From Moraxella osloensis (GTDB taxonomy: Bacteria; Pseudomonadota; Gammaproteobacteria; Pseudomonadales; Moraxellaceae), in the NCBI RefSeq assembly GCF_001553955.1, contig NZ_CP014234.1, positions 1,116,001 to 1,180,000 of the forward strand: a stretch of 64,000 nt of DNA, written 5' to 3'. Numbering within the stretch: position 1 is the stretch's first letter; the number at the start of each line of letters is the position of its first letter. The position numbers and the translations under genes are program-made. A model generated the notes under the pieces. It had not been told where the DNA came from, did no database searches, and saw only the letters and a list, made by a program, of their open reading frames with translations. Positions 1 to 64,000 of the stretch are shown one piece after another.

Positions 1-2790
1 AAGTTTAGCAAATAGACAGTTATCTTTGTCAAAACGCAGTCTAGCATCTATTATGAGTTGATTATTTTGCCAAGGTAACAATTTTGCCAAATCATGGTTT
101 GGATAGTTTTCATCTTGACTATAACTTTCATAACCTGGATAGATAAAAGCAGGTTGTTTGGGTTTTTGTTGTTGCACGTTTTTGCAATGCCGATAGTTAA
201 ATTGGGGGATGATAATATTTGGCTCATGAATCGTTTCTCGACGATGACGATTGACTCGCCCAGCGGTCTGTACGATGGACTGAACGCTTGATGCATCAAT
301 GACTGCCCAATCAAAATCATGGTCACGCCCCACTTCTTCGACAGGCGTGGCAATCACGACAAAGGGTACATTTTTTTGTTGGCTGTGTTTCATGAGTTCG
401 ATAATTTCGCTATCTTGCTCGATGGTTTCATTACCTGTTTTGCGTTTTTTGCCATCTTTATGACGACTTAGCAAAGTGTCTAAGCGTTGTTCTTTATAAA
501 AACGATTGATTCGCCAATCATTGGCATGATAGCAAGCGATATGGGCGTGTTGCCAATGATTGGCAAAATAATGAGCAAGGCTAATAGCATGGTGAATATT
601 TGCGACCCGAATTAAGCCAAAGGATAGGCATTTTCCCCCATTTTGCCATTGCCAAGCGTGTCTATCATGCAAGGTTTGGGCAGATTCTAGTACCGCTTGT
701 TGCCAATCGCTAATCGTTTCCTTTGGCATGGGTTTGAGTTCGGCTAGACGCAAACTTGGCTTTTTGGCTAAAGCAAGCTGTAATTCATCAAGATGTGTTT
801 GATAAATGTCTTTAAAGTTTTTATCGTCAGCTTGGGTGTCGCTATCTTGAGTTAGCGTTTGTTGCCAAATTTTGGGTGGATTTTTACTGTCAATTTCATT
901 ATCGATAATGGCGATATTAAAGGCTTGTTTGTCATCATTTAGTAATGCTTGTCGCATCGCTATACCAGATTCAAAGGCACGATGCACGCTAATAGCTAAT
1001 GTCTTGGAGAGGGTTGCCGATGAGCAAATCACATGGCGACCATACATGGCAGCTAGCTGCACCAAGCGTAATACTGCTATCAAGGCTTTGGGGTCGTAGC
1101 CATCGATTTCATCGAGTATCAAATCACTACTTATTAATCGTAGCAAGGCTTTGACATGATGTCCTTGCTTGTGTGGCTCGCCCGCTGCTATCAGATAATC
1201 AATGGTGGAAACGAGCAAAGGCGATGCCAATAAAGTTTTGCCATCATTGTCACTTATAATGCCCTTTTTGGTGGTTTTCTCAAATAATGGGTTAAGCCAT
1301 GCAGGAATGTCATAATCATCCCCTTTAGCATCAAATATCGGCTCTGGGGGATTTTCATCTTCGTCAATCCCTTGGTTTTTTTTGGCTTTTTCAAATAGTT
1401 CTTGGGTAATATTGTCGCCGATGACAACGGCTAATTCGTCATCGGACAGATTCATGGATTTTTTGAGAGCATCACCTGTTTGCAAGGTCAAAGAGCGTAA
1501 ATTGAGAGCGATACAAATGCGTGGGTCATTGGGTCGCAAGGTGCAAGCGGTGCGTAGATTCATCCGAGTTTTACCGCTACCTGTACCTGCGATATTAAAA
1601 ACAAGCGTCGGTACATCGGGATATTTATCGGCGAATTTTTGCAAGGCATTGCCAGCAACATTTTGCCACTTAAAATGAGCGTTTTGCGTGGGTGTTTTGA
1701 TATATTCGACGGTCTGCTCACATAGTCCAGACAAATTTAATTCTGTCATCATGTTACAAGCGATAAAACTGGCTCGTTCGCCCACATGGCGTAAATGCCA
1801 TTCTAGCGGTTGATTGTGTTGTTTTTTACTATCAACAAAACAGGTATTAGCAAACAGTTGCGTGGGAGTTGGAGTGGCAGGTTGCACCATGTCCAGATAA
1901 TTGACCGCAGAAATGGTATGGTCAGCGTGAATCAAGGCATTACGAGCATGTAAACAGAGGGCTTTATAATAAGTTGGACTGGCGTTGGTAGGCAATAATT
2001 TGGCAAGTCGTGCCATGCGTTTTTGATAACTATCAAAAATACTTTGTGGTAACTCGCCTGCACAAGTGAGTTGTTGGGTACGAGGTAATGGTTCACGTAC
2101 GTGTTTGTCTTCGTTAGGATAGCTTGCATAGCCTGTTGGGTCATCTGCTCCCAATAATCCATGATGAGTGACAATCAAATAATCCACCGCTTCAATGTCG
2201 CTTGCCACGCCATCATCGACTTTTTTTAAATCACCTAAGGTAAAAATATTACGGTTATTATCTTTGGCGACTTGTTGCCAAGCGTCTTGCCAATCAAAGT
2301 TATTATGCCGTAGTTGTTGCAATAGCTTGACGGATAGCCATTCATGGCGGATATCATCAGCGATGATTTTATTTGCTTGATTAGGTGACAGTTTGTTTTG
2401 AAAATGTTGCGATGCTTTGCCAATATCATGCATATCGCCTGCCGCCCCTGCCAATAGGCTTGCTGCTCTGACCCAGTCGTCGATTTGTCGCTTGGTATAA
2501 GGCTTACCAGTTGAAGCGACAGGGTATGCCCCTTCGCTATTAAAACGATGCTTTGCGCCCACGACCCAAGCCAGTTTCATGCGTCGCATACCGTAGTTAA
2601 TGTAGGCGGCGACGGCAGTTTGGCGAGTAATACCCTTTTGTTTAAGGGCGTTACGGACTTCGGTTAGACCTTCCATGGTCATGGGGGCTTGCCATGTGCT
2701 TTGTCCTGTGCGGATGGCGTAGCTGTCAAGTACGGCTCGGGTTTTTTTCAGGGCTTTTTTTTCGCAAGCAGAGATAAAAATGACGTGCAT
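1..2790 (-). CDS. cas3f: Cas2-Cas3 fusion nuclease-helicase, type I-F (partial, C-terminus off the left edge)
   Basis: This protein degrades DNA bound by the Csy surveillance complex and, through its Cas2 part, joins Cas1 in spacer integration. The frame is open from the ATG at 2788-2790 to base 1, giving 930 codons; family members are somewhat longer, so the last part is missing. Residues 1 to about 95 form the Cas2-like domain (start MHVIFISACEKKALKK). An HD nuclease motif GDMHDIGK follows at about 118-125. Helicase motifs are Walker A GTGSGKT near 400, a DEID box near 558, and motif VI QTAGRVNRHR near 838. A weak ribosome site (TTGGAAAA) precedes the ATG. The gene is divergent from csy1-4, whereas in most I-F loci cas2-3 is co-oriented with them. 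All nuclease and helicase motifs I could check are intact, so I expect an active enzyme. Confidence 0.95.
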   Translation of the reverse strand, partial: MHVIFISACEKKALKKTRAVLDSYAIRTGQSTWQAPMTMEGLTEVRNALKQKGITRQTAVAAYINYGMRRMKLAWVVGAKHRFNSEGAYPVASTGKPYTKRQIDDWVRAASLLAGAAGDMHDIGKASQHFQNKLSPNQANKIIADDIRHEWLSVKLLQQLRHNNFDWQDAWQQVAKDNNRNIFTLGDLKKVDDGVASDIEAVDYLIVTHHGLLGADDPTGYASYPNEDKHVREPLPRTQQLTCAGELPQSIFDSYQKRMARLAKLLPTNASPTYYKALCLHARNALIHADHTISAVNYLDMVQPATPTPTQLFANTCFVDSKKQHNQPLEWHLRHVGERASFIACNMMTELNLSGLCEQTVEYIKTPTQNAHFKWQNVAGNALQKFADKYPDVPTLVFNIAGTGSGKTRMNLRTACTLRPNDPRICIALNLRSLTLQTGDALKKSMNLSDDELAVVIGDNITQELFEKAKKNQGIDEDENPPEPIFDAKGDDYDIPAWLNPLFEKTTKKGIISDNDGKTLLASPLLVSTIDYLIAAGEPHKQGHHVKALLRLISSDLILDEIDGYDPKALIAVLRLVQLAAMYGRHVICSSATLSKTLAISVHRAFESGIAMRQALLNDDKQAFNIAIIDNEIDSKNPPKIWQQTLTQDSDTQADDKNFKDIYQTHLDELQLALAKKPSLRLAELKPMPKETISDWQQAVLESAQTLHDRHAWQWQNGGKCLSFGLIRVANIHHAISLAHYFANHWQHAHIACYHANDWRINRFYKEQRLDTLLSRHKDGKKRKTGNETIEQDSEIIELMKHSQQKNVPFVVIATPVEEVGRDHDFDWAVIDASSVQSIVQTAGRVNRHRRETIHEPNIIIPQFNYRHCKNVQQQKPKQPAFIYPGYESYSQDENYPNHDLAKLLPWQNNQLIIDARLRFDKDNCLFAKL

Positions 2791-2879
2791 TTCATTTTTT
2801 CCAAATTAATTTTTCTGTTTTTATAAGCTTATCATTTTCACTTAATATAAAACTAAATTCTATAATGAATATTAACAAT

Positions 2880-2896
2880 ACGACATCGTGTGTCGT
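2880..2896. promoter_or_regulatory. Operator-like inverted repeat in the divergent cas2-3/csy1 promoter region
   Basis: The 184-bp gap between the divergent cas2-3 and csy1 starts contains a perfect 6-bp inverted repeat ACGACA-TCGTG-TGTCGT centred at 2888. It lies about 80 bp before csy1 and about 90 bp before cas2-3, where a dimeric regulator could act on both transcription units. No regulator gene is visible nearby, and a 6-bp palindrome can arise by chance, so the role is inference. The surrounding DNA is AT-rich; TTGAGC (2922) and TAGAAT (2948) are weak promoter-like hexamers for csy1 with a long spacing of 20 bp. Confidence 0.3.
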
Positions 2897-2974
2897 TTAT
2901 CCACTTTTGCCTGCTTATTATTTGAGCAAAACTATGTTAAAACTAGATAGAATTAAATAAAAAAGGAGATATTT

Positions 2975-4216
2975 ATGTCTGATGATACCATTCCCATTGC
3001 CGACTATCAAAAAGCCCTTGCCGAGTCGGTGCATTTTAGTAACAAGACCATTAATTCCAATGCTACCAAAGGGGGCATTAGGCTTTCTAAGTCGCAAAAT
3101 TTAGACCTACCATATATTAGTGCTAGAACATTATTAAATGATGGTCTTACGCTTTTGACTGATTATCAAGGCAATGCTTCAAACATAGGATATTTTTCAA
3201 AAGCTATAAAACCTGCACAGCTAAATTCAGAAATTGAAAAAGATAATGAGTTTTCAGAAGTAATTAATCAAATTAAAAATGATTTAAAAAACTTATTTGA
3301 TTTGCCATATCAAAATGGGCTTGAACATATCGATATTAGAATGAGGCAATTGCTATTACCGTTGAATGATTCGTATGTTTCCATTAGTCCAACTTCAGCA
3401 GGTGGCGTAAATTATTTGTTAAATCAAGAAGTCAATTTCATAAAAAGTAATCGTGAAAATGATAAAGATTTTTCGGCAAACTTTAAAAATATTCAAACCG
3501 CAACTTTTGGAATTGGGGGTACTAAAAGTGCAAATGTTGGAATGTTAGCTCAAGAAATGCAACGCCCAATTTATCTAACTGCCCCAACTGCCGATGATAC
3601 GATACGTCAAGCCTTTAGCCTGTATTACAAAGGCTTAGACTACTATATCCCCAATAAATTGCCGAAAGACAAACTTGTTCAGCCCGCATTACTTGCTTGG
3701 GCAGAGTTGATTAACAAAGGCATTGCTAAAACCCAACAAGACCCAAATGAGCAAGGTTGGAAAGACAAAGGGATTGGGGCAACGAGTACCGATATGGCTA
3801 GCCGTGAAGCCGAGCAACAATTTTTGACCCATATCTTACGCATCGTCTTGGCTCAAGGGCGAGAAGCTAAAAATAGCCTCGAACAAGTGGCTGATAGATT
3901 GCCCAATATCACCAAGGTAAATGCTGAAAATTATGATGAGCAAGGCGAACTGGTGAGTAAAGAAAGGGTCGCTTTAACACCACTACAACACCCAAGCATC
4001 GATTTAGCCATTCAAGGACTGATTGACACACAGCTACGAGATGAAGGTTGGATGACTGTGTTTGCCGAGCATTTGGCAAAAAGTATCGTCCGTCAATCCT
4101 ATGAAGTCGAAGGACAAAGCAACCCTGTCGCCTTTGTACTCGAAGATAGCACCATACCATTCTTGGCTCGCCGAATTCGTGGCTTGCTGTATGACTTACA
4201 GGAGTTGGCATCATGA
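2975..4216 (+). CDS. csy1: Csy1 (Cas8f), large subunit of the type I-F Csy complex, divergent
   Basis: Csy1 pairs with Csy2 at the 5' end of the crRNA and in studied I-F complexes takes part in PAM recognition and DNA loading. The protein has 413 residues. Similarity to known Csy1 is weak and concentrated in two places that I recognise: the segment RQLLLPLNDSYVSISPTS at about 124-141, matching the family's QLYFPLPGSGYHLLAPLFPTS region, and GGTKSANVG at 181-189, matching the GGTKPQN motif. Position at the head of csy2-csy3-csy4 supports the call. An excellent ribosome site (AAGGAGA) lies 8 bp before the ATG, and the stop overlaps the csy2 start by 4 bp (ATGA), indicating translational coupling. 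The part at about 3100-3560 is clearly AT-richer than the rest of the gene and operon. Confidence 0.82.
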   Translation: MSDDTIPIADYQKALAESVHFSNKTINSNATKGGIRLSKSQNLDLPYISARTLLNDGLTLLTDYQGNASNIGYFSKAIKPAQLNSEIEKDNEFSEVINQIKNDLKNLFDLPYQNGLEHIDIRMRQLLLPLNDSYVSISPTSAGGVNYLLNQEVNFIKSNRENDKDFSANFKNIQTATFGIGGTKSANVGMLAQEMQRPIYLTAPTADDTIRQAFSLYYKGLDYYIPNKLPKDKLVQPALLAWAELINKGIAKTQQDPNEQGWKDKGIGATSTDMASREAEQQFLTHILRIVLAQGREAKNSLEQVADRLPNITKVNAENYDEQGELVSKERVALTPLQHPSIDLAIQGLIDTQLRDEGWMTVFAEHLAKSIVRQSYEVEGQSNPVAFVLEDSTIPFLARRIRGLLYDLQELAS

Positions 4217-5211
4217 GTTTTTTAGCGGTAATTCCGCATATTCGAGTGCAAGGGGCAAATCTACAGACTAGCGGGATTTTGCTCGGTGGCGTACCTTTGG
4301 TGGCATCCACCATGTTTGCGCATGCGTTGGCTCGCAAATTGGGCGTGAAGGACACAGGCGTGATTTATATTCACCATGATAGACAGGATTTGGGAGAAAT
4401 TCTTAAGGATAATTACAATAGAATTTTCTTTCATCCTGCCCAACGCCGTGGCTCTGCGTTTATCAATAAAAATGATTATTCATCAAAAAATCCCAATGCC
4501 TTGTCGTTACAACCAACGGCAAGCTGTCATTTGCATCTTAGTTTGGTGATACGCTTTGATGGCAGACGGCGACCAAGATTGGCAGATTTGCAAAAATTGC
4601 TGATGAATAGCCGTTTTGCAGGGGGGCAAATCACTCGTTATGGCGAAGTTGAATGGGCAGATGACAGCGAGAAATCATTAAAAGATGTGTTAAGCAATAC
4701 CATCAAAACAGGCTTTGTGGTGCTAGACCGTCAGGATGTGTTATTAGCGTACCAACAATCGCAAAATCTCAATCGTTTGCAAGCCTTTACACGGCTATTG
4801 GCACTCACCAAAGACGGCTTAAATCATGCTTTTGGTGAACATCATGGCTTAAGTTTTTTGTCAGCGACTAATCTAGGTTATGCGTTGCTTGAAGACCCAA
4901 AAACCGATAGAACAGGTGTACGACAAGCGTATACCCTTGAACAAGCTGTAATACCTACACCTCACGCCTATGCCGAACCCTTGATTGGCTTAGTGCAATA
5001 TGTGTCAATTCGGCAACTGCTGAATGTTGCTAACGCTCAAAATTCTGATAACTTGGATTTATATGAAGAAGAGCAAAAACCGCAACAGCCCCCAAACCTG
5101 ATTACCGAGCCGTTACGTCAATTATCTGACAACCCACAAGAGTTATTTTGGCAGTACCAATGGCAAACCCATGACGGTGGCGATGTGTTTTTATTGCGAC
5201 AATCTATTTAA
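4213..5211 (+). CDS. csy2: Csy2 (Cas5f), Csy complex subunit
   Basis: Csy2 is the Cas5-type subunit that caps the 5' handle of the crRNA together with Csy1. The 332-residue protein begins MSFLAVIPHIRVQGANLQTS and continues with a FAHALARKLG helix, matching the N-terminal Csy2 pattern (PRLxIQxANA...FxHALxRRxG). The middle has FAGGQITRYGEVEW, the counterpart of the family's RLAGGSILPW segment. The start codon overlaps the csy1 stop. A 61-bp gap with its own ribosome site separates it from csy3. It belongs to the csy1-2-3-4 operon and should be made in small amounts relative to Csy3. Confidence 0.88.
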   Translation: MSFLAVIPHIRVQGANLQTSGILLGGVPLVASTMFAHALARKLGVKDTGVIYIHHDRQDLGEILKDNYNRIFFHPAQRRGSAFINKNDYSSKNPNALSLQPTASCHLHLSLVIRFDGRRRPRLADLQKLLMNSRFAGGQITRYGEVEWADDSEKSLKDVLSNTIKTGFVVLDRQDVLLAYQQSQNLNRLQAFTRLLALTKDGLNHAFGEHHGLSFLSATNLGYALLEDPKTDRTGVRQAYTLEQAVIPTPHAYAEPLIGLVQYVSIRQLLNVANAQNSDNLDLYEEEQKPQQPPNLITEPLRQLSDNPQELFWQYQWQTHDGGDVFLLRQSI

Positions 5212-5272
5212 CCTTACTTTTGAAACTAAACTTTTACCTAACCAATGTTAAAAAACAAACAGGAGTTTTATT

Positions 5273-6334
5273 ATGGCAACTTTCAAAAAATTACCCGCAA
5301 GCCTAGCCCTACAACGTGGTACTGTTATCAGCGACGGGGCATTTTTTCATCTGATAGATGGCAAAACTGAATCATTAAAAGTCATGTATCATGGCATTCG
5401 TGGTACACAAAATGTGGCAGGCAATAAAAGCAAAGGGTCAGCATCGGGCGAATCAGTCGCTCGTGAAGTCAGTAATATTCAACAAACCGAATCTGCCAAA
5501 TTATTACCCAATGCCAAATTATTGGTGACGTGGGATTTTCGTTTGATTGACTTGGCGGATATTTTGTTTGCCAGTGCGACTAAAGCAGGGGCAGATAAAA
5601 GCGATGAACAAGCATTTCGCAAGGCATTTCAAGGGTTTGTGGCTCGTGCCAAAGACAGCGATGGGCTAAAAACGGTGGTCGGTCGTTATGTGCGTAATGT
5701 TGTGAACGGTCGCTGGTTATGGCGTAATCGCTTGGTGGCAGAAAGCATTGTAATTACGGTAACACCCAGTCAAAATTCGGAAAAATCTTATACCTTTAAG
5801 GCGTTAGACTACAATTTAAACAGTTTTGACAATCCTAGTGCGGATGAGCAGGCATTAGCCGAGATTTTATTAACAGGGGCAAAAGGCGACGCAACCAATG
5901 CAGGGCTACATATCGAAGCGGTAGTTGATTTTGGCATGGGTGGTGTGGAAGTATTCCCTTCACAAAATTATCTAGAAGATAAACCCAAAGGCTTTTCTCG
6001 TTCGCTGTATCAACTTAACCCTGTTCGCCCGCAACGTGGGGCAGACAACAACCAATTTTTGGGGCAAGCGGCATTACGTGACCAAAAAATCGGTAATGCG
6101 ATTCGTACCATTGATACGTGGTATCCCAATGCCGAAGAATACAACCATAAACCGATTGCGGTAGAGCCAAATGGGGCAAATCTTGAGCATCAATTTTTTT
6201 ATCGTGTGGGTAAAGAAAAAATGTCAGCGTTTGATATTTTAAAAGAGATTGATGACTTAGACCCCAACAGCGAAAAAGGGATGTTTTTGATTGCCTGTCT
6301 GATTCGTGGTGGCGTATATTCTGAGGGAGATTAA
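5273..6334 (+). CDS. csy3: Csy3 (Cas7f), backbone subunit of the Csy complex
   Basis: Csy3 is the Cas7-type subunit, present in several copies, that coats the crRNA spacer. The protein has 353 residues, in the normal range. The C-terminal part carries the clearest family signature: IGNAIRTIDTWYP followed by PIAVEPNGA, and a C-terminal CLIRGGVYSEGD that matches the family's IRGGVFGEAE ending. The motif GRYVRNVVNGRWLWRNR in the middle is also typical (YAxNxxNxRFLWRNR). A consensus ribosome site (AGGAG) and a separate 61-bp leader before the gene would suit the higher dose this subunit needs. The stop lies only 1 bp before the csy4 start. Confidence 0.95.
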   Translation: MATFKKLPASLALQRGTVISDGAFFHLIDGKTESLKVMYHGIRGTQNVAGNKSKGSASGESVAREVSNIQQTESAKLLPNAKLLVTWDFRLIDLADILFASATKAGADKSDEQAFRKAFQGFVARAKDSDGLKTVVGRYVRNVVNGRWLWRNRLVAESIVITVTPSQNSEKSYTFKALDYNLNSFDNPSADEQALAEILLTGAKGDATNAGLHIEAVVDFGMGGVEVFPSQNYLEDKPKGFSRSLYQLNPVRPQRGADNNQFLGQAALRDQKIGNAIRTIDTWYPNAEEYNHKPIAVEPNGANLEHQFFYRVGKEKMSAFDILKEIDDLDPNSEKGMFLIACLIRGGVYSEGD

Positions 6335-6335
6335 G

Positions 6336-6959
6336 ATGTCATTTGAGTTTTATGTGGATGTACGTGTGATTGAATCGGCAGATACGGTCGATTTATCACT
6401 ACCGACCATTCGCAATCAGATTTATGCGGTATTGCATGGCACGTTTCGAGCGTTGGCATTGGTGGATAAATCACCATATGCCATAGCATTGGCCCCTTCC
6501 CCAAAGCTTAAAGCAAAGCAAGCGGATTTCGAAAAAAAATATGGCAAGTCGCCCCGTTTTGATTTTGATATTTTTCGGGTGTTTTCGGATAGTAGCGAGG
6601 CATTACAGCGATTGGTAGATAGTATTAGCCAACATTGGAAAGTGCGGGATTATAGTGTGGTCGGTACGCCAACGCCTGTACCAACAGCCAAAATCACAGG
6701 CTGGCAAAGTTATCGTCGTTTTCGCATTCCTACGGCAAAAATGGAACGTACTCAACTGTCTGACAATAATGTGCCATTACGAGAACGTCGTCTAGCCACT
6801 GCCAAAGACTTGCCGTATCTTAAAGTTGCCAGTAAAAGCACAGGACAAGTTTTTACCTTAACCATCGATATTGTACCGATGGAAAATGCAGGTGACGGCA
6901 TGCCAGATGGCTATGGTTTGGCTCGTGCCAGTCAGCCGTTTGCTTTGCCGATATTCTAA
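6336..6959 (+). CDS. csy4: Csy4 (Cas6f), crRNA-processing endoribonuclease
   Basis: Csy4 cuts the CRISPR transcript at the 3' base of the repeat hairpin and stays bound to it. I place the start at the ATG at 6336, 1 bp after the csy3 stop and behind GAGGGAGA, giving 207 residues; a GTG 30 bp upstream would only extend into csy3. The family pattern is clear: a histidine in YAVLHGTFRAL (the catalytic position), the basic helix region RRFRIPTAK...VPLRERRLA, then YLKVASKSTGQVFTLTI and the terminal GYGLARASQPFALPIF, which correspond to the LRSQSTGQxF and G(F)xPWF elements of Pseudomonas Csy4. Its substrate is the repeat hairpin CCATC-GCATA-GATGG in the adjacent array. Confidence 0.93.
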   Translation: MSFEFYVDVRVIESADTVDLSLPTIRNQIYAVLHGTFRALALVDKSPYAIALAPSPKLKAKQADFEKKYGKSPRFDFDIFRVFSDSSEALQRLVDSISQHWKVRDYSVVGTPTPVPTAKITGWQSYRRFRIPTAKMERTQLSDNNVPLRERRLATAKDLPYLKVASKSTGQVFTLTIDIVPMENAGDGMPDGYGLARASQPFALPIF

Positions 6960-6963
6960 TTTA

Positions 6964-6997
6964 AAAAAGCAGTAGGCTTTTATGCTTACTGCTTTTT
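6964..6997 (+). terminator. Strong hairpin with T-tract between csy4 and cas1
   Basis: A stem of about 14 bp (GCAGTAGGC with GCTTACTGC, one G-T pair, extended by an A-run facing a T-run) with loop TTTTAT is followed by five Ts. It has the form of an intrinsic terminator readable on both strands. It starts 4 bp after the csy4 stop and ends 20 bp before the cas1 ATG. It would separate the interference operon from cas1 and make cas1 expression depend on readthrough or on a start inside this short gap. An alternative ATG at 6982 lies at the loop edge. Confidence 0.7.
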
Positions 6998-7017
6998 CAT
7001 TTATCAAAGAGAAAAAC

Positions 7018-7986
7018 ATGAGCCAAACTCATAATAGTCATTTACGTAAGCAACGTAGCCGTCCGCTGATGTTGTCCAAGCGGGCGTGTGTGTTTTATCT
7101 TGAGCGAGTTCGAGTCATTTTAAAAGATGACCGTATCGTGTATCTGACCGAAAGTATGCAACCGATTGAACATTTTTATAATATTCCCGAAAAAAATACC
7201 GCTTTTTTATTACTGGGTAAAGGTAGTTCGATTACCGATGCCGCCGCTAGACGTTTGGCAGAATCAAATGTAATGGTCGGTTTTTGTGGTTCAGGCGGTT
7301 CACCATTATTTAGTGCATTAGATTTGACCTTTCTAGCCCCACAAAGTGAGTATCGTCCTACCGAATATATGCAAATTTGGATGAAAGCATGGCTTGATGA
7401 TACGACACGGCTGTTGATGGCAAAGGTGCTATTACAAGAACGTATTGAAATTGTCAAAAAATACTGGCAAAAAAATCCACTACTGACATCATATGGTATT
7501 CGCCTAGATGAATCGGCGGTAGTTAATTTTTCACAAGCGATAGAATCGGCAATGAACCAAGAGCAGTTATTGACTGCCGAAGGTCGCTGGGCAAAGGTAT
7601 TATATAAAAGCTTGGCGGAAGGCTGTGGCTTTAAATTTACCCGCGAGGAAGGCAAAAATGCCAATGATGATATCGCCGATATCGCCAATAGCTACCTTGA
7701 CCACGGGAATTATATCGCTTATGGCTATGCGGCAGTTGCATTACATGGGTTAGGTATTAGCTTTGCTCTACCGATGCTACATGGTAAAACCCGCCGTGGT
7801 GGTTTGGTGTTTGATGTAGCAGATTTGGTCAAAGATGCGATGGTGATGCCACAAGCATTTATTTCGGCAAAACTGGGGCATAATCAAAAAGAGTTTCGGA
7901 TGCAACTTATCGAGATTTGCCAAGACCAAGATGTGTTGGATTATATGTTTGGCTTCGTTGTAGACACTTGCCAAAAAATTAAATAA
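7018..7986 (+). CDS. cas1: Cas1, type I-F spacer integrase
   Basis: Cas1 integrates new spacers at the leader end of the array, in I-F as a complex with the Cas2-Cas3 fusion. I choose the ATG at 7018 (322 residues), behind AAAGAGAAAAAC; an in-frame ATG at 6982 sits inside the preceding hairpin and is less likely. The family is clear from LLLGKGSSITDAAARRLAES, VGFCGSGGSPLF, APQSEYRPTEYMQIW, the metal-binding LDHGNYIAYGYAA region and LHGKTRRGGLVFDVADLVKD, all close to I-F Cas1. The conserved Glu and His/Asp metal ligands appear present. In standard I-F loci cas1 comes first, before cas2-3; here it is last, directly next to the leader. Confidence 0.96.
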   Translation: MSQTHNSHLRKQRSRPLMLSKRACVFYLERVRVILKDDRIVYLTESMQPIEHFYNIPEKNTAFLLLGKGSSITDAAARRLAESNVMVGFCGSGGSPLFSALDLTFLAPQSEYRPTEYMQIWMKAWLDDTTRLLMAKVLLQERIEIVKKYWQKNPLLTSYGIRLDESAVVNFSQAIESAMNQEQLLTAEGRWAKVLYKSLAEGCGFKFTREEGKNANDDIADIANSYLDHGNYIAYGYAAVALHGLGISFALPMLHGKTRRGGLVFDVADLVKDAMVMPQAFISAKLGHNQKEFRMQLIEICQDQDVLDYMFGFVVDTCQKIK

Positions 7987-8083
7987 AATCAGATGCTTAT
8001 AAAAAGCACTTTAAAACGAAGTGTCTTAACTGAATTAAAACGTATATAATTGATATCTGGGGATTTTGTCAGAAAATTCTCCA
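7987..8083 (+). promoter_or_regulatory. CRISPR leader with candidate promoter
   Basis: The 97 bp between the cas1 stop and the first repeat form the leader. Orientation follows from the repeat: the hairpin and the 3' end TTTAGAAA (the crRNA 5' handle, compare CTAAGAAA in other I-F systems) are read left to right, so transcription starts here and the newest spacers lie at about 8112. A good -10 hexamer TATAAT is at 8045-8050; the -35 near 8022 (TGTCTT) is weak. TTGATA at 8049 resembles half of an IHF site, which I-F leaders often have, but the match is incomplete. Confidence 0.65.
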
Positions 8084-8531
8084 GTTCGCCATCGCATAGA
8101 TGGTTTAGAAAGCCTTCTGACGTAGTTTGTTGGTTTTGACAGAGTTCGCCATCGCATAGATGGTTTAGAAATGCTGCTGGTGCTGGCTATGCAATTGCTG
8201 GCTGTTCGCCATCGCATAGATGGTTTAGAAAGATGAGCTCAAGGCGATTTTGACAGAACGTAAGTTCGCCATCGCATAGATGGTTTAGAAAACTGTCCTG
8301 TTTCGACATCGGCAACATAAAAAGTTCGCCATCGCATAGATGGTTTAGAAAATGCAAAAACAGTTTACAAAGCAACTGGGCAAGTTCGCCATCGCATAGA
8401 TGGTTTAGAAAAACTGCTCAAGCTGCTGGGTGGTCGTTTGGTGGTTCGCCATCGCATAGATGGTTTAGAAAGTAAGAAATAGCCCCACGATTACCCCAAG
8501 ACGGTTCGCCATCGCATAGATGGTTTAGAAA

Positions 8532-8623
8532 TATCCCCAGCGACAAGATTTTTTTCGGTAAGCGTTCGCCATCGCATAGATGGTTTAGAAATTTGAAAAT
8601 ACAAGCATTTATTATTTCCGCTT
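8532..8623 (+). repeat. Two-spacer block, copy 1 (copy 2 at 9553-9644)
   Basis: Two adjacent spacers, beginning TATCCCCAGCGACAAG and TTTGAAAATACAAGCATT, occur here and again 1021 bp later in the same order. The flanking spacers differ, except that the next spacer here (8652) and the one after an intervening spacer there (9734) are diverged forms of one target. Duplication by recombination between repeats is the simple explanation. Confidence 0.9.
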
Positions 8624-10273
8624 GTTCGCCATCGCATAGATGGTTTAGAAAGCCCACGTTATCGACTTTATCACCAACGCCAAGTTCGCCATCGCATAGA
8701 TGGTTTAGAAAACTTGGTCGCCAGTGGCTACAGTTTTATTGTCAGTTCGCCATCGCATAGATGGTTTAGAAATTGATATGTCATTGGGTGAGTGCAAACA
8801 ATATGTTCGCCATCGCATAGATGGTTTAGAAAAATTTATACAGGTGAAGAAAATGACTAATAATGTTCGCCATCGCATAGATGGTTTAGAAATTTATCAC
8901 CCCTTTATCATAACTGAAATAGAAGTTCGCCATCGCATAGATGGTTTAGAAAACAGCGACAACGACGACGACGACGCAGGAGGAGTTCGCCATCGCATAG
9001 ATGGTTTAGAAATCGATTGGTTAACCTTTACCGTTCATGACACTGTTCGCCATCGCATAGATGGTTTAGAAATTGCTCTGTAACCAACGTATTACTGCTT
9101 GACTGTTCGCCATCGCATAGATGGTTTAGAAAGTCAAAGATGACGCTTCTATCAAATTGCAAGCGTTCGCCATCGCATAGATGGTTTAGAAAAACAAACC
9201 CACAAATAGATACATCATCAATCAGTTCGCCATCGCATAGATGGTTTAGAAATTATTTCTATCCAAATTAATTTTATTTGATTTGTTCGCCATCGCATAG
9301 ATGGTTTAGAAACAGAGCGCGGCATTGCTTCACGTCCAGATTAAGTTCGCCATCGCATAGATGGTTTAGAAAGCTTGAATTCGGACGAAGCCTTGTTGCG
9401 GCTCGTTCGCCATCGCATAGATGGTTTAGAAAGCTTGATATCACGTTAAAACGAGTTGTAGTGAGTTCGCCATCGCATAGATGGTTTAGAAACGCCTGTT
9501 GGCTCTATCTTTATGTATGATGAAGTTCGCCATCGCATAGATGGTTTAGAAATATCCCCAGCGACAAGATTTTTTTCGGTAAGCGTTCGCCATCGCATAG
9601 ATGGTTTAGAAATTTGAAAATACAAGCATTTATTATTTCCGCTTGTTCGCCATCGCATAGATGGTTTAGAAAGCTCAAGATTAAACTCTTGATAGGTTTT
9701 TTTGCGTTCGCCATCGCATAGATGGTTTAGAAAACCCACAGCATCGACTTTATCTCCAACGCCAAGTTCGCCATCGCATAGATGGTTTAGAAAAAACAAG
9801 ACCAGATACAATATAACCAGCAATGGTTCGCCATCGCATAGATGGTTTAGAAATTGCCATGTCCGTTAGCGGCAGTAACTAAAATGTTCGCCATCGCATA
9901 GATGGTTTAGAAAATTTTTATCATGGGATAATGGGGAATTATCAAGTTCGCCATCGCATAGATGGTTTAGAAAGCTTTGCTACTGACATCTATCCATACC
10001 TGAGTGTTCGCCATCGCATAGATGGTTTAGAAAAGTAATAGGTTTTGTTCATGCCTTGTCATGGCGTTCGCCATCGCATAGATGGTTTAGAAAATTAACA
10101 GATTAACGCCTATCATTGCCATATTGTTCGCCATCGCATAGATGGTTTAGAAATAACCAAAAATGGCTATCCCTCGAATCTGTGGGTTCGCCATCGCATA
10201 GATGGTTTAGAAACTACATTATCTAAAACGACTTGATTAGTTTGGGTTCGCCATCGCATAGATGGTTTAGAAA

Positions 10274-11955
10274 ATTGTCTATAGCTTGCTGTATAGCTTG
10301 ATTGAGTTCGCCATCGCATAGATGGTTTAGAAATAAAAAAAATTACATAAAGAAAAATTTAAAAAGTTCGCCATCGCATAGATGGTTTAGAAAGTAAAAA
10401 AAATGCCTAACAGCGTAAACCGTTAGTTCGCCATCGCATAGATGGTTTAGAAAAACAAATACTAAATAATGCAAAATCAGGTGATGTTCGCCATCGCATA
10501 GATGGTTTAGAAAAAATCCAATCATGAGCCGTCATAGCAATACCCGTTCGCCATCGCATAGATGGTTTAGAAAATGTAGCGCACGGCTGCTTTGTTGCGG
10601 ATTTCGTTCGCCATCGCATAGATGGTTTAGAAAATCACCCAATTACCTAGCTAAAGATAGCGGTCAGTTCGCCATCGCATAGATGGTTTAGAAAGTATAT
10701 TGCAAGGCGCAAGATATGAAGAAGATGTTCGCCATCGCATAGATGGTTTAGAAAACAGAGCCACAGGTCAAGCGCACCAAAGCCGAGTTCGCCATCGCAT
10801 AGATGGTTTAGAAACAAATGATTTAGGGCGAAATTGGGGGTTTAACGTTCGCCATCGCATAGATGGTTTAGAAAACAGCGCAAGAATTGATAGTAATATC
10901 TCATCTGTTCGCCATCGCATAGATGGTTTAGAAACAAATGATTTAGGGCGAAATTGGGGGTTTAACGTTCGCCATCGCATAGATGGTTTAGAAAAACCAA
11001 AACACCGCCTGTAAATAGAAGTATTGGTTCGCCATCGCATAGATGGTTTAGAAATTGATAGCCTTTTTGTCTTTGCGTAACTCATTGTTCGCCATCGCAT
11101 AGATGGTTTAGAAAATTGTCTATAGCTTGCTGTATAGCTTGATTGAGTTCGCCATCGCATAGATGGTTTAGAAATAAAAAAAATTACATAAAGAAAAATT
11201 TAAAAAGTTCGCCATCGCATAGATGGTTTAGAAAGTAAAAAAAATGCCTAACAGCGTAAACCGTTAGTTCGCCATCGCATAGATGGTTTAGAAAAACAAA
11301 TACTAAATAATGCAAAATCAGGTGATGTTCGCCATCGCATAGATGGTTTAGAAAAAATCCAATCATGAGCCGTCATAGCAATACCCGTTCGCCATCGCAT
11401 AGATGGTTTAGAAAATGTAGCGCACGGCTGCTTTGTTGCGGATTTCGTTCGCCATCGCATAGATGGTTTAGAAAATCACCCAATTACCTAGCTAAAGATA
11501 GCGGTCAGTTCGCCATCGCATAGATGGTTTAGAAAGTATATTGCAAGGCGCAAGATATGAAGAAGATGTTCGCCATCGCATAGATGGTTTAGAAAACAGA
11601 GCCACAGGTCAAGCGCACCAAAGCCGAGTTCGCCATCGCATAGATGGTTTAGAAACAAATGATTTAGGGCGAAATTGGGGGTTTAACGTTCGCCATCGCA
11701 TAGATGGTTTAGAAAACAGCGCAAGAATTGATAGTAATATCTCATCTGTTCGCCATCGCATAGATGGTTTAGAAACAAATGATTTAGGGCGAAATTGGGG
11801 GTTTAACGTTCGCCATCGCATAGATGGTTTAGAAAAACCAAAACACCGCCTGTAAATAGAAGTATTGGTTCGCCATCGCATAGATGGTTTAGAAATTGAT
11901 AGCCTTTTTGTCTTTGCGTAACTCATTGTTCGCCATCGCATAGATGGTTTAGAAA
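10274..11955 (+). repeat. Tandem duplication of a 14-spacer block (2 x 841 bp) in the array
   Basis: The block 10274-11114 (14 spacers with repeats, including one 33-nt spacer) is repeated without visible change at 11115-11955. It begins with the spacer ATTGTCTATAGCTTGCTG and ends with TTGATAGCCTTTTTGTC. Inside each copy one spacer, starting CAAATGATTTAGGGCG, is present twice around a different one, so it occurs four times in all (10815, 10935, 11656, 11776). Identity of the copies indicates a recent event or an assembly question. Confidence 0.95.
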
Positions 11956-14900
11956 GCTATTAGCCAAAATACTAATGTGCATATCAAGTTCGCCATCGCA
12001 TAGATGGTTTAGAAACTAACGTGACATTGTAGGTATAGCCATTAACAGTTCGCCATCGCATAGATGGTTTAGAAAATCATGACCGCATCAGCCATATTTG
12101 GTGATGAGTTCGCCATCGCATAGATGGTTTAGAAACATACCGCTAACTAGCGATGTAAGGCTGTCAGGTTCGCCATCGCATAGATGGTTTAGAAAGCAAG
12201 TACAGCCGAAACCAGCAGCAGCAGAACGTTCGCCATCGCATAGATGGTTTAGAAATATCGGCAGTGGGGCGGGCTTGACACAGTTACGTTCGCCATCGCA
12301 TAGATGGTTTAGAAACCGAGCGGTCTAACTTGCTCAAGCGTGGTAATGTTCGCCATCGCATAGATGGTTTAGAAATAGACTCAGCAGAAAACCCACTGCA
12401 AAACATGGTTCGCCATCGCATAGATGGTTTAGAAAATTCAAAATCACATAAGGAAAGGTAAGTGCGAGTTCGCCATCGCATAGATGGTTTAGAAAGCTAA
12501 CAGATGGCAGCGATGTTTTGAACTTCTGTTCGCCATCGCATAGATGGTTTAGAAAGTCAGCATCAATAACTGCGCTTTCGTAATTACGTTCGCCATCGCA
12601 TAGATGGTTTAGAAAATAATTGATAGCAGACACGAGCCGTTCAGTATGTTCGCCATCGCATAGATGGTTTAGAAACATAGCAGATACCGCAGACGCAGGC
12701 ACTACAGGTTCGCCATCGCATAGATGGTTTAGAAATTGCCCGCCCATCACTGGCGCGTGCATATTGAGTTCGCCATCGCATAGATGGTTTAGAAATTTAC
12801 TGATTAATACGCTAGAGAAATGCTTTAGTTCGCCATCGCATAGATGGTTTAGAAAGAAGAAGATTTAATGAAATCTTGGGTTAACTGGTTCGCCATCGCA
12901 TAGATGGTTTAGAAATTGCAGGACTTACCGTGGCGTTATTAGCCCAAGTTCGCCATCGCATAGATGGTTTAGAAAGAATTGGTCAAGCGTGATGGGTAGC
13001 GGCGGCAGTTCGCCATCGCATAGATGGTTTAGAAAGCCAACGTCTTTTACGGCATCTTGTACGCCCAGTTCGCCATCGCATAGATGGTTTAGAAACTTTT
13101 TTTGGTCATGTTGTGCGCCCACTTCGAGTTCGCCATCGCATAGATGGTTTAGAAAAGTCACGATGAGCGTGTACGCCATGAACATAAGTTCGCCATCGCA
13201 TAGATGGTTTAGAAAAAGACAGGTTTAATGCCACTACTAACGCCACAGTTCGCCATCGCATAGATGGTTTAGAAAAGTCCATTGCCTGATAGATCATTAA
13301 AGTAATAGTTCGCCATCGCATAGATGGTTTAGAAACGACAACGCCAAAGCGCACGATGTCGGGCGTTGTTCGCCATCGCATAGATGGTTTAGAAAATGGT
13401 AATGACGCAGATTTCGAGGAGTTGAAAGTTCGCCATCGCATAGATGGTTTAGAAAGTGCAAAATTTACAGGTCATTAAAGAGCTTGCGTTCGCCATCGCA
13501 TAGATGGTTTAGAAATTCTCGAACAATAGCCACATGGTCAGCAACCAGTTCGCCATCGCATAGATGGTTTAGAAATGTACCGCGGCAGACTCGGTTAAGT
13601 TAAACGCGTTCGCCATCGCATAGATGGTTTAGAAACTGTCTCATCTTTTAGCTTGCCTGCGCCGTCAGTTCGCCATCGCATAGATGGTTTAGAAAAATAA
13701 CCATGAAAACCTTGGCAAGTTTCCATGGTTCGCCATCGCATAGATGGTTTAGAAATATTAGGTAAAATCACCATATAGGTATAAATTGTTCGCCATCGCA
13801 TAGATGGTTTAGAAACCCACGTATTAAAGCGGATAACGTCTTGCACTGTTCGCCATCGCATAGATGGTTTAGAAACCACAAGCATAATAGACGCAATCGG
13901 GCGGCTTGTTCGCCATCGCATAGATGGTTTAGAAAAATCAAGGGAAGTTAAAGCAATGCCAGTTATTGTTCGCCATCGCATAGATGGTTTAGAAAGTGAT
14001 GGTAATGACGCAGATTTCGAGGAGTTGGTTCGCCATCGCATAGATGGTTTAGAAAGCCTGACAAATCCATAAACTCAGTAAACTTCTGTTCGCCATCGCA
14101 TAGATGGTTTAGAAAAGCATGACGATGCTTTTCAAGACTTTTAACCCGTTCGCCATCGCATAGATGGTTTAGAAAAATCTATAAAATCACAAACCTTTGA
14201 AGCCCAGGTTCGCCATCGCATAGATGGTTTAGAAACCGAACATCAGCACCAACGCCAGTTACTTTATGTTCGCCATCGCATAGATGGTTTAGAAAGCAAA
14301 ATCTCACGAACAGCCCATTGACCCTTAGTTCGCCATCGCATAGATGGTTTAGAAAAACAAGTGCTGATATGCTTGCTATTACTGGCTGTTCGCCATCGCA
14401 TAGATGGTTTAGAAAAAACAACTTGACTAGTTTGAAGTAAGCTAACAGTTCGCCATCGCATAGATGGTTTAGAAAATTGCGTTACAACTCGTCAAGACCG
14501 CGCACCCGTTCGCCATCGCATAGATGGTTTAGAAACAGTTGATATCTGGGCGTAATTCTTCTGCGGTGTTCGCCATCGCATAGATGGTTTAGAAAGCCAA
14601 CGTCTTTTACAGCTTCACCAACCCCGAGTTCGCCATCGCATAGATGGTTTAGAAAAGAAGAAGAACCTATGAAACCAGTTAAAAATGGTTCGCCATCGCA
14701 TAGATGGTTTAGAAAAACAACTGCATCGCCAACTTTATCAACACTATGTTCGCCATCGCATAGATGGTTTAGAAATAAAGCGCATTTGCAGAATCTTGTT
14801 CAAGACAGTTCGCCATCGCATAGATGGTTTAGAAATATACCAGGGCTGAAAATGCTTTTTCGTTTTAGTTCGCCATCGCATAGATGGTTTAGAAAACTCA

Positions 14901-16695
14901 AAACCGCCATCAGAATCTGGTGGAAAAGTTCGCCATCGCATAGATGGTTTAGAAAATCAACGGTGCCGAAAACTTTGCCACCACCATGTTCGCCATCGCA
15001 TAGATGGTTTAGAAAATCTAGCCAACTTTACCCCATGTCAATTAAATGTTCGCCATCGCATAGATGGTTTAGAAAAGTCTTGAATTTCTTGAGAACGCTC
15101 TAAACGGGTTCGCCATCGCATAGATGGTTTAGAAATTGTACCAACAGTGGCTAATGTGGATTAACTAGTTCGCCATCGCATAGATGGTTTAGAAAATCAT
15201 ACAACTAAGCGTCCTTGCTTCCTGTGGGTTCGCCATCGCATAGATGGTTTAGAAACAAATCCAAAAAGTTTGAAACCACTTGTTATTGTTCGCCATCGCA
15301 TAGATGGTTTAGAAACCCCTGTTCCTGCTGTCCCTAACGATGGGGCGGTTCGCCATCGCATAGATGGTTTAGAAATTAAACGTGGCTTTAATAACGCCAA
15401 TTTATCAGTTCGCCATCGCATAGATGGTTTAGAAAGATGTCCCCGCTTTGTGATTTTTTATCTACGTGTTCGCCATCGCATAGATGGTTTAGAAATCATA
15501 AGCAGTAGGTAAGATTTTTCGAGTATTGTTCGCCATCGCATAGATGGTTTAGAAATGTTTTAGATTATCTCGCTAATGTGCAAGCTGGTTCGCCATCGCA
15601 TAGATGGTTTAGAAAAATAGCATCAATTATATCAGTAGGGTCAAACGGTTCGCCATCGCATAGATGGTTTAGAAAAGCGATTGCACCGCCCACGATACCT
15701 TTTGCGAGTTCGCCATCGCATAGATGGTTTAGAAAAGTCGCTCCGTTTTTGTTCGCTACAATGAGAAGTTCGCCATCGCATAGATGGTTTAGAAATTGAT
15801 GAAAAGACGCTCGCTCTGGTCGAACGCGTTCGCCATCGCATAGATGGTTTAGAAACAAACCAGTTAACACAACAGTTAGAGCCGCAGGTTCGCCATCGCA
15901 TAGATGGTTTAGAAATAGCATTTTTGCTAGTTCTTTTTGGTCGCCTGGTTCGCCATCGCATAGATGGTTTAGAAAACTAATCATGATTAATACAGTGCCA
16001 TTTTGACGTTCGCCATCGCATAGATGGTTTAGAAAAAATGCGCTATCCCTGCCATATCACCGAGAAAGTTCGCCATCGCATAGATGGTTTAGAAACATTC
16101 AAAGATGGTAAGCCAAAAGTATTTTATGTTCGCCATCGCATAGATGGTTTAGAAATGCGCCAGACGATTGGCACGACTTACCAAATAGTTCGCCATCGCA
16201 TAGATGGTTTAGAAAGCAAAGATTGACATTCGGATTTTCGCTAAGTTGTTCGCCATCGCATAGATGGTTTAGAAAAACAGGCGCAGTATTTGAACGATTG
16301 AATTTCAGTTCGCCATCGCATAGATGGTTTAGAAATATCAATCGCTGAATTTTGCCAGTCTGTAGTGGTTCGCCATCGCATAGATGGTTTAGAAAAAAAT
16401 CGACGATAGCAAACACACGCTTGCGTCGTTCGCCATCGCATAGATGGTTTAGAAATAAAATGGGGCAAAAATACGCAAATACGATGGGTTCGCCATCGCA
16501 TAGATGGTTTAGAAATTTAGCCGCCTTGTAGCGCGTTAAAATCGCATGTTCGCCATCGCATAGATGGTTTAGAAATAAAATCATTGACATGGCTATATCA
16601 ATGCCAGGTTCGCCATCGCATAGATGGTTTAGAAAAAGTTGGCGCAACGGTACACACGGCAAACCATGTTCGCCATCGCATAGATGGTTTAGAAA

Positions 16696-18472
16696 AAGAT
16701 CATCTTGTTTATCAAACCAATAAATATGTTCGCCATCGCATAGATGGTTTAGAAAATCATGAAAATGCACCTATTTAAATCCAATGAGTTCGCCATCGCA
16801 TAGATGGTTTAGAAAGGCAGAGAAGACTATGAAGGGTTTGACCCATCCGTTCGCCATCGCATAGATGGTTTAGAAAAATTAGATATCATCGCCAAGCATC
16901 AAATGGAAGTTCGCCATCGCATAGATGGTTTAGAAAACCATGCCCATGCGATGTTTGCAAAAACTATCGTTCGCCATCGCATAGATGGTTTAGAAAAATA
17001 AAGTCCGTGGTTTTGACTTCTTTTAGCCCGTTCGCCATCGCATAGATGGTTTAGAAAAATGCCAACAAAAACAGGACACCCATCATGAAGTTCGCCATCG
17101 CATAGATGGTTTAGAAAAGCAACAGCGGCTAAAAGAGCAGGCATTTATAGTTCGCCATCGCATAGATGGTTTAGAAATTTTCCATGACCGTTAGCGGCAG
17201 TAACTAAAAGTTCGCCATCGCATAGATGGTTTAGAAAAGCAGTAACAAGGGTAAAACCGATACTTGCAAGTTCGCCATCGCATAGATGGTTTAGAAATTC
17301 TGGTGGTGGGTGTTCTGGGTCGTCTTGTTGTTCGCCATCGCATAGATGGTTTAGAAATGAATATGAAAAGTTGTTTCAACAATATGCGAGTTCGCCATCG
17401 CATAGATGGTTTAGAAAAACCTTGGATGAAATGCGCTCAATCTTGTTTCGTTCGCCATCGCATAGATGGTTTAGAAAACCAAATAGCGCTCAGCGATATC
17501 TGGGTAATCGTTCGCCATCGCATAGATGGTTTAGAAACTGCCCCGCCACCTCAAGCGGATTTACACGATGGTTCGCCATCGCATAGATGGTTTAGAAAAC
17601 AAACGATCCGTAATGCTAAAAAATATGTGTGTTCGCCATCGCATAGATGGTTTAGAAAATTATTATCTGATGGTGAAAAAGGCTGTTGAAGTTCGCCATC
17701 GCATAGATGGTTTAGAAAACCAGCACGGAAGCGGTCAGTTTCCTTAACATGTTCGCCATCGCATAGATGGTTTAGAAAAAGATCATCTTGTTTATCAAAC
17801 CAATAAATATGTTCGCCATCGCATAGATGGTTTAGAAAATCATGAAAATGCACCTATTTAAATCCAATGAGTTCGCCATCGCATAGATGGTTTAGAAAGG
17901 CAGAGAAGACTATGAAGGGTTTGACCCATCCGTTCGCCATCGCATAGATGGTTTAGAAAAATTAGATATCATCGCCAAGCATCAAATGGAAGTTCGCCAT
18001 CGCATAGATGGTTTAGAAAACCATGCCCATGCGATGTTTGCAAAAACTATCGTTCGCCATCGCATAGATGGTTTAGAAAAATAAAGTCCGTGGTTTTGAC
18101 TTCTTTTAGCCCGTTCGCCATCGCATAGATGGTTTAGAAAAATGCCAACAAAAACAGGACACCCATCATGAAGTTCGCCATCGCATAGATGGTTTAGAAA
18201 AGCAACAGCGGCTAAAAGAGCAGGCATTTATAGTTCGCCATCGCATAGATGGTTTAGAAATTTTCCATGACCGTTAGCGGCAGTAACTAAAAGTTCGCCA
18301 TCGCATAGATGGTTTAGAAAAGCAGTAACAAGGGTAAAACCGATACTTGCAAGTTCGCCATCGCATAGATGGTTTAGAAATTCTGGTGGTGGGTGTTCTG
18401 GGTCGTCTTGTTGTTCGCCATCGCATAGATGGTTTAGAAATGAATATGAAAAGTTGTTTCAACAATATGCGA
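16696..18472 (+). repeat. Interrupted duplication of a 12-spacer block near the distal end of the array
   Basis: Twelve spacers at 16696-17389 (from AAGATCATCTTGTTTATC to TGAATATGAAAAGTTG) recur in the same order at 17779-18472, an offset of 1083 bp. Six unrelated spacers (17418-17750) separate the copies. The two 33-nt spacers of the block are kept in both. A tandem duplication of 18 spacers followed by loss of six from the second copy, or exchange between two array variants, would give this. Confidence 0.93.
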
Positions 18473-18680
18473 GTTCGCCATCGCATAGATGGTTTAGAAA
18501 GACAACCTTGCCGCCAACGTCTTTTACCGCATGTTCGCCATCGCATAGATGGTTTAGAAAGCCAACGTCTTTTACAGCATCACCGACCCCGAGTTCGCCA
18601 TCGCATAGATGGTTTAGAAATGTCGACATTCAAACGCCAGAACTACCGCAAAGTTCGCCATCGCATAGATGGTTTAGAAA

Positions 18681-19262
18681 CATGAGCTTGATTGATATTG
18701 TTCATGCACCCTACTAAATTTTTCTAGTATATATCTACTTTGCATTTTTTTCGTCAATATTTCTCATTTTTATACGAGATAGTCCTAATCTAAAGTTAAG
18801 GTAAGCAATTTAATATATTGAATTTTTGCTTATGTATTATTTTATTAGTATGTGGATTTAGAGTCGTACCGTGAAAACTCAAAACTTTATATAGTCCGTA
18901 TAACAACTTTTGTATCTATTTTTCCAATCTCAAGACGGTTAACTAAACTAGTGTGTCAATGTCTTAAAGTTTCTAATAGCCATGTTTTTAATTTGGAGGG
19001 AATAACTTTGAAAGGATTTTTTTTAGGGCATGAAGGTTTTTTAAAATGAGTGATTAAAGTTGAAAGAAATAAATCCAGTTTCATCTCTTTTAAATTCGGG
19101 TGGGGGTCAAAATCTACTTGCCCAAAAATTAACCAAGGCACAATTTGGGCACAAAATGGGCACACAAGATTTCTAAGCGATTTTTCTGTGCCCAAAATCA
19201 TAAAAGTGGTCAAAATTTCAATCCTCGAAAAACCACATAAGCCCTTGATATCACTGCAATAA
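18681..19262. other. Gene-free AT-rich stretch between the CRISPR array and tRNA-Val
   Basis: I find no convincing gene in these 582 bp. Short frames exist on both strands but have no ribosome site or recognisable family. At 19138-19200 a GGGCACA motif occurs twice on the plus strand and once inverted (TTTGGGCACA against TGTGCCCAAA). Comparable GTGCCC-rich DNA is often seen beside integrase attachment sites at tRNA 3' ends, and this stretch abuts the 3' end of tRNA-Val, but no integrase or repeated att core is visible. Confidence 0.5.
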
Positions 19263-19291
19263 AAAAGCCCCAATCAATCGACTGGGGCTTT
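19263..19291 (-). terminator. Intrinsic terminator of tRNA-Val
   Basis: AAAAGCCCC and GGGGCTTTT pair around a 12-nt loop. On the minus strand the stem is followed by a run of Ts, just 8 bp beyond the tRNA 3' end. Confidence 0.75.
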
Positions 19292-19298
19292 TGGAATA

Positions 19299-19375
19299 TG
19301 GTAGGCATAATCTGACTCGAACAGACGACCCCCACCATGTCAAGGTGGTGCTCTAACCAACTGAGCTATATGCCT
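19299..19375 (-). tRNA. tRNA-Val (anticodon GAC)
   Basis: The minus strand folds into a full cloverleaf of 77 nt including encoded CCA: acceptor AGGCATA/TATGCCT, D arm GCTC...GAGC, anticodon stem CCACC/GGTGG with loop TTGACAT giving anticodon GAC, and a TTCGAGT T-loop. Confidence 0.95.
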
Positions 19376-19598
19376 AAAAGGGTCTAACAATCTACTTGTG
19401 TAAGTAGGAGTGCCATTTTACCAAAAAATTTTGCTTTTGCAAGTGGTTTTAATTTTTCCCTTCAATTTTTATTGCGCCCTCTTCAGCTAAGTTTTCGTTA
19501 AGGTTAGGTTGTTTTAATACACTTAGCCACTCGGATATACCTCAGTATCCACCCTATCCCGTGCCTTAACAACTTTATCAAACTCTTAGGATAGCATT

Positions 19599-19882
19599 AT
19601 GAAAAAATCATTAATTACCCCAGGATTATTGGCACTCGCTATGTTATCAGACAGCAGCGCATTTGCCGAAGCCAACTGCCAAGCCTACCCAAAAAACGAA
19701 CAAATCCCGCAAGCGGATTTTCAAAAAGCGTTAGAAAAATATGGCGCCAATAGTCTGTGGGTTCTCGTACCGCTGCATGTTGCCGCATTTTACTCATCGA
19801 AGATGACGCCACTATTGCTATGGAAAATATAATGAAAAATGGCAAAATTAGTGGTTTTCAAGTGCGTATGTTTAAACGTTAA
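19599..19882 (+). pseudogene. Decayed small exported (PepSY-like) gene, possibly fused to a response-regulator remnant
   Basis: The frame from 19599 starts with a signal peptide (MKKSLITPGLLALAML...AFAEA) and the segment CQAYPKNEQIPQADFQKAL, which resembles small periplasmic PepSY-domain proteins. The expected C-terminal half is missing: the frame runs into unrelated residues and stops at 19832. In another frame (+2) DNA from about 19780 reads CRILLIEDDATIAMEN and ends ...FQVRMFKR at 19882. RILLIEDD is the typical first strand of a response-regulator receiver domain, and PepSY genes often sit next to two-component genes. I read this as a deletion joining the start of a PepSY gene to scraps of its neighbour. 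The ribosome site before 19599 (TTAGGAT) is intact, so a short exported peptide could still be made. Confidence 0.5.
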
Positions 19883-19902
19883 AAACACCTTATCTTTTAT
19901 AT

Positions 19903-19937
19903 TAAAAAGGACACGGTTAAAACGTATCCTTTTTTTG
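19903..19937. terminator. Bidirectional terminator between the PepSY remnant and ppk2
   Basis: AAAAAGGA...ACG and CGT...TCCTTTTTTT form a hairpin with T-runs on both strands, placed between convergent genes. Confidence 0.7.
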
Positions 19938-19956
19938 CTCAATTAGTAAACGCGAA

Positions 19957-20970
19957 TTAATAAACATTTGGTACGTACATATCTTCCGGAATCGGCTCAC
20001 GTTGGTAATTGTCGCGATGCTCTCGTTCTGGCAATACCACTTCATCCCGTTGTATTTCTTGGTAGGGAATTTGCGATAAGAGATGATTGATGCAGTTGAG
20101 ACGTGCTTTTTTCTTATCATCGCCTTCGACAATCCACCAACGAGCTTCAGGGATATGGGTGCGTTCAAACATCACTTCCTTGGCTTTGGTATAATCCTCC
20201 CAGCGGCGACGCGATTCTAAATCCATCGGTGAGAGTTTCCACTGTTTGAGCGGGTCATAAATACGGCTCATAAAGCGTGACTCTTGCTCGTCATCTGAAA
20301 TAGAAAACCAATATTTGATTAAGCGAATCCCCGAGCGCACCAGCATTCGCTCAAACTCTGGCACCGACTCAAAAAACTCTTCATACTGCGCGTCAGTACA
20401 AAATCCCATCACGCGCTCAACCCCAGCACGGTTGTACCAACTGCGGTCAAATAGCACAATCTCGCCCGCCGCTGGCAGGTGCGCGACATAGCGCTGAAAA
20501 TACCATTGGGTCTTTTCGCGGTCATTGGGTGCAGGCAGGGCGGCTACACGGCAGACACGCGGATTGAGCCGTTGGGTGATACGTTTGATAGCACCGCCTT
20601 TACCCGCTGAGTCGCGACCTTCAAAGATGACAACGATACGCTCACCGGTTGCTACTACCCAATCTTGCAATTTGATCAATTCTTTTTGCAGACGAATCAA
20701 TTCATTAAAATAAATATGGCGAGCGATTTTTTGGCTGTCGGTTAACGGCTGACCGTCATACCGTAAATCTTGAATATAGTCGTCCATTTCGGACTCAATC
20801 TCTTCATCATAGCTGTCAATTAAGTCTTCATGCATTTGTTGGCGCAGTCTATCATTATTTTTGAGGGTTTCATCATTTAAAAACTGTGATTGGGGTAAGT
20901 CATCAAGCATATCGGTGATATGATTGCTGATGACAAGGCTACTATTAGCAGTGGGCTGATTATTTGGCAT
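19957..20970 (-). CDS. ppk2: Polyphosphate kinase 2 (PPK2 family)
   Basis: PPK2 enzymes transfer phosphate between polyphosphate and nucleoside diphosphates (or monophosphates, depending on class). The protein has 337 residues. A single PPK2 domain covers about 75-310: Walker A GRDSAGKGGAIKRI, the basic RVAALPAPNDREKTQWYFQRY lid region, Walker B FDRSWYNRAGVERVMGF, and the C-terminal RWEDYTKAKEVMF...ARWWIVEGDDKKKARLN segment. One domain and this length fit class I, which mainly makes nucleoside triphosphates from diphosphates, but class assignment is inference. The acidic N-terminus (about 70 residues) is outside the domain. The gene stands alone, with a terminator after it and 220 bp of AT-rich DNA before it. 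Confidence 0.93.
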   Translation of the reverse strand: MPNNQPTANSSLVISNHITDMLDDLPQSQFLNDETLKNNDRLRQQMHEDLIDSYDEEIESEMDDYIQDLRYDGQPLTDSQKIARHIYFNELIRLQKELIKLQDWVVATGERIVVIFEGRDSAGKGGAIKRITQRLNPRVCRVAALPAPNDREKTQWYFQRYVAHLPAAGEIVLFDRSWYNRAGVERVMGFCTDAQYEEFFESVPEFERMLVRSGIRLIKYWFSISDDEQESRFMSRIYDPLKQWKLSPMDLESRRRWEDYTKAKEVMFERTHIPEARWWIVEGDDKKKARLNCINHLLSQIPYQEIQRDEVVLPEREHRDNYQREPIPEDMYVPNVY

Positions 20971-21190
20971 ATTGAGACTCTCTAATGAGCATTAAAAATG
21001 CTGATAATATGACAAAATTATGAAGATATGATGATAGAGGATGTTAAAAAAATAGGCTTATCGGAAAAAAACAACGTTTTGACATAAGTTTGTTGTTTTT
21101 GGTTTTATTTCAATTTAATTGTCGTTAAAATTGTACCAATGCTTACTTATTTTTAAGATAATTAAATAATTGTCACATTAGGATAACTCT

Positions 21191-23074
21191 ATGCAATATG
21201 CTAAGCCCAAAGTCTATTGGCTGATGCTGATAGGTGTAATATTTTCAATATTAAATACCACCACTTCTTATGCTGCTCCGATTTGTCCTAGCGGTGATAA
21301 AATGTATTATGTCGGGGCAAATGCTCCCTCTGGGTCTACCCGTTTAGCATTGTCATGGACGGCTGGCAGTACCAGTAGAACTTTTAACTTCACTGATGGT
21401 ACAGGTACGACCATGACCGTCAGTTTTCCATTATTAGTTGACCTAAATTCGAATTATGGCGGAAATCCTCCCTTTTATGGCAATATTAATAATACAACGC
21501 AAAATGCCCTAAATTTAGTGCATAATTCACCCGCTATTAAAGATAATCATACAATGACTATTTCAGTGAATCGTGCCGTTACTAAATTAAGCTTTGTCGT
21601 TCAAGATTTGGATTCTGCTGCCAATAATAGCGGTCAAGTCGCTTATCAGGAGCAAGTCGATGTTTCTAGCACTAGCGGACAGTTAACTTATAATACTTAT
21701 TACCATACAATTAATGCGAGTAATAATATTGTCACGGCTATCAGAAGTCGAAACTGTGACCTTAATGGTTGTAATATCGATGCGACTTGGGGGGCTAAGT
21801 CTGCAAACAGTATCTTCAGTATCACACATAGTAATCGATATACACAACTTAATTCACCTCATGCAGTGGGTTACTCAGACTTTTATTTCTGCGTTACCCC
21901 GCCCAAGCTGACAACTAGAAAAGTTCTAACAGGCAACCGTGTCGAAACAAATGACCAATTTACCATTGCCACTACCACAGGTACAACGCCTGTTAGTAGC
22001 TTTACCACCACAGGCACGGGTAGCAGCTTAAGCAGCAACAGTGTAACCGCCCCAGGGCTTTCCACTACCGCGACCTACACAATCGCTGAAACCATCGCTA
22101 ATACGGACGGTAAAGGAAATTTAGCCAATTATAACACCAGTTATGCCTGTACCAATGCTAACTCATCTTCGGCGACCACCATGCCGAGTGGTTCAACCAC
22201 TAGCTTTAATCTACCGACTTTGACCTATGGAGACGATATTACCTGTACCATTACCAATACGCCCAATGCTTATATTTTCTCTGGCATCATATTTAACGAT
22301 AACGGTGGCTTAACTTTAACAGAACGTCAACTCACTGGTACCAATACTCAATACTTTAATGGTGTGTATGATCCAACCGCAGGTGAAACAGGAATTTATC
22401 AAACAGGGCTAAAAGTACAACTAGCAAAGAACTGTAATACCACAACTCCTATAGCTATTAAAACGGTTGATGTGAATACAAATGGTACTTATAGCATTAC
22501 CGCGACCCAAACTGAAATGGCAGGTGCAACCAATGTCTGTCTGATTGAACAAGAACCAGGTGGTAACTTAACAACATACCCTGTGGATACCACCAACAAC
22601 CAGCTCAATATAAACTATGTTGCCACGACCTATAACTATCCCAATCTCAACTTTGGTGAAGTCAGCCAAAATAACGCAGGCTTAGTATTGGTTAAAGAGC
22701 AAGCTACCAATGATTGTAATATCACCAATACCGCTATGTTAGGCTTGACTTATAACGCTGTCACTCAGTCAGGTATCGATGCTCGCAAATGTGTTGCTTA
22801 TAAAATCACAGCTTACAATCGTACCAATTTAACCAATGGATTAACTGATATTAAAATCACTGACGCGCTACCGAAAAAAGGCGTCAATGGCTCTACAGTT
22901 AACTCACTATTAGACAATCCTTTAGATACTACGTTAACTAACTTCAAAGTTGACACTGCCAATAGTGTGGCAATTGGCGCAAATGGTACAGTAGTTAGTG
23001 ATGTTCAGTCACTAGCCAAAGGCGCTAGTCGTTCACTGTATTTCAACACCAAGTATGACGCTAATTCAAAATAA
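21191..23074 (+). CDS. Exported multidomain surface protein with SpaA-like, SdrD-B-like and DUF11-like modules
   Basis: The 627-residue protein starts with a signal peptide ending near residue 29 (...TTTSYAA/PICPSG). Residues 30-235 form a Thr/Ser/Asn-rich beta domain I do not recognise. A SpaA/prealbumin-like repeat follows at about 238-357, ending in the typical YGDDITCTITNT. An SdrD-B-like module (FSGIIFNDNGG...NYPNLNFGEV) covers about 358-492, and a DUF11-like module with paired cysteines (ATNDCN...RKCVAYKITAYN) ends the protein. Such modules are extracellular beta sandwiches of adhesins and pilus-like proteins. There is no LPXTG or barrel, so anchoring must come from a partner. A terminator follows at once, so this is a unit of its own at the head of the cluster. 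The true role is not known. Confidence 0.6.
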   Translation: MQYAKPKVYWLMLIGVIFSILNTTTSYAAPICPSGDKMYYVGANAPSGSTRLALSWTAGSTSRTFNFTDGTGTTMTVSFPLLVDLNSNYGGNPPFYGNINNTTQNALNLVHNSPAIKDNHTMTISVNRAVTKLSFVVQDLDSAANNSGQVAYQEQVDVSSTSGQLTYNTYYHTINASNNIVTAIRSRNCDLNGCNIDATWGAKSANSIFSITHSNRYTQLNSPHAVGYSDFYFCVTPPKLTTRKVLTGNRVETNDQFTIATTTGTTPVSSFTTTGTGSSLSSNSVTAPGLSTTATYTIAETIANTDGKGNLANYNTSYACTNANSSSATTMPSGSTTSFNLPTLTYGDDITCTITNTPNAYIFSGIIFNDNGGLTLTERQLTGTNTQYFNGVYDPTAGETGIYQTGLKVQLAKNCNTTTPIAIKTVDVNTNGTYSITATQTEMAGATNVCLIEQEPGGNLTTYPVDTTNNQLNINYVATTYNYPNLNFGEVSQNNAGLVLVKEQATNDCNITNTAMLGLTYNAVTQSGIDARKCVAYKITAYNRTNLTNGLTDIKITDALPKKGVNGSTVNSLLDNPLDTTLTNFKVDTANSVAIGANGTVVSDVQSLAKGASRSLYFNTKYDANSK

Positions 23075-23091
23075 TTAAATTTTATAAAATT

Positions 23092-23118
23092 AAAAAGACC
23101 ATTAATGTGGTCTTTTTT
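23092..23118 (+). terminator. Intrinsic terminator
   Basis: AAAAAGACCA-TTAATG-TGGTCTTTTTT hairpin with a T-run 18 bp after the stop of the 627-residue surface protein. Confidence 0.8.
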
Positions 23119-23550
23119 ATTGCTACATTTATTTACAATTTTTAAGAAGCCAGTTGCTTATGAGTGGTAGATTTACACGATGAACGGTCGAAAATTACTA
23201 AAAATTAATTTTTAATACTGCCTATGAAAATATTTATATGATTGAAACTAATTTTCAATTTTTCTAAACAGTTAATAATTCATTTAAAATCAAATATTTG
23301 GTTAAATGTTTCTTTTATTAATCAAAAAAACAAAAGTTAAATAAAAGCTTAATTTATATTAGATTGTAAATTGATAGAATGCCTCAACTAAAGTTCTAAA
23401 TATTAGCGCATTATGAAATTTTAGTCGATAAAAGGTTTATCACTTGAAATTTGCATTTTATCGCTTTTTCGACTTTCTTTCGGTATCAACATGCTAATAA
23501 TGAAATTTATTAAGGTATAATGTACGTCAGATAACAAAAGAGGTATTTAC
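23119..23550. other. Long AT-rich intergenic region upstream of the DUF11 cluster
   Basis: About 430 bp without a plausible gene. The stretch is very AT-rich and carries several TATAAT-like hexamers (for example GGTATAATG near 23514), so the promoter for the following genes is probably here. I see no repeat, tRNA or known riboswitch. Confidence 0.5.
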
Positions 23551-24024
23551 ATGATACACAAATCACACAATTTAAAAATTGCCAAAACTTTAGCCCTATC
23601 CACTGTATTAGGCATAAGTTTGGCAAATGGTGCTAATGCCGCAGAGGCATTGACAGTTAATTTACAAGCAAAACAGGTTGTTACTGAAAATGGTAAGCCG
23701 GTTCTAAAAGCTGTAAGCCGTGCCAAAAGTGGTGATGTCATTCAGTATCAAGCAACTTACCGTAATAACCTTCAAAAACCAATGACGAATGTTGCGTTAA
23801 CCATTCCAGTGCCTGCCAGCATGGTATATGTCAGCTCAAGTTCACCTGCGCCCATTCAAGCCAGTCTAGATGGTAAGAAGTTTGAGAATTTGCCAATCAT
23901 GCGTAAGGTCAATGGCAAAATGGTTGAAGTACCCGCGTCACAGTATCGTGCCGTACGCTGGATAGTCAAAACTTTACCTGCACAGCAAAGTGCCACTGTT
24001 AGTATCAATACCAAAGTTCAGTAA
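23551..24024 (+). CDS. Small exported single-domain DUF11-like protein
   Basis: The protein has 157 residues with a clear signal peptide (MIHKSHNLKIAKTLALSTVL...ANGANAA). The remaining 125 residues form one DUF11-type beta sandwich: SGDVIQYQATYRNNLQKPMTNVALTIPVPASMVY and the C-terminal LPAQQSATVSINTKV are the hallmark strands of conserved-repeat (DUF11) domains. It has no anchor. It is followed after 103 bp by a larger DUF11 protein and by a barrel protein, and I infer that all act together at the cell surface, this one perhaps as a subunit or cap. Function unknown. Confidence 0.65.
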   Translation: MIHKSHNLKIAKTLALSTVLGISLANGANAAEALTVNLQAKQVVTENGKPVLKAVSRAKSGDVIQYQATYRNNLQKPMTNVALTIPVPASMVYVSSSSPAPIQASLDGKKFENLPIMRKVNGKMVEVPASQYRAVRWIVKTLPAQQSATVSINTKVQ

Positions 24025-24127
24025 AGCGTGATTTTAATTATAAATGTTTAGCTGTTACACAGAACGTTTTATCTAGATAAGACGTTTATATCTTAACCCT
24101 AATATTTTTTGCTTTTCGGAGTAATGC

Positions 24128-26149
24128 ATGAAAAAATTTAATTTTAACCCTAATGCACTGACAGCTGGCGTGGCGTTAGCCTTGGGCTTGGGTATTGCAA
24201 CAGGTGTATCAGCAAGTACATCATCCGGTCCGGCTTCCCCATCTGGTGGCGTTCAAATCTCGAATACGGCGACTGCTGAATATTCAGTTGACGGTGTAGC
24301 ACAGCCTACTGTTACTTCTAATGCAGTTATCGTGAATATCAATGAAATTGGTAGCTTTGCTTTGTATGCTACACAAGGTTCATCACCCACTGATGACAAA
24401 AACGAAAATCAAGCAGCTGTTCCGGGTGGCACTACTACCTTTACCAATAAATTAATCAATACTGGTAATGTGACCGACACTTATACATTAAATCTTACAA
24501 CTAATAACGATCCTAACATCACAACGGGTCCCCAAGATTACACTTATACCAACCCTACTACTATTACTTATGCTATCTATAATGCAGACGGTACAGTTGC
24601 AACTACATTAGCTTCAGGTCAAGCCCAAACTGGTACAGTTGCTAGTACGAATGGCACTATTAAGTTATTACCAGGTCAATATGCTACATTGACTTATAAT
24701 GTCACTAGCCCAACGACCGTTATTGGCGGTCAAAGTGCGGTTGGTACCTTAACTGCAACTAGTAGCTATATCACCAATACTCCAACAGCTGGTGCAACAG
24801 CAACGCTTGTCAATGAAAACCAAGCTATTGTTAAATTGCCAGTATTTGCCATCAGCAAAACGGCTGCCTCTACTAACATTGACTTAAATGCTGCTTCACC
24901 TGCCGTTGACTATACTATCATTGTGAAAAATGATGGTACTGCAACTTATGCAGCAGATGCAATTGGCGTCTTAATTCAAGATAAACTACCAACTGGATTG
25001 ACGGTATCAGGCGCTATTACCGTAACTTCTGATAATAGCACTACGAGTAATGGTACGGCACCAACTGTGACTACATTAGCGGACGGTCGTCAACTGATTG
25101 CTATCAATGGCGTTGACTTGAAAGTCAATGAAACCATAACAATCACCTTTAAAGCAGCTATCGATCCTACAAAGGTCAATAAAGCGGGCGTTACCAATGC
25201 TGCTGAAGTCTATGACAACTATGACAATACGCTTGTAACACCTGGTGATACACCAACAGCTGATATTAAAGATAGCTCAGGTACTAGCAACCCAACTGAT
25301 GCAAAAGTACCGGACGATCCAATGGATACAGGTACAGGCGCCGATACTAGCACGCCAATTACATTTAGTGATCGTAGTTTGACACTCACAGGTGGTACCA
25401 GTACTGAGTTACCACCAACCAGCACATCTACTGGCGTGACTTATACCCAAACCATTACCAACACAGGTAACAATCCTGAAACTGGTTTGAAAGTCGCCAT
25501 CACTGATGCAGCTGGTAACAATATCAATGTAACGAATGTTGTTTATACCGCACCAGATGGTACTAGAACTGAACTAACAGCTGATGCTAGTGGTAATTAC
25601 ACCATTCCGACTCCTTTAGCAGCGGGCGCATCAGGTACAATTAGCTATACGGTTGTTACAACAGACGCTACGATTGGCACAAGTGAAACTAATACCATTA
25701 CATTAATACCAGCTAGGGTCGATGGTACAACAAAGCCTATCGTTCCTTCAGTGCAGAATACTACAAATGTCAAAGGTCTAGCGCTTCTTAAAACCCAAGC
25801 GATACAAAAATTTTGTACAGGTGACGTTAATTCATTAACTTACAGTGGCAGTGAGAAATCACTTGATGCCATTCCTGGCGACTGTATTGTATATCGTATT
25901 GCTGCTACTAATACCTTTACTAGCAAATCATTAACTAACGTCACTGTTAATGATGATTCTGATAAGTGGTCATCTAAAAAGGGTACTTATCAATCTGGCA
26001 GCATTCTAACAGGTACCAACCAAGCTACGGGCTCTATCACAAGTACACCATCAGGTACACCTAATACTGGCGCAGTTGTTGCTAATTTCCCAACCATTGC
26101 TGCTGGTAATACGGGTACTTTACAATTTATTGTAAAAATTAACCCATAA
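24128..26149 (+). CDS. Exported multi-repeat DUF11-like surface protein
   Basis: The 673-residue protein has a signal peptide (ALTAGVALALGLGIATGVSAS) followed by four beta-sandwich modules: about 35-235, 240-400, 415-548 and 549-673. The DUF11 signature is clear in FAISKTAASTNIDLNAASP...VDYTIIVKNDGTATYAADAIGV and in TQTITNTGNNPETGLKVAI. The last module starts LALLKTQAIQKFC and has a second Cys in GDCIVYRIAATN; it resembles the last module of the 627-residue protein at 21191. Composition is Thr/Asn/Gly-rich with almost no other Cys. No membrane anchor is visible. A ribosome site (TTCGGAG) precedes the ATG. It probably is transcribed with the barrel protein that follows 104 bp later. Confidence 0.65.
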   Translation: MKKFNFNPNALTAGVALALGLGIATGVSASTSSGPASPSGGVQISNTATAEYSVDGVAQPTVTSNAVIVNINEIGSFALYATQGSSPTDDKNENQAAVPGGTTTFTNKLINTGNVTDTYTLNLTTNNDPNITTGPQDYTYTNPTTITYAIYNADGTVATTLASGQAQTGTVASTNGTIKLLPGQYATLTYNVTSPTTVIGGQSAVGTLTATSSYITNTPTAGATATLVNENQAIVKLPVFAISKTAASTNIDLNAASPAVDYTIIVKNDGTATYAADAIGVLIQDKLPTGLTVSGAITVTSDNSTTSNGTAPTVTTLADGRQLIAINGVDLKVNETITITFKAAIDPTKVNKAGVTNAAEVYDNYDNTLVTPGDTPTADIKDSSGTSNPTDAKVPDDPMDTGTGADTSTPITFSDRSLTLTGGTSTELPPTSTSTGVTYTQTITNTGNNPETGLKVAITDAAGNNINVTNVVYTAPDGTRTELTADASGNYTIPTPLAAGASGTISYTVVTTDATIGTSETNTITLIPARVDGTTKPIVPSVQNTTNVKGLALLKTQAIQKFCTGDVNSLTYSGSEKSLDAIPGDCIVYRIAATNTFTSKSLTNVTVNDDSDKWSSKKGTYQSGSILTGTNQATGSITSTPSGTPNTGAVVANFPTIAAGNTGTLQFIVKINP

Positions 26150-26253
26150 TAGTTATTTCTTTTGAAAATTTAAAATTTTAAGGTTTAGGGATTTCATTAA
26201 TCCCTAACCCACCCAACTTTTATAAATTTATTTTGATAAGTGAGAAACTATTA

Positions 26254-29200
26254 ATGACAAATAATCGTCATAATTCGACTAGATATCACAGCTTGGGTAA
26301 GCTTGGCTTACTTGCGAGCAGTATCTTGCTTATCCAAATGAATCCTGCGCTGGCAGCAAACGGTCGTAATATTATCCAAATCGATAATACCGCAGATGCC
26401 AATTATGTGGTTGATAGCCATGAAGGCATTGTTAATACAATAAAATCAAACACGACCCGTGTTCAAGCTTTTTCTTTGCCCAAATACGACATTACTCTCA
26501 CCCAGCCACTCACTATCACCATCAAACCTGGTAATGAAGTGCAGTGGCGAAACACCCTAGAAAACACAGGGACTTTTGATGCCAATGTTGCGGTCAGCTT
26601 TAACACGCCCAACACGCTTTCAAACTTCCAAGTATATATTGATGCCAATAACAATGGCATTATTGATAGCAATGAGACCGAGCTACAGCCTACGATAAGT
26701 ATCGCGGCAGGCGAGCAAATTCATCTGATTGTCAAAGCATTGACCAGCACCGAGCTTAAAGATGGCGACACAGTCGATGTACCCATCACCGCGGTAGTGC
26801 AAGAGGATAACACAGTACAAGCTAGCGCAACGGATAGCTTAGTGGCTATCTTGCCAAGCATTGCATATAAAGACCCAACTTACCAAAACAACCTGAGTCA
26901 AACCTCTGCTGGACAGCCTGTCTATATTGAAGTCGGTCTTGCCTACTGTAATGCCGATCCAACACAGGTTGACAATGTATGGCTCAATGTTACTTCTAGC
27001 AAAACAGGCGATACCATTCGTCTAAAAGCCATTGAAACAGGGGTAAATACGGGTAAATACCGTATCTCAGCCCCTACCGAGCTCAATGCCAATGCCATTG
27101 CCGATGCCGTCATTCAGACATTAGATGGTGATACGTTAACAGCCCAAGCCGATAAGTGTGAAAGTGCCGATGGTAGCAGTACTGGGGTGATTTCAGACAA
27201 AATCTTAACATCAATCAATGTTAATAACACTCAAACCGCGTTAAGCATTACCAAAAAAGCGAATGTCAAATCTGCTGAAATTGGGGATTTTGTTGATTAC
27301 ACCATCAAAGTCAAAAATGAAAGTAAAACCGATGCGGAAAACGTGGTGGTCAAAGACGATTTACCCTTAGGTTTTACCTATGTCAAAAACTCGGTCAGAG
27401 TGGGTGGTCAAAAATACACGCAAGATTTTGTCCAATCTGGCAAGTACATGACATTGGGTTTAAACAGCCTAAAAGCCAATGAAACCAAAGAAGTCACCTA
27501 TCGTGTTGTTTTAGGGGCTAATGCTGCTTCAGGTACAGGCACCAATATCGCATTTGCAGAAGGTAAAGACTCATTAACTGGCAGTGTCGTTCAATCGCCC
27601 TTAGGTGAAGCGCATGTTGACGTAACAGCTGGCGTATTAAACACCGATGGTATTATTATTGGTAAGGTATATGCCGACTTTAACCGTGACGGTATACAGC
27701 AAAAAGCGCAAAATGAACTGGGTGTCGCTGGTGTTCGTTTATACCTTGAAGACGGTACCTTTGTTGTCACAGATAGCGAAGGTAAATACAGCGTGTATGG
27801 CATGAAAGCCAAAACCCACGTTATCAAACTTGACCGTACCACCCTACCGCGCGGTGTTGAACTGGTTGAGCAAAGCAATCGCAATGCAGGCGATCCAGGC
27901 AGTCGTTTTGTTGACTTAAAATTTGGTGAATTGCATCGTGCAGATTTTGCGATAACCGATGGGATCGACAGCAATGATAACCAAGGTCATGCTGCATTAA
28001 TTAGCGATTTGCAAAAACGCGCCAAACAAATTGCCTTAAAAAATGATGCGCTTGAACAGGCTATCAAGACTGATCTTAAACTAGAACCTATTTATACGAT
28101 TGATAATACTAGCAATATTGAAGCCTCTGGCTGTAAAAACCCCAATATCGCTGATGGTCAAATCAACTGTGAATCCGTGATTGCTGACAATACAGCGCCC
28201 GTCAAAAAAACCGGGCAGCTAGAAGTTCATCCGATTGCTCCTGTCAAAGCCCCTGATATTGAAAAAGCCCTATCGACAGCCGATGACAAGCGTATTGAAG
28301 GCGTGACAGCCGATGCAGATTTTTTAAATTTGACCCATAACCAACGTGTCGATAGTACAAAAATCCGCGTTCAAATTAAAGCACCCAAAGGCGCAAATAC
28401 TGAGCTACTCGTTAATAACCAACCGGTTGATACAAGCTTGATAGGTAAAGAAGTCGCTTGGGATAAAGAAGGTATCTCAGGTTTTGACTATTATGCAGTG
28501 CCTCTTGAACACGGCAACAATACTTTAACTATCCGTGCAACAGATAGTACAGGCAAAGTCGTTTCTAGCAAATCTATTAACCTATATGCGCCTAATCAAA
28601 TCGCAGATATTACCACGCGTACACACTCACAAGCCATTGAAGCTGACGGCGTTAGTGAATATCAAATTGCAATACGTTTGCTTGATACCGATCATGGTCA
28701 ATATGCAGGCTCTGCGACTATCACCTTAGATAGTGACATTGGTACGATTGTTTCTAATGATATGGATAAAGACCAAGCGGGTGTGCAAGTGCTAGTGAAT
28801 GGTGGTGAAGCACTGATCGCTATACGTGCACCAAGCAATCCTGGTAAAGGTAATTTGGTAGTTAAAGCAGGTAATTTACAAAAAATTATCCCACTACAAT
28901 TTACCCCACAATTACGCCCAATGATCGCAGCAGGTATTGTTGAAGGCGCTATTTCCTTTAACAACCTTGGCTCAAAAATTGAATCTGTTAGCAACAATGA
29001 CGGTTTTGAACAAGAATTACGCAGTCTATCAGGCAATGATAGCGATAACACCACAACTGGTCGTGCCGCATTTTTCTTAAAAGGTAAAGTGCGCGGCAAT
29101 ATGTTATTGACCATGGCATATGATTCCGATAAAGACAAAAAAGATCGTCTATTTCGTGATATTAACCCCGATCAATACTACCCAGTATATGGGGATGCCT

Positions 29201-31521
29201 CTGCCAAAGGTTTTGATGCCCAGTCTAGCGAAAAATTCTATGTGCGCCTTGATAAAGGCCGCTCATTCGTGATGTATGGCGATATCAAAACCCATATCGA
29301 CAACGAAGAGGGCTTGTCACTCGGTCAATACGACCGTACCCTAACAGGTGCAAAAGCGCACTACGAATCCGATAAAACCAAAGTCACTGCCTTTGCGGCA
29401 CAAACGAGCTCACGCCAACATGTCACAGAAACGCGTGGTTTAGGTATTTCAGGTCCTTATCCTACCGGTGTTGATTTCGCTGATTTATTACTTAATAGCG
29501 AAACTGTGGAAGTGCTTGTTCGTGACCGCAATAACCCAGGTACCATTATCTCTCGTCAAGCGCTCAATCGTTATAGTGACTACGATTTTGATAGTGTTAG
29601 CCATGCTATTTATCTACGCGCACCGATTGCTAGCACGGATATTGATGGCAACCCCATTTATTTGCGCGTGACCGTTGAAGCGGATGATGTTGGTGAAGAC
29701 TATACCATTGTCGGTACCGCTGGTAACTATCAGCTCACCAAACGAGTGAATATTGGCGCAAGCTATGCCCAAAGTGACGACCCCACCAATAACGAAAAAC
29801 TCTCAGGGGTGAATAGCGTTGTCAAATTTAACGATAAATTAAAACTAATCGCTGAGGTTGCCCATTATGATTCGGATAAAATCAATGACTCGCTTGCATC
29901 AGCCATTAATGTTCAAAGCTTAAATGCAGAGACATCCGGTGATGCGGCGCGCGTTGAATTGACTTATAAAGACAAAGCACGCGATGCCAAATTGTATTAC
30001 AACCAAGCCGATGAAGGCTTTACGCCTGCAACTTCACCTATTACTGCTGGGCGTACTGAGGCTGGCTTGAGGGTCAATAGCCGTATTAATGATAAAACCT
30101 TGCTTAAAGCTGAAGCCATTCAAACCAAAGACCACACCAATGACAGCCAACGTCAGGGTGCGACGGTCAGTATTGAGCGTAAACTTACCGATATCTTAAC
30201 GGGTGAATTGGGCGTACGTTACTACGAAAAAGATGCCAAAGCGGCTTCCACCAATTATCAAGAAGTGGTCAATACAGATGCATTTAATCAATCCATGCGT
30301 CCAAGTGTTACCAATAATGACAGCAATTATCAAGGTACGACGCTTCGTGGTAAATTGACTGCGAATTTACCAACATTGAATAAATCAAAAGTGTTTGTCG
30401 AATACGAGCAGGATATTGATGATGCTAGCCGTAATGCGTGGAGTGTGGGTGGTGAAACCAGCCTATGGAATAAAGGTCGCCTATATGCGCGTCACGAATT
30501 GGCATCAACCTTAATCGGTGATTATGGCTTAGATGGCAATGATGAGCACCAATCAACCATCATTGGTGTTGATGCTAACTACATGAAAGACGGTCAAGTA
30601 TTTAGTGAATACCGTATTAAAGATGGTATCTCTGCCCGTGAATCTGAAGCGGCGATTGGCTTACGCAATAAATGGAAAGTGCAAGATGGCGTCTACGTCA
30701 ATACATCATTTGAACACCTTGAATCTATGCAAGGTGAGAGCGACAACACAGCAACAGCAGCAACGGTAGGTATTGACTACTTAGCCAGTGACAAATATAA
30801 AGTGAGTGGGCGTGTTGAAAAACGTTGGGGCGTACAAACCGACACCTTGCTGACGAGTTTTGGTTATGCCAACAAAATCAATGATGACATCACCTTGCTA
30901 GCCAAAAATATCTATTCGCTGCAAGAAGATAACACCCAAAATAAAGACCGCACTGTAGATCGTTTCCAATTGGGCGTGGCTTATCGTGACTACGATAACA
31001 ACATCAGCGACCATCTAGCAAAAATTGAATATCGCTATGACAATAACGGTCTAGATGCAGATAGCCCTTACAAAAAAGAAACCTATATTGCTTCTTTACA
31101 CAGCAACTATCATCCTGTACGCCGCTTGACTTTATCGGGTCATTATGCGGGTAAATACAATGAACTCACTATGGATGGAGTCACCAGTGATAGCACCTCT
31201 CAAGTATTATCCGCTCGCGCCATGTATGACATCAACGAACGTTGGGATGCGGGTATCCAAGCGGGTACCATGTGGAGCGATAATGACTCACGTAATTATT
31301 TAATCGGAGCAGAGGTGGGTTATACACCCATGGCAAATCTGTGGGTTTCTGCAGGTTACAACTTCAAAGGCTATCATGACGATGATATCGCCAGTGGCAG
31401 CGACAACCAACAAGGGGCGTATATCCGCTTACGTTTCAAATTTGACGAAGATTTATTTAACAAAAAACGCCCTACCGTCAATAGCCGTATGATGCCAAAC
31501 GGTGAGGTCACAACCAAATGA
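26254..31521 (+). CDS. Giant outer-membrane protein: DUF11 + SdrD-B + Ig-like domains and C-terminal beta-barrel
   Basis: I start at the ATG at 26254 (1755 residues); a TTG at 26233 is in frame but less likely. A signal peptide (LGLLASSILLIQMNPALAANG) is followed by beta-rich regions, a DUF11 domain at about 329-450 (LSITKKANVKSAEIGDFVDY), an SdrD-B-like domain at about 465-570 (GKVYADFNRDGIQQKAQNEL), Ig-like domains at about 699-882, and from about 889 to the end a large beta-barrel with many alternating short strands, ending AYIRLRFKFDEDLF near the C-terminus. The segment DINPDQYYPVYGDASAKGFD is typical of a poorly studied group of such surface barrel proteins. I infer that it is anchored in the outer membrane and displays or exports the DUF11 partners. 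Its stop overlaps the next start by 4 bp. Confidence 0.7.
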   Translation: MTNNRHNSTRYHSLGKLGLLASSILLIQMNPALAANGRNIIQIDNTADANYVVDSHEGIVNTIKSNTTRVQAFSLPKYDITLTQPLTITIKPGNEVQWRNTLENTGTFDANVAVSFNTPNTLSNFQVYIDANNNGIIDSNETELQPTISIAAGEQIHLIVKALTSTELKDGDTVDVPITAVVQEDNTVQASATDSLVAILPSIAYKDPTYQNNLSQTSAGQPVYIEVGLAYCNADPTQVDNVWLNVTSSKTGDTIRLKAIETGVNTGKYRISAPTELNANAIADAVIQTLDGDTLTAQADKCESADGSSTGVISDKILTSINVNNTQTALSITKKANVKSAEIGDFVDYTIKVKNESKTDAENVVVKDDLPLGFTYVKNSVRVGGQKYTQDFVQSGKYMTLGLNSLKANETKEVTYRVVLGANAASGTGTNIAFAEGKDSLTGSVVQSPLGEAHVDVTAGVLNTDGIIIGKVYADFNRDGIQQKAQNELGVAGVRLYLEDGTFVVTDSEGKYSVYGMKAKTHVIKLDRTTLPRGVELVEQSNRNAGDPGSRFVDLKFGELHRADFAITDGIDSNDNQGHAALISDLQKRAKQIALKNDALEQAIKTDLKLEPIYTIDNTSNIEASGCKNPNIADGQINCESVIADNTAPVKKTGQLEVHPIAPVKAPDIEKALSTADDKRIEGVTADADFLNLTHNQRVDSTKIRVQIKAPKGANTELLVNNQPVDTSLIGKEVAWDKEGISGFDYYAVPLEHGNNTLTIRATDSTGKVVSSKSINLYAPNQIADITTRTHSQAIEADGVSEYQIAIRLLDTDHGQYAGSATITLDSDIGTIVSNDMDKDQAGVQVLVNGGEALIAIRAPSNPGKGNLVVKAGNLQKIIPLQFTPQLRPMIAAGIVEGAISFNNLGSKIESVSNNDGFEQELRSLSGNDSDNTTTGRAAFFLKGKVRGNMLLTMAYDSDKDKKDRLFRDINPDQYYPVYGDASAKGFDAQSSEKFYVRLDKGRSFVMYGDIKTHIDNEEGLSLGQYDRTLTGAKAHYESDKTKVTAFAAQTSSRQHVTETRGLGISGPYPTGVDFADLLLNSETVEVLVRDRNNPGTIISRQALNRYSDYDFDSVSHAIYLRAPIASTDIDGNPIYLRVTVEADDVGEDYTIVGTAGNYQLTKRVNIGASYAQSDDPTNNEKLSGVNSVVKFNDKLKLIAEVAHYDSDKINDSLASAINVQSLNAETSGDAARVELTYKDKARDAKLYYNQADEGFTPATSPITAGRTEAGLRVNSRINDKTLLKAEAIQTKDHTNDSQRQGATVSIERKLTDILTGELGVRYYEKDAKAASTNYQEVVNTDAFNQSMRPSVTNNDSNYQGTTLRGKLTANLPTLNKSKVFVEYEQDIDDASRNAWSVGGETSLWNKGRLYARHELASTLIGDYGLDGNDEHQSTIIGVDANYMKDGQVFSEYRIKDGISARESEAAIGLRNKWKVQDGVYVNTSFEHLESMQGESDNTATAATVGIDYLASDKYKVSGRVEKRWGVQTDTLLTSFGYANKINDDITLLAKNIYSLQEDNTQNKDRTVDRFQLGVAYRDYDNNISDHLAKIEYRYDNNGLDADSPYKKETYIASLHSNYHPVRRLTLSGHYAGKYNELTMDGVTSDSTSQVLSARAMYDINERWDAGIQAGTMWSDNDSRNYLIGAEVGYTPMANLWVSAGYNFKGYHDDDIASGSDNQQGAYIRLRFKFDEDLFNKKRPTVNSRMMPNGEVTTK

Positions 31522-32393
31522 AAGTAATTTTTATTCAATCAAGCGTAGCAGCTTCGACTCAGTTATCAAAAATACGCTTGTCATTACTGAGTCTGATAGT
31601 GATGACTGGTTTGGCTGCTAACACCGCAAATGCGGCATTAGCAAGTCAGGTTTTGCCAGTCAAATATCACGCAGGACAATACTGCCCTAGCGATATGAAA
31701 GCATTTGTACCAAAAGGCACGGCTCACAAGAATTTTGTTGCGGATATTTCTTGTATGCGTCAGCAGCTGCAAGCCTATCAAGCGGAGCACCAGCCAATCA
31801 ATACTCGCTTTCAAGCTTATAAAGCCGATGCATGGCTAAGCTATGTGGGACATGAAGATAGTGAAGCAAGCTTGACTAAAGCCGGTCATTATGCGCTGAA
31901 CGAAGCATTGAGTATCCTTGAAGCGCTAAAAACCAATCAAGTGGATAAATTACCACTGACAGCTGATATCCCGCCGACCTCTGGTTTACAGCGTCCCGAT
32001 CTTTGGGCAAGTCTTTTAACCATTAAGCAAACGCCTGCATTCACCCCGCTGGTCAAAACGGTAGCCGATAGTGAAGTCAAACTGATTTGGGCAGAAGCAG
32101 AATTTTGTGAGTTTGGTTGGCGTCATTCTCGCGAACATTATAGTGCTGCTGATCGCTGGGTCGCTACGGCTGAGTTAACCGCCTTAAATACATCAGGCGT
32201 GGATAAACAAAGCTTTAATGGGTTAAAAACTCAGTATTTGGCGCGCTTAAAGCCGCTTGCTGGCACTAAAGACAGTAAAGAAATTTGCCGTGGCGCTGTG
32301 TTACCTTATATCGAGCTACCCAAAGTTGGCATAACTGAGCCCAGCCCGCAACCTCTGCCACTGCCTGTTGTACCTGTTGCATCCCCTCATTGA
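31518..32393 (+). CDS. Exported protein of unknown function, coupled to the giant barrel protein
   Basis: The 291-residue protein overlaps the end of the barrel gene by 4 bp (ATGA), so the two are translationally coupled and probably form one system. A signal peptide with a long n-region ends near residue 40 (LSLIVMTGLAANTANAALA). The mature part is mainly helical in character and has four cysteines (GQYCPSD, DISCMRQ, AEFCEFG, KEICRGA), which could form two disulfides in the periplasm. The C-terminus is proline-rich (EPSPQPLPLPVVPVASPH). I do not recognise the family. A periplasmic or peptidoglycan-facing partner of the barrel is a reasonable guess. Confidence 0.6.
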   Translation: MKVIFIQSSVAASTQLSKIRLSLLSLIVMTGLAANTANAALASQVLPVKYHAGQYCPSDMKAFVPKGTAHKNFVADISCMRQQLQAYQAEHQPINTRFQAYKADAWLSYVGHEDSEASLTKAGHYALNEALSILEALKTNQVDKLPLTADIPPTSGLQRPDLWASLLTIKQTPAFTPLVKTVADSEVKLIWAEAEFCEFGWRHSREHYSAADRWVATAELTALNTSGVDKQSFNGLKTQYLARLKPLAGTKDSKEICRGAVLPYIELPKVGITEPSPQPLPLPVVPVASPH

Positions 32394-32443
32394 ACTCAAC
32401 AGCGCGTTCAAACCTGCCATTGTAGGATAAAGTGCCCAACACA

Positions 32444-32475
32444 AAGCGGACAACGATGATACGTTGTCCGTTTTA
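32444..32475 (+). terminator. Intrinsic terminator closing the surface-protein cluster
   Basis: CGGACAACG-ATGATA-CGTTGTCCG followed by TTTTA, 50 bp after the stop of the 291-residue exported protein. Confidence 0.65.
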
Positions 32476-32649
32476 CATTTGCCCTAGCGTTGGTTTTTGT
32501 ATTTTTAGGCCTAGTTCGCTTATTGATTATGGATTGCTGCATCTACCAGTATCAATGAGTGTTTGACTGGTGACTAGCCCACGCTTGATTTATGCTTTAT
32601 TAATCTATTTATTCTGTTTAATAAATATAGTGAAAACTGAATTATATCG

Positions 32650-32730
32650 AACATGGTCGTTCGTGGTAGGCCTGTCGAACCATAACGACCGTTACCCTTA
32701 GACAAGCTCAGGGCAAACGGTGCTTACTAT
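32650..32730. repeat. REP-like palindromic intergenic element
   Basis: Two imperfectly palindromic units lie in the 530-bp gap before metH: one around GTAGGCCTGTCGAACCATAA flanked by GTCGTT/AACGAC, and one around ACAAGCTCAGGGCAAACGG. Sequences with the words TTCGACAAGCTCAGGGC are, as far as I know, dispersed repeats in Moraxellaceae and other gammaproteobacteria. No second copy is visible in the window. The rest of the gap shows no gene; a TATAAT at 32870-32875 is the likely -10 of metH, with no good -35. Confidence 0.4.
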
Positions 32731-32925
32731 AATTTAGGATTGACTATAACTAAATTTGGGTTTGCTTTATCCTTCCACAATAGGCCGTCTGGCTCAAGTT
32801 AAATTTTTTGTAAACTTTCACTTGAGCCGTTTATTCCACAAATCTAACGATTGAGCGACAACAAAATGTTATAATCGACTTATTAACAGATACCTATGAC
32901 AATTTGAATCAGGACAAACCTTTCG

Positions 32926-35900
32926 ATGAGTATCAGCACCAGTAACGCCCCTACCAGTCACAAACCCCACGACCCCACCAATTTTAAATTAACGCCCCCT
33001 GCCAATTTTCCGTATCAAGACCGTCAAGCGACCAATAAAGCCCGTTTAGCTGAGCTGTTAAAGCAGCGGATTTTGTTTCTTGACGGGGCGATGGGGACAG
33101 AAATCCAAAACTATAAACTTATCGAGGCAGACTACCGTGGTGAGCGATTTGCCAATTTTGGACGTGATGTCAAAGGCAACAATGATTTATTGGTACTGAC
33201 CCAGCCGCATATTATCCGTGATATTCACCGCTCGTATCTTGAGGCAGGCGCAGATATCATTGAAACCAACAGTTTTAATGGCACGCAAATTTCGATGGCG
33301 GACTATGGCATGGAAAATCTCGCCTATGAGATTAACAAATCTGCCGCCGCCCTTGCCCGTCAAGTGTGTGATGAAGTCACTGCGACAAACCCAGACAAAC
33401 CTCGGTTTGTGGCAGGCGTGATTGGTCCCACCTCTCGCACTTGCTCGATTTCACCCGATGTCAATGACCCAGCGTTTCGTAACGTCACCTTTGATGAACT
33501 GGTTGATAACTACACCGAGGCGACTTATGCTTTGATTGAAGGCGGTGCCGATATCATCTTGATAGAAACCGTTTTTGATACCCTAAATGCCAAAGCAGCG
33601 ATTTTTGCGGTGACAGGCGTGTTCGAGACCATTGGGTTTGAATTGCCGATTATGATTTCGGGCACCATTACCGATGCATCGGGACGTACGCTGTCGGGGC
33701 AAACTGCCGAAGCGTTTTATAATTCAATCCGCCACGCCAAGCCGATTTCGATTGGGTTTAACTGTGCACTGGGTGCAGATGCGTTAAAGCCGCATATCAA
33801 AACCTTGTCGGATGTGTGCGAAACTTTTGTCTCCGCTCACCCCAATGCAGGCTTGCCCAACGAGTTTGGCGAATATGACGAAACGCCTGAGCAAACTGCC
33901 ACCATGGTTGCCGACTATGCCAAGTCTGGCTTGGTCAATATCGTGGGCGGCTGCTGTGGTACCACCCCCAAACATATCGCCAAAATTGTCGAGATGACGT
34001 CACCCTTTGCCCCGCGCCAGCTGCCAGACTACAAGCCAGCTTGCCGATTGTCGGGACTCGAAGCATTCAACATCACCCGTGACAGCCTGTTTGTCAATGT
34101 CGGTGAACGTACCAATGTCACAGGCTCAAAGAAGTTTTTGCGTCTCATCAAAAACGAACAATACACCGAAGCATTAGACGTGGCTCGTGACCAAGTCGAA
34201 GGCGGCGCCCAAATCGTTGATATCAACATGGATGAAGCCATGCTAGATAGCAAGGCGGCGATGATTCACTTTGTTAATTTGGTTGCCAGTGAGCCAGATA
34301 TCAGCCGTGTACCGCTGATGATTGATTCGTCAAAATGGGACATCATCGAAGCGGGTCTTAAATGCACGCAAGGCAAATCTGTGGTCAATTCGATATCGCT
34401 AAAAGAAGGCAAGACAGAATTTGTGCAAAAAGCCAAGCTATGTCAGCGTTATGGGGCGGCGATTATCGTCATGGCGTTTGATGAAGACGGACAGGCGGAC
34501 AGCTTTGAGCGTAAAATCGAAATCTGCAAACGCTCCTACGATATTTTGGTTGATGAAGTCGGTTTTCCGAGTGAAGACATCATCTTTGACCCCAATATTT
34601 TTGCCGTCGCCACGGGCATTGAAGAGCATAACAATTACGGCTTAGACTTTATTAATGCCACCCGATGGATTACCGACAATTTGCCCAACGCCATGGTCTC
34701 AGGCGGTGTGTCGAATGTGTCGTTCTCATTTCGTGGCAATCCCATTCGAGAAGCCATTCACGCCGTGTTCTTGTACCATGCTATCAAAAACGGCATGACC
34801 ATGGGGATTGTCAACCCCGCCATGCTAGAGCTGTATGACGATATCGACCCAGACGTTAGAAACGCCATTGAAGACGTGATTTTGAACCGTAACCAAGGCG
34901 AGTCAGGTCAAGACGCCACCGACCACTTGATGCAAGTGGCAGAAAACTATTTAAGCGGTAAGAAAAAAGACAGCACCGTCGATTTGTCATGGCGTGAATT
35001 GCCTGTAGAAAAACGCATTGAACATGCGTTAGTCAAAGGGATAACCACCTATATCAATGAAGACACTGAAGAAGCACGGCTAAAATTCCCCCGTCCCTTA
35101 GACGTCATCGAAGGACCTTTGATGGACGGTATGAATGTGGTCGGTGACTTGTTTGGGGCAGGCAAAATGTTCCTACCACAAGTGGTAAAATCCGCTCGGG
35201 TGATGAAGCAAGCGGTAGCATGGCTTAATCCGTATATTGAAAAAGAAAAAGTTGCAGGCGAAACCAAAGGCAAAGTGCTCATGGCAACGGTGAAAGGCGA
35301 TGTGCATGACATCGGTAAAAACATCGTCGGCGTGGTGCTCGGCTGTAATGGCTATGACATCATCGACTTAGGCGTGATGGTGCCTTGTGAAAAAATCCTA
35401 CAAGTCGCCAAAGATGAAAACGTCGATATCATCGGCTTGTCAGGCTTGATTACCCCAAGCCTTGATGAAATGGTGTATGTCGCCAAACAAATGCAGGAGC
35501 AAGGCTTTAATCTGCCCCTACTGATTGGCGGTGCGACGACGTCAAAAGCCCATACCGCGGTAAAAATCGAGCCCAACTATCAAAACGATGCGGTTGTCTA
35601 TGTTGCCGATGCCAGCCGCGCAGTGGGCGTAGCGACGACCTTACTATCCAAAGAAAAACGCGTCGATTTTATCAGTGCGCTGCGTCAAGAGTATGGCGAA
35701 GTCCGTGAACGCCTTGCCAATCGCCAACCCAAAGCGGCAAAGCTGTCGTATGCAGAATCGATTGAACAAGGCTTCCAATACGACTGGGCGAACTACACGC
35801 CGCCTAAGCCCAACCAATTAGGACAAGTCATTTTGGACGATTATCCGTTACAAAATTTATTGCCTTATATCGACTGGACACCTTTCTTTATCTCTTGGGG

Positions 35901-36693
35901 ATTGGTCGGCAAATATCCCAAAATCTTTGACGATAACATCGTCGGGGAGGAAGCCAAAGACTTATTTGCCAATGCCCAAGCCATGATTGACAAATTAATC
36001 AAGGAAAAATTGGTCACAGCTAAAGCGGTGTTTAAACTAAGCCCTGCCCAACGCCCAAGCTCAGACACGGTGCAGGTACTCGATGAGCAAGGCAATGTCG
36101 TGCATACCTTTGAGCACCTGCGCCAGCAATCTGATAAAGCCAGTGGTAAACCTAATTACAGCCTAGCGGATTTTATCAGTCCTGAGAAAACCGATTATCT
36201 CGGTGGTTTTACCGTGTCATTGTTTGGCGCAGAAGCACTTGCTAATGACTATAAAGCCAAAGGCGATGATTATAGTGCCATCATGGTACAGGCGCTTTGC
36301 GACCGCTTTGCTGAGGCATTTGCTGAGCATTTGCACGAGTTGATTCGTAAGCAATATTGGGGCTATCAAGCGAGTGAAAGCCTAACCAATGATGAACTCA
36401 TCAAAGAAAAATACGTCGGTATCCGCCCTGCGCCGGGTTATCCTGCCTGCCCTGACCATACCGAAAAAGGCAAGCTGTTTGACTGGCTTGACACCACCAA
36501 CGCCATCGGCACCTATTTGACGGAAAGCTATGCCATGTACCCTGCGTCTAGTGTGAGTGGGTTTTATTATAGTCACCCAGAGAGTGATTATTTTAATGTG
36601 GGTAAAATCAGCCAAGACCAGCTTGAAGATTATGCTAGACGTAAGGGTTGGGATAAAGCTACCGCAGAAAAATGGCTAAATCCGAATTTGTGA
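32926..36693 (+). CDS. metH: Cobalamin-dependent methionine synthase
   Basis: MetH transfers a methyl group from 5-methyltetrahydrofolate to homocysteine via cob(I)alamin. At 1255 residues it has the full four-module layout: homocysteine-binding domain with [10 protein letters not shown] near 50 and the zinc cysteines in GGCCGTTP near 341; the pterin-binding domain ([18 protein letters not shown] near 390 onward); the B12 domain with the axial-ligand motif GDVHDIGKN near 790; and the S-adenosylmethionine reactivation domain, with [14 protein letters not shown] near its end. The N-terminus has about 30 extra residues before the conserved part. A ribosome site AGGA lies 11 bp before the ATG. 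It is a single-gene unit with a strong terminator. I saw no cobalamin riboswitch upstream. Confidence 0.97.
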
Positions 36694-36702
36694 TTTTAAG
36701 TG

Positions 36703-36734
36703 AAAAAACGACAATGTAGGGTTGTCGTTTTTTT
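36703..36734. terminator. Bidirectional terminator between metH and the transglutaminase operon
   Basis: AAAAAACGACAA-TGTAGGG-TTGTCGTTTTTTT hairpin; T-runs on both strands serve the two convergent units. Confidence 0.85.
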
Positions 36735-36807
36735 ATCGCTTGGTGTTAATTAGCGCATGTATCTCGTTTGTTATCTTTACTCTTGTCACACCAAAACATA
36801 TTGAATA

Positions 36808-38874
36808 TTAATGTTTTTTTAGCGCGATGGTTTTCGCCAACTTGTCTAATTGCCGTATGGGTTGTTTGTTATCCGTGGGCTGCTGATAGCGGATTTGTCG
36901 ATATAGCGCGGCAAGTGCTTGCAGGGCTGCCTTATCGCTGACTTTTGGCTCAAGTCTAGTAAGCCAAGCCAGCACCCCTTCACTATCCTGCCTGGCAAGC
37001 GTTTTGTCTTTTTTTGCCAAGCGATTGGATAACTGTACCATAATCCAATCATGCTTATCCCACACCCGGCGGCGACGCCACCACAGCCACAATCCCAATA
37101 GTGCAAGGACGCTGACAAGGGTGACAAACATCACCATCACTTGCTGATAGACAGATTGGATATTAAGCCATTTAAACAGCGATGACCGCTGGCGGTCTTG
37201 GTCATAGCCGACCACATCGCGTTGCCAATAGTAGCTAGCCTGGTCAAACAAGCGGCGCGCTTGCTGCAGCATTTGAAACTGCTGATAGCTAATTTGTCCT
37301 GCCACGCCCTCACCAAACATTTTTGCCCCAGCGTCTTGGGTGACAGTGTCCATACCCTGCTCGACCCGATTGGGTGCGACAAAGCCCGTAGGATCTACAC
37401 GCACCCAGCCACGCCCTTGCACCCAAATCTCGCTCCATGCATGGGCATCCATTTGCCGTACTTCCCAACTTTTGCCATCACGCCCTAACTGCCCACCTTG
37501 ATACCCGGCTACCACCCGAGCAGGTACACCTGCCGCTCGCATAAGGTAAGTAAAACTTGACGCATAATGCTCACAAAACCCTGCACGGGTAGCAAATAAA
37601 AAATCATCGATGCGATTATTACCCAAGGTAGGGGGTGATAAGGTGTAGCGAAACTGCTGGCTACGCATCCACTGGGCGATGGCGTTGGTATAGGCAATTG
37701 GGTCATCGCCTGCTTGGCGATACAGTCGCTGCGCAAATTGGCGACTTTGCGGATTACCGCCTGCTGGCAATGCTAAATTGACCTGACGTTGCTGGGTAGA
37801 TAAGGCTAAATTGATAGGCGCATCATCTAACCAATGCACTTGATAAGTAAACCGCTGATTGACAGTGTCCCAATACCGCAGGGTAAAATCCGACGTCAGC
37901 CCAATGCCTTTTTGGCTGGTTATCGGATAATCAAGCCCAAACAACCAATTTTGTCCCGTCTGCTCTAAAATCACCCGATAGTCAGGGATAACGGCTAAGG
38001 TAAAGCGTTTACTCAGCTTCAACGTCGGCAACAACCAATCAGCAATCGGCTGGTCGGGCGTCCAAAGCGAGGAGCTAGGATTGGCTCGCCAGGTGGTACC
38101 ATCAAAATCAGAAAATACCAAACCGCGCCAATATAAATTTTGTTGGCTTGGCTGATTGCCTAAAAATTCTACCCGAAACGCCAATTCAGTCGATTGGCTG
38201 AGGTTGGCAAAATCGCCCGGTGACATACTATCTGACATGCCGGTCTTTGCTTGCGCGCCGCTCAAATGCACCGACCATAGCGGCGGCAATCGGGGAAAAA
38301 ATAAAAACAGAATAATGGTCAGAGGAATCGCTTGACCGACCAATAAGCCAAGCGTACGGTAGCGTCCTGTACCATCATCATTTTGCGCAATCATGGCAAA
38401 CAACACGACCATCGTGCCAATCGCCACTTGTAGCGTTGTCATCAAATCTTGGTTGATTAAAAACAGCCCAGCAAGCACAAATAGCGATAAACTGAGCACC
38501 ACATAGCCATCACGCCTGGTATGCAATTCTAGTAGCTTACTGACGGCACACAATAGCAAAAACGCGATACCGACATCCAATCCAAAGGCAGTACGATAGG
38601 TCAAATACAGCCCCACCAAGCTTGCAATGAATCCTGTGTACTGTATCAACTGTAATGAGCGCGGACGATACAAAGCATTGGGCAACCAACGTCGCAGGGG
38701 TTGCAATTGAAAGATGATAATAAAAAAGGCATACACCGATAGCCAAATGGGTAGATTTTTGACGTGAAAAGCCACAATCAACAGTTGAGATAGCAATAGC
38801 CACTGATACGCTGAGATTTGGTTTAGGCGCGCAGATAAGGTTAAGCTGGCGCGATTTGGGCTAGGGCGATTCAT
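36808..38874 (-). CDS. tgpA: Membrane transglutaminase-like protein (TgpA family)
   Basis: I place the start at the ATG at 38872-38874, which overlaps the stop of the DUF58 gene (ATGA) and gives 688 residues; an ATG nine codons earlier lies inside that gene. The first 200 residues hold about six membrane helices (DUF3488-type). A periplasmic transglutaminase core follows with catalytic Cys in RAGFCEHYASSFTYLMRAAG near 430, His in QMDAHAWSEIW near 476 and Asp in VRVDPTG near 493. A further membrane helix near 610 (MVMFVTLVSVLALLGLWLWW) precedes a C-terminal cytoplasmic tail (DUF4129-type region). The Pseudomonas homologue is essential, with a role in the envelope, but its substrate is not known. 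It forms the usual moxR-DUF58-tgpA operon. Confidence 0.9.
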   Translation of the reverse strand: MNRPSPNRASLTLSARLNQISAYQWLLLSQLLIVAFHVKNLPIWLSVYAFFIIIFQLQPLRRWLPNALYRPRSLQLIQYTGFIASLVGLYLTYRTAFGLDVGIAFLLLCAVSKLLELHTRRDGYVVLSLSLFVLAGLFLINQDLMTTLQVAIGTMVVLFAMIAQNDDGTGRYRTLGLLVGQAIPLTIILFLFFPRLPPLWSVHLSGAQAKTGMSDSMSPGDFANLSQSTELAFRVEFLGNQPSQQNLYWRGLVFSDFDGTTWRANPSSSLWTPDQPIADWLLPTLKLSKRFTLAVIPDYRVILEQTGQNWLFGLDYPITSQKGIGLTSDFTLRYWDTVNQRFTYQVHWLDDAPINLALSTQQRQVNLALPAGGNPQSRQFAQRLYRQAGDDPIAYTNAIAQWMRSQQFRYTLSPPTLGNNRIDDFLFATRAGFCEHYASSFTYLMRAAGVPARVVAGYQGGQLGRDGKSWEVRQMDAHAWSEIWVQGRGWVRVDPTGFVAPNRVEQGMDTVTQDAGAKMFGEGVAGQISYQQFQMLQQARRLFDQASYYWQRDVVGYDQDRQRSSLFKWLNIQSVYQQVMVMFVTLVSVLALLGLWLWWRRRRVWDKHDWIMVQLSNRLAKKDKTLARQDSEGVLAWLTRLEPKVSDKAALQALAALYRQIRYQQPTDNKQPIRQLDKLAKTIALKKH

Positions 38875-39887
38875 GGCGTTTTTGCCAATCTTAGCAAACA
38901 TTGCTGACGAAATGCTTGTCCTTCACCTATTGCGTCTTCACCATCCGGCAGTCGCAATTGAAAAGCGATTTGGCTCTGGGTCAAACTATCCACCCCGTAG
39001 CGCAGCTGGCTGAGTTTTTCCTCATGCGTCACCGCAGGCATCTGATAGTAATCCAGCAATTGCTGCTGCCCCACACTCTCCACAAAACGTTTTGACATAA
39101 GTCCTTGCCCACGCGCGACATGCGCCCACGAAATACGCGCCAATGATTCCCCTGGGACATAGTTATCCAGCTGGTCAAAATCTTCCTGCCCTGCTTGGGT
39201 GTGTAAGGCAGCAGTTTGCTCGTCATCAGATGGCACAAACTGACTGGCTTTCATCTCATAGCTCAGTGGTGCAGGATATATCCACGCGTGTCCTTCAAAA
39301 AACACATACGACCAAGCTTGCAAAATCCCTAAGGGATATAGGGTACTCACCGTGAGTCTGGGTAACACAAATTTGCCGCGTTTGTCGGCAGCTAACCATA
39401 AGCTGACCTGTTGCGGCGCTTGTATTTGACTGAGCAACAGCCAATCATTTGGTGCGGACTGTGTATTGGGTTTGCGGTGTATCGGCTGTTTAAAGTCAAA
39501 GGCATTGTTGGTAAAACTTAACCGAATTTGCCGATGCGGCTGACTTGACTCACTACTAATTTGCAGTCGCACTTGCACTTTGCCACCCACTTGCGTGTCG
39601 CTGATATCCACCAATTTGATTTGCAACCCTGCCAAGTGGGCAAAGGTATAATGGATAGTCACCACAAGTAGACTACCTAGCAAAAAGCACAAACCCAACA
39701 CCAAATTATTGGCATAATTAATCCCTGCGACAAAGAGAATGACGAGTAAAAAAGCGTACAGCAATCCTTCTTTACTTAAAAAAATATATACGTTGCGAAG
39801 GTTTAGGGTGATGTCGCGGCTGATCGGCGCTCGACGCTTAAACCATGTTTGCAAGTAGTTTTCAAGTCGCTGTCGAATGGCAAACAT
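38871..39887 (-). CDS. DUF58 domain membrane protein
   Basis: The 338-residue protein has two membrane helices in the first 90 residues (LLYAFLLVILFVAGINYANN and NLVLGLCFLLGSLLVVTIHY). The conserved DUF58 motif is near the end: DNYVPGESLARISWAHVARGQGLMSKRF (DxYxxGDxxRxIxWxxxAR in the family). The family has a von Willebrand A-like fold and always partners a MoxR ATPase. The stop overlaps the tgpA start by 4 bp, which couples translation. The operon probably works on an envelope task; the exact function is not established. Confidence 0.9.
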   Translation of the reverse strand: MFAIRQRLENYLQTWFKRRAPISRDITLNLRNVYIFLSKEGLLYAFLLVILFVAGINYANNLVLGLCFLLGSLLVVTIHYTFAHLAGLQIKLVDISDTQVGGKVQVRLQISSESSQPHRQIRLSFTNNAFDFKQPIHRKPNTQSAPNDWLLLSQIQAPQQVSLWLAADKRGKFVLPRLTVSTLYPLGILQAWSYVFFEGHAWIYPAPLSYEMKASQFVPSDDEQTAALHTQAGQEDFDQLDNYVPGESLARISWAHVARGQGLMSKRFVESVGQQQLLDYYQMPAVTHEEKLSQLRYGVDSLTQSQIAFQLRLPDGEDAIGEGQAFRQQCLLRLAKTP

Positions 39888-39983
39888 GATAGGCGCGGGC
39901 TCTTAATTGGGATAATTTCATCGAATCATAAAAATACAGCAATGAGAAAGTTTTTAACGCTAAAATACGTTATACATCATGGT

Positions 39984-40943
39984 TTACACCAGTACCGGCA
40001 CTTGGCGTAATAACTGGGTGGCAATCGATTGCGGCGGCTCACCGCCCAAATGATTAAATGGGATAAAAGCTTGCCCCAAGCGGTGATCGACAACGGCAGC
40101 AAATACCGCTTGGATATCTTCTGGCGTCACTTCATTGTAGCCACCCAAATAAGCGAAGGCCTGTGCCGCTTGCTTGAGCGCTAACACACCACGGGTAGAT
40201 AGACCATGATAGTCTCGGCTTTCACGCGTTTTTGCTACCAATCGCTGCAAGTAGTCAATCACAACATCTGCGATATATACCTCTTTGGCTTGCGCTTGTG
40301 CCTGCTGCAATGACTGGGTATCTAACATCGGGGTAATTTGGCTCAGCATTTGACGTCTATCTTTACCCAGTAGCAACTCTCGCTCTGCATTAACCGAGGG
40401 ATAACCCAGCGATAAACACATCAAAAACCGATCCAGCTGTGACTCAGGCAAAATAAACACACCCGATTGCTGCGTCGGGTTTTGGGTGGCAATCACAAAA
40501 AAAGGTTCAGGGAGTTTTCGCGTTACCCCATCTTGCGACACTTGCCGCTCTTCCATCGCCTCTAACAGCGCAGATTGGGTTTTTGGGCTTGAGCGATTAA
40601 TTTCATCGGCAAGTAACAGCTGGCAAAATATCGGCCCTGTCTTAAATTCAAATGTGCCAGTATCGGTTTTATACAGCGAAATCCCTAGAATATCGGCAGG
40701 TAGCATATCGCTGGTAAATTGCACCCGATTAAACGATAACCCCAAATGGTTGGCAATCGCGTGCGCCAGTGTGGTTTTACCCATTCCTGGTAAATCTTGA
40801 AGCAGTAAATGACCATTGGCCAACAAACAAGCAACCGCCAGCTTCACCACGGCAGGTTTATCCAAGACGATATCATTTATACTTACCAGCATGGCTTGCA
40901 ATCGTTGTTGTAACGGCTGATTGTCTAAGTTACCCATCACCAT
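39984..40943 (-). CDS. MoxR-family AAA+ ATPase
   Basis: The 319-residue protein has all AAA+ elements of the MoxR family: Walker A DLPGMGKTTLAHAIA, the FTSDMLPADILG segment, Walker B LLADEINRSSPKTQSALLEAMEE, sensor ATQNPTQQSGVFILPESQLDRF, and a C-terminal lid with STRGVLALKQAAQAFA. MoxR ATPases act as chaperones for metal insertion or complex assembly together with vWA/DUF58 proteins. It is the first gene of the moxR-DUF58-tgpA operon; a 96-bp gap separates it from DUF58. Start at 40943 or the second ATG two codons later. Confidence 0.92.
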   Translation of the reverse strand: MVMGNLDNQPLQQRLQAMLVSINDIVLDKPAVVKLAVACLLANGHLLLQDLPGMGKTTLAHAIANHLGLSFNRVQFTSDMLPADILGISLYKTDTGTFEFKTGPIFCQLLLADEINRSSPKTQSALLEAMEERQVSQDGVTRKLPEPFFVIATQNPTQQSGVFILPESQLDRFLMCLSLGYPSVNAERELLLGKDRRQMLSQITPMLDTQSLQQAQAQAKEVYIADVVIDYLQRLVAKTRESRDYHGLSTRGVLALKQAAQAFAYLGGYNEVTPEDIQAVFAAVVDHRLGQAFIPFNHLGGEPPQSIATQLLRQVPVLV

Positions 40944-41027
40944 GTGGTCTATCCTTTAAAGGTTTAAATGTTGTTTATCAATCATGTTAACTCAAAATAT
41001 CGCTAAAAGGCATAGCCACAAAGCGAT

Positions 41028-41468
41028 TTAACGAAGTGTCGAAATATAGGCAATAATATCTTGGCGGACTTTGGCATCAGCAATCGGGTCAGAACGCATA
41101 CGCGTTCCTGCGATGGTCTGTTTTGGATGGGCGATATATTTATCCAAATTTTCCGCTGTCCACGTCATATTGCTGTTTTTTAGTGCGTCTGTATATTGAT
41201 AATCGGTTAATAAGGCGGATTTTGCCCCATAAATACGCATTAATTGCGGGCCTTTCTCGTTATTTCCTGGCTGCAGCTTGTGGCATTTGAGACAAGCTTC
41301 CTCGTATTGCTTTTTACCGTTATCGGCATCCCCTTGGCTATAAACAGGTAAGGTAACTGCTGGGCGCTCGGCGGGTGGCTGATGCTGACACCCTGTGGCA
41401 ATGACGATACAAAGACCCCATCCTAGCATAGGCAATGGTTTGGTTTTATGAATGATTGTTTGGTGCAT
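41028..41468 (-). CDS. Small c-type cytochrome, probable lipoprotein
   Basis: The 146-residue protein has one haem-binding motif CLKCH in ACLKCHKLQPG, and a later methionine in the MRSDPIA segment that can serve as the axial ligand, as in class I cytochromes c. The N-terminus (MLGWGLCIVIATGCQHQP) fits a lipoprotein signal with the modified Cys in ATGC, so the protein is likely membrane-attached in the periplasm. Segments GNNEKGPQLMRIYG and ADAKVRQDIIAYISTLR follow the usual cytochrome c pattern. It lies 43 bp downstream of the FimX-like gene in the same direction but is functionally unrelated as far as I can tell. Electron partner unknown. Confidence 0.88.
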   Translation of the reverse strand: MHQTIIHKTKPLPMLGWGLCIVIATGCQHQPPAERPAVTLPVYSQGDADNGKKQYEEACLKCHKLQPGNNEKGPQLMRIYGAKSALLTDYQYTDALKNSNMTWTAENLDKYIAHPKQTIAGTRMRSDPIADAKVRQDIIAYISTLR

Positions 41469-41510
41469 TTTGGCTAACTCGTTTTTACTTTATAAATTCA
41501 GCGCTTAGAT

Positions 41511-43700
41511 TTAGCTTGGTTCAGTCTCGATGTGCATGGTGTCACTCGCTTTTTGCAAATATGCTCCTTGCAAATAACGCGCACCGACTGTCCATGCCGC
41601 TGACATGGCGGCAGGGTCTTCAATAAAAGGCATCAAACAACTAGAACCGCGCTCAGTGATTTCGCGCACCACCGTTGCCACGGTATTGACATTGTCATTA
41701 TTGCTCAAATCTTTGATATAGCTGCGATCGAGTCGTACCAGTTGCGGTTTGACAAATTCCAATACTTCCATCGCATTGACCGCCGAGCCAAAATTATAGA
41801 TACCTAGGTGACAACCTATTTGGTTAAGCGCATTACTTTGTTTGGCTGCCACCGCTAGATGATCCATTACCATGGTTTCATTAAACTGTAACGTCAATAC
41901 CCCCCGCTCGCTGGTACCTAATGCTTGCATCAATCGACTTATAAAGCTTGGCAAGGTGGCATCTGCTAGTGATATCGGGCTTAAATGCACTAATAATCGG
42001 GCACTGGCATCGACCTCATGACGGTAACGTTTTAAATCTTTACAGGCTTGAATCAATACCCAACGGTCGATTTTATCCATTAACTGATGCCGGGTCGCCA
42101 CTTCTAAGAATTTATCAGGTGCCATTAAGCTGCCATCGGCTAGCGGCAGGCGTAAAAACACCTCAAACATGTTACTGACATCGTTTTCAACGTCATAAAT
42201 TGGCTGATATAATAATTTAAATTTGCTGTGTTCTAGCGCATCACGTAGCGATTCGTACAGCGCACTGTCATCACTGCTGGCAAAACTACTTGGGTCATAT
42301 AGATAGAATAAATCTTTATCGTCGTTGCTGTCTTTATGGGCTTTGGTTGCCATGTCGACGGCTTGGATGACACGGTTAATAAGACTATTGGTATCAGGTG
42401 CACTGGCGTTGACTAAGGTTGCACCAATGGTTACTGTGGTCTTAACCGTACGATGACCAATTTCAATAATGGTGCTATTAATATCGGTAACCAATTTTTG
42501 TCCTAACGCTGTCAAATCTTGTTGTCGCATATTAGGGATAATTAGCATAAACATGCTATCATTAAAACGGCTCAAATAGCCATTTTTCACCCGCTCTACC
42601 CCAATAATCTCAGTGAGATGTTGCTCAAGAATATTGGCAACGGCAACCACCACCCCATCAATCCCTTCAATCCCCACACTGGCATGAATTTTACCAATAT
42701 TATCGATTCGTAACGCCATCAAACCCACAGATAGGTTTTTTTCAACAATCACGTCACGCAGTCGGTTAAACAGTCTTTCAAAACCATGACGATTAAATAG
42801 CCCTGTGATTGAGTCAATGCGTTCCATCGCCTCAAGTTTTTTGGCAAGCTCAGCGCTATTGGCTTGTTCGTTGGGCTGGATAATGACTTGTAGACACGGC
42901 TGACTATCATAGGTAGCAGCCGCTAACTGCAGCTTAGCCGCGAAGGTGGTATTATCTTTTCTCACACTTTCAAATTTAAATTCGACGTTTTTACGGTTGC
43001 CTTTTTCAAAGTCTTTTAAAAACGTTTTAAAATCTTGGATATTGTTGCGCGCAATCAAGTCAACAACGGGTATCCCCATCAATTCATCGAGCGTTTTAAA
43101 CCCAAACATTTCAAGATAGGGCTCATTGGCATAAATATGTAAACCATCTTCAATATAAGCCACTGCACTCTTGGAGTTTTTGATAAGAATATTGGCACGC
43201 TGTTCGGCATCGCTCAATACCATTTTTAGGCGCTCAAGCTCGCGGACGAGTTTATGATGCTCGTGTTCACGGCAGATACGAATGGCCATGCGCAGTAACT
43301 TATTTTTGCGCAAAGCATCCGCTGCACCCCAATAGGTATATAAAGGTAATAACTTATGGGTTTTATCAGGGCCGCTAACAAGCTGGGTCTGGGCTTGCTC
43401 ATTGGCAGTTAATGCCTCTGGGTAATCAGTCGCGTCATCAGGCAACAAAGCGATGACGGGGATGTGAGCATCGTGGGCTTTTAAAATCTCTTTGACGTCT
43501 TTAAACGATAAATCATACGCATTCCCCATCAAAATAATGTCCCAAGACTGGCGCAATAACTTTATCAGCTCGTCTTTGGCATCCAAAAATCCTAAATTAA
43601 CCTGTCTATAATAATGTTTTTCTAGTAATCCAACCAAATGTTCGGCATACAGCTGGTTATCATCAATGATTAACAGGTTGAGTTGTTTTTGTTTTTGCAT
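41511..43700 (-). CDS. FimX-like degenerate REC-PAS-GGDEF-EAL protein
   Basis: The 729-residue protein has a receiver-like domain (1 to about 130), a PAS domain (about 175-285), a GGDEF domain (about 290-465) and an EAL domain (about 485-720). Both catalytic motifs are altered: where GGDEF is expected the sequence reads RFNDSMF (near 375), and EAL reads EVF in FEVFLRLPL (near 509); the family's NLSxxxL is HLSPISL. The receiver has IIDDN but lacks an obvious phospho-Asp/Lys set. This is the pattern of FimX, an inactive c-di-GMP receptor that controls type IV pili in Pseudomonas and Xanthomonas. The EAL part may still bind c-di-GMP. The upstream gene at 43904 is in the same direction. I judge FimX-like with good confidence and orthology with less. 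Confidence 0.8.
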   Translation of the reverse strand: MQKQKQLNLLIIDDNQLYAEHLVGLLEKHYYRQVNLGFLDAKDELIKLLRQSWDIILMGNAYDLSFKDVKEILKAHDAHIPVIALLPDDATDYPEALTANEQAQTQLVSGPDKTHKLLPLYTYWGAADALRKNKLLRMAIRICREHEHHKLVRELERLKMVLSDAEQRANILIKNSKSAVAYIEDGLHIYANEPYLEMFGFKTLDELMGIPVVDLIARNNIQDFKTFLKDFEKGNRKNVEFKFESVRKDNTTFAAKLQLAAATYDSQPCLQVIIQPNEQANSAELAKKLEAMERIDSITGLFNRHGFERLFNRLRDVIVEKNLSVGLMALRIDNIGKIHASVGIEGIDGVVVAVANILEQHLTEIIGVERVKNGYLSRFNDSMFMLIIPNMRQQDLTALGQKLVTDINSTIIEIGHRTVKTTVTIGATLVNASAPDTNSLINRVIQAVDMATKAHKDSNDDKDLFYLYDPSSFASSDDSALYESLRDALEHSKFKLLYQPIYDVENDVSNMFEVFLRLPLADGSLMAPDKFLEVATRHQLMDKIDRWVLIQACKDLKRYRHEVDASARLLVHLSPISLADATLPSFISRLMQALGTSERGVLTLQFNETMVMDHLAVAAKQSNALNQIGCHLGIYNFGSAVNAMEVLEFVKPQLVRLDRSYIKDLSNNDNVNTVATVVREITERGSSCLMPFIEDPAAMSAAWTVGARYLQGAYLQKASDTMHIETEPS

Positions 43701-43903
43701 CGATTCACTATCCCATTAAACGCTTGGTTTATAGAGCACTAAGCGAGCTATTATAAGCGAATTTTTTGATAAATTATTTATAATATTAGATTCAATTTCT
43801 TATTATATGATTAATCAATCAAAACGGCTATAAAGCGATGAAAATCTTTTATTTTTAATGGGTTAGATTTATTTTGGCAACTTTTGTTGCCATTTTTTAG
43901 CGA

Positions 43904-45670
43904 TTAAAACTGAATTCTCACAAAAGCGTATTCCTCGACATCATCAGTCATATTAAGTAGCTCAGTTAAACGCACGTTAATTTCTTTGTTATCAATACGT
44001 ATCACCAGCTTGTCTGCCACTTGGTAGCCAAAACGCGCCATTAGCAAGCGGGTCTGGCTATCAGTGTTGTTTGGGGCGGTTGGAATTATAAATGCCGCAA
44101 CAAAATGTGGCTGACGGCTACCGGCATTTTGAAAGCGCACGCCACAGGGAATCGCATTTTGACAATGCACTTGCACTTGTGCCTCAATTTCTAAGTAGGT
44201 CTTGTTGGTTGGTTGCCCAGCGGGCGTATCGATAAAACCCTGACGGTTGTCTTTAATATAGCCGAGCTGCCAAGTTTTTGAACCATTAACCTTTCGCATC
44301 GCAATTAAGGAATTGACTTGCAATTGACTCAGCGGGTGATAGTTATCGCCACGGCTGATGCTCGGATATTGGTCAACGAGCTGATTGTGGTAGCTAAACA
44401 CATGCGACAGACACATAGATTGAGGATTTTCTTTGTTCAGCGCGACAACGGTATATTTTTTAAGATACTCAGTATTTTGAGTTTTGGGTTTTAACCGCTC
44501 AGGCAGCTCATTGGCCTGAATGAGATTACCCAAACTGGTTTTATTCGCAAGCATGTAATGGATATTATTAAAGCCGAGCACGACTTCACATTTTGCATGG
44601 CTATGATAATACTCTGCCGCTGGTTTTAACCCATCTTGCAGATTATTCAATATCAATTTGGCCTGACGCGCGCTATTTTTTATCTCAGCATCAGTGCCGA
44701 TTTGACCTTGGATAATGGTTTGATGCAAGCGTTTAAATAACCGACTAAACATCACAAACAGGCAATTACTGGTTGCTGCAAAGGGATTGAATGTATCATC
44801 GATTTCTAGCAGTTTGGGCGGCTGTTTACCTTCTAAATCAATATACAGGTAAGGTTTTTCAACCAAATCTTTACTGATAATGAGCTCTTGCATCAACTGG
44901 GTACTTACTTTTTGAATGGCTAAAATATCGGCACGCCGACAAGCATACGGATTGGTGACCGCCACCATCAAGCAGTGAAAATAAATATCCTCAATCGATA
45001 GCGGTGCGCCCTGTTTGCTATATTCATTGGCAGAATGCAGTTTGACTGGCAGGGTGATAGATTGCCAATCATTGGTGACCGCAAATCGATAGCAGGCATT
45101 CAGATATTGCCAAATTACCTGTGTATCTTTACGATAGCCGATATATTTTTCAAACAGCGATTGGCGCAGTAATAGCATGATACTATATAGGCAGCGCTGA
45201 ATGACTTGGGTGGGGGTAAGGGATTGAGGTTTACGGCGAAATAAGCCAGTGATGCCTTTTTTATCAGCCACTTCAGGGCGAGCCGATGCACGCTGCCAAA
45301 TGACATGGTAGAACATGATGCTTAGATAATGCACCGATAATACGGTATCTAAGCCTTGCTGTTTTTCTTCATCCAAAATCCCGGGCTGGGTTTGGTAATT
45401 CACCCGTAATTTACCGAGTAATACGCTGACGGCTTTATTAACCTCCTCAAACAAGGCAAAGCGTTTGACATCGTCAATATCGGCAAACATCAACTGGTTT
45501 ATCACGAATTTATATTCGTCATACATCTCACACACAGACATACGATTAAAGTGCATCTGCCAATCGGTTGTATCCTGCAATGAACTCTGGGTCACTTTAA
45601 GTTCAATAGGACTGGTCGGTGTATCGTTTATGCGCTGTAAGAAATCGTCTAGTGTGAGATCCGTAACCAT
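43904..45670 (-). CDS. Conserved protein of unknown function upstream of the FimX-like gene
   Basis: The 588-residue protein has no signal peptide or clear membrane helix and is probably cytoplasmic. I do not recognise a domain with certainty. The first 330 residues look helical; the last 150 look beta-rich (QLQVNSLIAMRKVNGSKTW, IEAQVQVHCQNAIPCGVRFQ, KLVIRIDNKEINVRLTELL) and could be a degenerate PilZ-like barrel, though the RxxxR and DxSxxG signatures of PilZ are absent. The gene is 203 bp upstream of the FimX-like gene in the same direction, so a role in c-di-GMP or surface motility control is possible but only by neighbourhood. Confidence 0.6.
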   Translation of the reverse strand: MVTDLTLDDFLQRINDTPTSPIELKVTQSSLQDTTDWQMHFNRMSVCEMYDEYKFVINQLMFADIDDVKRFALFEEVNKAVSVLLGKLRVNYQTQPGILDEEKQQGLDTVLSVHYLSIMFYHVIWQRASARPEVADKKGITGLFRRKPQSLTPTQVIQRCLYSIMLLLRQSLFEKYIGYRKDTQVIWQYLNACYRFAVTNDWQSITLPVKLHSANEYSKQGAPLSIEDIYFHCLMVAVTNPYACRRADILAIQKVSTQLMQELIISKDLVEKPYLYIDLEGKQPPKLLEIDDTFNPFAATSNCLFVMFSRLFKRLHQTIIQGQIGTDAEIKNSARQAKLILNNLQDGLKPAAEYYHSHAKCEVVLGFNNIHYMLANKTSLGNLIQANELPERLKPKTQNTEYLKKYTVVALNKENPQSMCLSHVFSYHNQLVDQYPSISRGDNYHPLSQLQVNSLIAMRKVNGSKTWQLGYIKDNRQGFIDTPAGQPTNKTYLEIEAQVQVHCQNAIPCGVRFQNAGSRQPHFVAAFIIPTAPNNTDSQTRLLMARFGYQVADKLVIRIDNKEINVRLTELLNMTDDVEEYAFVRIQF

Positions 45671-45821
45671 TTTTTTGCACCAAAATGCACAACATTTTTC
45701 GACTTATTTAGCAATAAATAACACAAAAGCCACATTTTATCTAGCTATTTTAGGATAATTGCACTATTTAACAGACAAATAACAGACAACCCCTTATTTA
45801 GTTGTTGTTTTTCAACAAATT

Positions 45822-46838
45822 TTAGTAGCTATACAAATCAATGGGGGTTTTAAATGGCTTATTAGGTAATTCTCGTACTAACTTTGGCACCAAGTAGCCA
45901 GCACATTTAGCGAGTAATTCCCAGTACAGCGCGACTGCTTGCTCATCTGAAATATAAAAATGGCTCGCTCCGGCAACTTTATCAAGCACATGCAAATAAT
46001 AGGGTAAGACGCCCGCTTGCCATAATTTTTCGTTTAAGCTTGCCAACGTATTTGCATCATCATTAATCGACTTGAGTAGCACGGTTTGGTTAAGTAACGT
46101 AACACCTGCTTTTTTTGCCTTACCCAGAAATATTTGTGTTTCTTGGTCAATTTCATTGGGGTGATTGGCATGAATGACCATAACGATGTGACAGCGGCTG
46201 TTGGCAAATCGCGCAAGTAACGGCTCATCTAAGCGCTCAGGAATCATCACAGGTACACGGGTATGGATACGAATGGTCTGCACTTGGGGTAGTGCTTCAA
46301 GGGTGGTGAAAATCTCTAATAAACGACGGTTGCTCAGTGATAATGGGTCGCCGCCGCTTAAAATCACTTCATTGACCGCGGGGTGCGCTGTGATGTAGGC
46401 ACTAATGGCTTGCCAATCGTTTTGGGTCGGTAGATTTTCGTGGTAGTCAAAGTGCTGGCGAAAACAATAGCGGCAATTGACCACGCAAGCCCCGGTGACA
46501 GGAATCAGCACCCGTGATGCATATTTATGGATGATGCCTTTGACGGGATTGGCGTGTTGTTCATCGAGTGGGTCGGTGACAAAGCCGGTGACTTGTACCG
46601 TTTCTTGAAACGTCGGCAACACTTGCTTAAGCAGAGGGTCATTAATATCGCCTTTCACCATTTTTTGCACAAAGCGACGTGGCACTTTTAGGGGAAATTG
46701 ACCGACCTGACTGTCAAAGCTATCTATCGGCAAATCTAACGCTTGCCCTAATTCAGCAAAGCTCGTGATGGTGTCAGAAAACGCATTTTGCCAGTTTTTT
46801 TGTGTCGCTAAATAGTTTATCATATAGTGTTTATCCAA
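45822..46838 (-). CDS. epmB: EpmB, EF-P (R)-beta-lysylation lysine 2,3-aminomutase
   Basis: EpmB converts (S)-alpha-lysine to (R)-beta-lysine, which EpmA attaches to elongation factor P. The 338-residue protein has the radical-SAM cluster motif in TGACVVNCRYCFRQHF near 117-126, the LSGGDPLSLSN segment and the RIHTRVPVMIPER motif, all typical of the YjeK branch of lysine aminomutases. It lacks the long C-terminal extension of clostridial enzymes, as expected for EpmB. It is divergent from efp with about 140 bp between the starts, so shared regulation is likely. epmA itself is not in the window. Confidence 0.95.
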   Translation of the reverse strand: MDKHYMINYLATQKNWQNAFSDTITSFAELGQALDLPIDSFDSQVGQFPLKVPRRFVQKMVKGDINDPLLKQVLPTFQETVQVTGFVTDPLDEQHANPVKGIIHKYASRVLIPVTGACVVNCRYCFRQHFDYHENLPTQNDWQAISAYITAHPAVNEVILSGGDPLSLSNRRLLEIFTTLEALPQVQTIRIHTRVPVMIPERLDEPLLARFANSRCHIVMVIHANHPNEIDQETQIFLGKAKKAGVTLLNQTVLLKSINDDANTLASLNEKLWQAGVLPYYLHVLDKVAGASHFYISDEQAVALYWELLAKCAGYLVPKLVRELPNKPFKTPIDLYSY

Positions 46839-46977
46839 TTGTCAATGCCGCTTGCTGATAACGCCTGTTGCGGATAGGGTTACAGCGTAGGTAGCGCATT
46901 TATGCAAATTGGCTATTATACAAAGATTTGATTTACCTCGGTTATTTTTTAGTCGCAACACCTTATTAGGAAATTTT

Positions 46978-47550
46978 ATGGCAACTTACTCAACCAATGA
47001 ATTTAAAGCTGGCTTAAAAGTCATGCACGAAGGCAACCCCTTTGCAATTTTAGAAAATGAATACGTTAAACCAGGTAAAGGTCAAGCATTCAACCGCGTC
47101 AAAATGCGTAACCTAAAAACGGGTAAAGTATTAGAAAACACCTTTAAATCTGGCGATAGCCTTGAAGGCGCTGACGTTGTCGATACTGAAATGAACTACC
47201 TATACAACGATGGCGAATTCTGGCACTTTATGCACCCAGAAAGCTTTGAGCAGCTACAAGCCGACAAAAACGCGATGGGCGATGCGGCAAAATGGTTAAA
47301 AGAAAATAGCAACGAAGAATGTACCATTACCCTATTCAATGGCGTACCTTTAAGCGTTGCTGCGCCAAATTTTGTTGAGTTAGTGATTACCGAAACTGAC
47401 CCAGGTCTAAAAGGCGATACCTCAGGTGGCGGCGGCAAACCTGCAACCCTTGAAACAGGCGCGGTGGTTCGTGTGCCATTATTTGTCCAACAAGGCGAAA
47501 AAATCAAAGTCGATACCCGCACTGGCGAATATCTATCACGGGTACAATAA
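46978..47550 (+). CDS. efp: Elongation factor P
   Basis: EF-P relieves ribosomes stalled at polyproline. I start at the ATG at 46978 (190 residues, [15 protein letters not shown]), behind TTAGGAAA; an upstream in-frame start at 46909 would add residues not in the family. All three OB-type domains are present. The modified lysine is K34 in [10 protein letters not shown], the EpmA/EpmB type of loop, consistent with the divergent epmB. The C-terminal signature [13 protein letters not shown] is intact. A terminator follows. Confidence 0.97.
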
Positions 47551-47584
47551 TATATTTTATTACCAATAATTTTAAAAAATAAAA

Positions 47585-47615
47585 GCCCAACTAACTGTTG
47601 GGCTTTCGTTTTTTT
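47585..47615 (+). terminator. Intrinsic terminator of efp
   Basis: GCCCAAC-TAACT-GTTGGGC stem followed by TTTCGTTTTTTT, 34 bp after the efp stop. The remaining 236 bp up to telA show no gene. Confidence 0.88.
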
Positions 47616-47851
47616 AACATGTGATTGAAAAAATTTTTGTCACGCTGTCATATTGACGTAGCATTATGCGATAAATCATAAAAATCATTCGTCAAACACG
47701 CATGGAAAAAATGATTACCCAAATAGAACAACAAATGAAATAATTCACCAAGATAATCAAACTAGCGTTAGCTCAAACCGCTAAAATACCAAGACAAATT
47801 AAAAGGCAAGTTAACATACAAATACCAATATAGACAACTCAAGGATATATC

Positions 47852-49081
47852 ATGCCAGAACTCACCCCGCCAGAAACCAGCCCTGTCATCACCCTTGAAG
47901 CGCCGCAACCCGTTGCCGTTGTGCCACAAGACGAAGCCGACCAACTGGTCAAACTTGACCTAACCAAAGTGCCTGAACTTGATGCCAAAGTGAACAATTT
48001 TGTGATGCATGTATTACAAACCCCTGTCAACACGTCAGTATTCGATGAGAAAGTCAACGCCATTCATCAGCTGGGTAGTACCGAAATTCGCGCTTCCGCG
48101 CAGATTGCAAATCGCATGCTCGATCGTCCTGCTAAAAGCATGGATAAAGCCTTATTTGACAACTCCCCGATTGCCAAATCCTTGACTGAGCTACGCAGCG
48201 TGGTCGAAGACCTAGATCCAGCCCGACAAGGTTCGCTGTCAAGTCCACGCAAATTTTTGGGCATCATCCCGATGGGCAAATCCGTGCAAGATTATTTTCG
48301 CAAATACCAATCTTCGCAAACCCATATCAATGCCATCATTGAAAGCCTGTATCACGGCAAAGATGAACTGATGAAAGACAATGCTAGCATTGAGCAAGAA
48401 AAGGTCAATATGTGGGCACTGATGCAGTCGCTCCGTCAATATATTTATGTCGGTCAAAAAATTGATGAACGTCTAGAGCAAAAAATCGGTGAGCTTGAAG
48501 CCACCGACCCTGAAAAAGCACGCGTGGTCAAAGAAGAACTGCTGTTTTATGTGCGCCAGAAAAACATGGATTTTTTGACCCAGCTGGCGGTGAACATCCA
48601 AGGGTATTTGGCGCTTGATATGATTCGCAAAAACAACTTAGAGCTTATCAAAGGCGTTGACCGTGCCACGACGACAACGATTGCTGCGCTACGTACTGCG
48701 GTGATGGTGTCACAAGCGCTGAGCAGTCAAAAACTGGTGCTTGACCAAATCAATGCGCTTAACTCAACGACCAGTAGCTTGATTGAATCAACGTCAGTCA
48801 TGCTCAAACGCCAAACCGCGCAAGTTCATGAGCAAGCCAGCGGCAGCTCACTGGACTTGGAAAAACTGCAAAAATCCTTTAATCACATCTATGAGACCAT
48901 GCATGCCATTGACGCCTTTAAAGTCAAAGCACTGGGCAATATGCAGCAAACGCTCAATGTACTGACCCAAGAAGTTGACCGCGCACAAACCTACCTTGAC
49001 CGCACCAATCACCAAACGGTGAGTGAGGTTGCCAACGAGCTACAAATTGATGAGGAGAAACTGGGTAATGTCAAACTTTAA
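47852..49081 (+). CDS. telA: TelA-family (toxic anion resistance) protein
   Basis: The 409-residue protein matches the TelA family throughout: FLGIIPMGKSVQDYFRKYQSSQTHINAII, the DNASIEQEKVNMW segment, and the RTAVMVSQALSSQKLVLDQINALN region. Long helices suggest coiled coils and no membrane segment is seen. Family members are linked to tellurite resistance in plasmids and to envelope stress or antimicrobial tolerance in Gram-positives; the chromosomal role here is not known. The usual partner (a YceG/TerD-type or 5-bromo-4-chloroindolyl phosphate hydrolysis gene) is absent nearby, so it appears as a single gene. Ribosome site AAGGATAT. Confidence 0.9.
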   Translation: MPELTPPETSPVITLEAPQPVAVVPQDEADQLVKLDLTKVPELDAKVNNFVMHVLQTPVNTSVFDEKVNAIHQLGSTEIRASAQIANRMLDRPAKSMDKALFDNSPIAKSLTELRSVVEDLDPARQGSLSSPRKFLGIIPMGKSVQDYFRKYQSSQTHINAIIESLYHGKDELMKDNASIEQEKVNMWALMQSLRQYIYVGQKIDERLEQKIGELEATDPEKARVVKEELLFYVRQKNMDFLTQLAVNIQGYLALDMIRKNNLELIKGVDRATTTTIAALRTAVMVSQALSSQKLVLDQINALNSTTSSLIESTSVMLKRQTAQVHEQASGSSLDLEKLQKSFNHIYETMHAIDAFKVKALGNMQQTLNVLTQEVDRAQTYLDRTNHQTVSEVANELQIDEEKLGNVKL

Positions 49082-49269
49082 TCCCCGTTTGATTTGACTA
49101 TGAGCAACCTCACGGATGATTGCGGCTTTTACTGTTTATCACCATCTTTTATCAGTAATAATAAAAGGATAATTGATGACAACTAACAAGCAAAAACTAT
49201 CAAAGTGTCAGCTGGTGAAGACTAATCTTGCAAAGCAAAGTTTTTGAAAAACAAAGTATTTTTAGCTTA

Positions 49270-49299
49270 AAAAAACACCGCCATGAGTGCGGTGTTTTT
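49270..49299. terminator. Bidirectional terminator between telA and purK
   Basis: AAACACCGC-CATGAGT-GCGGTGTTT with A/T tracts on both sides, between convergent genes. Confidence 0.8.
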
Positions 49300-49327
49300 G
49301 CTGACACATAGCTTTAGTTACATGGCT

Positions 49328-50491
49328 TTAGTCAGACAATTTATTGGGTAATTTTGCAACCACTTGCGCGACCGTGTTATCCAGTTGACTGCTATCGCTC
49401 GGCATTACTGTGATATGAGCGATTTTTCGACCTTCGCGCTCTTCTTTATCATAATTGTGCACGTGCACGCCAGCGATGGCTAGGACTTCGTCCAGTTTTG
49501 GGTATTTGCCGATGACATTTAACATAACTGATGGTTTAACAATGGACGTATCGCCAAGTGGTAATCCAGCCACCGCGCGCATGTGATTTTCAAATTGACT
49601 GGTTACCGCGCCTTCAATACTCCAGTGCCCTGAGTTGTGCACGCGGGGTGCGATTTCATTGGCTAGCAATTTTTCAGCGCCGCCTTCAGAAGTCACAAAT
49701 AATTCTAACGTCAACACGCCCACATAGTTTAAATGTTCGAGCAATTTTTTGATATTACTTTGGGCTTGTTCGGTCAATTGCTCGACGTTCGGTGCTGGTG
49801 CGGTTGATTTTGCCAAGATACCATTGCTATGCTCATTTTGCACGAGCGGATAATAGCGGATTTCACCGTTTTGGGCGCGCACTGCAATGATAGATACTTC
49901 GCGCTCAAAGTGAATAAAGCCTTCGGCAATGAGCGGCGCTGTTTTGGTTGCGTCACCAAGCTCTGCCCACGCGGTGTCGATTTGGTCAGCGGATTTGACC
50001 ACAAACTGCCCTTTGCCATCATAGCCCCCGCGTGTGGTTTTGAGTACCAAGGGTAGCCCCAATTTGTCGGCGGCGGCCTGGATATCGGCTTTGTCATGCA
50101 CTGCCATAAAAGGCACGGTGGCGATATCTAATTGATTAAACAATTTTTTTTCATTTAACCGATCTTGTGCCACCGATAGCGCAAATGATGATGGGTACAA
50201 GGTTTTGGTTGATTCCAAAAACTGGGCAGGTTTGAGCGGGGTGTTTTCAAACTCTAAGGTAAAAATATCACAGCTTTGGGCAAAATCTTCAAATTGCTCG
50301 CTACTAAACACTTTGCCCAGTAAGCGTGCCGGGCAATTGGCACTATCTTCCAAAAACACGCAGCGGATACCCAGTGGCAATGCCGCTTGCGCCAACATCA
50401 TACCTAGCTGTCCGCCACCTAAAATTCCAATGGTTTTGACAGGATAATTGGAATGATTGATGGTATAAAAATTGGCGGTTTGCATAGGCAT
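49328..50491 (-). CDS. purK: N5-carboxyaminoimidazole ribonucleotide synthase
   Basis: PurK carboxylates aminoimidazole ribonucleotide with ATP and bicarbonate in purine synthesis. I start at the ATG at 50491 (387 residues, MPMQTANFYTINH); an upstream in-frame ATG at 50575 adds 28 residues not in the family. The ATP-grasp layout is clear: TIGILGGGQLGMMLAQAA at the N-terminus, VLKTTRGGYDGKGQFVV, EGFIHFEREVSIIAVR, and LANEIAPRVHNSGHWSIEGA with the catalytic region. The C-terminal lobe is complete. No purE follows in the window. Confidence 0.95.
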   Translation of the reverse strand: MPMQTANFYTINHSNYPVKTIGILGGGQLGMMLAQAALPLGIRCVFLEDSANCPARLLGKVFSSEQFEDFAQSCDIFTLEFENTPLKPAQFLESTKTLYPSSFALSVAQDRLNEKKLFNQLDIATVPFMAVHDKADIQAAADKLGLPLVLKTTRGGYDGKGQFVVKSADQIDTAWAELGDATKTAPLIAEGFIHFEREVSIIAVRAQNGEIRYYPLVQNEHSNGILAKSTAPAPNVEQLTEQAQSNIKKLLEHLNYVGVLTLELFVTSEGGAEKLLANEIAPRVHNSGHWSIEGAVTSQFENHMRAVAGLPLGDTSIVKPSVMLNVIGKYPKLDEVLAIAGVHVHNYDKEEREGRKIAHITVMPSDSSQLDNTVAQVVAKLPNKLSD

Positions 50492-50578
50492 GGTAGCGGC
50501 TCTTTTTGATAAGTGAAACACAGAAGAAAAATTATGGCTAATTATAAAGGATTTGCTCACAAATAAAAAATCCAAGCA

Positions 50579-50612
50579 TAAAAAAACCCATAAGTCTTTA
50601 GTCTTACGGGTT
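50579..50612 (-). terminator. Intrinsic terminator between the 101-residue gene and purK
   Basis: ACCCATAAG and CTTACGGGT pair (one G-T) around TCTTTAGT; on the minus strand the stem is followed by seven Ts, 29 bp beyond the stop of the gene at 50641. Confidence 0.7.
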
Positions 50613-50640
50613 CAAAAAATCAATGAATAGGTTTTACGCG

Positions 50641-50946
50641 TTAACTGTAATGCACGGGTTCTTCGTCATACACATTGGCATGCCACTGCGAAAGCTGCTT
50701 TTGCATTAAGGTTTGAATGGCAGCATGAATCATACTTTGCCCAATCAGCTGGGTATCCTCTCCCAACAGTTCTTTCACTTTGTCAGAAAATTCAATACTT
50801 ACCAAGTTTTCTGATTCGTCATTCGAGGTACGTAGTACCATTTTGCCGTCAGCTTGCTCGATAAACTCTAGCATCATCGCTTCTGCTTTGGCCTCTTTTG
50901 CCGCTTGCAGTAGGCTTTGGTAATCTGTTTTTGCATCTTTTTGCAT
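50641..50946 (-). CDS. Small conserved protein of unknown function
   Basis: The 101-residue soluble protein is acidic in its middle part and has no signal peptide. The N-terminus is helical (DYQSLLQAAKEAKAEAMMLEFI), followed by a short beta region (GKMVLRTSNDESENLVSIEF) and a C-terminal helix (QSMIHAAIQTLMQKQLSQWH). I do not recognise the family. It has its own terminator and is transcribed toward purK. The start has a GGAGC ribosome site within ten bases, which supports the gene being real. Confidence 0.65.
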   Translation of the reverse strand: MQKDAKTDYQSLLQAAKEAKAEAMMLEFIEQADGKMVLRTSNDESENLVSIEFSDKVKELLGEDTQLIGQSMIHAAIQTLMQKQLSQWHANVYDEEPVHYS

Positions 50947-51243
50947 CGTCGCTCCTCTATCTTTTATCCGCCCCAGTGACTATATTGGGTTACTACCTTA
51001 GTAACTATCTGATTAACTAGGGTAATCAACCTGTTAGTCACCCTGTCATATCGCTTTCATCAACGTTAGCATGGTTTAACGCTTTGCATCTTTTTAGAAG
51101 CTTGTTGACAGCTTATTAACAGGTTAACAGGGTTTGGCATATTGCATGATTATTAAAATGGCGACTTTAGCGGTAAAAATCAAGCATAATTTGTGATATT
51201 AACACAGCGACTACACTACTTAATGCTTAAGGGCTATTCTGTT

Positions 51244-51576
51244 GACTTCCTCCCCTCCCTAAAGTGAGGGGATTCCTTCTGCAAGACGGTGAAGCCCCAC
51301 CGCAAACCTTAAATAGTGGCAACCGCCCGTACTACACACCGTACATTTAAGGTTCTTATTTTAAGCTAATCCTACCGTTAGGATTGTCAATAGACACGGA
51401 TTAGCTCAAGTGTGTGTTTGGAATGTCTTACCAGTTAAGTTACTGCGTACTCGCAATTTAGTCTTAATTTAACTGTTGAGTGTAAGACATTGAATATAGT
51501 GATATGAGTATAGCAAATCTTATGGAGTTAAGCAATTGCCTTATATCCACCACCTGAAGTCGGTGGTTTTACGGCA
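51244..51576. mobile_element. Transposase-less IS200/IS605-like element (PATE-type)
   Basis: Both ends have the subterminal hairpins typical of IS200/IS605 elements: CCCCTC-CCTAAAGT-GAGGGG at 51252-51271 and ACCACC-TGAAGTC-GGTGGT at 51549-51567, the latter followed by TTTTACGGC. The words CTCCCCTCCCTAAAGTGAGG and AAGTCGGTGGTTTTACGG are ones I associate with the ends of such insertion sequences. The 270 bp between have no transposase or TnpB frame. There are no terminal inverted repeats and no target duplication, as expected for Y1 single-strand transposition. An autonomous relative elsewhere could mobilise it. The left flank 50947-51243 holds no gene. Confidence 0.6.
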
Positions 51577-51623
51577 AGGTCAGATAAATTATTGAGCGAA
51601 CCATGCAGCTTGAACCATTGAAC

Positions 51624-52262
51624 TTACAACAACTGCGGAAATACACTTTTTAAACCGCCCACAAAAATCTCTACTGCAACGGCTGCAAGTAGCATCCCCA
51701 TGATACGATTGAGCACATTAAGCCCTGTGTCACCTAAGAAACGACTCACCTGCCCCGCTGCCATAAAGCTTAGATAAGTGATAATACTGATAATCAAACC
51801 TGCGGTGATAATCGCTAGCATATTAAAATAACTATGCCCGCTTGCGGCATAAATAATCACGGTAGAAATCCCACCAGGGCCAATCACCATCGGAATCGTC
51901 AACGGCACCACGGCAGATGCCGCCCCTTGAAACGCCACGCCATTTAAATCCCCGGATTTGCCGACATGCGGTTTGGCAACATTGCCAGCGCCATTCATCA
52001 TGCCAATGGCAATAATCAATACCAAGATACCGCCTGCGATACGAAATGACCCAAGCGAAATACCCAACACCTTTAAAATAGGCTCGCCTGCCAGCGAAAA
52101 TATCGCAATGGTCACAAACACGGTAATCGCTGAAATCAGTGCAACTTTGCGAGTTTGTTGTCGATTGGCGTCTTTGGTGATATCAATAAATAACGATAAC
52201 GCGGCAAAGGGATTGACCAGTACCACCAGTGCCAAAAATATTTTTAAGACTTGAGATTCCAT
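51624..52262 (-). CDS. MarC-family integral membrane protein
   Basis: The 212-residue protein has six hydrophobic segments over its full length (for example IFLALVVLVNPFAALSLFID, VALISAITVFVTIAIFSLAG and ILVLIIAIGMMNGA), and the family motifs VPLTIPMVIGPGGISTVI and NRIMGMLLAAVAVEIFVGGL. Despite the name, MarC proteins have not been shown to confer drug resistance in E. coli, and the substrate is unknown. The N-terminal NPFAALSLF motif is typical. It is a single gene; an ABC-transporter remnant lies upstream in the same direction. Confidence 0.9.
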   Translation of the reverse strand: MESQVLKIFLALVVLVNPFAALSLFIDITKDANRQQTRKVALISAITVFVTIAIFSLAGEPILKVLGISLGSFRIAGGILVLIIAIGMMNGAGNVAKPHVGKSGDLNGVAFQGAASAVVPLTIPMVIGPGGISTVIIYAASGHSYFNMLAIITAGLIISIITYLSFMAAGQVSRFLGDTGLNVLNRIMGMLLAAVAVEIFVGGLKSVFPQLL

Positions 52263-52404
52263 GAGTATTGACTAACTTGTTGGGTGAAGTTGGGTGAATA
52301 TAACAAAACAGTTATGGTAGCATAAATTTAAGTCAGCCAGGTTACGGCATTAATCCGCTTAGCGCTACCAGTGCGCGTGCTAAGCCTGCACAATGAACAC
52401 AAAA

Positions 52405-52560
52405 TTAGTGGCTGTCTAACGTTTGGGTGATTTTATCAAGATTTAAACTATCGGACATGGCATTAAAAATCTCATAGTATTTGCCTTGCTTGCGATACAG
52501 TTCATCATGCGTGCCTGTCTCCACCACGCGCCCTTGCTCGATGACCACAAAATCATAAAA
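52405..52560 (-). pseudogene. C-terminal remnant of an ABC transporter ATP-binding protein
   Basis: The minus strand reads FVVIEQGRVVETGTHDELYR followed by KQGKYYEIFNAM and about 15 more residues to a stop at 52405. This is the typical end of an exporter-type ABC ATPase after the D-loop and H-loop. The frame loses similarity at about 52560 and no Walker motifs are found upstream; instead the acyl-CoA dehydrogenase gene begins at 52703 on the other strand. So about 50 residues survive from a gene of some 600 codons. No start codon or ribosome site is present. Confidence 0.75.
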
Positions 52561-52702
52561 TAATTTTATGATAATTAGTATTATTTATGAATATTTATTA
52601 TGATTTGAAGCTTTTAGGGGCAAATACCTTTATACTGAGCGGACTTATTTTTACCTTTCACTTTCTATCTTAGTTAATAGTCTCTTAAAAGGATTTCAGC
52701 GT

Positions 52703-54523
52703 ATGCCATTATCATATAAAGCCCCCCTGCGTGATATTCGCTTTTTAACCAATGAAGTATTTAATTACCCAGAACACTATAAAACCTTAAAATGTGGTGA
52801 AAATGCCGATCCTGAAACCGTGGATATGATGCTTGAGAGTTTTGCGGATTATTGTAGCAATGTGTTGATGCCACTGTACCAATCAGGCGACGATGAAGGT
52901 TGCCATTTTGACAAAGGTGTTGTCACCACGCCAAAAGGCTTTAAAGAAGCTTATGATATGTTCGTTGAAGCTGGGTATCAAGCCATACCGTTTCCTGAAG
53001 AATTCGGTGGCTTAAATATGCCAATGTCTGTCAACCTCATCAAAAGTGAAATGATGGGCACGGCAAACTGGGCATTTGCCATGTATCCAGGGCTGTCGGT
53101 GGGCTGTATGAATACCATCATGCAATACGGCACCCCTGAGCAAAAAGCCACTTATATGCCAGCCTTGGTAGAAGGTCGTTGGTCGGGCACCATGTGTTTG
53201 ACTGAGCCACAATGTGGTACCGACTTGGGTCAAGTTAAAACTAAAGCCATTCCACAAGAGGATGGTACTTATAAGATTAGTGGTACCAAAATCTTTATTT
53301 CAGCCGGTGAACATGACCTAACAGAAAATATCGTGCATATCGTATTAGCACGCCTACCCGATGCGCCTGAAGGTACTAAGGGTATTTCGTTATTTATCGT
53401 GCCAAAATTCTTGGTCACAGAAAACGGTGACATTGGTGAGCGTAATCCAGTTAACTGTGGCTCAATTGAGCACAAAATGGGTATCAAAGCATCAGCCACG
53501 GCGGTACTCAACTTTGATAATGCGACAGGCTATTTAATCGGTGAGCCGAATAAAGGCTTAAAAGCCATGTTTACCTTTATGAACACTGCCCGCCTAGGCA
53601 CAGGTGTGGAAGGTTTAGCGCATATGGAATTGGCTTTCCAAAACTCATTGCCCTATGCCAAAGAACGCCGCTCAATGCGTACCCTATCAGGTACCAAAGA
53701 GCCAAACCAAGTGGCTGATGCGATTATCCATCATGCCGATGTTGCGCGTATGTTACTCACCCAAAAAGCCTTCTCAGAAGGCGCGCGCTCAATGATTTAT
53801 CACGCATCACGCTATGCTGACAAAATGTTTGAAGCAGCGATGCTCGGTGACGATGCTGAGTTCCACAAATGGGATGATAAATTGGGCTTTTATACCCCAA
53901 TACTCAAAGGCTTCTTAACTGAACTAAGCATTGAATGCGCCAAACATGGTATGCAAATCTACGGCGGTCATGGCTATATCAAAGAATGGGGCATGGAACA
54001 AATCGCCCGTGATGCACGTATCTCAACCCTTTATGAAGGCACCACAGGCGTACAAGCGCTTGACCTACTAGGTCGTAAAGTGTTAATCCAATCAAAAGGC
54101 AAAGTGCTGCTGGATTACACCGCCAATATCATGAAATGGTGTAGTGAATACGCACTAGATAAAGGGATGCGTAAATTTGTTTGGGAATTGACCAAATACT
54201 GTGCAGAGTGGAATACCCTTACCACACGTATTATGCTCACGGCTCGTAAAGACCGTGAAATCGTCTCAGCAGCATCCGATGATTACTTAATGTACTCAGG
54301 CTATGTCATCATGGGCTATCACTGGGCACGCATGGCGGCGGTAGCGTATGACAAACTCAAAAATGGCGGCAGCGAAACCAAAGAATTCTATGAAGCCAAA
54401 ATCAAAACCGCTGAGTTTTATTTTGAAAAACTATTGCCACGCGCTTCAGGTCACTCAGAGAGCATGTTGGCACCAAGCGAGTTAATGGCGATGGATTTAG
54501 ATAGCTTTAATTTCCTAGACTAA
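52703..54523 (+). CDS. Acyl-CoA dehydrogenase (AcdA/FadE5-like, with C-terminal extension)
   Basis: The 606-residue flavoprotein oxidises acyl-CoA to enoyl-CoA in beta-oxidation. The core has the FAD/acyl-CoA signatures MCLTEPQCGTDLGQVKTKA near 175 and KISGTKIFISAGEHDLTENI, and the catalytic glutamate in TLYEGTTGVQALDLLGRKVL near 443. The N-terminal 40 residues (YKAPLRDIRFLTNEVFNY) and the extra 130-residue C-terminal domain define the longer bacterial type. The sequence is complete. A good ribosome site (AAAAGGA) precedes the start, and a terminator follows. It is a single-gene unit; no other fatty-acid gene is adjacent. Confidence 0.94.
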   Translation: MPLSYKAPLRDIRFLTNEVFNYPEHYKTLKCGENADPETVDMMLESFADYCSNVLMPLYQSGDDEGCHFDKGVVTTPKGFKEAYDMFVEAGYQAIPFPEEFGGLNMPMSVNLIKSEMMGTANWAFAMYPGLSVGCMNTIMQYGTPEQKATYMPALVEGRWSGTMCLTEPQCGTDLGQVKTKAIPQEDGTYKISGTKIFISAGEHDLTENIVHIVLARLPDAPEGTKGISLFIVPKFLVTENGDIGERNPVNCGSIEHKMGIKASATAVLNFDNATGYLIGEPNKGLKAMFTFMNTARLGTGVEGLAHMELAFQNSLPYAKERRSMRTLSGTKEPNQVADAIIHHADVARMLLTQKAFSEGARSMIYHASRYADKMFEAAMLGDDAEFHKWDDKLGFYTPILKGFLTELSIECAKHGMQIYGGHGYIKEWGMEQIARDARISTLYEGTTGVQALDLLGRKVLIQSKGKVLLDYTANIMKWCSEYALDKGMRKFVWELTKYCAEWNTLTTRIMLTARKDREIVSAASDDYLMYSGYVIMGYHWARMAAVAYDKLKNGGSETKEFYEAKIKTAEFYFEKLLPRASGHSESMLAPSELMAMDLDSFNFLD

Positions 54524-54550
54524 TGGGTTAAACTTGTTGCGCCATTTTGC

Positions 54551-54587
54551 AAAAAGGCTGCTCAACCTTAACGGGGGCAGCTTTTTT
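54551..54587 (+). terminator. Intrinsic terminator after the acyl-CoA dehydrogenase gene
   Basis: GCTGCTC and GGGCAGC pair around about 11 bases and are followed by TTTTTT, 28 bp after the stop. Confidence 0.8.
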
Positions 54588-54624
54588 ATTGCTCAAAATT
54601 TTAACACATACAAAAGAATTGATT

Positions 54625-55530
54625 ATGGAATTTACTGCTTTTTCGCGCCAAGTCATTGACCAATTAGAATCGGATATCACAGCCTACCTCCAAGCCTGTA
54701 AGTTACCCTCGCCGCTGCATGAAGCAAGCCTATACGCGATGACCAATGGCGGCAAACGGGTACGTCCTTTACTGATTGCAGCAACTTTTGCCACAGTAAA
54801 AACCGAAAGCAGTCTTACCCACCCATCCCATCAATTATCTAATGACGTGCGCCGTGCCATGATGGCGGTAGAGTGTCTACACGGCTATTCGCTGGTGCAT
54901 GATGACTTGCCTTGTATGGATGATGATGCGCTGCGCCGAGGGCGCCCTACCACCCATATCGCCTATGGTGAAGCCGCTGCGATGCTTGCCGGTGACGTGC
55001 TACAGACCTTAGCATTTGAAGCCCTAACCCATACGTATTTTGGTGAAAACAGTGAGTTTGCTACCCCGCTTTCTGCCACGTTTGCGCCACGGGCACGGCG
55101 GATGGTGATGGGGCAAATGCTGGATTTAAATGGCGAACACCAACAGCTTAGCCAAACTGAGCTTGAGGCCATCCACCGTGACAAAACAGGCGCGCTCATT
55201 GAAGCGTCAGTATTGATGGGTGCCATCTGTGCCAACGCGACTGACAGCGAACGCCAAGCACTCAATAGCTTTGCCGAGCAGATTGGCTTGGCTTTCCAAG
55301 TACAAGATGATATTTTGGATGTGACTGCTGACACCAAACAGCTTGGCAAACCTGCGGGTAGTGATGAAAAATTGGATAAATCCACTTATGTCAAATTACT
55401 GGGCGTGGAAGCTGCTAAAGACTATGCCCAAAGCTTGTTTGATACGGCAAAAAATACCATCGTTGCTGAATTTGGCATGGAAAACTATCTCGTTGATTTG
55501 GCGGATTGGTTATGGGAAAGAGAGAAATGA
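54625..55530 (+). CDS. ispA: Farnesyl diphosphate synthase / geranyltranstransferase
   Basis: IspA condenses isopentenyl diphosphate with allylic diphosphates to farnesyl diphosphate, which feeds quinone, undecaprenol and other isoprenoids. I start at the ATG at 54625 (301 residues), because upstream in-frame codons lie in the preceding terminator. The two Asp-rich motifs are VHDDLPCMDDDALRRGRPTT near 90-108 and FQVQDDILDVTAD near 223-236. NGGKRVRPLL near the N-terminus and DKTGALIEASV complete the family pattern. The usual neighbours xseB and dxs are not here. It is followed by an AT-rich orphan gene. Confidence 0.95.
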   Translation: MEFTAFSRQVIDQLESDITAYLQACKLPSPLHEASLYAMTNGGKRVRPLLIAATFATVKTESSLTHPSHQLSNDVRRAMMAVECLHGYSLVHDDLPCMDDDALRRGRPTTHIAYGEAAAMLAGDVLQTLAFEALTHTYFGENSEFATPLSATFAPRARRMVMGQMLDLNGEHQQLSQTELEAIHRDKTGALIEASVLMGAICANATDSERQALNSFAEQIGLAFQVQDDILDVTADTKQLGKPAGSDEKLDKSTYVKLLGVEAAKDYAQSLFDTAKNTIVAEFGMENYLVDLADWLWEREK

Positions 55531-55570
55531 ATCTCAATAAATGCGATTTATAATTGTATTAGGAATATAT

Positions 55571-56146
55571 ATGAAGATATTTGGCTATACAGAAGAAGAG
55601 CAAGATATTCATTTTGGAATAAAACCAAACTATAAACATAGACTGTCGAATTTGCTAAAACGCCAATTACAGGAAATGCTTGATTCAGGACGAGATGTAG
55701 ATGCAGTTACTAAAGAAATAAATTATTTAGAAGGTTTAATAAATGAGACTAAAACCAAAAAAGAAGCTCAGTTTAACAAAGGTAAACTAAGGGGGTTTTG
55801 GCATAAGCACTATTTCTTAGGAACCATTAAACAAATTGCAGTTAATACATCTAATCATATTCAAGCATCAGACAACTTTCAAAAAATCAATGAAGAGACT
55901 CTGATATCATCTAATTCACTTAATGATTATGCTAATAATCTTCCTAAAAATATTTTGAAGAGCACATTGAAAGTTAAAAAAGAAAATAGCTCTCTTACTG
56001 GTGATTGGATAATTTATATACCTTATGATAATTTGAATTATTATCTTATGTTAAGCGAACATTCTTTGCGTGGGGAGAATACAGACCATTTATATGACAA
56101 ATTAATAACAGAATGTCAGGAACAATTTCCATTCATTTTTTCCTAG
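55571..56146 (+). CDS. AT-rich orphan gene of unknown function
   Basis: From the ATG at 55571 (AGGAATATAT before it) the frame gives 191 residues (MKIFGYTEEEQDIHFGIKPN); an upstream ATG at 55541 is also in frame. I recognise no family. The N-terminal 75 residues look like an amphipathic helix pair with many charged residues (LSNLLKRQLQEMLDSGRDVD), the end has a short aromatic region (GDWIIYIPYDNLNYYLML). No signal peptide or membrane helix. Base composition is far more AT-rich than ispA before it and the RDD gene after it, which suggests recent arrival. It may be cotranscribed with ispA. Confidence 0.6.
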   Translation: MKIFGYTEEEQDIHFGIKPNYKHRLSNLLKRQLQEMLDSGRDVDAVTKEINYLEGLINETKTKKEAQFNKGKLRGFWHKHYFLGTIKQIAVNTSNHIQASDNFQKINEETLISSNSLNDYANNLPKNILKSTLKVKKENSSLTGDWIIYIPYDNLNYYLMLSEHSLRGENTDHLYDKLITECQEQFPFIFS

Positions 56147-56163
56147 ATAAACGTCAAAAATAT

Positions 56164-56811
56164 TTATTTTTTCCTAAACCCAGCAAACAAGCCTTCGTGG
56201 TTAATTTTTGGCATTTTCATGGTCACGGTGTTTGACAGCAAATCATGCAGCGCCAAGCCTTGCTTATTGACCCATGCAAACCAATAATTAAACAACAGCC
56301 CAATAAACATACTAAAATACAGCGCGCCCACCGACTGGTGGATAAGATAGCCTATCATCCCGCAGACCACCGGCAATAAACAGGCGGCTAATATCCGCAT
56401 CATCGATTGCCGCCAACTTAGCAATGAGCCATCACGGTTCATGGTTTTAAGCCGCCAAGTCTGCATGCCAAGCGTCTGCCCTGCCTTACGCCAAAACACC
56501 CCATAAAACCCGACTAAGATAATCACAAACGCAGGGATTTGCACAACATTACGATACCATAGCGGTAATGTCGCCGCTTGCTTCATATCCGTCCCTGCCA
56601 AACCTAGCAGTTTAGTCCCCAATACAATAAGCAGCATTTGCACAAAAAATAGCATCGCCAAAATCAACATACCATCATACAGCATAGCAATCAGCCGAGT
56701 AGCCGCTTTTGCCATCACGGGTTGTTGTTCTGGCAATGGCGCTGATTGCATGGATTGCGGCTGGCTGTTGGTCTCAGCTGTTTTCAATATTGGGGTCTTG
56801 GTCTTAGGCAT
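56164..56811 (-). CDS. RDD-family membrane protein
   Basis: The 215-residue protein has a 30-residue polar N-terminus, then the RDD signature: KAATRLIAMLYDGMLILAML (conserved R and D in the first helix), a second helix around VQIPAFVIILVGFYGVFWRK, then AGQTLGMQTWRLKTMNRDGS, typical of the family, and further helices. RDD proteins have been linked to ion transport in a few bacteria, otherwise the role is unknown. It is convergent with the orphan gene at 55571 with only 17 bp between the stops. Confidence 0.88.
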   Translation of the reverse strand: MPKTKTPILKTAETNSQPQSMQSAPLPEQQPVMAKAATRLIAMLYDGMLILAMLFFVQMLLIVLGTKLLGLAGTDMKQAATLPLWYRNVVQIPAFVIILVGFYGVFWRKAGQTLGMQTWRLKTMNRDGSLLSWRQSMMRILAACLLPVVCGMIGYLIHQSVGALYFSMFIGLLFNYWFAWVNKQGLALHDLLSNTVTMKMPKINHEGLFAGFRKK

Positions 56812-56876
56812 AGGTATAGCGGGCGAATGATAGGAGTAATTAAACGAAATTGTAGCCTAAATACAACCAAAAGGCT

Positions 56877-57059
56877 ATGACTCAAACGCCAACTACAGAC
56901 CCATCATTGCATGGCTCAGATAAACATAACTGGGATAAACACAATTGGGATGAAAATGCCTTAGGCAATAGTGAGGCAGGGGTGAAAAAAACGGAACGGC
57001 AAAATAACCCGCCGAGTAATATGATGTATAAAAAAATAAGACATAAAAAAATCGCCTAA
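56877..57059 (+). CDS. Possible small protein, 60 residues
   Basis: The frame MTQTPTTDPSLHGSDKHNWD to a terminal KKIRHKKIA is hydrophilic and contains a direct repeat DKHNWDKHNWDEN. No family is recognisable. The ribosome site (AAAAGGCT) is modest, and the gene would lie directly before tRNA-Arg on the opposite strand. It could be a real small protein or chance. Confidence 0.25.
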   Translation: MTQTPTTDPSLHGSDKHNWDKHNWDENALGNSEAGVKKTERQNNPPSNMMYKKIRHKKIA

Positions 57060-57097
57060 ACTCAAAGAGTGGCGATTAATTTTAACAAAATAATTAG

Positions 57098-57174
57098 TGG
57101 TGCGCTTGGAGGGAGTCGAACCCCCGACCCTCAAGTTCGTAGCCTGATGCTCTATCCAACTGAGCTACAAGCGC
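57098..57174 (-). tRNA. tRNA-Arg (anticodon ACG)
   Basis: 77 nt on the minus strand including CCA: acceptor GCGCTTG/CAAGCGC, D arm GCTC...GAGC, anticodon stem TCAGG/CTTGA with loop CTACGAA giving ACG, and T-loop TTCGACT. Confidence 0.95.
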
Positions 57175-57277
57175 TTAACTAATGTCTTCGTTTGAAGTGG
57201 GCGCTATTATAAGTTAGAGTATTTATTTTGTCAAACTTTATTTTAAATAATTTTAAAACTAATTTTGGTTCAATAAA

Positions 57278-57367
57278 TGGCGGTGACGGAGGGATTCGAA
57301 CCCTCGATACAGTTTCCCGTATGCAGCCTTAGCAGGGCTGTGGTTTCAGCCACTCACCCACGTCACC
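57278..57367 (-). tRNA. tRNA-Ser (anticodon GCT)
   Basis: 90 nt on the minus strand including CCA, with a long variable arm (about CATACGGGAAACTGTATC) typical of class II serine tRNA. Acceptor GGTGACG/CGTCACC, anticodon stem CAGCC/GGCTG with loop CTGCTAA giving GCT. Confidence 0.95.
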
Positions 57368-57634
57368 GAATTGCTCTTACTTATCTATAACACCGTACAA
57401 TAATTTTAGTCAATGTCGCCATTAACCTCAAGCATTGTGGGTGGGCATTATAACAAACCAATCCAAATTTGCAAGACTTTTTAAAAAAATTATGTGAGAA
57501 TAATTGCAGCACCTTGGCAGTGGTACTGTGCCTAGCTATAACGCCTACCTATACAACCCAATCGTTATGTGATAATCTGTTTGAAAATAATGATTAAAAA
57601 AACCATTTAACCAATCCTTTATGAGGATTGATAG

Positions 57635-58510
<876 letters not shown>

Positions 58511-58520
58511 GCAAGCTATT

Positions 58521-60173
58521 ATGGGCTTATTATTGGAGTGGTCGATTGTCAAGACGTTGCTATGGCAGCTAGGTGTTATTGCCCATTTTCTTATCATGCT
58601 TTGGCTAGTTGTGCGGGTTATTCAACAGCAGCGCCGCCAAAGCGTAGCAATTGCTTGGATTGCGGTATTATTTGCCCTGCCTGTTGTTGGCATCATCGGT
58701 TATATGCTATTTGGTGAAATCAATATTGGACACCAGTACCGTAAGCGCAGTTTGATGGCGCAAAAATTACTGCGTGACTTTGCCAATGCTCATCAGATTG
58801 ATTTTAATCAAATTTCCGAAAACTTAGACACCGAAGCACGGCAACTGAGCAATATCGCCCTACTAAAAACTGGGCTTGGCGTGTACGACAATCATACGCT
58901 GACGCTGATAACAGACGCTGACCATATTTTTGCCAGTTTATTAGCCGATATCCGTGCGGCAAACACGATGATTTTGCTAGAGTTTTATATTGTGTCGCCA
59001 CAAGGCCGGGTGATTGAGTTATTAGAAGCTTTGATGGCGGCTACCCAGCGCGGCGTATCCGTGCATTTGCTCGCTGATAGCGTTGGCAGTCATGCGTTTT
59101 TTCGCAGTCAGTGGGTAAAAAAACTCAAAGCCGCTGATGTCTTTGTGCATGAGTCGTTGCCCGTAGGCTTGTTCAAAACCATTGTCAAACGTATTGATAT
59201 CCGCAACCATCGTAAGCTGGCTATTTTTGACAGTTGCTATGGCTATACGGGAAGTTTTAATTTAATCGACCCAGATTTTTTCAAACGAGACGCGCATGTG
59301 GGCAAATGGATTGATGCCATGATACGGGTGGAAAGTCATGATACCGTCAATTCGGTGAAAGCCATGGCACTTGTCACGACCACGGATATCAGCGCAGAAA
59401 CCAACGCCAATTTTTCAAACCTTGAAAAAATCGTTAATCGCTTTACCAAGTCGTTCTATACCCAGTCGCTGTATATTGACACCTCAAAGCTGCATCATCG
59501 CAAATTACAACACGAGGCTAACGCTCGCGGGGCAGGTCAAAACGCTAACACGCGTGTCCCTAACCCGCCCCTGCTTAACATTTTGCCGCTGCAAAGCAGC
59601 CTACAAGCTTACCCATCGGTGAGTCAAGTCAGCTTGCAGCTGATTCCATCGGCGCCAGAATTAACGGAGCATGTCATCTACGAAACCTTGGTGTGTGCAA
59701 TTTTTGCCGCCAAAAAACAAGTGGTTATTACCACGCCTTATTTTGTGCCAGATGATGCGCTGCTGCTTGCTATGACTACCGCTGCCAAGCGTGGGGTCAA
59801 GGTGATTTTAAATGTACCCAAAAAAGTAGATTCACTGTTGGTACAGTTTGCTTCACAGGCTTATTTTGAGCCGCTGTTGTCAGCAGGGGTGCAGATTTAT
59901 TTGTTTAATCCAGGCTTGCTACATGCCAAGATTTTGTGCGTGGATGACGATTATTGCTTGTTTGGTACCGTCAATATGGATATGCGCAGTTTTTATCTGA
60001 ATATGGAGGTGAGTATGGCGATTTATAATCGTACCATGACCCAGCAAATACTCACTTGCCAGCATAAATATCTGCGACAAAGTGAGCCATTACAGCGCGA
60101 TGGATGGCAGCAGCGTAGCTTTGGGGCAAAATTCTTGGACAACGCTATTCGCCTGTTTAGCCCACTGCTTTAA
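58521..60173 (+). CDS. cls: Cardiolipin synthase (phospholipase D family)
   Basis: The enzyme makes cardiolipin from phosphatidylglycerol at the inner membrane. The 550-residue protein has two N-terminal membrane helices (LLWQLGVIAHFLIMLWLVV and IAWIAVLFALPVVGIIGYML) and two HKD motifs: NHRKLAIFDSCYGYTGSFN near 228 and LLHAKILCVDDDYCLFGTVN near 465. Between them, near 330-365, lies a hydrophilic insert with many Asn/Ala that I do not see in typical Cls. It follows thiD by 10 bp. The insert makes the protein longer than the roughly 480-residue standard. Confidence 0.93.
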   Translation: MGLLLEWSIVKTLLWQLGVIAHFLIMLWLVVRVIQQQRRQSVAIAWIAVLFALPVVGIIGYMLFGEINIGHQYRKRSLMAQKLLRDFANAHQIDFNQISENLDTEARQLSNIALLKTGLGVYDNHTLTLITDADHIFASLLADIRAANTMILLEFYIVSPQGRVIELLEALMAATQRGVSVHLLADSVGSHAFFRSQWVKKLKAADVFVHESLPVGLFKTIVKRIDIRNHRKLAIFDSCYGYTGSFNLIDPDFFKRDAHVGKWIDAMIRVESHDTVNSVKAMALVTTTDISAETNANFSNLEKIVNRFTKSFYTQSLYIDTSKLHHRKLQHEANARGAGQNANTRVPNPPLLNILPLQSSLQAYPSVSQVSLQLIPSAPELTEHVIYETLVCAIFAAKKQVVITTPYFVPDDALLLAMTTAAKRGVKVILNVPKKVDSLLVQFASQAYFEPLLSAGVQIYLFNPGLLHAKILCVDDDYCLFGTVNMDMRSFYLNMEVSMAIYNRTMTQQILTCQHKYLRQSEPLQRDGWQQRSFGAKFLDNAIRLFSPLL

Positions 60174-60222
60174 AGCTTACTCATTTAATCGTCGTTTGCC
60201 AAAGACTATAGGGTTACAAAGA

Positions 60223-60855
60223 CTAGAGGGTTAATAAATAAAAGCCTACGGTTTGTACCAAGGTTTCTAGCAAAATAATCAAGAAAAAACCCAGCATAGG
60301 TGCCAAATCAAGCATACCTGTGGCAGGTAATACTTTGCGAAATGGCTGAATAATTGGCTCACTAAGCAAGGTGAGGAGTCCAAAAATCGCTGGCATTTTT
60401 TGGGTAAAAAGCATCACCCAGCCCCCGATAAACGAGCCAATAATGATGTACTGACACATTCTTAAAAAATCAATCAGCAAGGTCACCGCCGCCACAAAAA
60501 ACATCATGACAGGTGAAAAATGCCGCGATAGATAATCGATCATGGCTAAGTTCACCTCTGGCATATAAAACAGCCCAATATTTTGACTATCAATGCGCAT
60601 CATGCCAAGCACGCCCCAAATAAAAATCATCCGCAGCAAAAACAGCAACACCAAACTTGCGGTATTGATTCTGCCATCACCAAGGGTTGGGAAAATACGT
60701 CCAAAAACATCGACAATGCGTGTCATACGATAAATGGGTTTAGCAAACGCATCCTTTGCGGTAATGCCAGCAAACTGCAGCATAAATCGAAAGAAAACCA
60801 GTATCATCGCCGCCGCGACGACGATATCAAACAAACCTGCCAAAAGATTAGTCAT
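60223..60855 (-). CDS. YggT-family membrane protein
   Basis: The 210-residue protein is a tandem of two YGGT units, each with paired membrane helices (VVAAAMILVFFRFMLQFAG; FYLLTL at the C-terminus) and the motif PIYRMTRIVDVFGRIFP / PIIQPFRKVLPATGMLDLAP. YggT proteins are implicated in osmotic or division-related membrane function, with no defined activity. It lies downstream of proC in the same direction with 117 bp between, the order proC-yggT commonly seen in gammaproteobacteria. Confidence 0.9.
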   Translation of the reverse strand: MTNLLAGLFDIVVAAAMILVFFRFMLQFAGITAKDAFAKPIYRMTRIVDVFGRIFPTLGDGRINTASLVLLFLLRMIFIWGVLGMMRIDSQNIGLFYMPEVNLAMIDYLSRHFSPVMMFFVAAVTLLIDFLRMCQYIIIGSFIGGWVMLFTQKMPAIFGLLTLLSEPIIQPFRKVLPATGMLDLAPMLGFFLIILLETLVQTVGFYLLTL

Positions 60856-60972
60856 GCCCTGTGTTTATCCTTATTTGCTGCTTACACACTTGTTAACGAT
60901 AAGACGTTAAGATAGTTAATTAAAATTTGCTGTTGTAGCCAATGTTGTAGCCCATGTTTTAGCCAAGTCGAG

Positions 60973-61812
60973 TTATTTGCCAAACGCTTGGCTGATCTCA
61001 CGCGAGCGCTGCTCACACGCTAGCATGGCATCGGCAATAATTTGATGCATTTGTTTGGCATCCATCACTTCAATTGCCGCTTGGGTAGTCCCATTGGGCG
61101 AGGTCACTTTGCGACGCAGCTCAGCTGGCGTATCATCACTGGTCAATGCCATTTGCGCTGAGCCGAGTGCCGTTTGCATTGCCAAAGCCGTTGCTTGGGT
61201 TTGGGTCAGCCCCAATTTTTCACCCGTGGCAATCATGTTCTCTAACATATAAAAGAAATACGCAGGCGCTGACCCTGAGATAGCGGTCACGGCGTGCAGT
61301 AGGTCTTCGTCATCTACCCATAACACCAGTCCTGCCGCGGACATCACTTGCTGCGCAAGTTGCTGCTGCGCCTCGCTGACCGCTGCTGTCGCGTACAAGC
61401 CTGTGGCACCCATTTGAATCATCGCAGGGGTATTTGGCATCGCCCGCACTAGCTTGACTTGCGGCCCCAACCACTCGGCTAAACTCTCGGTACCAATCCC
61501 TGCGGCAATTGAAATAACCACTTGCTCGCCCCAGCTATCTTTGACTGGCAGTAACACATCTTTAATGACCTGCGGTTTGACGGCGAGCACGACCACATCG
61601 GCTTTTTCGATGGCGCGTTTGGTATCGTCGATATTGCTCGCATTGTAGGTATTTAACCCTTGGGCTTGAAAATCCGCTAACTTCTTAGCATCGGTTTCTA
61701 CCACATGCAGTAGGCTAGTTGGCTGACCTTTTGCTAATAGCCCTGCGATAAGCGCCGATGCCATATTACCGCCACCAATAAAGGCGATATTAAGAGAAGT
61801 TGTGGTTGCCAT
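60973..61812 (-). CDS. proC: Pyrroline-5-carboxylate reductase
   Basis: ProC makes the last step of proline synthesis with NAD(P)H. The 279-residue protein has the nucleotide-binding IAFIGGGNMASALIAGLLAK at the N-terminus, VVLAVKPQVIKDVL, VKLVRAMPNTPAMIQMGATG and the C-terminal signature AITAISGSAPAYFFYMLENM with LRRKVTSPNGTTQAAIEVM. All are typical. Start chosen at the ATG at 61812. It precedes yggT. Confidence 0.96.
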   Translation of the reverse strand: MATTTSLNIAFIGGGNMASALIAGLLAKGQPTSLLHVVETDAKKLADFQAQGLNTYNASNIDDTKRAIEKADVVVLAVKPQVIKDVLLPVKDSWGEQVVISIAAGIGTESLAEWLGPQVKLVRAMPNTPAMIQMGATGLYATAAVSEAQQQLAQQVMSAAGLVLWVDDEDLLHAVTAISGSAPAYFFYMLENMIATGEKLGLTQTQATALAMQTALGSAQMALTSDDTPAELRRKVTSPNGTTQAAIEVMDAKQMHQIIADAMLACEQRSREISQAFGK

Positions 61813-62021
61813 AGATGTCCTTTGTAATCATTTTTTGTGGGGTCACGAAAGCAGTTAAAGGGTTCGCCCTCGCTATTATTCGCAAATAAGTCTACCATAC
61901 CTACGGCAAATTTTGATGACAAATTTACAGCGTAAATTGGTATATATGGCGCAAATTCAAGGGATTATTAGTGGTTTGATAGTCTTAGTCCATGACAGTC
62001 TCAGTCCATGCTAGTGTTAAA

Positions 62022-63539
62022 TCAATGAGATTGACTATCAAGACTGTCTGTCCAAACCAAGTGCCACGGACAAGGCGCTTGGGTAGCCAAATTCAGCTCA
62101 CTGGCATCTGCCAGCCAAACACTGATATTTGGCAATAATAAAGCAAGCCGTTTTGGTGTTTGAGATGCCGTGAGCGCCTTTTCGTTGTTGTCCTCCAGAA
62201 TGACCACTTTAGCAAATTGTCGCTCCCAGCTAGGAATGTCAAATCGTTGGCACAGTTTTTTAAACGATTGGTGAAACGATTGTGACAATAATTGAAAAGA
62301 CTCATTTGGCAATACGGCTCTGCTAGCAAGCGCCAATTCTAGAGACAGCCCCACAGATAATGCCACATCGGCAGCCAAATTGGCTAATACCCTGTTATCT
62401 GACTTGCCATGAATCGCCTTCACATAATCGGCATCAAGGCGGTATAACGTATCGCGGTATTTTCTAATTTCAATCCCCTGCCACTGCAAAATGGCTTGCT
62501 GGTCTGTTTGCGCTGATTGTAGTAACCGCTCAATTTGTACAATCAATTGCCGAGTTGGGGCAAATTTTTGTGAGCCTTTGACCCAATGATGCAATAGGTT
62601 AAAGCGTCTGGCTTGGCTCAGTGATTTTAGATTAAGGATATGCAAACATTGCTGATGACTTGTCCAGCCATTTGACCACTGGCATAGCGCCAAATCTTGT
62701 TGATATTGCTCTTCGACTATACGCTGCGCTTCGGTTAGGTTTTGCTGAGTGCGGGTGATATTTTGCACTAGCTTATGGAAGCGCTCATCAAGGAGTGGCA
62801 AAATCTGATTACGTAAAAAAGCGCGCTGATTAGCTACGCCAAAATTGGTAGGATCATCGACATAAGGGATATGTTGCGCTGCTACAAAGTCGCTAATCTC
62901 ATCACGCGTTATCCCGAGCAACGGACGCCATAACCAAATGGGTGTGCCAAATTCGTGCTGCACCCCAAACGCCGTCATGCCTGTCAGCCCCGTCAATCCT
63001 GTCCCTTGGCATAGGTTCATCAACAAGGTCTCCACCTGATCGTTGGCGTGATGCGCCAAGGCAACAATGGCATTTTCGCCTGCAATCTGTATGATGGCAT
63101 GATAGCGGGCGGTTCTAGCTTGTTGTTCATTGACTTCCTGTGTACTGCCTTGTTGTTCATTGACTTGTTGTTCATGGTTAATTGTGCTATCGGCGGCATA
63201 AATTTGCTGCGATTGCCAATCGATACAAACGCTGTCATAGTCAATGTGGTGCTTGTGGCAATAGCCTTCTACCAGTTGTTGCCAGTCATCACTGATTTTT
63301 TGCAATTTATGATTGATATGAATGACATGAATCGGTAGTTGTAGCTGCTGACAGGCGAACAGTAATGCCATCGAGTCTCGCCCGCCACTGCACGCAATAA
63401 AAATTTTAGTGGTAGCCTTGGGGTGCGGGTTGATATGGGTTTGATAACTTTGCTGAGTCGCTTCAATAACAGGTGACATGGGGACAGGTGGCATAAGGAC
63501 AGATGACATAGGGATAGACGACATAGTGCTCAAGCTCAT
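62022..63539 (-). CDS. tilS: tRNA(Ile)-lysidine synthase
   Basis: TilS modifies C34 of tRNA-Ile(CAU) to lysidine and is usually essential. The protein (505 residues from the ATG at 63539) has the PP-loop IFIACSGGRDSMALLFACQQ, the LAHHANDQVETLLMNLCQGTG segment, WRPLLGITRDEISDF, and the N-type DPTNFGVANQRAFLRNQILPLL, followed by the C-terminal domains. The start is uncertain: five in-frame ATGs lie in the first 26 codons inside a five-residue repeat (MSSIP/MSSVL/MPPVP/MSPVI). A low-complexity NEQQ-rich loop at about 63120-63190 is inserted between PP-loop helices. The core is complete. Confidence 0.92.
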   Translation of the reverse strand: MSLSTMSSIPMSSVLMPPVPMSPVIEATQQSYQTHINPHPKATTKIFIACSGGRDSMALLFACQQLQLPIHVIHINHKLQKISDDWQQLVEGYCHKHHIDYDSVCIDWQSQQIYAADSTINHEQQVNEQQGSTQEVNEQQARTARYHAIIQIAGENAIVALAHHANDQVETLLMNLCQGTGLTGLTGMTAFGVQHEFGTPIWLWRPLLGITRDEISDFVAAQHIPYVDDPTNFGVANQRAFLRNQILPLLDERFHKLVQNITRTQQNLTEAQRIVEEQYQQDLALCQWSNGWTSHQQCLHILNLKSLSQARRFNLLHHWVKGSQKFAPTRQLIVQIERLLQSAQTDQQAILQWQGIEIRKYRDTLYRLDADYVKAIHGKSDNRVLANLAADVALSVGLSLELALASRAVLPNESFQLLSQSFHQSFKKLCQRFDIPSWERQFAKVVILEDNNEKALTASQTPKRLALLLPNISVWLADASELNLATQAPCPWHLVWTDSLDSQSH

Positions 63540-63598
63540 GCGGCAAGAGAAAAACCAGGAAATAAAACAAGTGGGATAAAACAAATTGGATAAAATAA

Positions 63599-63620
63599 TG
63601 GGCGCCTCAATAAACGCCCA
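63599..63620 (-). terminator. Probable terminator after accA
   Basis: On the minus strand ATGGGCG and CGCCCAT pair around TTTATTGAGG, followed by the T-rich TATTTTATC, 40 bp after the accA stop and before tilS. Confidence 0.55.
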
Positions 63621-63659
63621 TGAATCATTAAAAATTAAAATAGGTTAAATCACTGACTA

Positions 63660-64000
63660 TCAAGCAGAGGCTTTTGGTAATGACACCGTAGAATTAAAGC
63701 TCATCAGTTTTTCATAGCGTTGTTGCAGACGCGTTTGCTCATCAAGCTTTATAAGCACCGCTAACTGTTGCTCAAGTGTGGCTTTAAGGTTGGTCATAGC
63801 CACATCGCTGTTAATATGCGCGCCCTCGCCTTCTGCGATGACTTCATCAATCAAGCCAAGGGATTTTAAATTTACCGCACTGAGTTTCAATGCCTCACTG
63901 GCTTGGGGCGCTTTTTCAGCCGTTTTCCATAGAATCGACGCACAACCTTCAGGCGAAATCACGGAATAAATGCTGTTTTCTAGCATATTGATACGATCAG
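63660..64000 (-). CDS. accA: Acetyl-CoA carboxylase carboxyltransferase subunit alpha (C-terminal part)
   Basis: Only the last 113 codons are present; the frame continues beyond the right edge. The sequence [20 protein letters not shown] followed by [20 protein letters not shown] is the typical AccA region with the acetyl-CoA site, and [19 protein letters not shown] the usual C-terminal part. AccA with AccD transfers the carboxyl group from biotin to acetyl-CoA in fatty-acid synthesis. The gene is in the same direction as tilS, with a hairpin between them; accA-tilS is a frequent gammaproteobacterial order. Confidence 0.95.

Follow-up and report, generated by a model that had tools for sequence, protein, structure and literature searches.

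Five exported-protein genes at one locus

The window analysed here is a 64,000-nt stretch of the Moraxella osloensis genome (NZ_CP014234.1, 1,116,001–1,180,000, forward strand), and gene positions are counted from its start. It carries a run of five genes, A to E, where a preceding sequence-only reading had placed five genes for exported proteins; all lie on the plus strand, and each product begins with a signal peptide, as judged by eye (Table 1). The D stop and E start codons overlap as ATGA, in agreement with the translational coupling proposed in that reading. A and B are separated by 476 bp that hold a terminator-like hairpin, and A is therefore probably transcribed separately from B onward; promoter and terminator scans of the region returned nothing above shuffle expectation.

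Table 1. Features of the A–E locus, in window coordinates
Feature	Position	Strand	Description	Basis
Gene A	21191..23074	+	Exported, 627 aa; sequence hypervariable among relatives; candidate cargo	ORF, SpaA_3 match, variability
SpaA_3 prealbumin-like domain of A	21908..22264	+	Residues 240–358	E 5e-28
C-terminal module of A	22676..23071	+	DUF11-like, with Cys pair; resembles that of C	
Hairpin 3' of A	23092..23117	.	Terminator-like; not above shuffle expectation	
Gene B	23551..24024	+	157 aa, one DUF11-type domain; conserved; putative assembly subunit	
Gene C	24128..26149	+	Exported, 673 aa; sequence hypervariable among relatives; candidate cargo	
C-terminal module of C	25763..26146	+	DUF11-like; Cys pair Cys563 and Cys586	
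Gene D	26233..31521	+	1762 aa if started at TTG, 1755 aa if at the ATG of 26254; C-terminal barrel preceded by Ig-like modules	
First Ig-like module of D	26362..26856	+	About residues 44–208; absent in two relatives lacking A and C	
DUF11 (CLIPPER) domain of D	27241..27564	+	Residues 337–444; isopeptide triad K341-D375-N438	
SdrD_B domain of D	27664..27864	+	Residues 478–544	Profile match
Predicted outer-membrane barrel of D	28912..31518	+	About residues 894–1762	Alignment and model
D stop/E start overlap	31518..31521	+	ATGA	
Gene E	31518..32393	+	291 aa exported protein; C-terminal OmpA domain of homologues absent here	

Besides the SpaA_3 domain of A, searches of Pfam and NCBIfam identified a DUF11-type repeat in B (TIGR01451, 2.6e-6, over the cut-off), DUF11 (2e-15) and SdrD_B (7e-8) in D, and sub-threshold matches only in C (RrgB_K2N_iso_D2 and DUF11-type); E had no match in either collection, and profile searches found no OmpA domain in A to E. 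The C-termini of A and C are formed by similar DUF11-like modules, each with a Cys pair. In the DUF11 domain of D, K341, D375 and N438 align with the Lys-Asp-Asn isopeptide triad reported for PDB entry 9IFR, and these residues are invariant in 78/78 D sequences. D thus qualifies by sequence as a CLIPPER (DUF11) domain protein with an isopeptide triad, the bond itself being predicted. A of the window also has a SpaA_3 triad, which is less constant among relatives.

Elsewhere in the window, positions 16008–18680 hold a CRISPR array in which GTTCGCCATCGCATAGATGGTTTAGAAA recurs, in at least 45 exact copies, at a spacing of about 60 bp; the array may begin before 16000. It contains a segmental duplication (16665–16964 is identical to 17748–18047), so that several spacers occur twice.

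Recurrence of the cluster and its OmpA partners

The D barrel was found in 91/199 Moraxellaceae genomes and E in 78/199; most of the 20 loci whose neighbourhoods were read show A-B-C-D-E or the core B-C-D-E in the same order. A scan of GTDB contigs yielded 79 named loci from Psychrobacter, Alkanindiges, Acinetobacter, Agitococcus and Fluviicoccus and from metagenome-assembled genomes labelled Betaproteobacteria, Burkholderiales, Geobacteraceae, Desulfuromonadales and Thermodesulfovibrionales. These loci were picked on D alone, so the co-occurrence of neighbours is not built into the sample, and neighbour counts cover only loci whose flanks permit the test. C lies upstream of D in 67/70 testable loci (Psychrobacter 35/38, Alkanindiges-type 3/3, Acinetobacter 20/20, other 9/9), B upstream in 65/67 (36/38, 3/3, 19/19 and 7/7, respectively), and E downstream in 66/77 (43/43, 4/4, 12/20 and 7/10). 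The 8/20 Acinetobacter D loci without an adjacent E imply that E is dispensable or encoded elsewhere. Loci from Geobacteraceae and Desulfuromonadales (L158 and L160), which are more distant relatives, keep the same gene order. Judged from these sequences, different genera share this gene order, and B-C-D(-E) keeps it between phyla, to an extent that is more than chance. The sequence-only reading had held that the genes belong together, and the neighbourhood search by which it proposed to check this returned conserved order across genera; the relatives it expected in Acinetobacter and Psychrobacter were found, and the family is not confined to those genera, reaching far beyond Moraxellaceae. 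Looser relatives of the barrel occur in 57/398 genomes sampled across the phylum.

Within the genus of M. osloensis itself, D is present in only 2/6 genomes and one more has E alone, A to D missing between PPK2 and metH; by this sequence comparison, the cluster is accessory in the genus. The E of locus L063 (genome G033, same genus, A to D absent between PPK2 and metH) is 76% identical, and a Trp that is almost always conserved is replaced in it by Cys. Among other individual loci, the Psychrobacter-type L081 (G193) has intact B and E and a fragmented D, apparently a decaying copy, and one Psychrobacter genome (G115, loci L068 and L107) carries a tandem pair of D genes with their own B and C.

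Most relatives outside Psychrobacter have an OmpA domain in the locus, and in most of them, including Alkanindiges, several Acinetobacter, Agitococcus and Geobacteraceae, it forms the C-terminus of E; profile searches found none in E of Psychrobacter. By homology, E in the window is what remains of an anchor protein of the OmpA type after loss of the OmpA domain, which adds to its earlier description as an exported protein. Two further arrangements were observed. In L171–L191, from another family of the phylum, D itself contains the OmpA domain, placed ahead of the barrel; these D proteins are only about 25% identical to D of the window over the barrel. In L206–L208 and L212, it is the C-terminus of a 2000–3000 aa DUF11 adhesin encoded beside a 1100–1240 aa D-like barrel. 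The usual site of action of OmpA domains is the periplasm, and for this reason a periplasmic location is probable for the part of D directly preceding the barrel, at least for the OmpA-fused relatives.

The adhesin of L212 has 2129 aa and nine DUF11 matches, its adjoining gene encodes a D-family barrel, and its residues 708–828 match 9IFR (E 7e-69). Its length and the matched residues agree with B9T28_05395 of Acinetobacter silvestris, the 2129 aa protein from which, according to passages of PMC12617251, residues 708–828 were crystallized as 9IFR; those passages do not discuss the neighbouring D-family barrel. Both that locus and the present one combine a DUF11 stalk bearing an isopeptide triad with a D-family barrel next door, and a D-family barrel adjoins a DUF11 protein here as it does beside the OmpA-anchored DUF11 adhesins. 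However, in A. silvestris a single adhesin bears both stalk and OmpA domain, whereas in the window distinct genes encode the stalk proteins, the barrel and E, and E has lost its OmpA domain. Across these loci, sequence evidence indicates that D-type barrels recur in combination with DUF11 proteins and a peptidoglycan-binding domain, in layouts that differ between loci.

Variable proteins, conserved proteins and the predicted D barrel

Among the 33 Psychrobacter loci with all parts, mean pairwise identity is 0.29 for A (a figure depressed by variation in its length among loci), 0.33 for C and 0.51 for E, and 0.68 for the N-terminal part of D, 0.69 for B and 0.83 for the barrel. The length of C is confined to 620–729 aa in the Psychrobacter loci, and its divergence is therefore not a length effect. 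Because A and C are hypervariable while B and D are conserved in Psychrobacter, the pattern fits a division into exposed, diversifying cargo (A and C) and conserved machinery (B and D). In L152, L153, L155, L158 and L160, E is followed by an extra protein of 1760–2160 aa ending in a C-type C-terminal module, possibly a variable cargo in place of A.

Two Psychrobacter lineages lack both A and C. In P. frigidicola (L110; also L240), the alignment of D to D of the window begins at residue 177, and in the second lineage (L114, L069 and L239) at 208; both therefore have a D without the first Ig-like module, with different break points. All C-bearing loci examined have a full-length D. Locus L100 has a full-length D including the first module, yet no neighbouring A, B or C. 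The loss of this module is associated with the absence of A and C (Fisher p 0.004, 38 loci), in a test that ignores relatedness, and the joint loss is for that reason only suggestive.

The region comprising D residues 886–1762 (877 residues) was modelled from an alignment of 56 sequences, giving a pLDDT of 77.5 and a pTM of 0.70 with some low-confidence stretches; this model supersedes a weak earlier one from 19 sequences (pLDDT 65). It is almost entirely antiparallel β, with about 36–40 strands counted from the DSSP line, an inexact count that takes into account a small domain inserted near model residues 185–255. The C-terminal region of D is thus likely an outer-membrane barrel of unusually large size, as predicted from the sequence before any model was available. 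It matches no curated Pfam or NCBIfam family, its 56 relatives gave only weak, scattered matches to generic barrel families, a barrel-profile search of PDB sequences returned nothing credible, and a BFVD search found generic barrels and tail fibres only. Foldseek and VIA-align comparisons of the model returned MtrB, SlpA, ushers, LptD, porins and SprA, all with low TM-scores or tied Z-scores; since so many unrelated barrels tie, the model supports the fold class and singles out no relative.

Sequence searches were also made for known secretion systems. None of the five proteins contains a TpsB/POTRA or TPS domain, as would be found in two-partner secretion, and the intimin/invasin β-domain is absent among the Pfam and NCBIfam matches of D and its 56 relatives at the E-values listed. 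The Fil operon was tried as an identity for the cluster and rejected. Inverse autotransporters of the intimin/invasin type (type Ve) combine a barrel, a peptidoglycan-binding domain and an Ig-like stalk, as the present family does; in D, however, the order is reversed, with stalk modules first and barrel last, and there is no intimin-type barrel match.

The T9SS translocon SprA is a 36-strand barrel whose cargo carries a C-terminal β-sandwich domain as its signal (PMC10994853). The very large barrel and the C-terminal β-sandwich domains of the candidate cargo recall it as a functional parallel only: as an identity for D, SprA was rejected (Foldseek rank 7, E 4e-6, but TM-score 0.19). The SprA/Sov family TIGR04189 was touched by 2/56 D sequences, the located match covering 78 residues at E 0.0085, with a best score of 13.3 bits where the cut-off is 200, and no protein of this genome exceeds that cut-off. 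No significant sequence match links D to the T9SS, no T9SS motor or PorV partner was seen next to the cluster, and the host does not belong to Bacteroidota. The closest experimentally tested analogue is ZirTS of Salmonella, in which a barrel and a separately encoded exported protein share one operon and the barrel is needed for secretion of its partner (PMC2270342). The resemblance lies in the pairing of a barrel protein with a separately encoded exported protein; by contrast, ZirT is an intimin/invasin-type barrel protein of 660 aa, whereas the D barrel is C-terminal, about 865 aa long and of another sequence family, and the cluster has several cargo candidates and, in relatives, an OmpA-type partner.

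Proposed export and display of DUF11/SpaA proteins

Taken together, we put at about even (roughly 0.5) the probability that the cluster serves specifically to export DUF11/SpaA β-sandwich surface proteins across the outer membrane and to display them, D being the exporter or platform. All five proteins would enter the periplasm by means of Sec signal peptides, and D would insert into the outer membrane through its predicted C-terminal barrel. Its conserved Ig-like modules (the first module, the isopeptide-type DUF11 domain and SdrD_B) may reside in the periplasm or in the barrel lumen, a placement suggested by the OmpA fusions in relatives. A and C, with their shared C-terminal Cys-pair module, would be the cargo. 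The first N-terminal module of D would contribute to their recognition, and they would be exported through the barrel or docked on it to build a stable, adhesive layer or fibre on the cell surface; their transport via D is inferred. B, a conserved protein of one domain, may be a subunit that assists assembly or resembles a chaperone. E would tie the complex to peptidoglycan through OmpA in relatives, and in the window the loss of OmpA would leave a conserved, probably helical partner domain. The earlier proposal that the barrel displays or assembles unanchored DUF11 proteins is in line with D as a likely exporter or platform. Its view of the N-terminal half of D as a passenger is not upheld: this half is conserved like machinery, and in relatives OmpA sits between it and the barrel.

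Those two observations also bear on the idea that D is a self-displaying, autotransporter-type adhesin whose own Ig-like half is threaded out, with A, B and C binding there after leaving by another route. A C-terminal barrel preceded by Ig-like stalk modules is indeed the layout of classical autotransporters, DUF11 and SdrD_B are typical of surface stalks, and in the OmpA-fused forms the stretch preceding OmpA could still be exposed. Yet the N-terminal part of D is conserved (68%, Psychrobacter) where A and C are hypervariable, an OmpA domain intervenes before the barrel in relatives, no other outer-membrane route for A to C is encoded nearby, and D does not match the classical autotransporter β-domain family; this explanation appears rather unlikely. 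The OmpA domains on E or in D of relatives, and the SlpA structures among the best Foldseek matches to the barrel, would suit D and E acting mainly as an envelope tether and large porin resembling SlpA of Deinococcus, on which A, B and C sit as surface-layer proteins. SlpA is just one of many tied matches, however, the OmpA domain is missing in the window and in Psychrobacter, and a cluster present in 2/6 genomes of the genus is unlike a housekeeping tether, which makes such a role distinctly unlikely.

Chaperone-usher pilus assembly shares with the cluster its Ig-fold subunits and large barrel, here with a small inserted domain, and the small Ig-like B could be cast as chaperone, D as usher, and A and C as subunits joined by strand exchange; usher chains even top the VIA-align list. 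The usher fold is a 24-strand barrel with a plug, and the Z-scores of the usher matches (13–15.6 for FimD and PapC) are tied with those of LamB and other porins, the Pfam usher family PF00577 matches none of the 56 D barrels and no protein of this genome, and a profile-profile comparison with Moraxellaceae ushers was weak (57% probability), confined to barrel strands and not taken as kinship. We consider this assignment improbable.

Under the export and display reading, the cluster would be a variant of barrel-dependent surface display, and no description of it was found in the open-access literature. A more tentative extension, which we hold to be possible if on the doubtful side, is that the D family is an outer-membrane protein translocon of a new class, in which one polypeptide forms a barrel of ~36–40 strands and both exports and displays isopeptide-stabilized DUF11/SpaA adhesins under peptidoglycan anchoring in several Gram-negative phyla; in sequence, the barrel shows no recognizable kinship with ushers, TpsB, autotransporters or SprA. 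The open-access literature likewise yielded no account of how DUF11 (CLIPPER) adhesins cross the outer membrane. These adhesins are widespread in Gram-negative bacteria, and the cluster supplies a candidate exporter, cargo and anchor for them. Since the one crystallized Gram-negative CLIPPER adhesin adjoins the same barrel family, the question of its export could be addressed by the deletion of a single gene.
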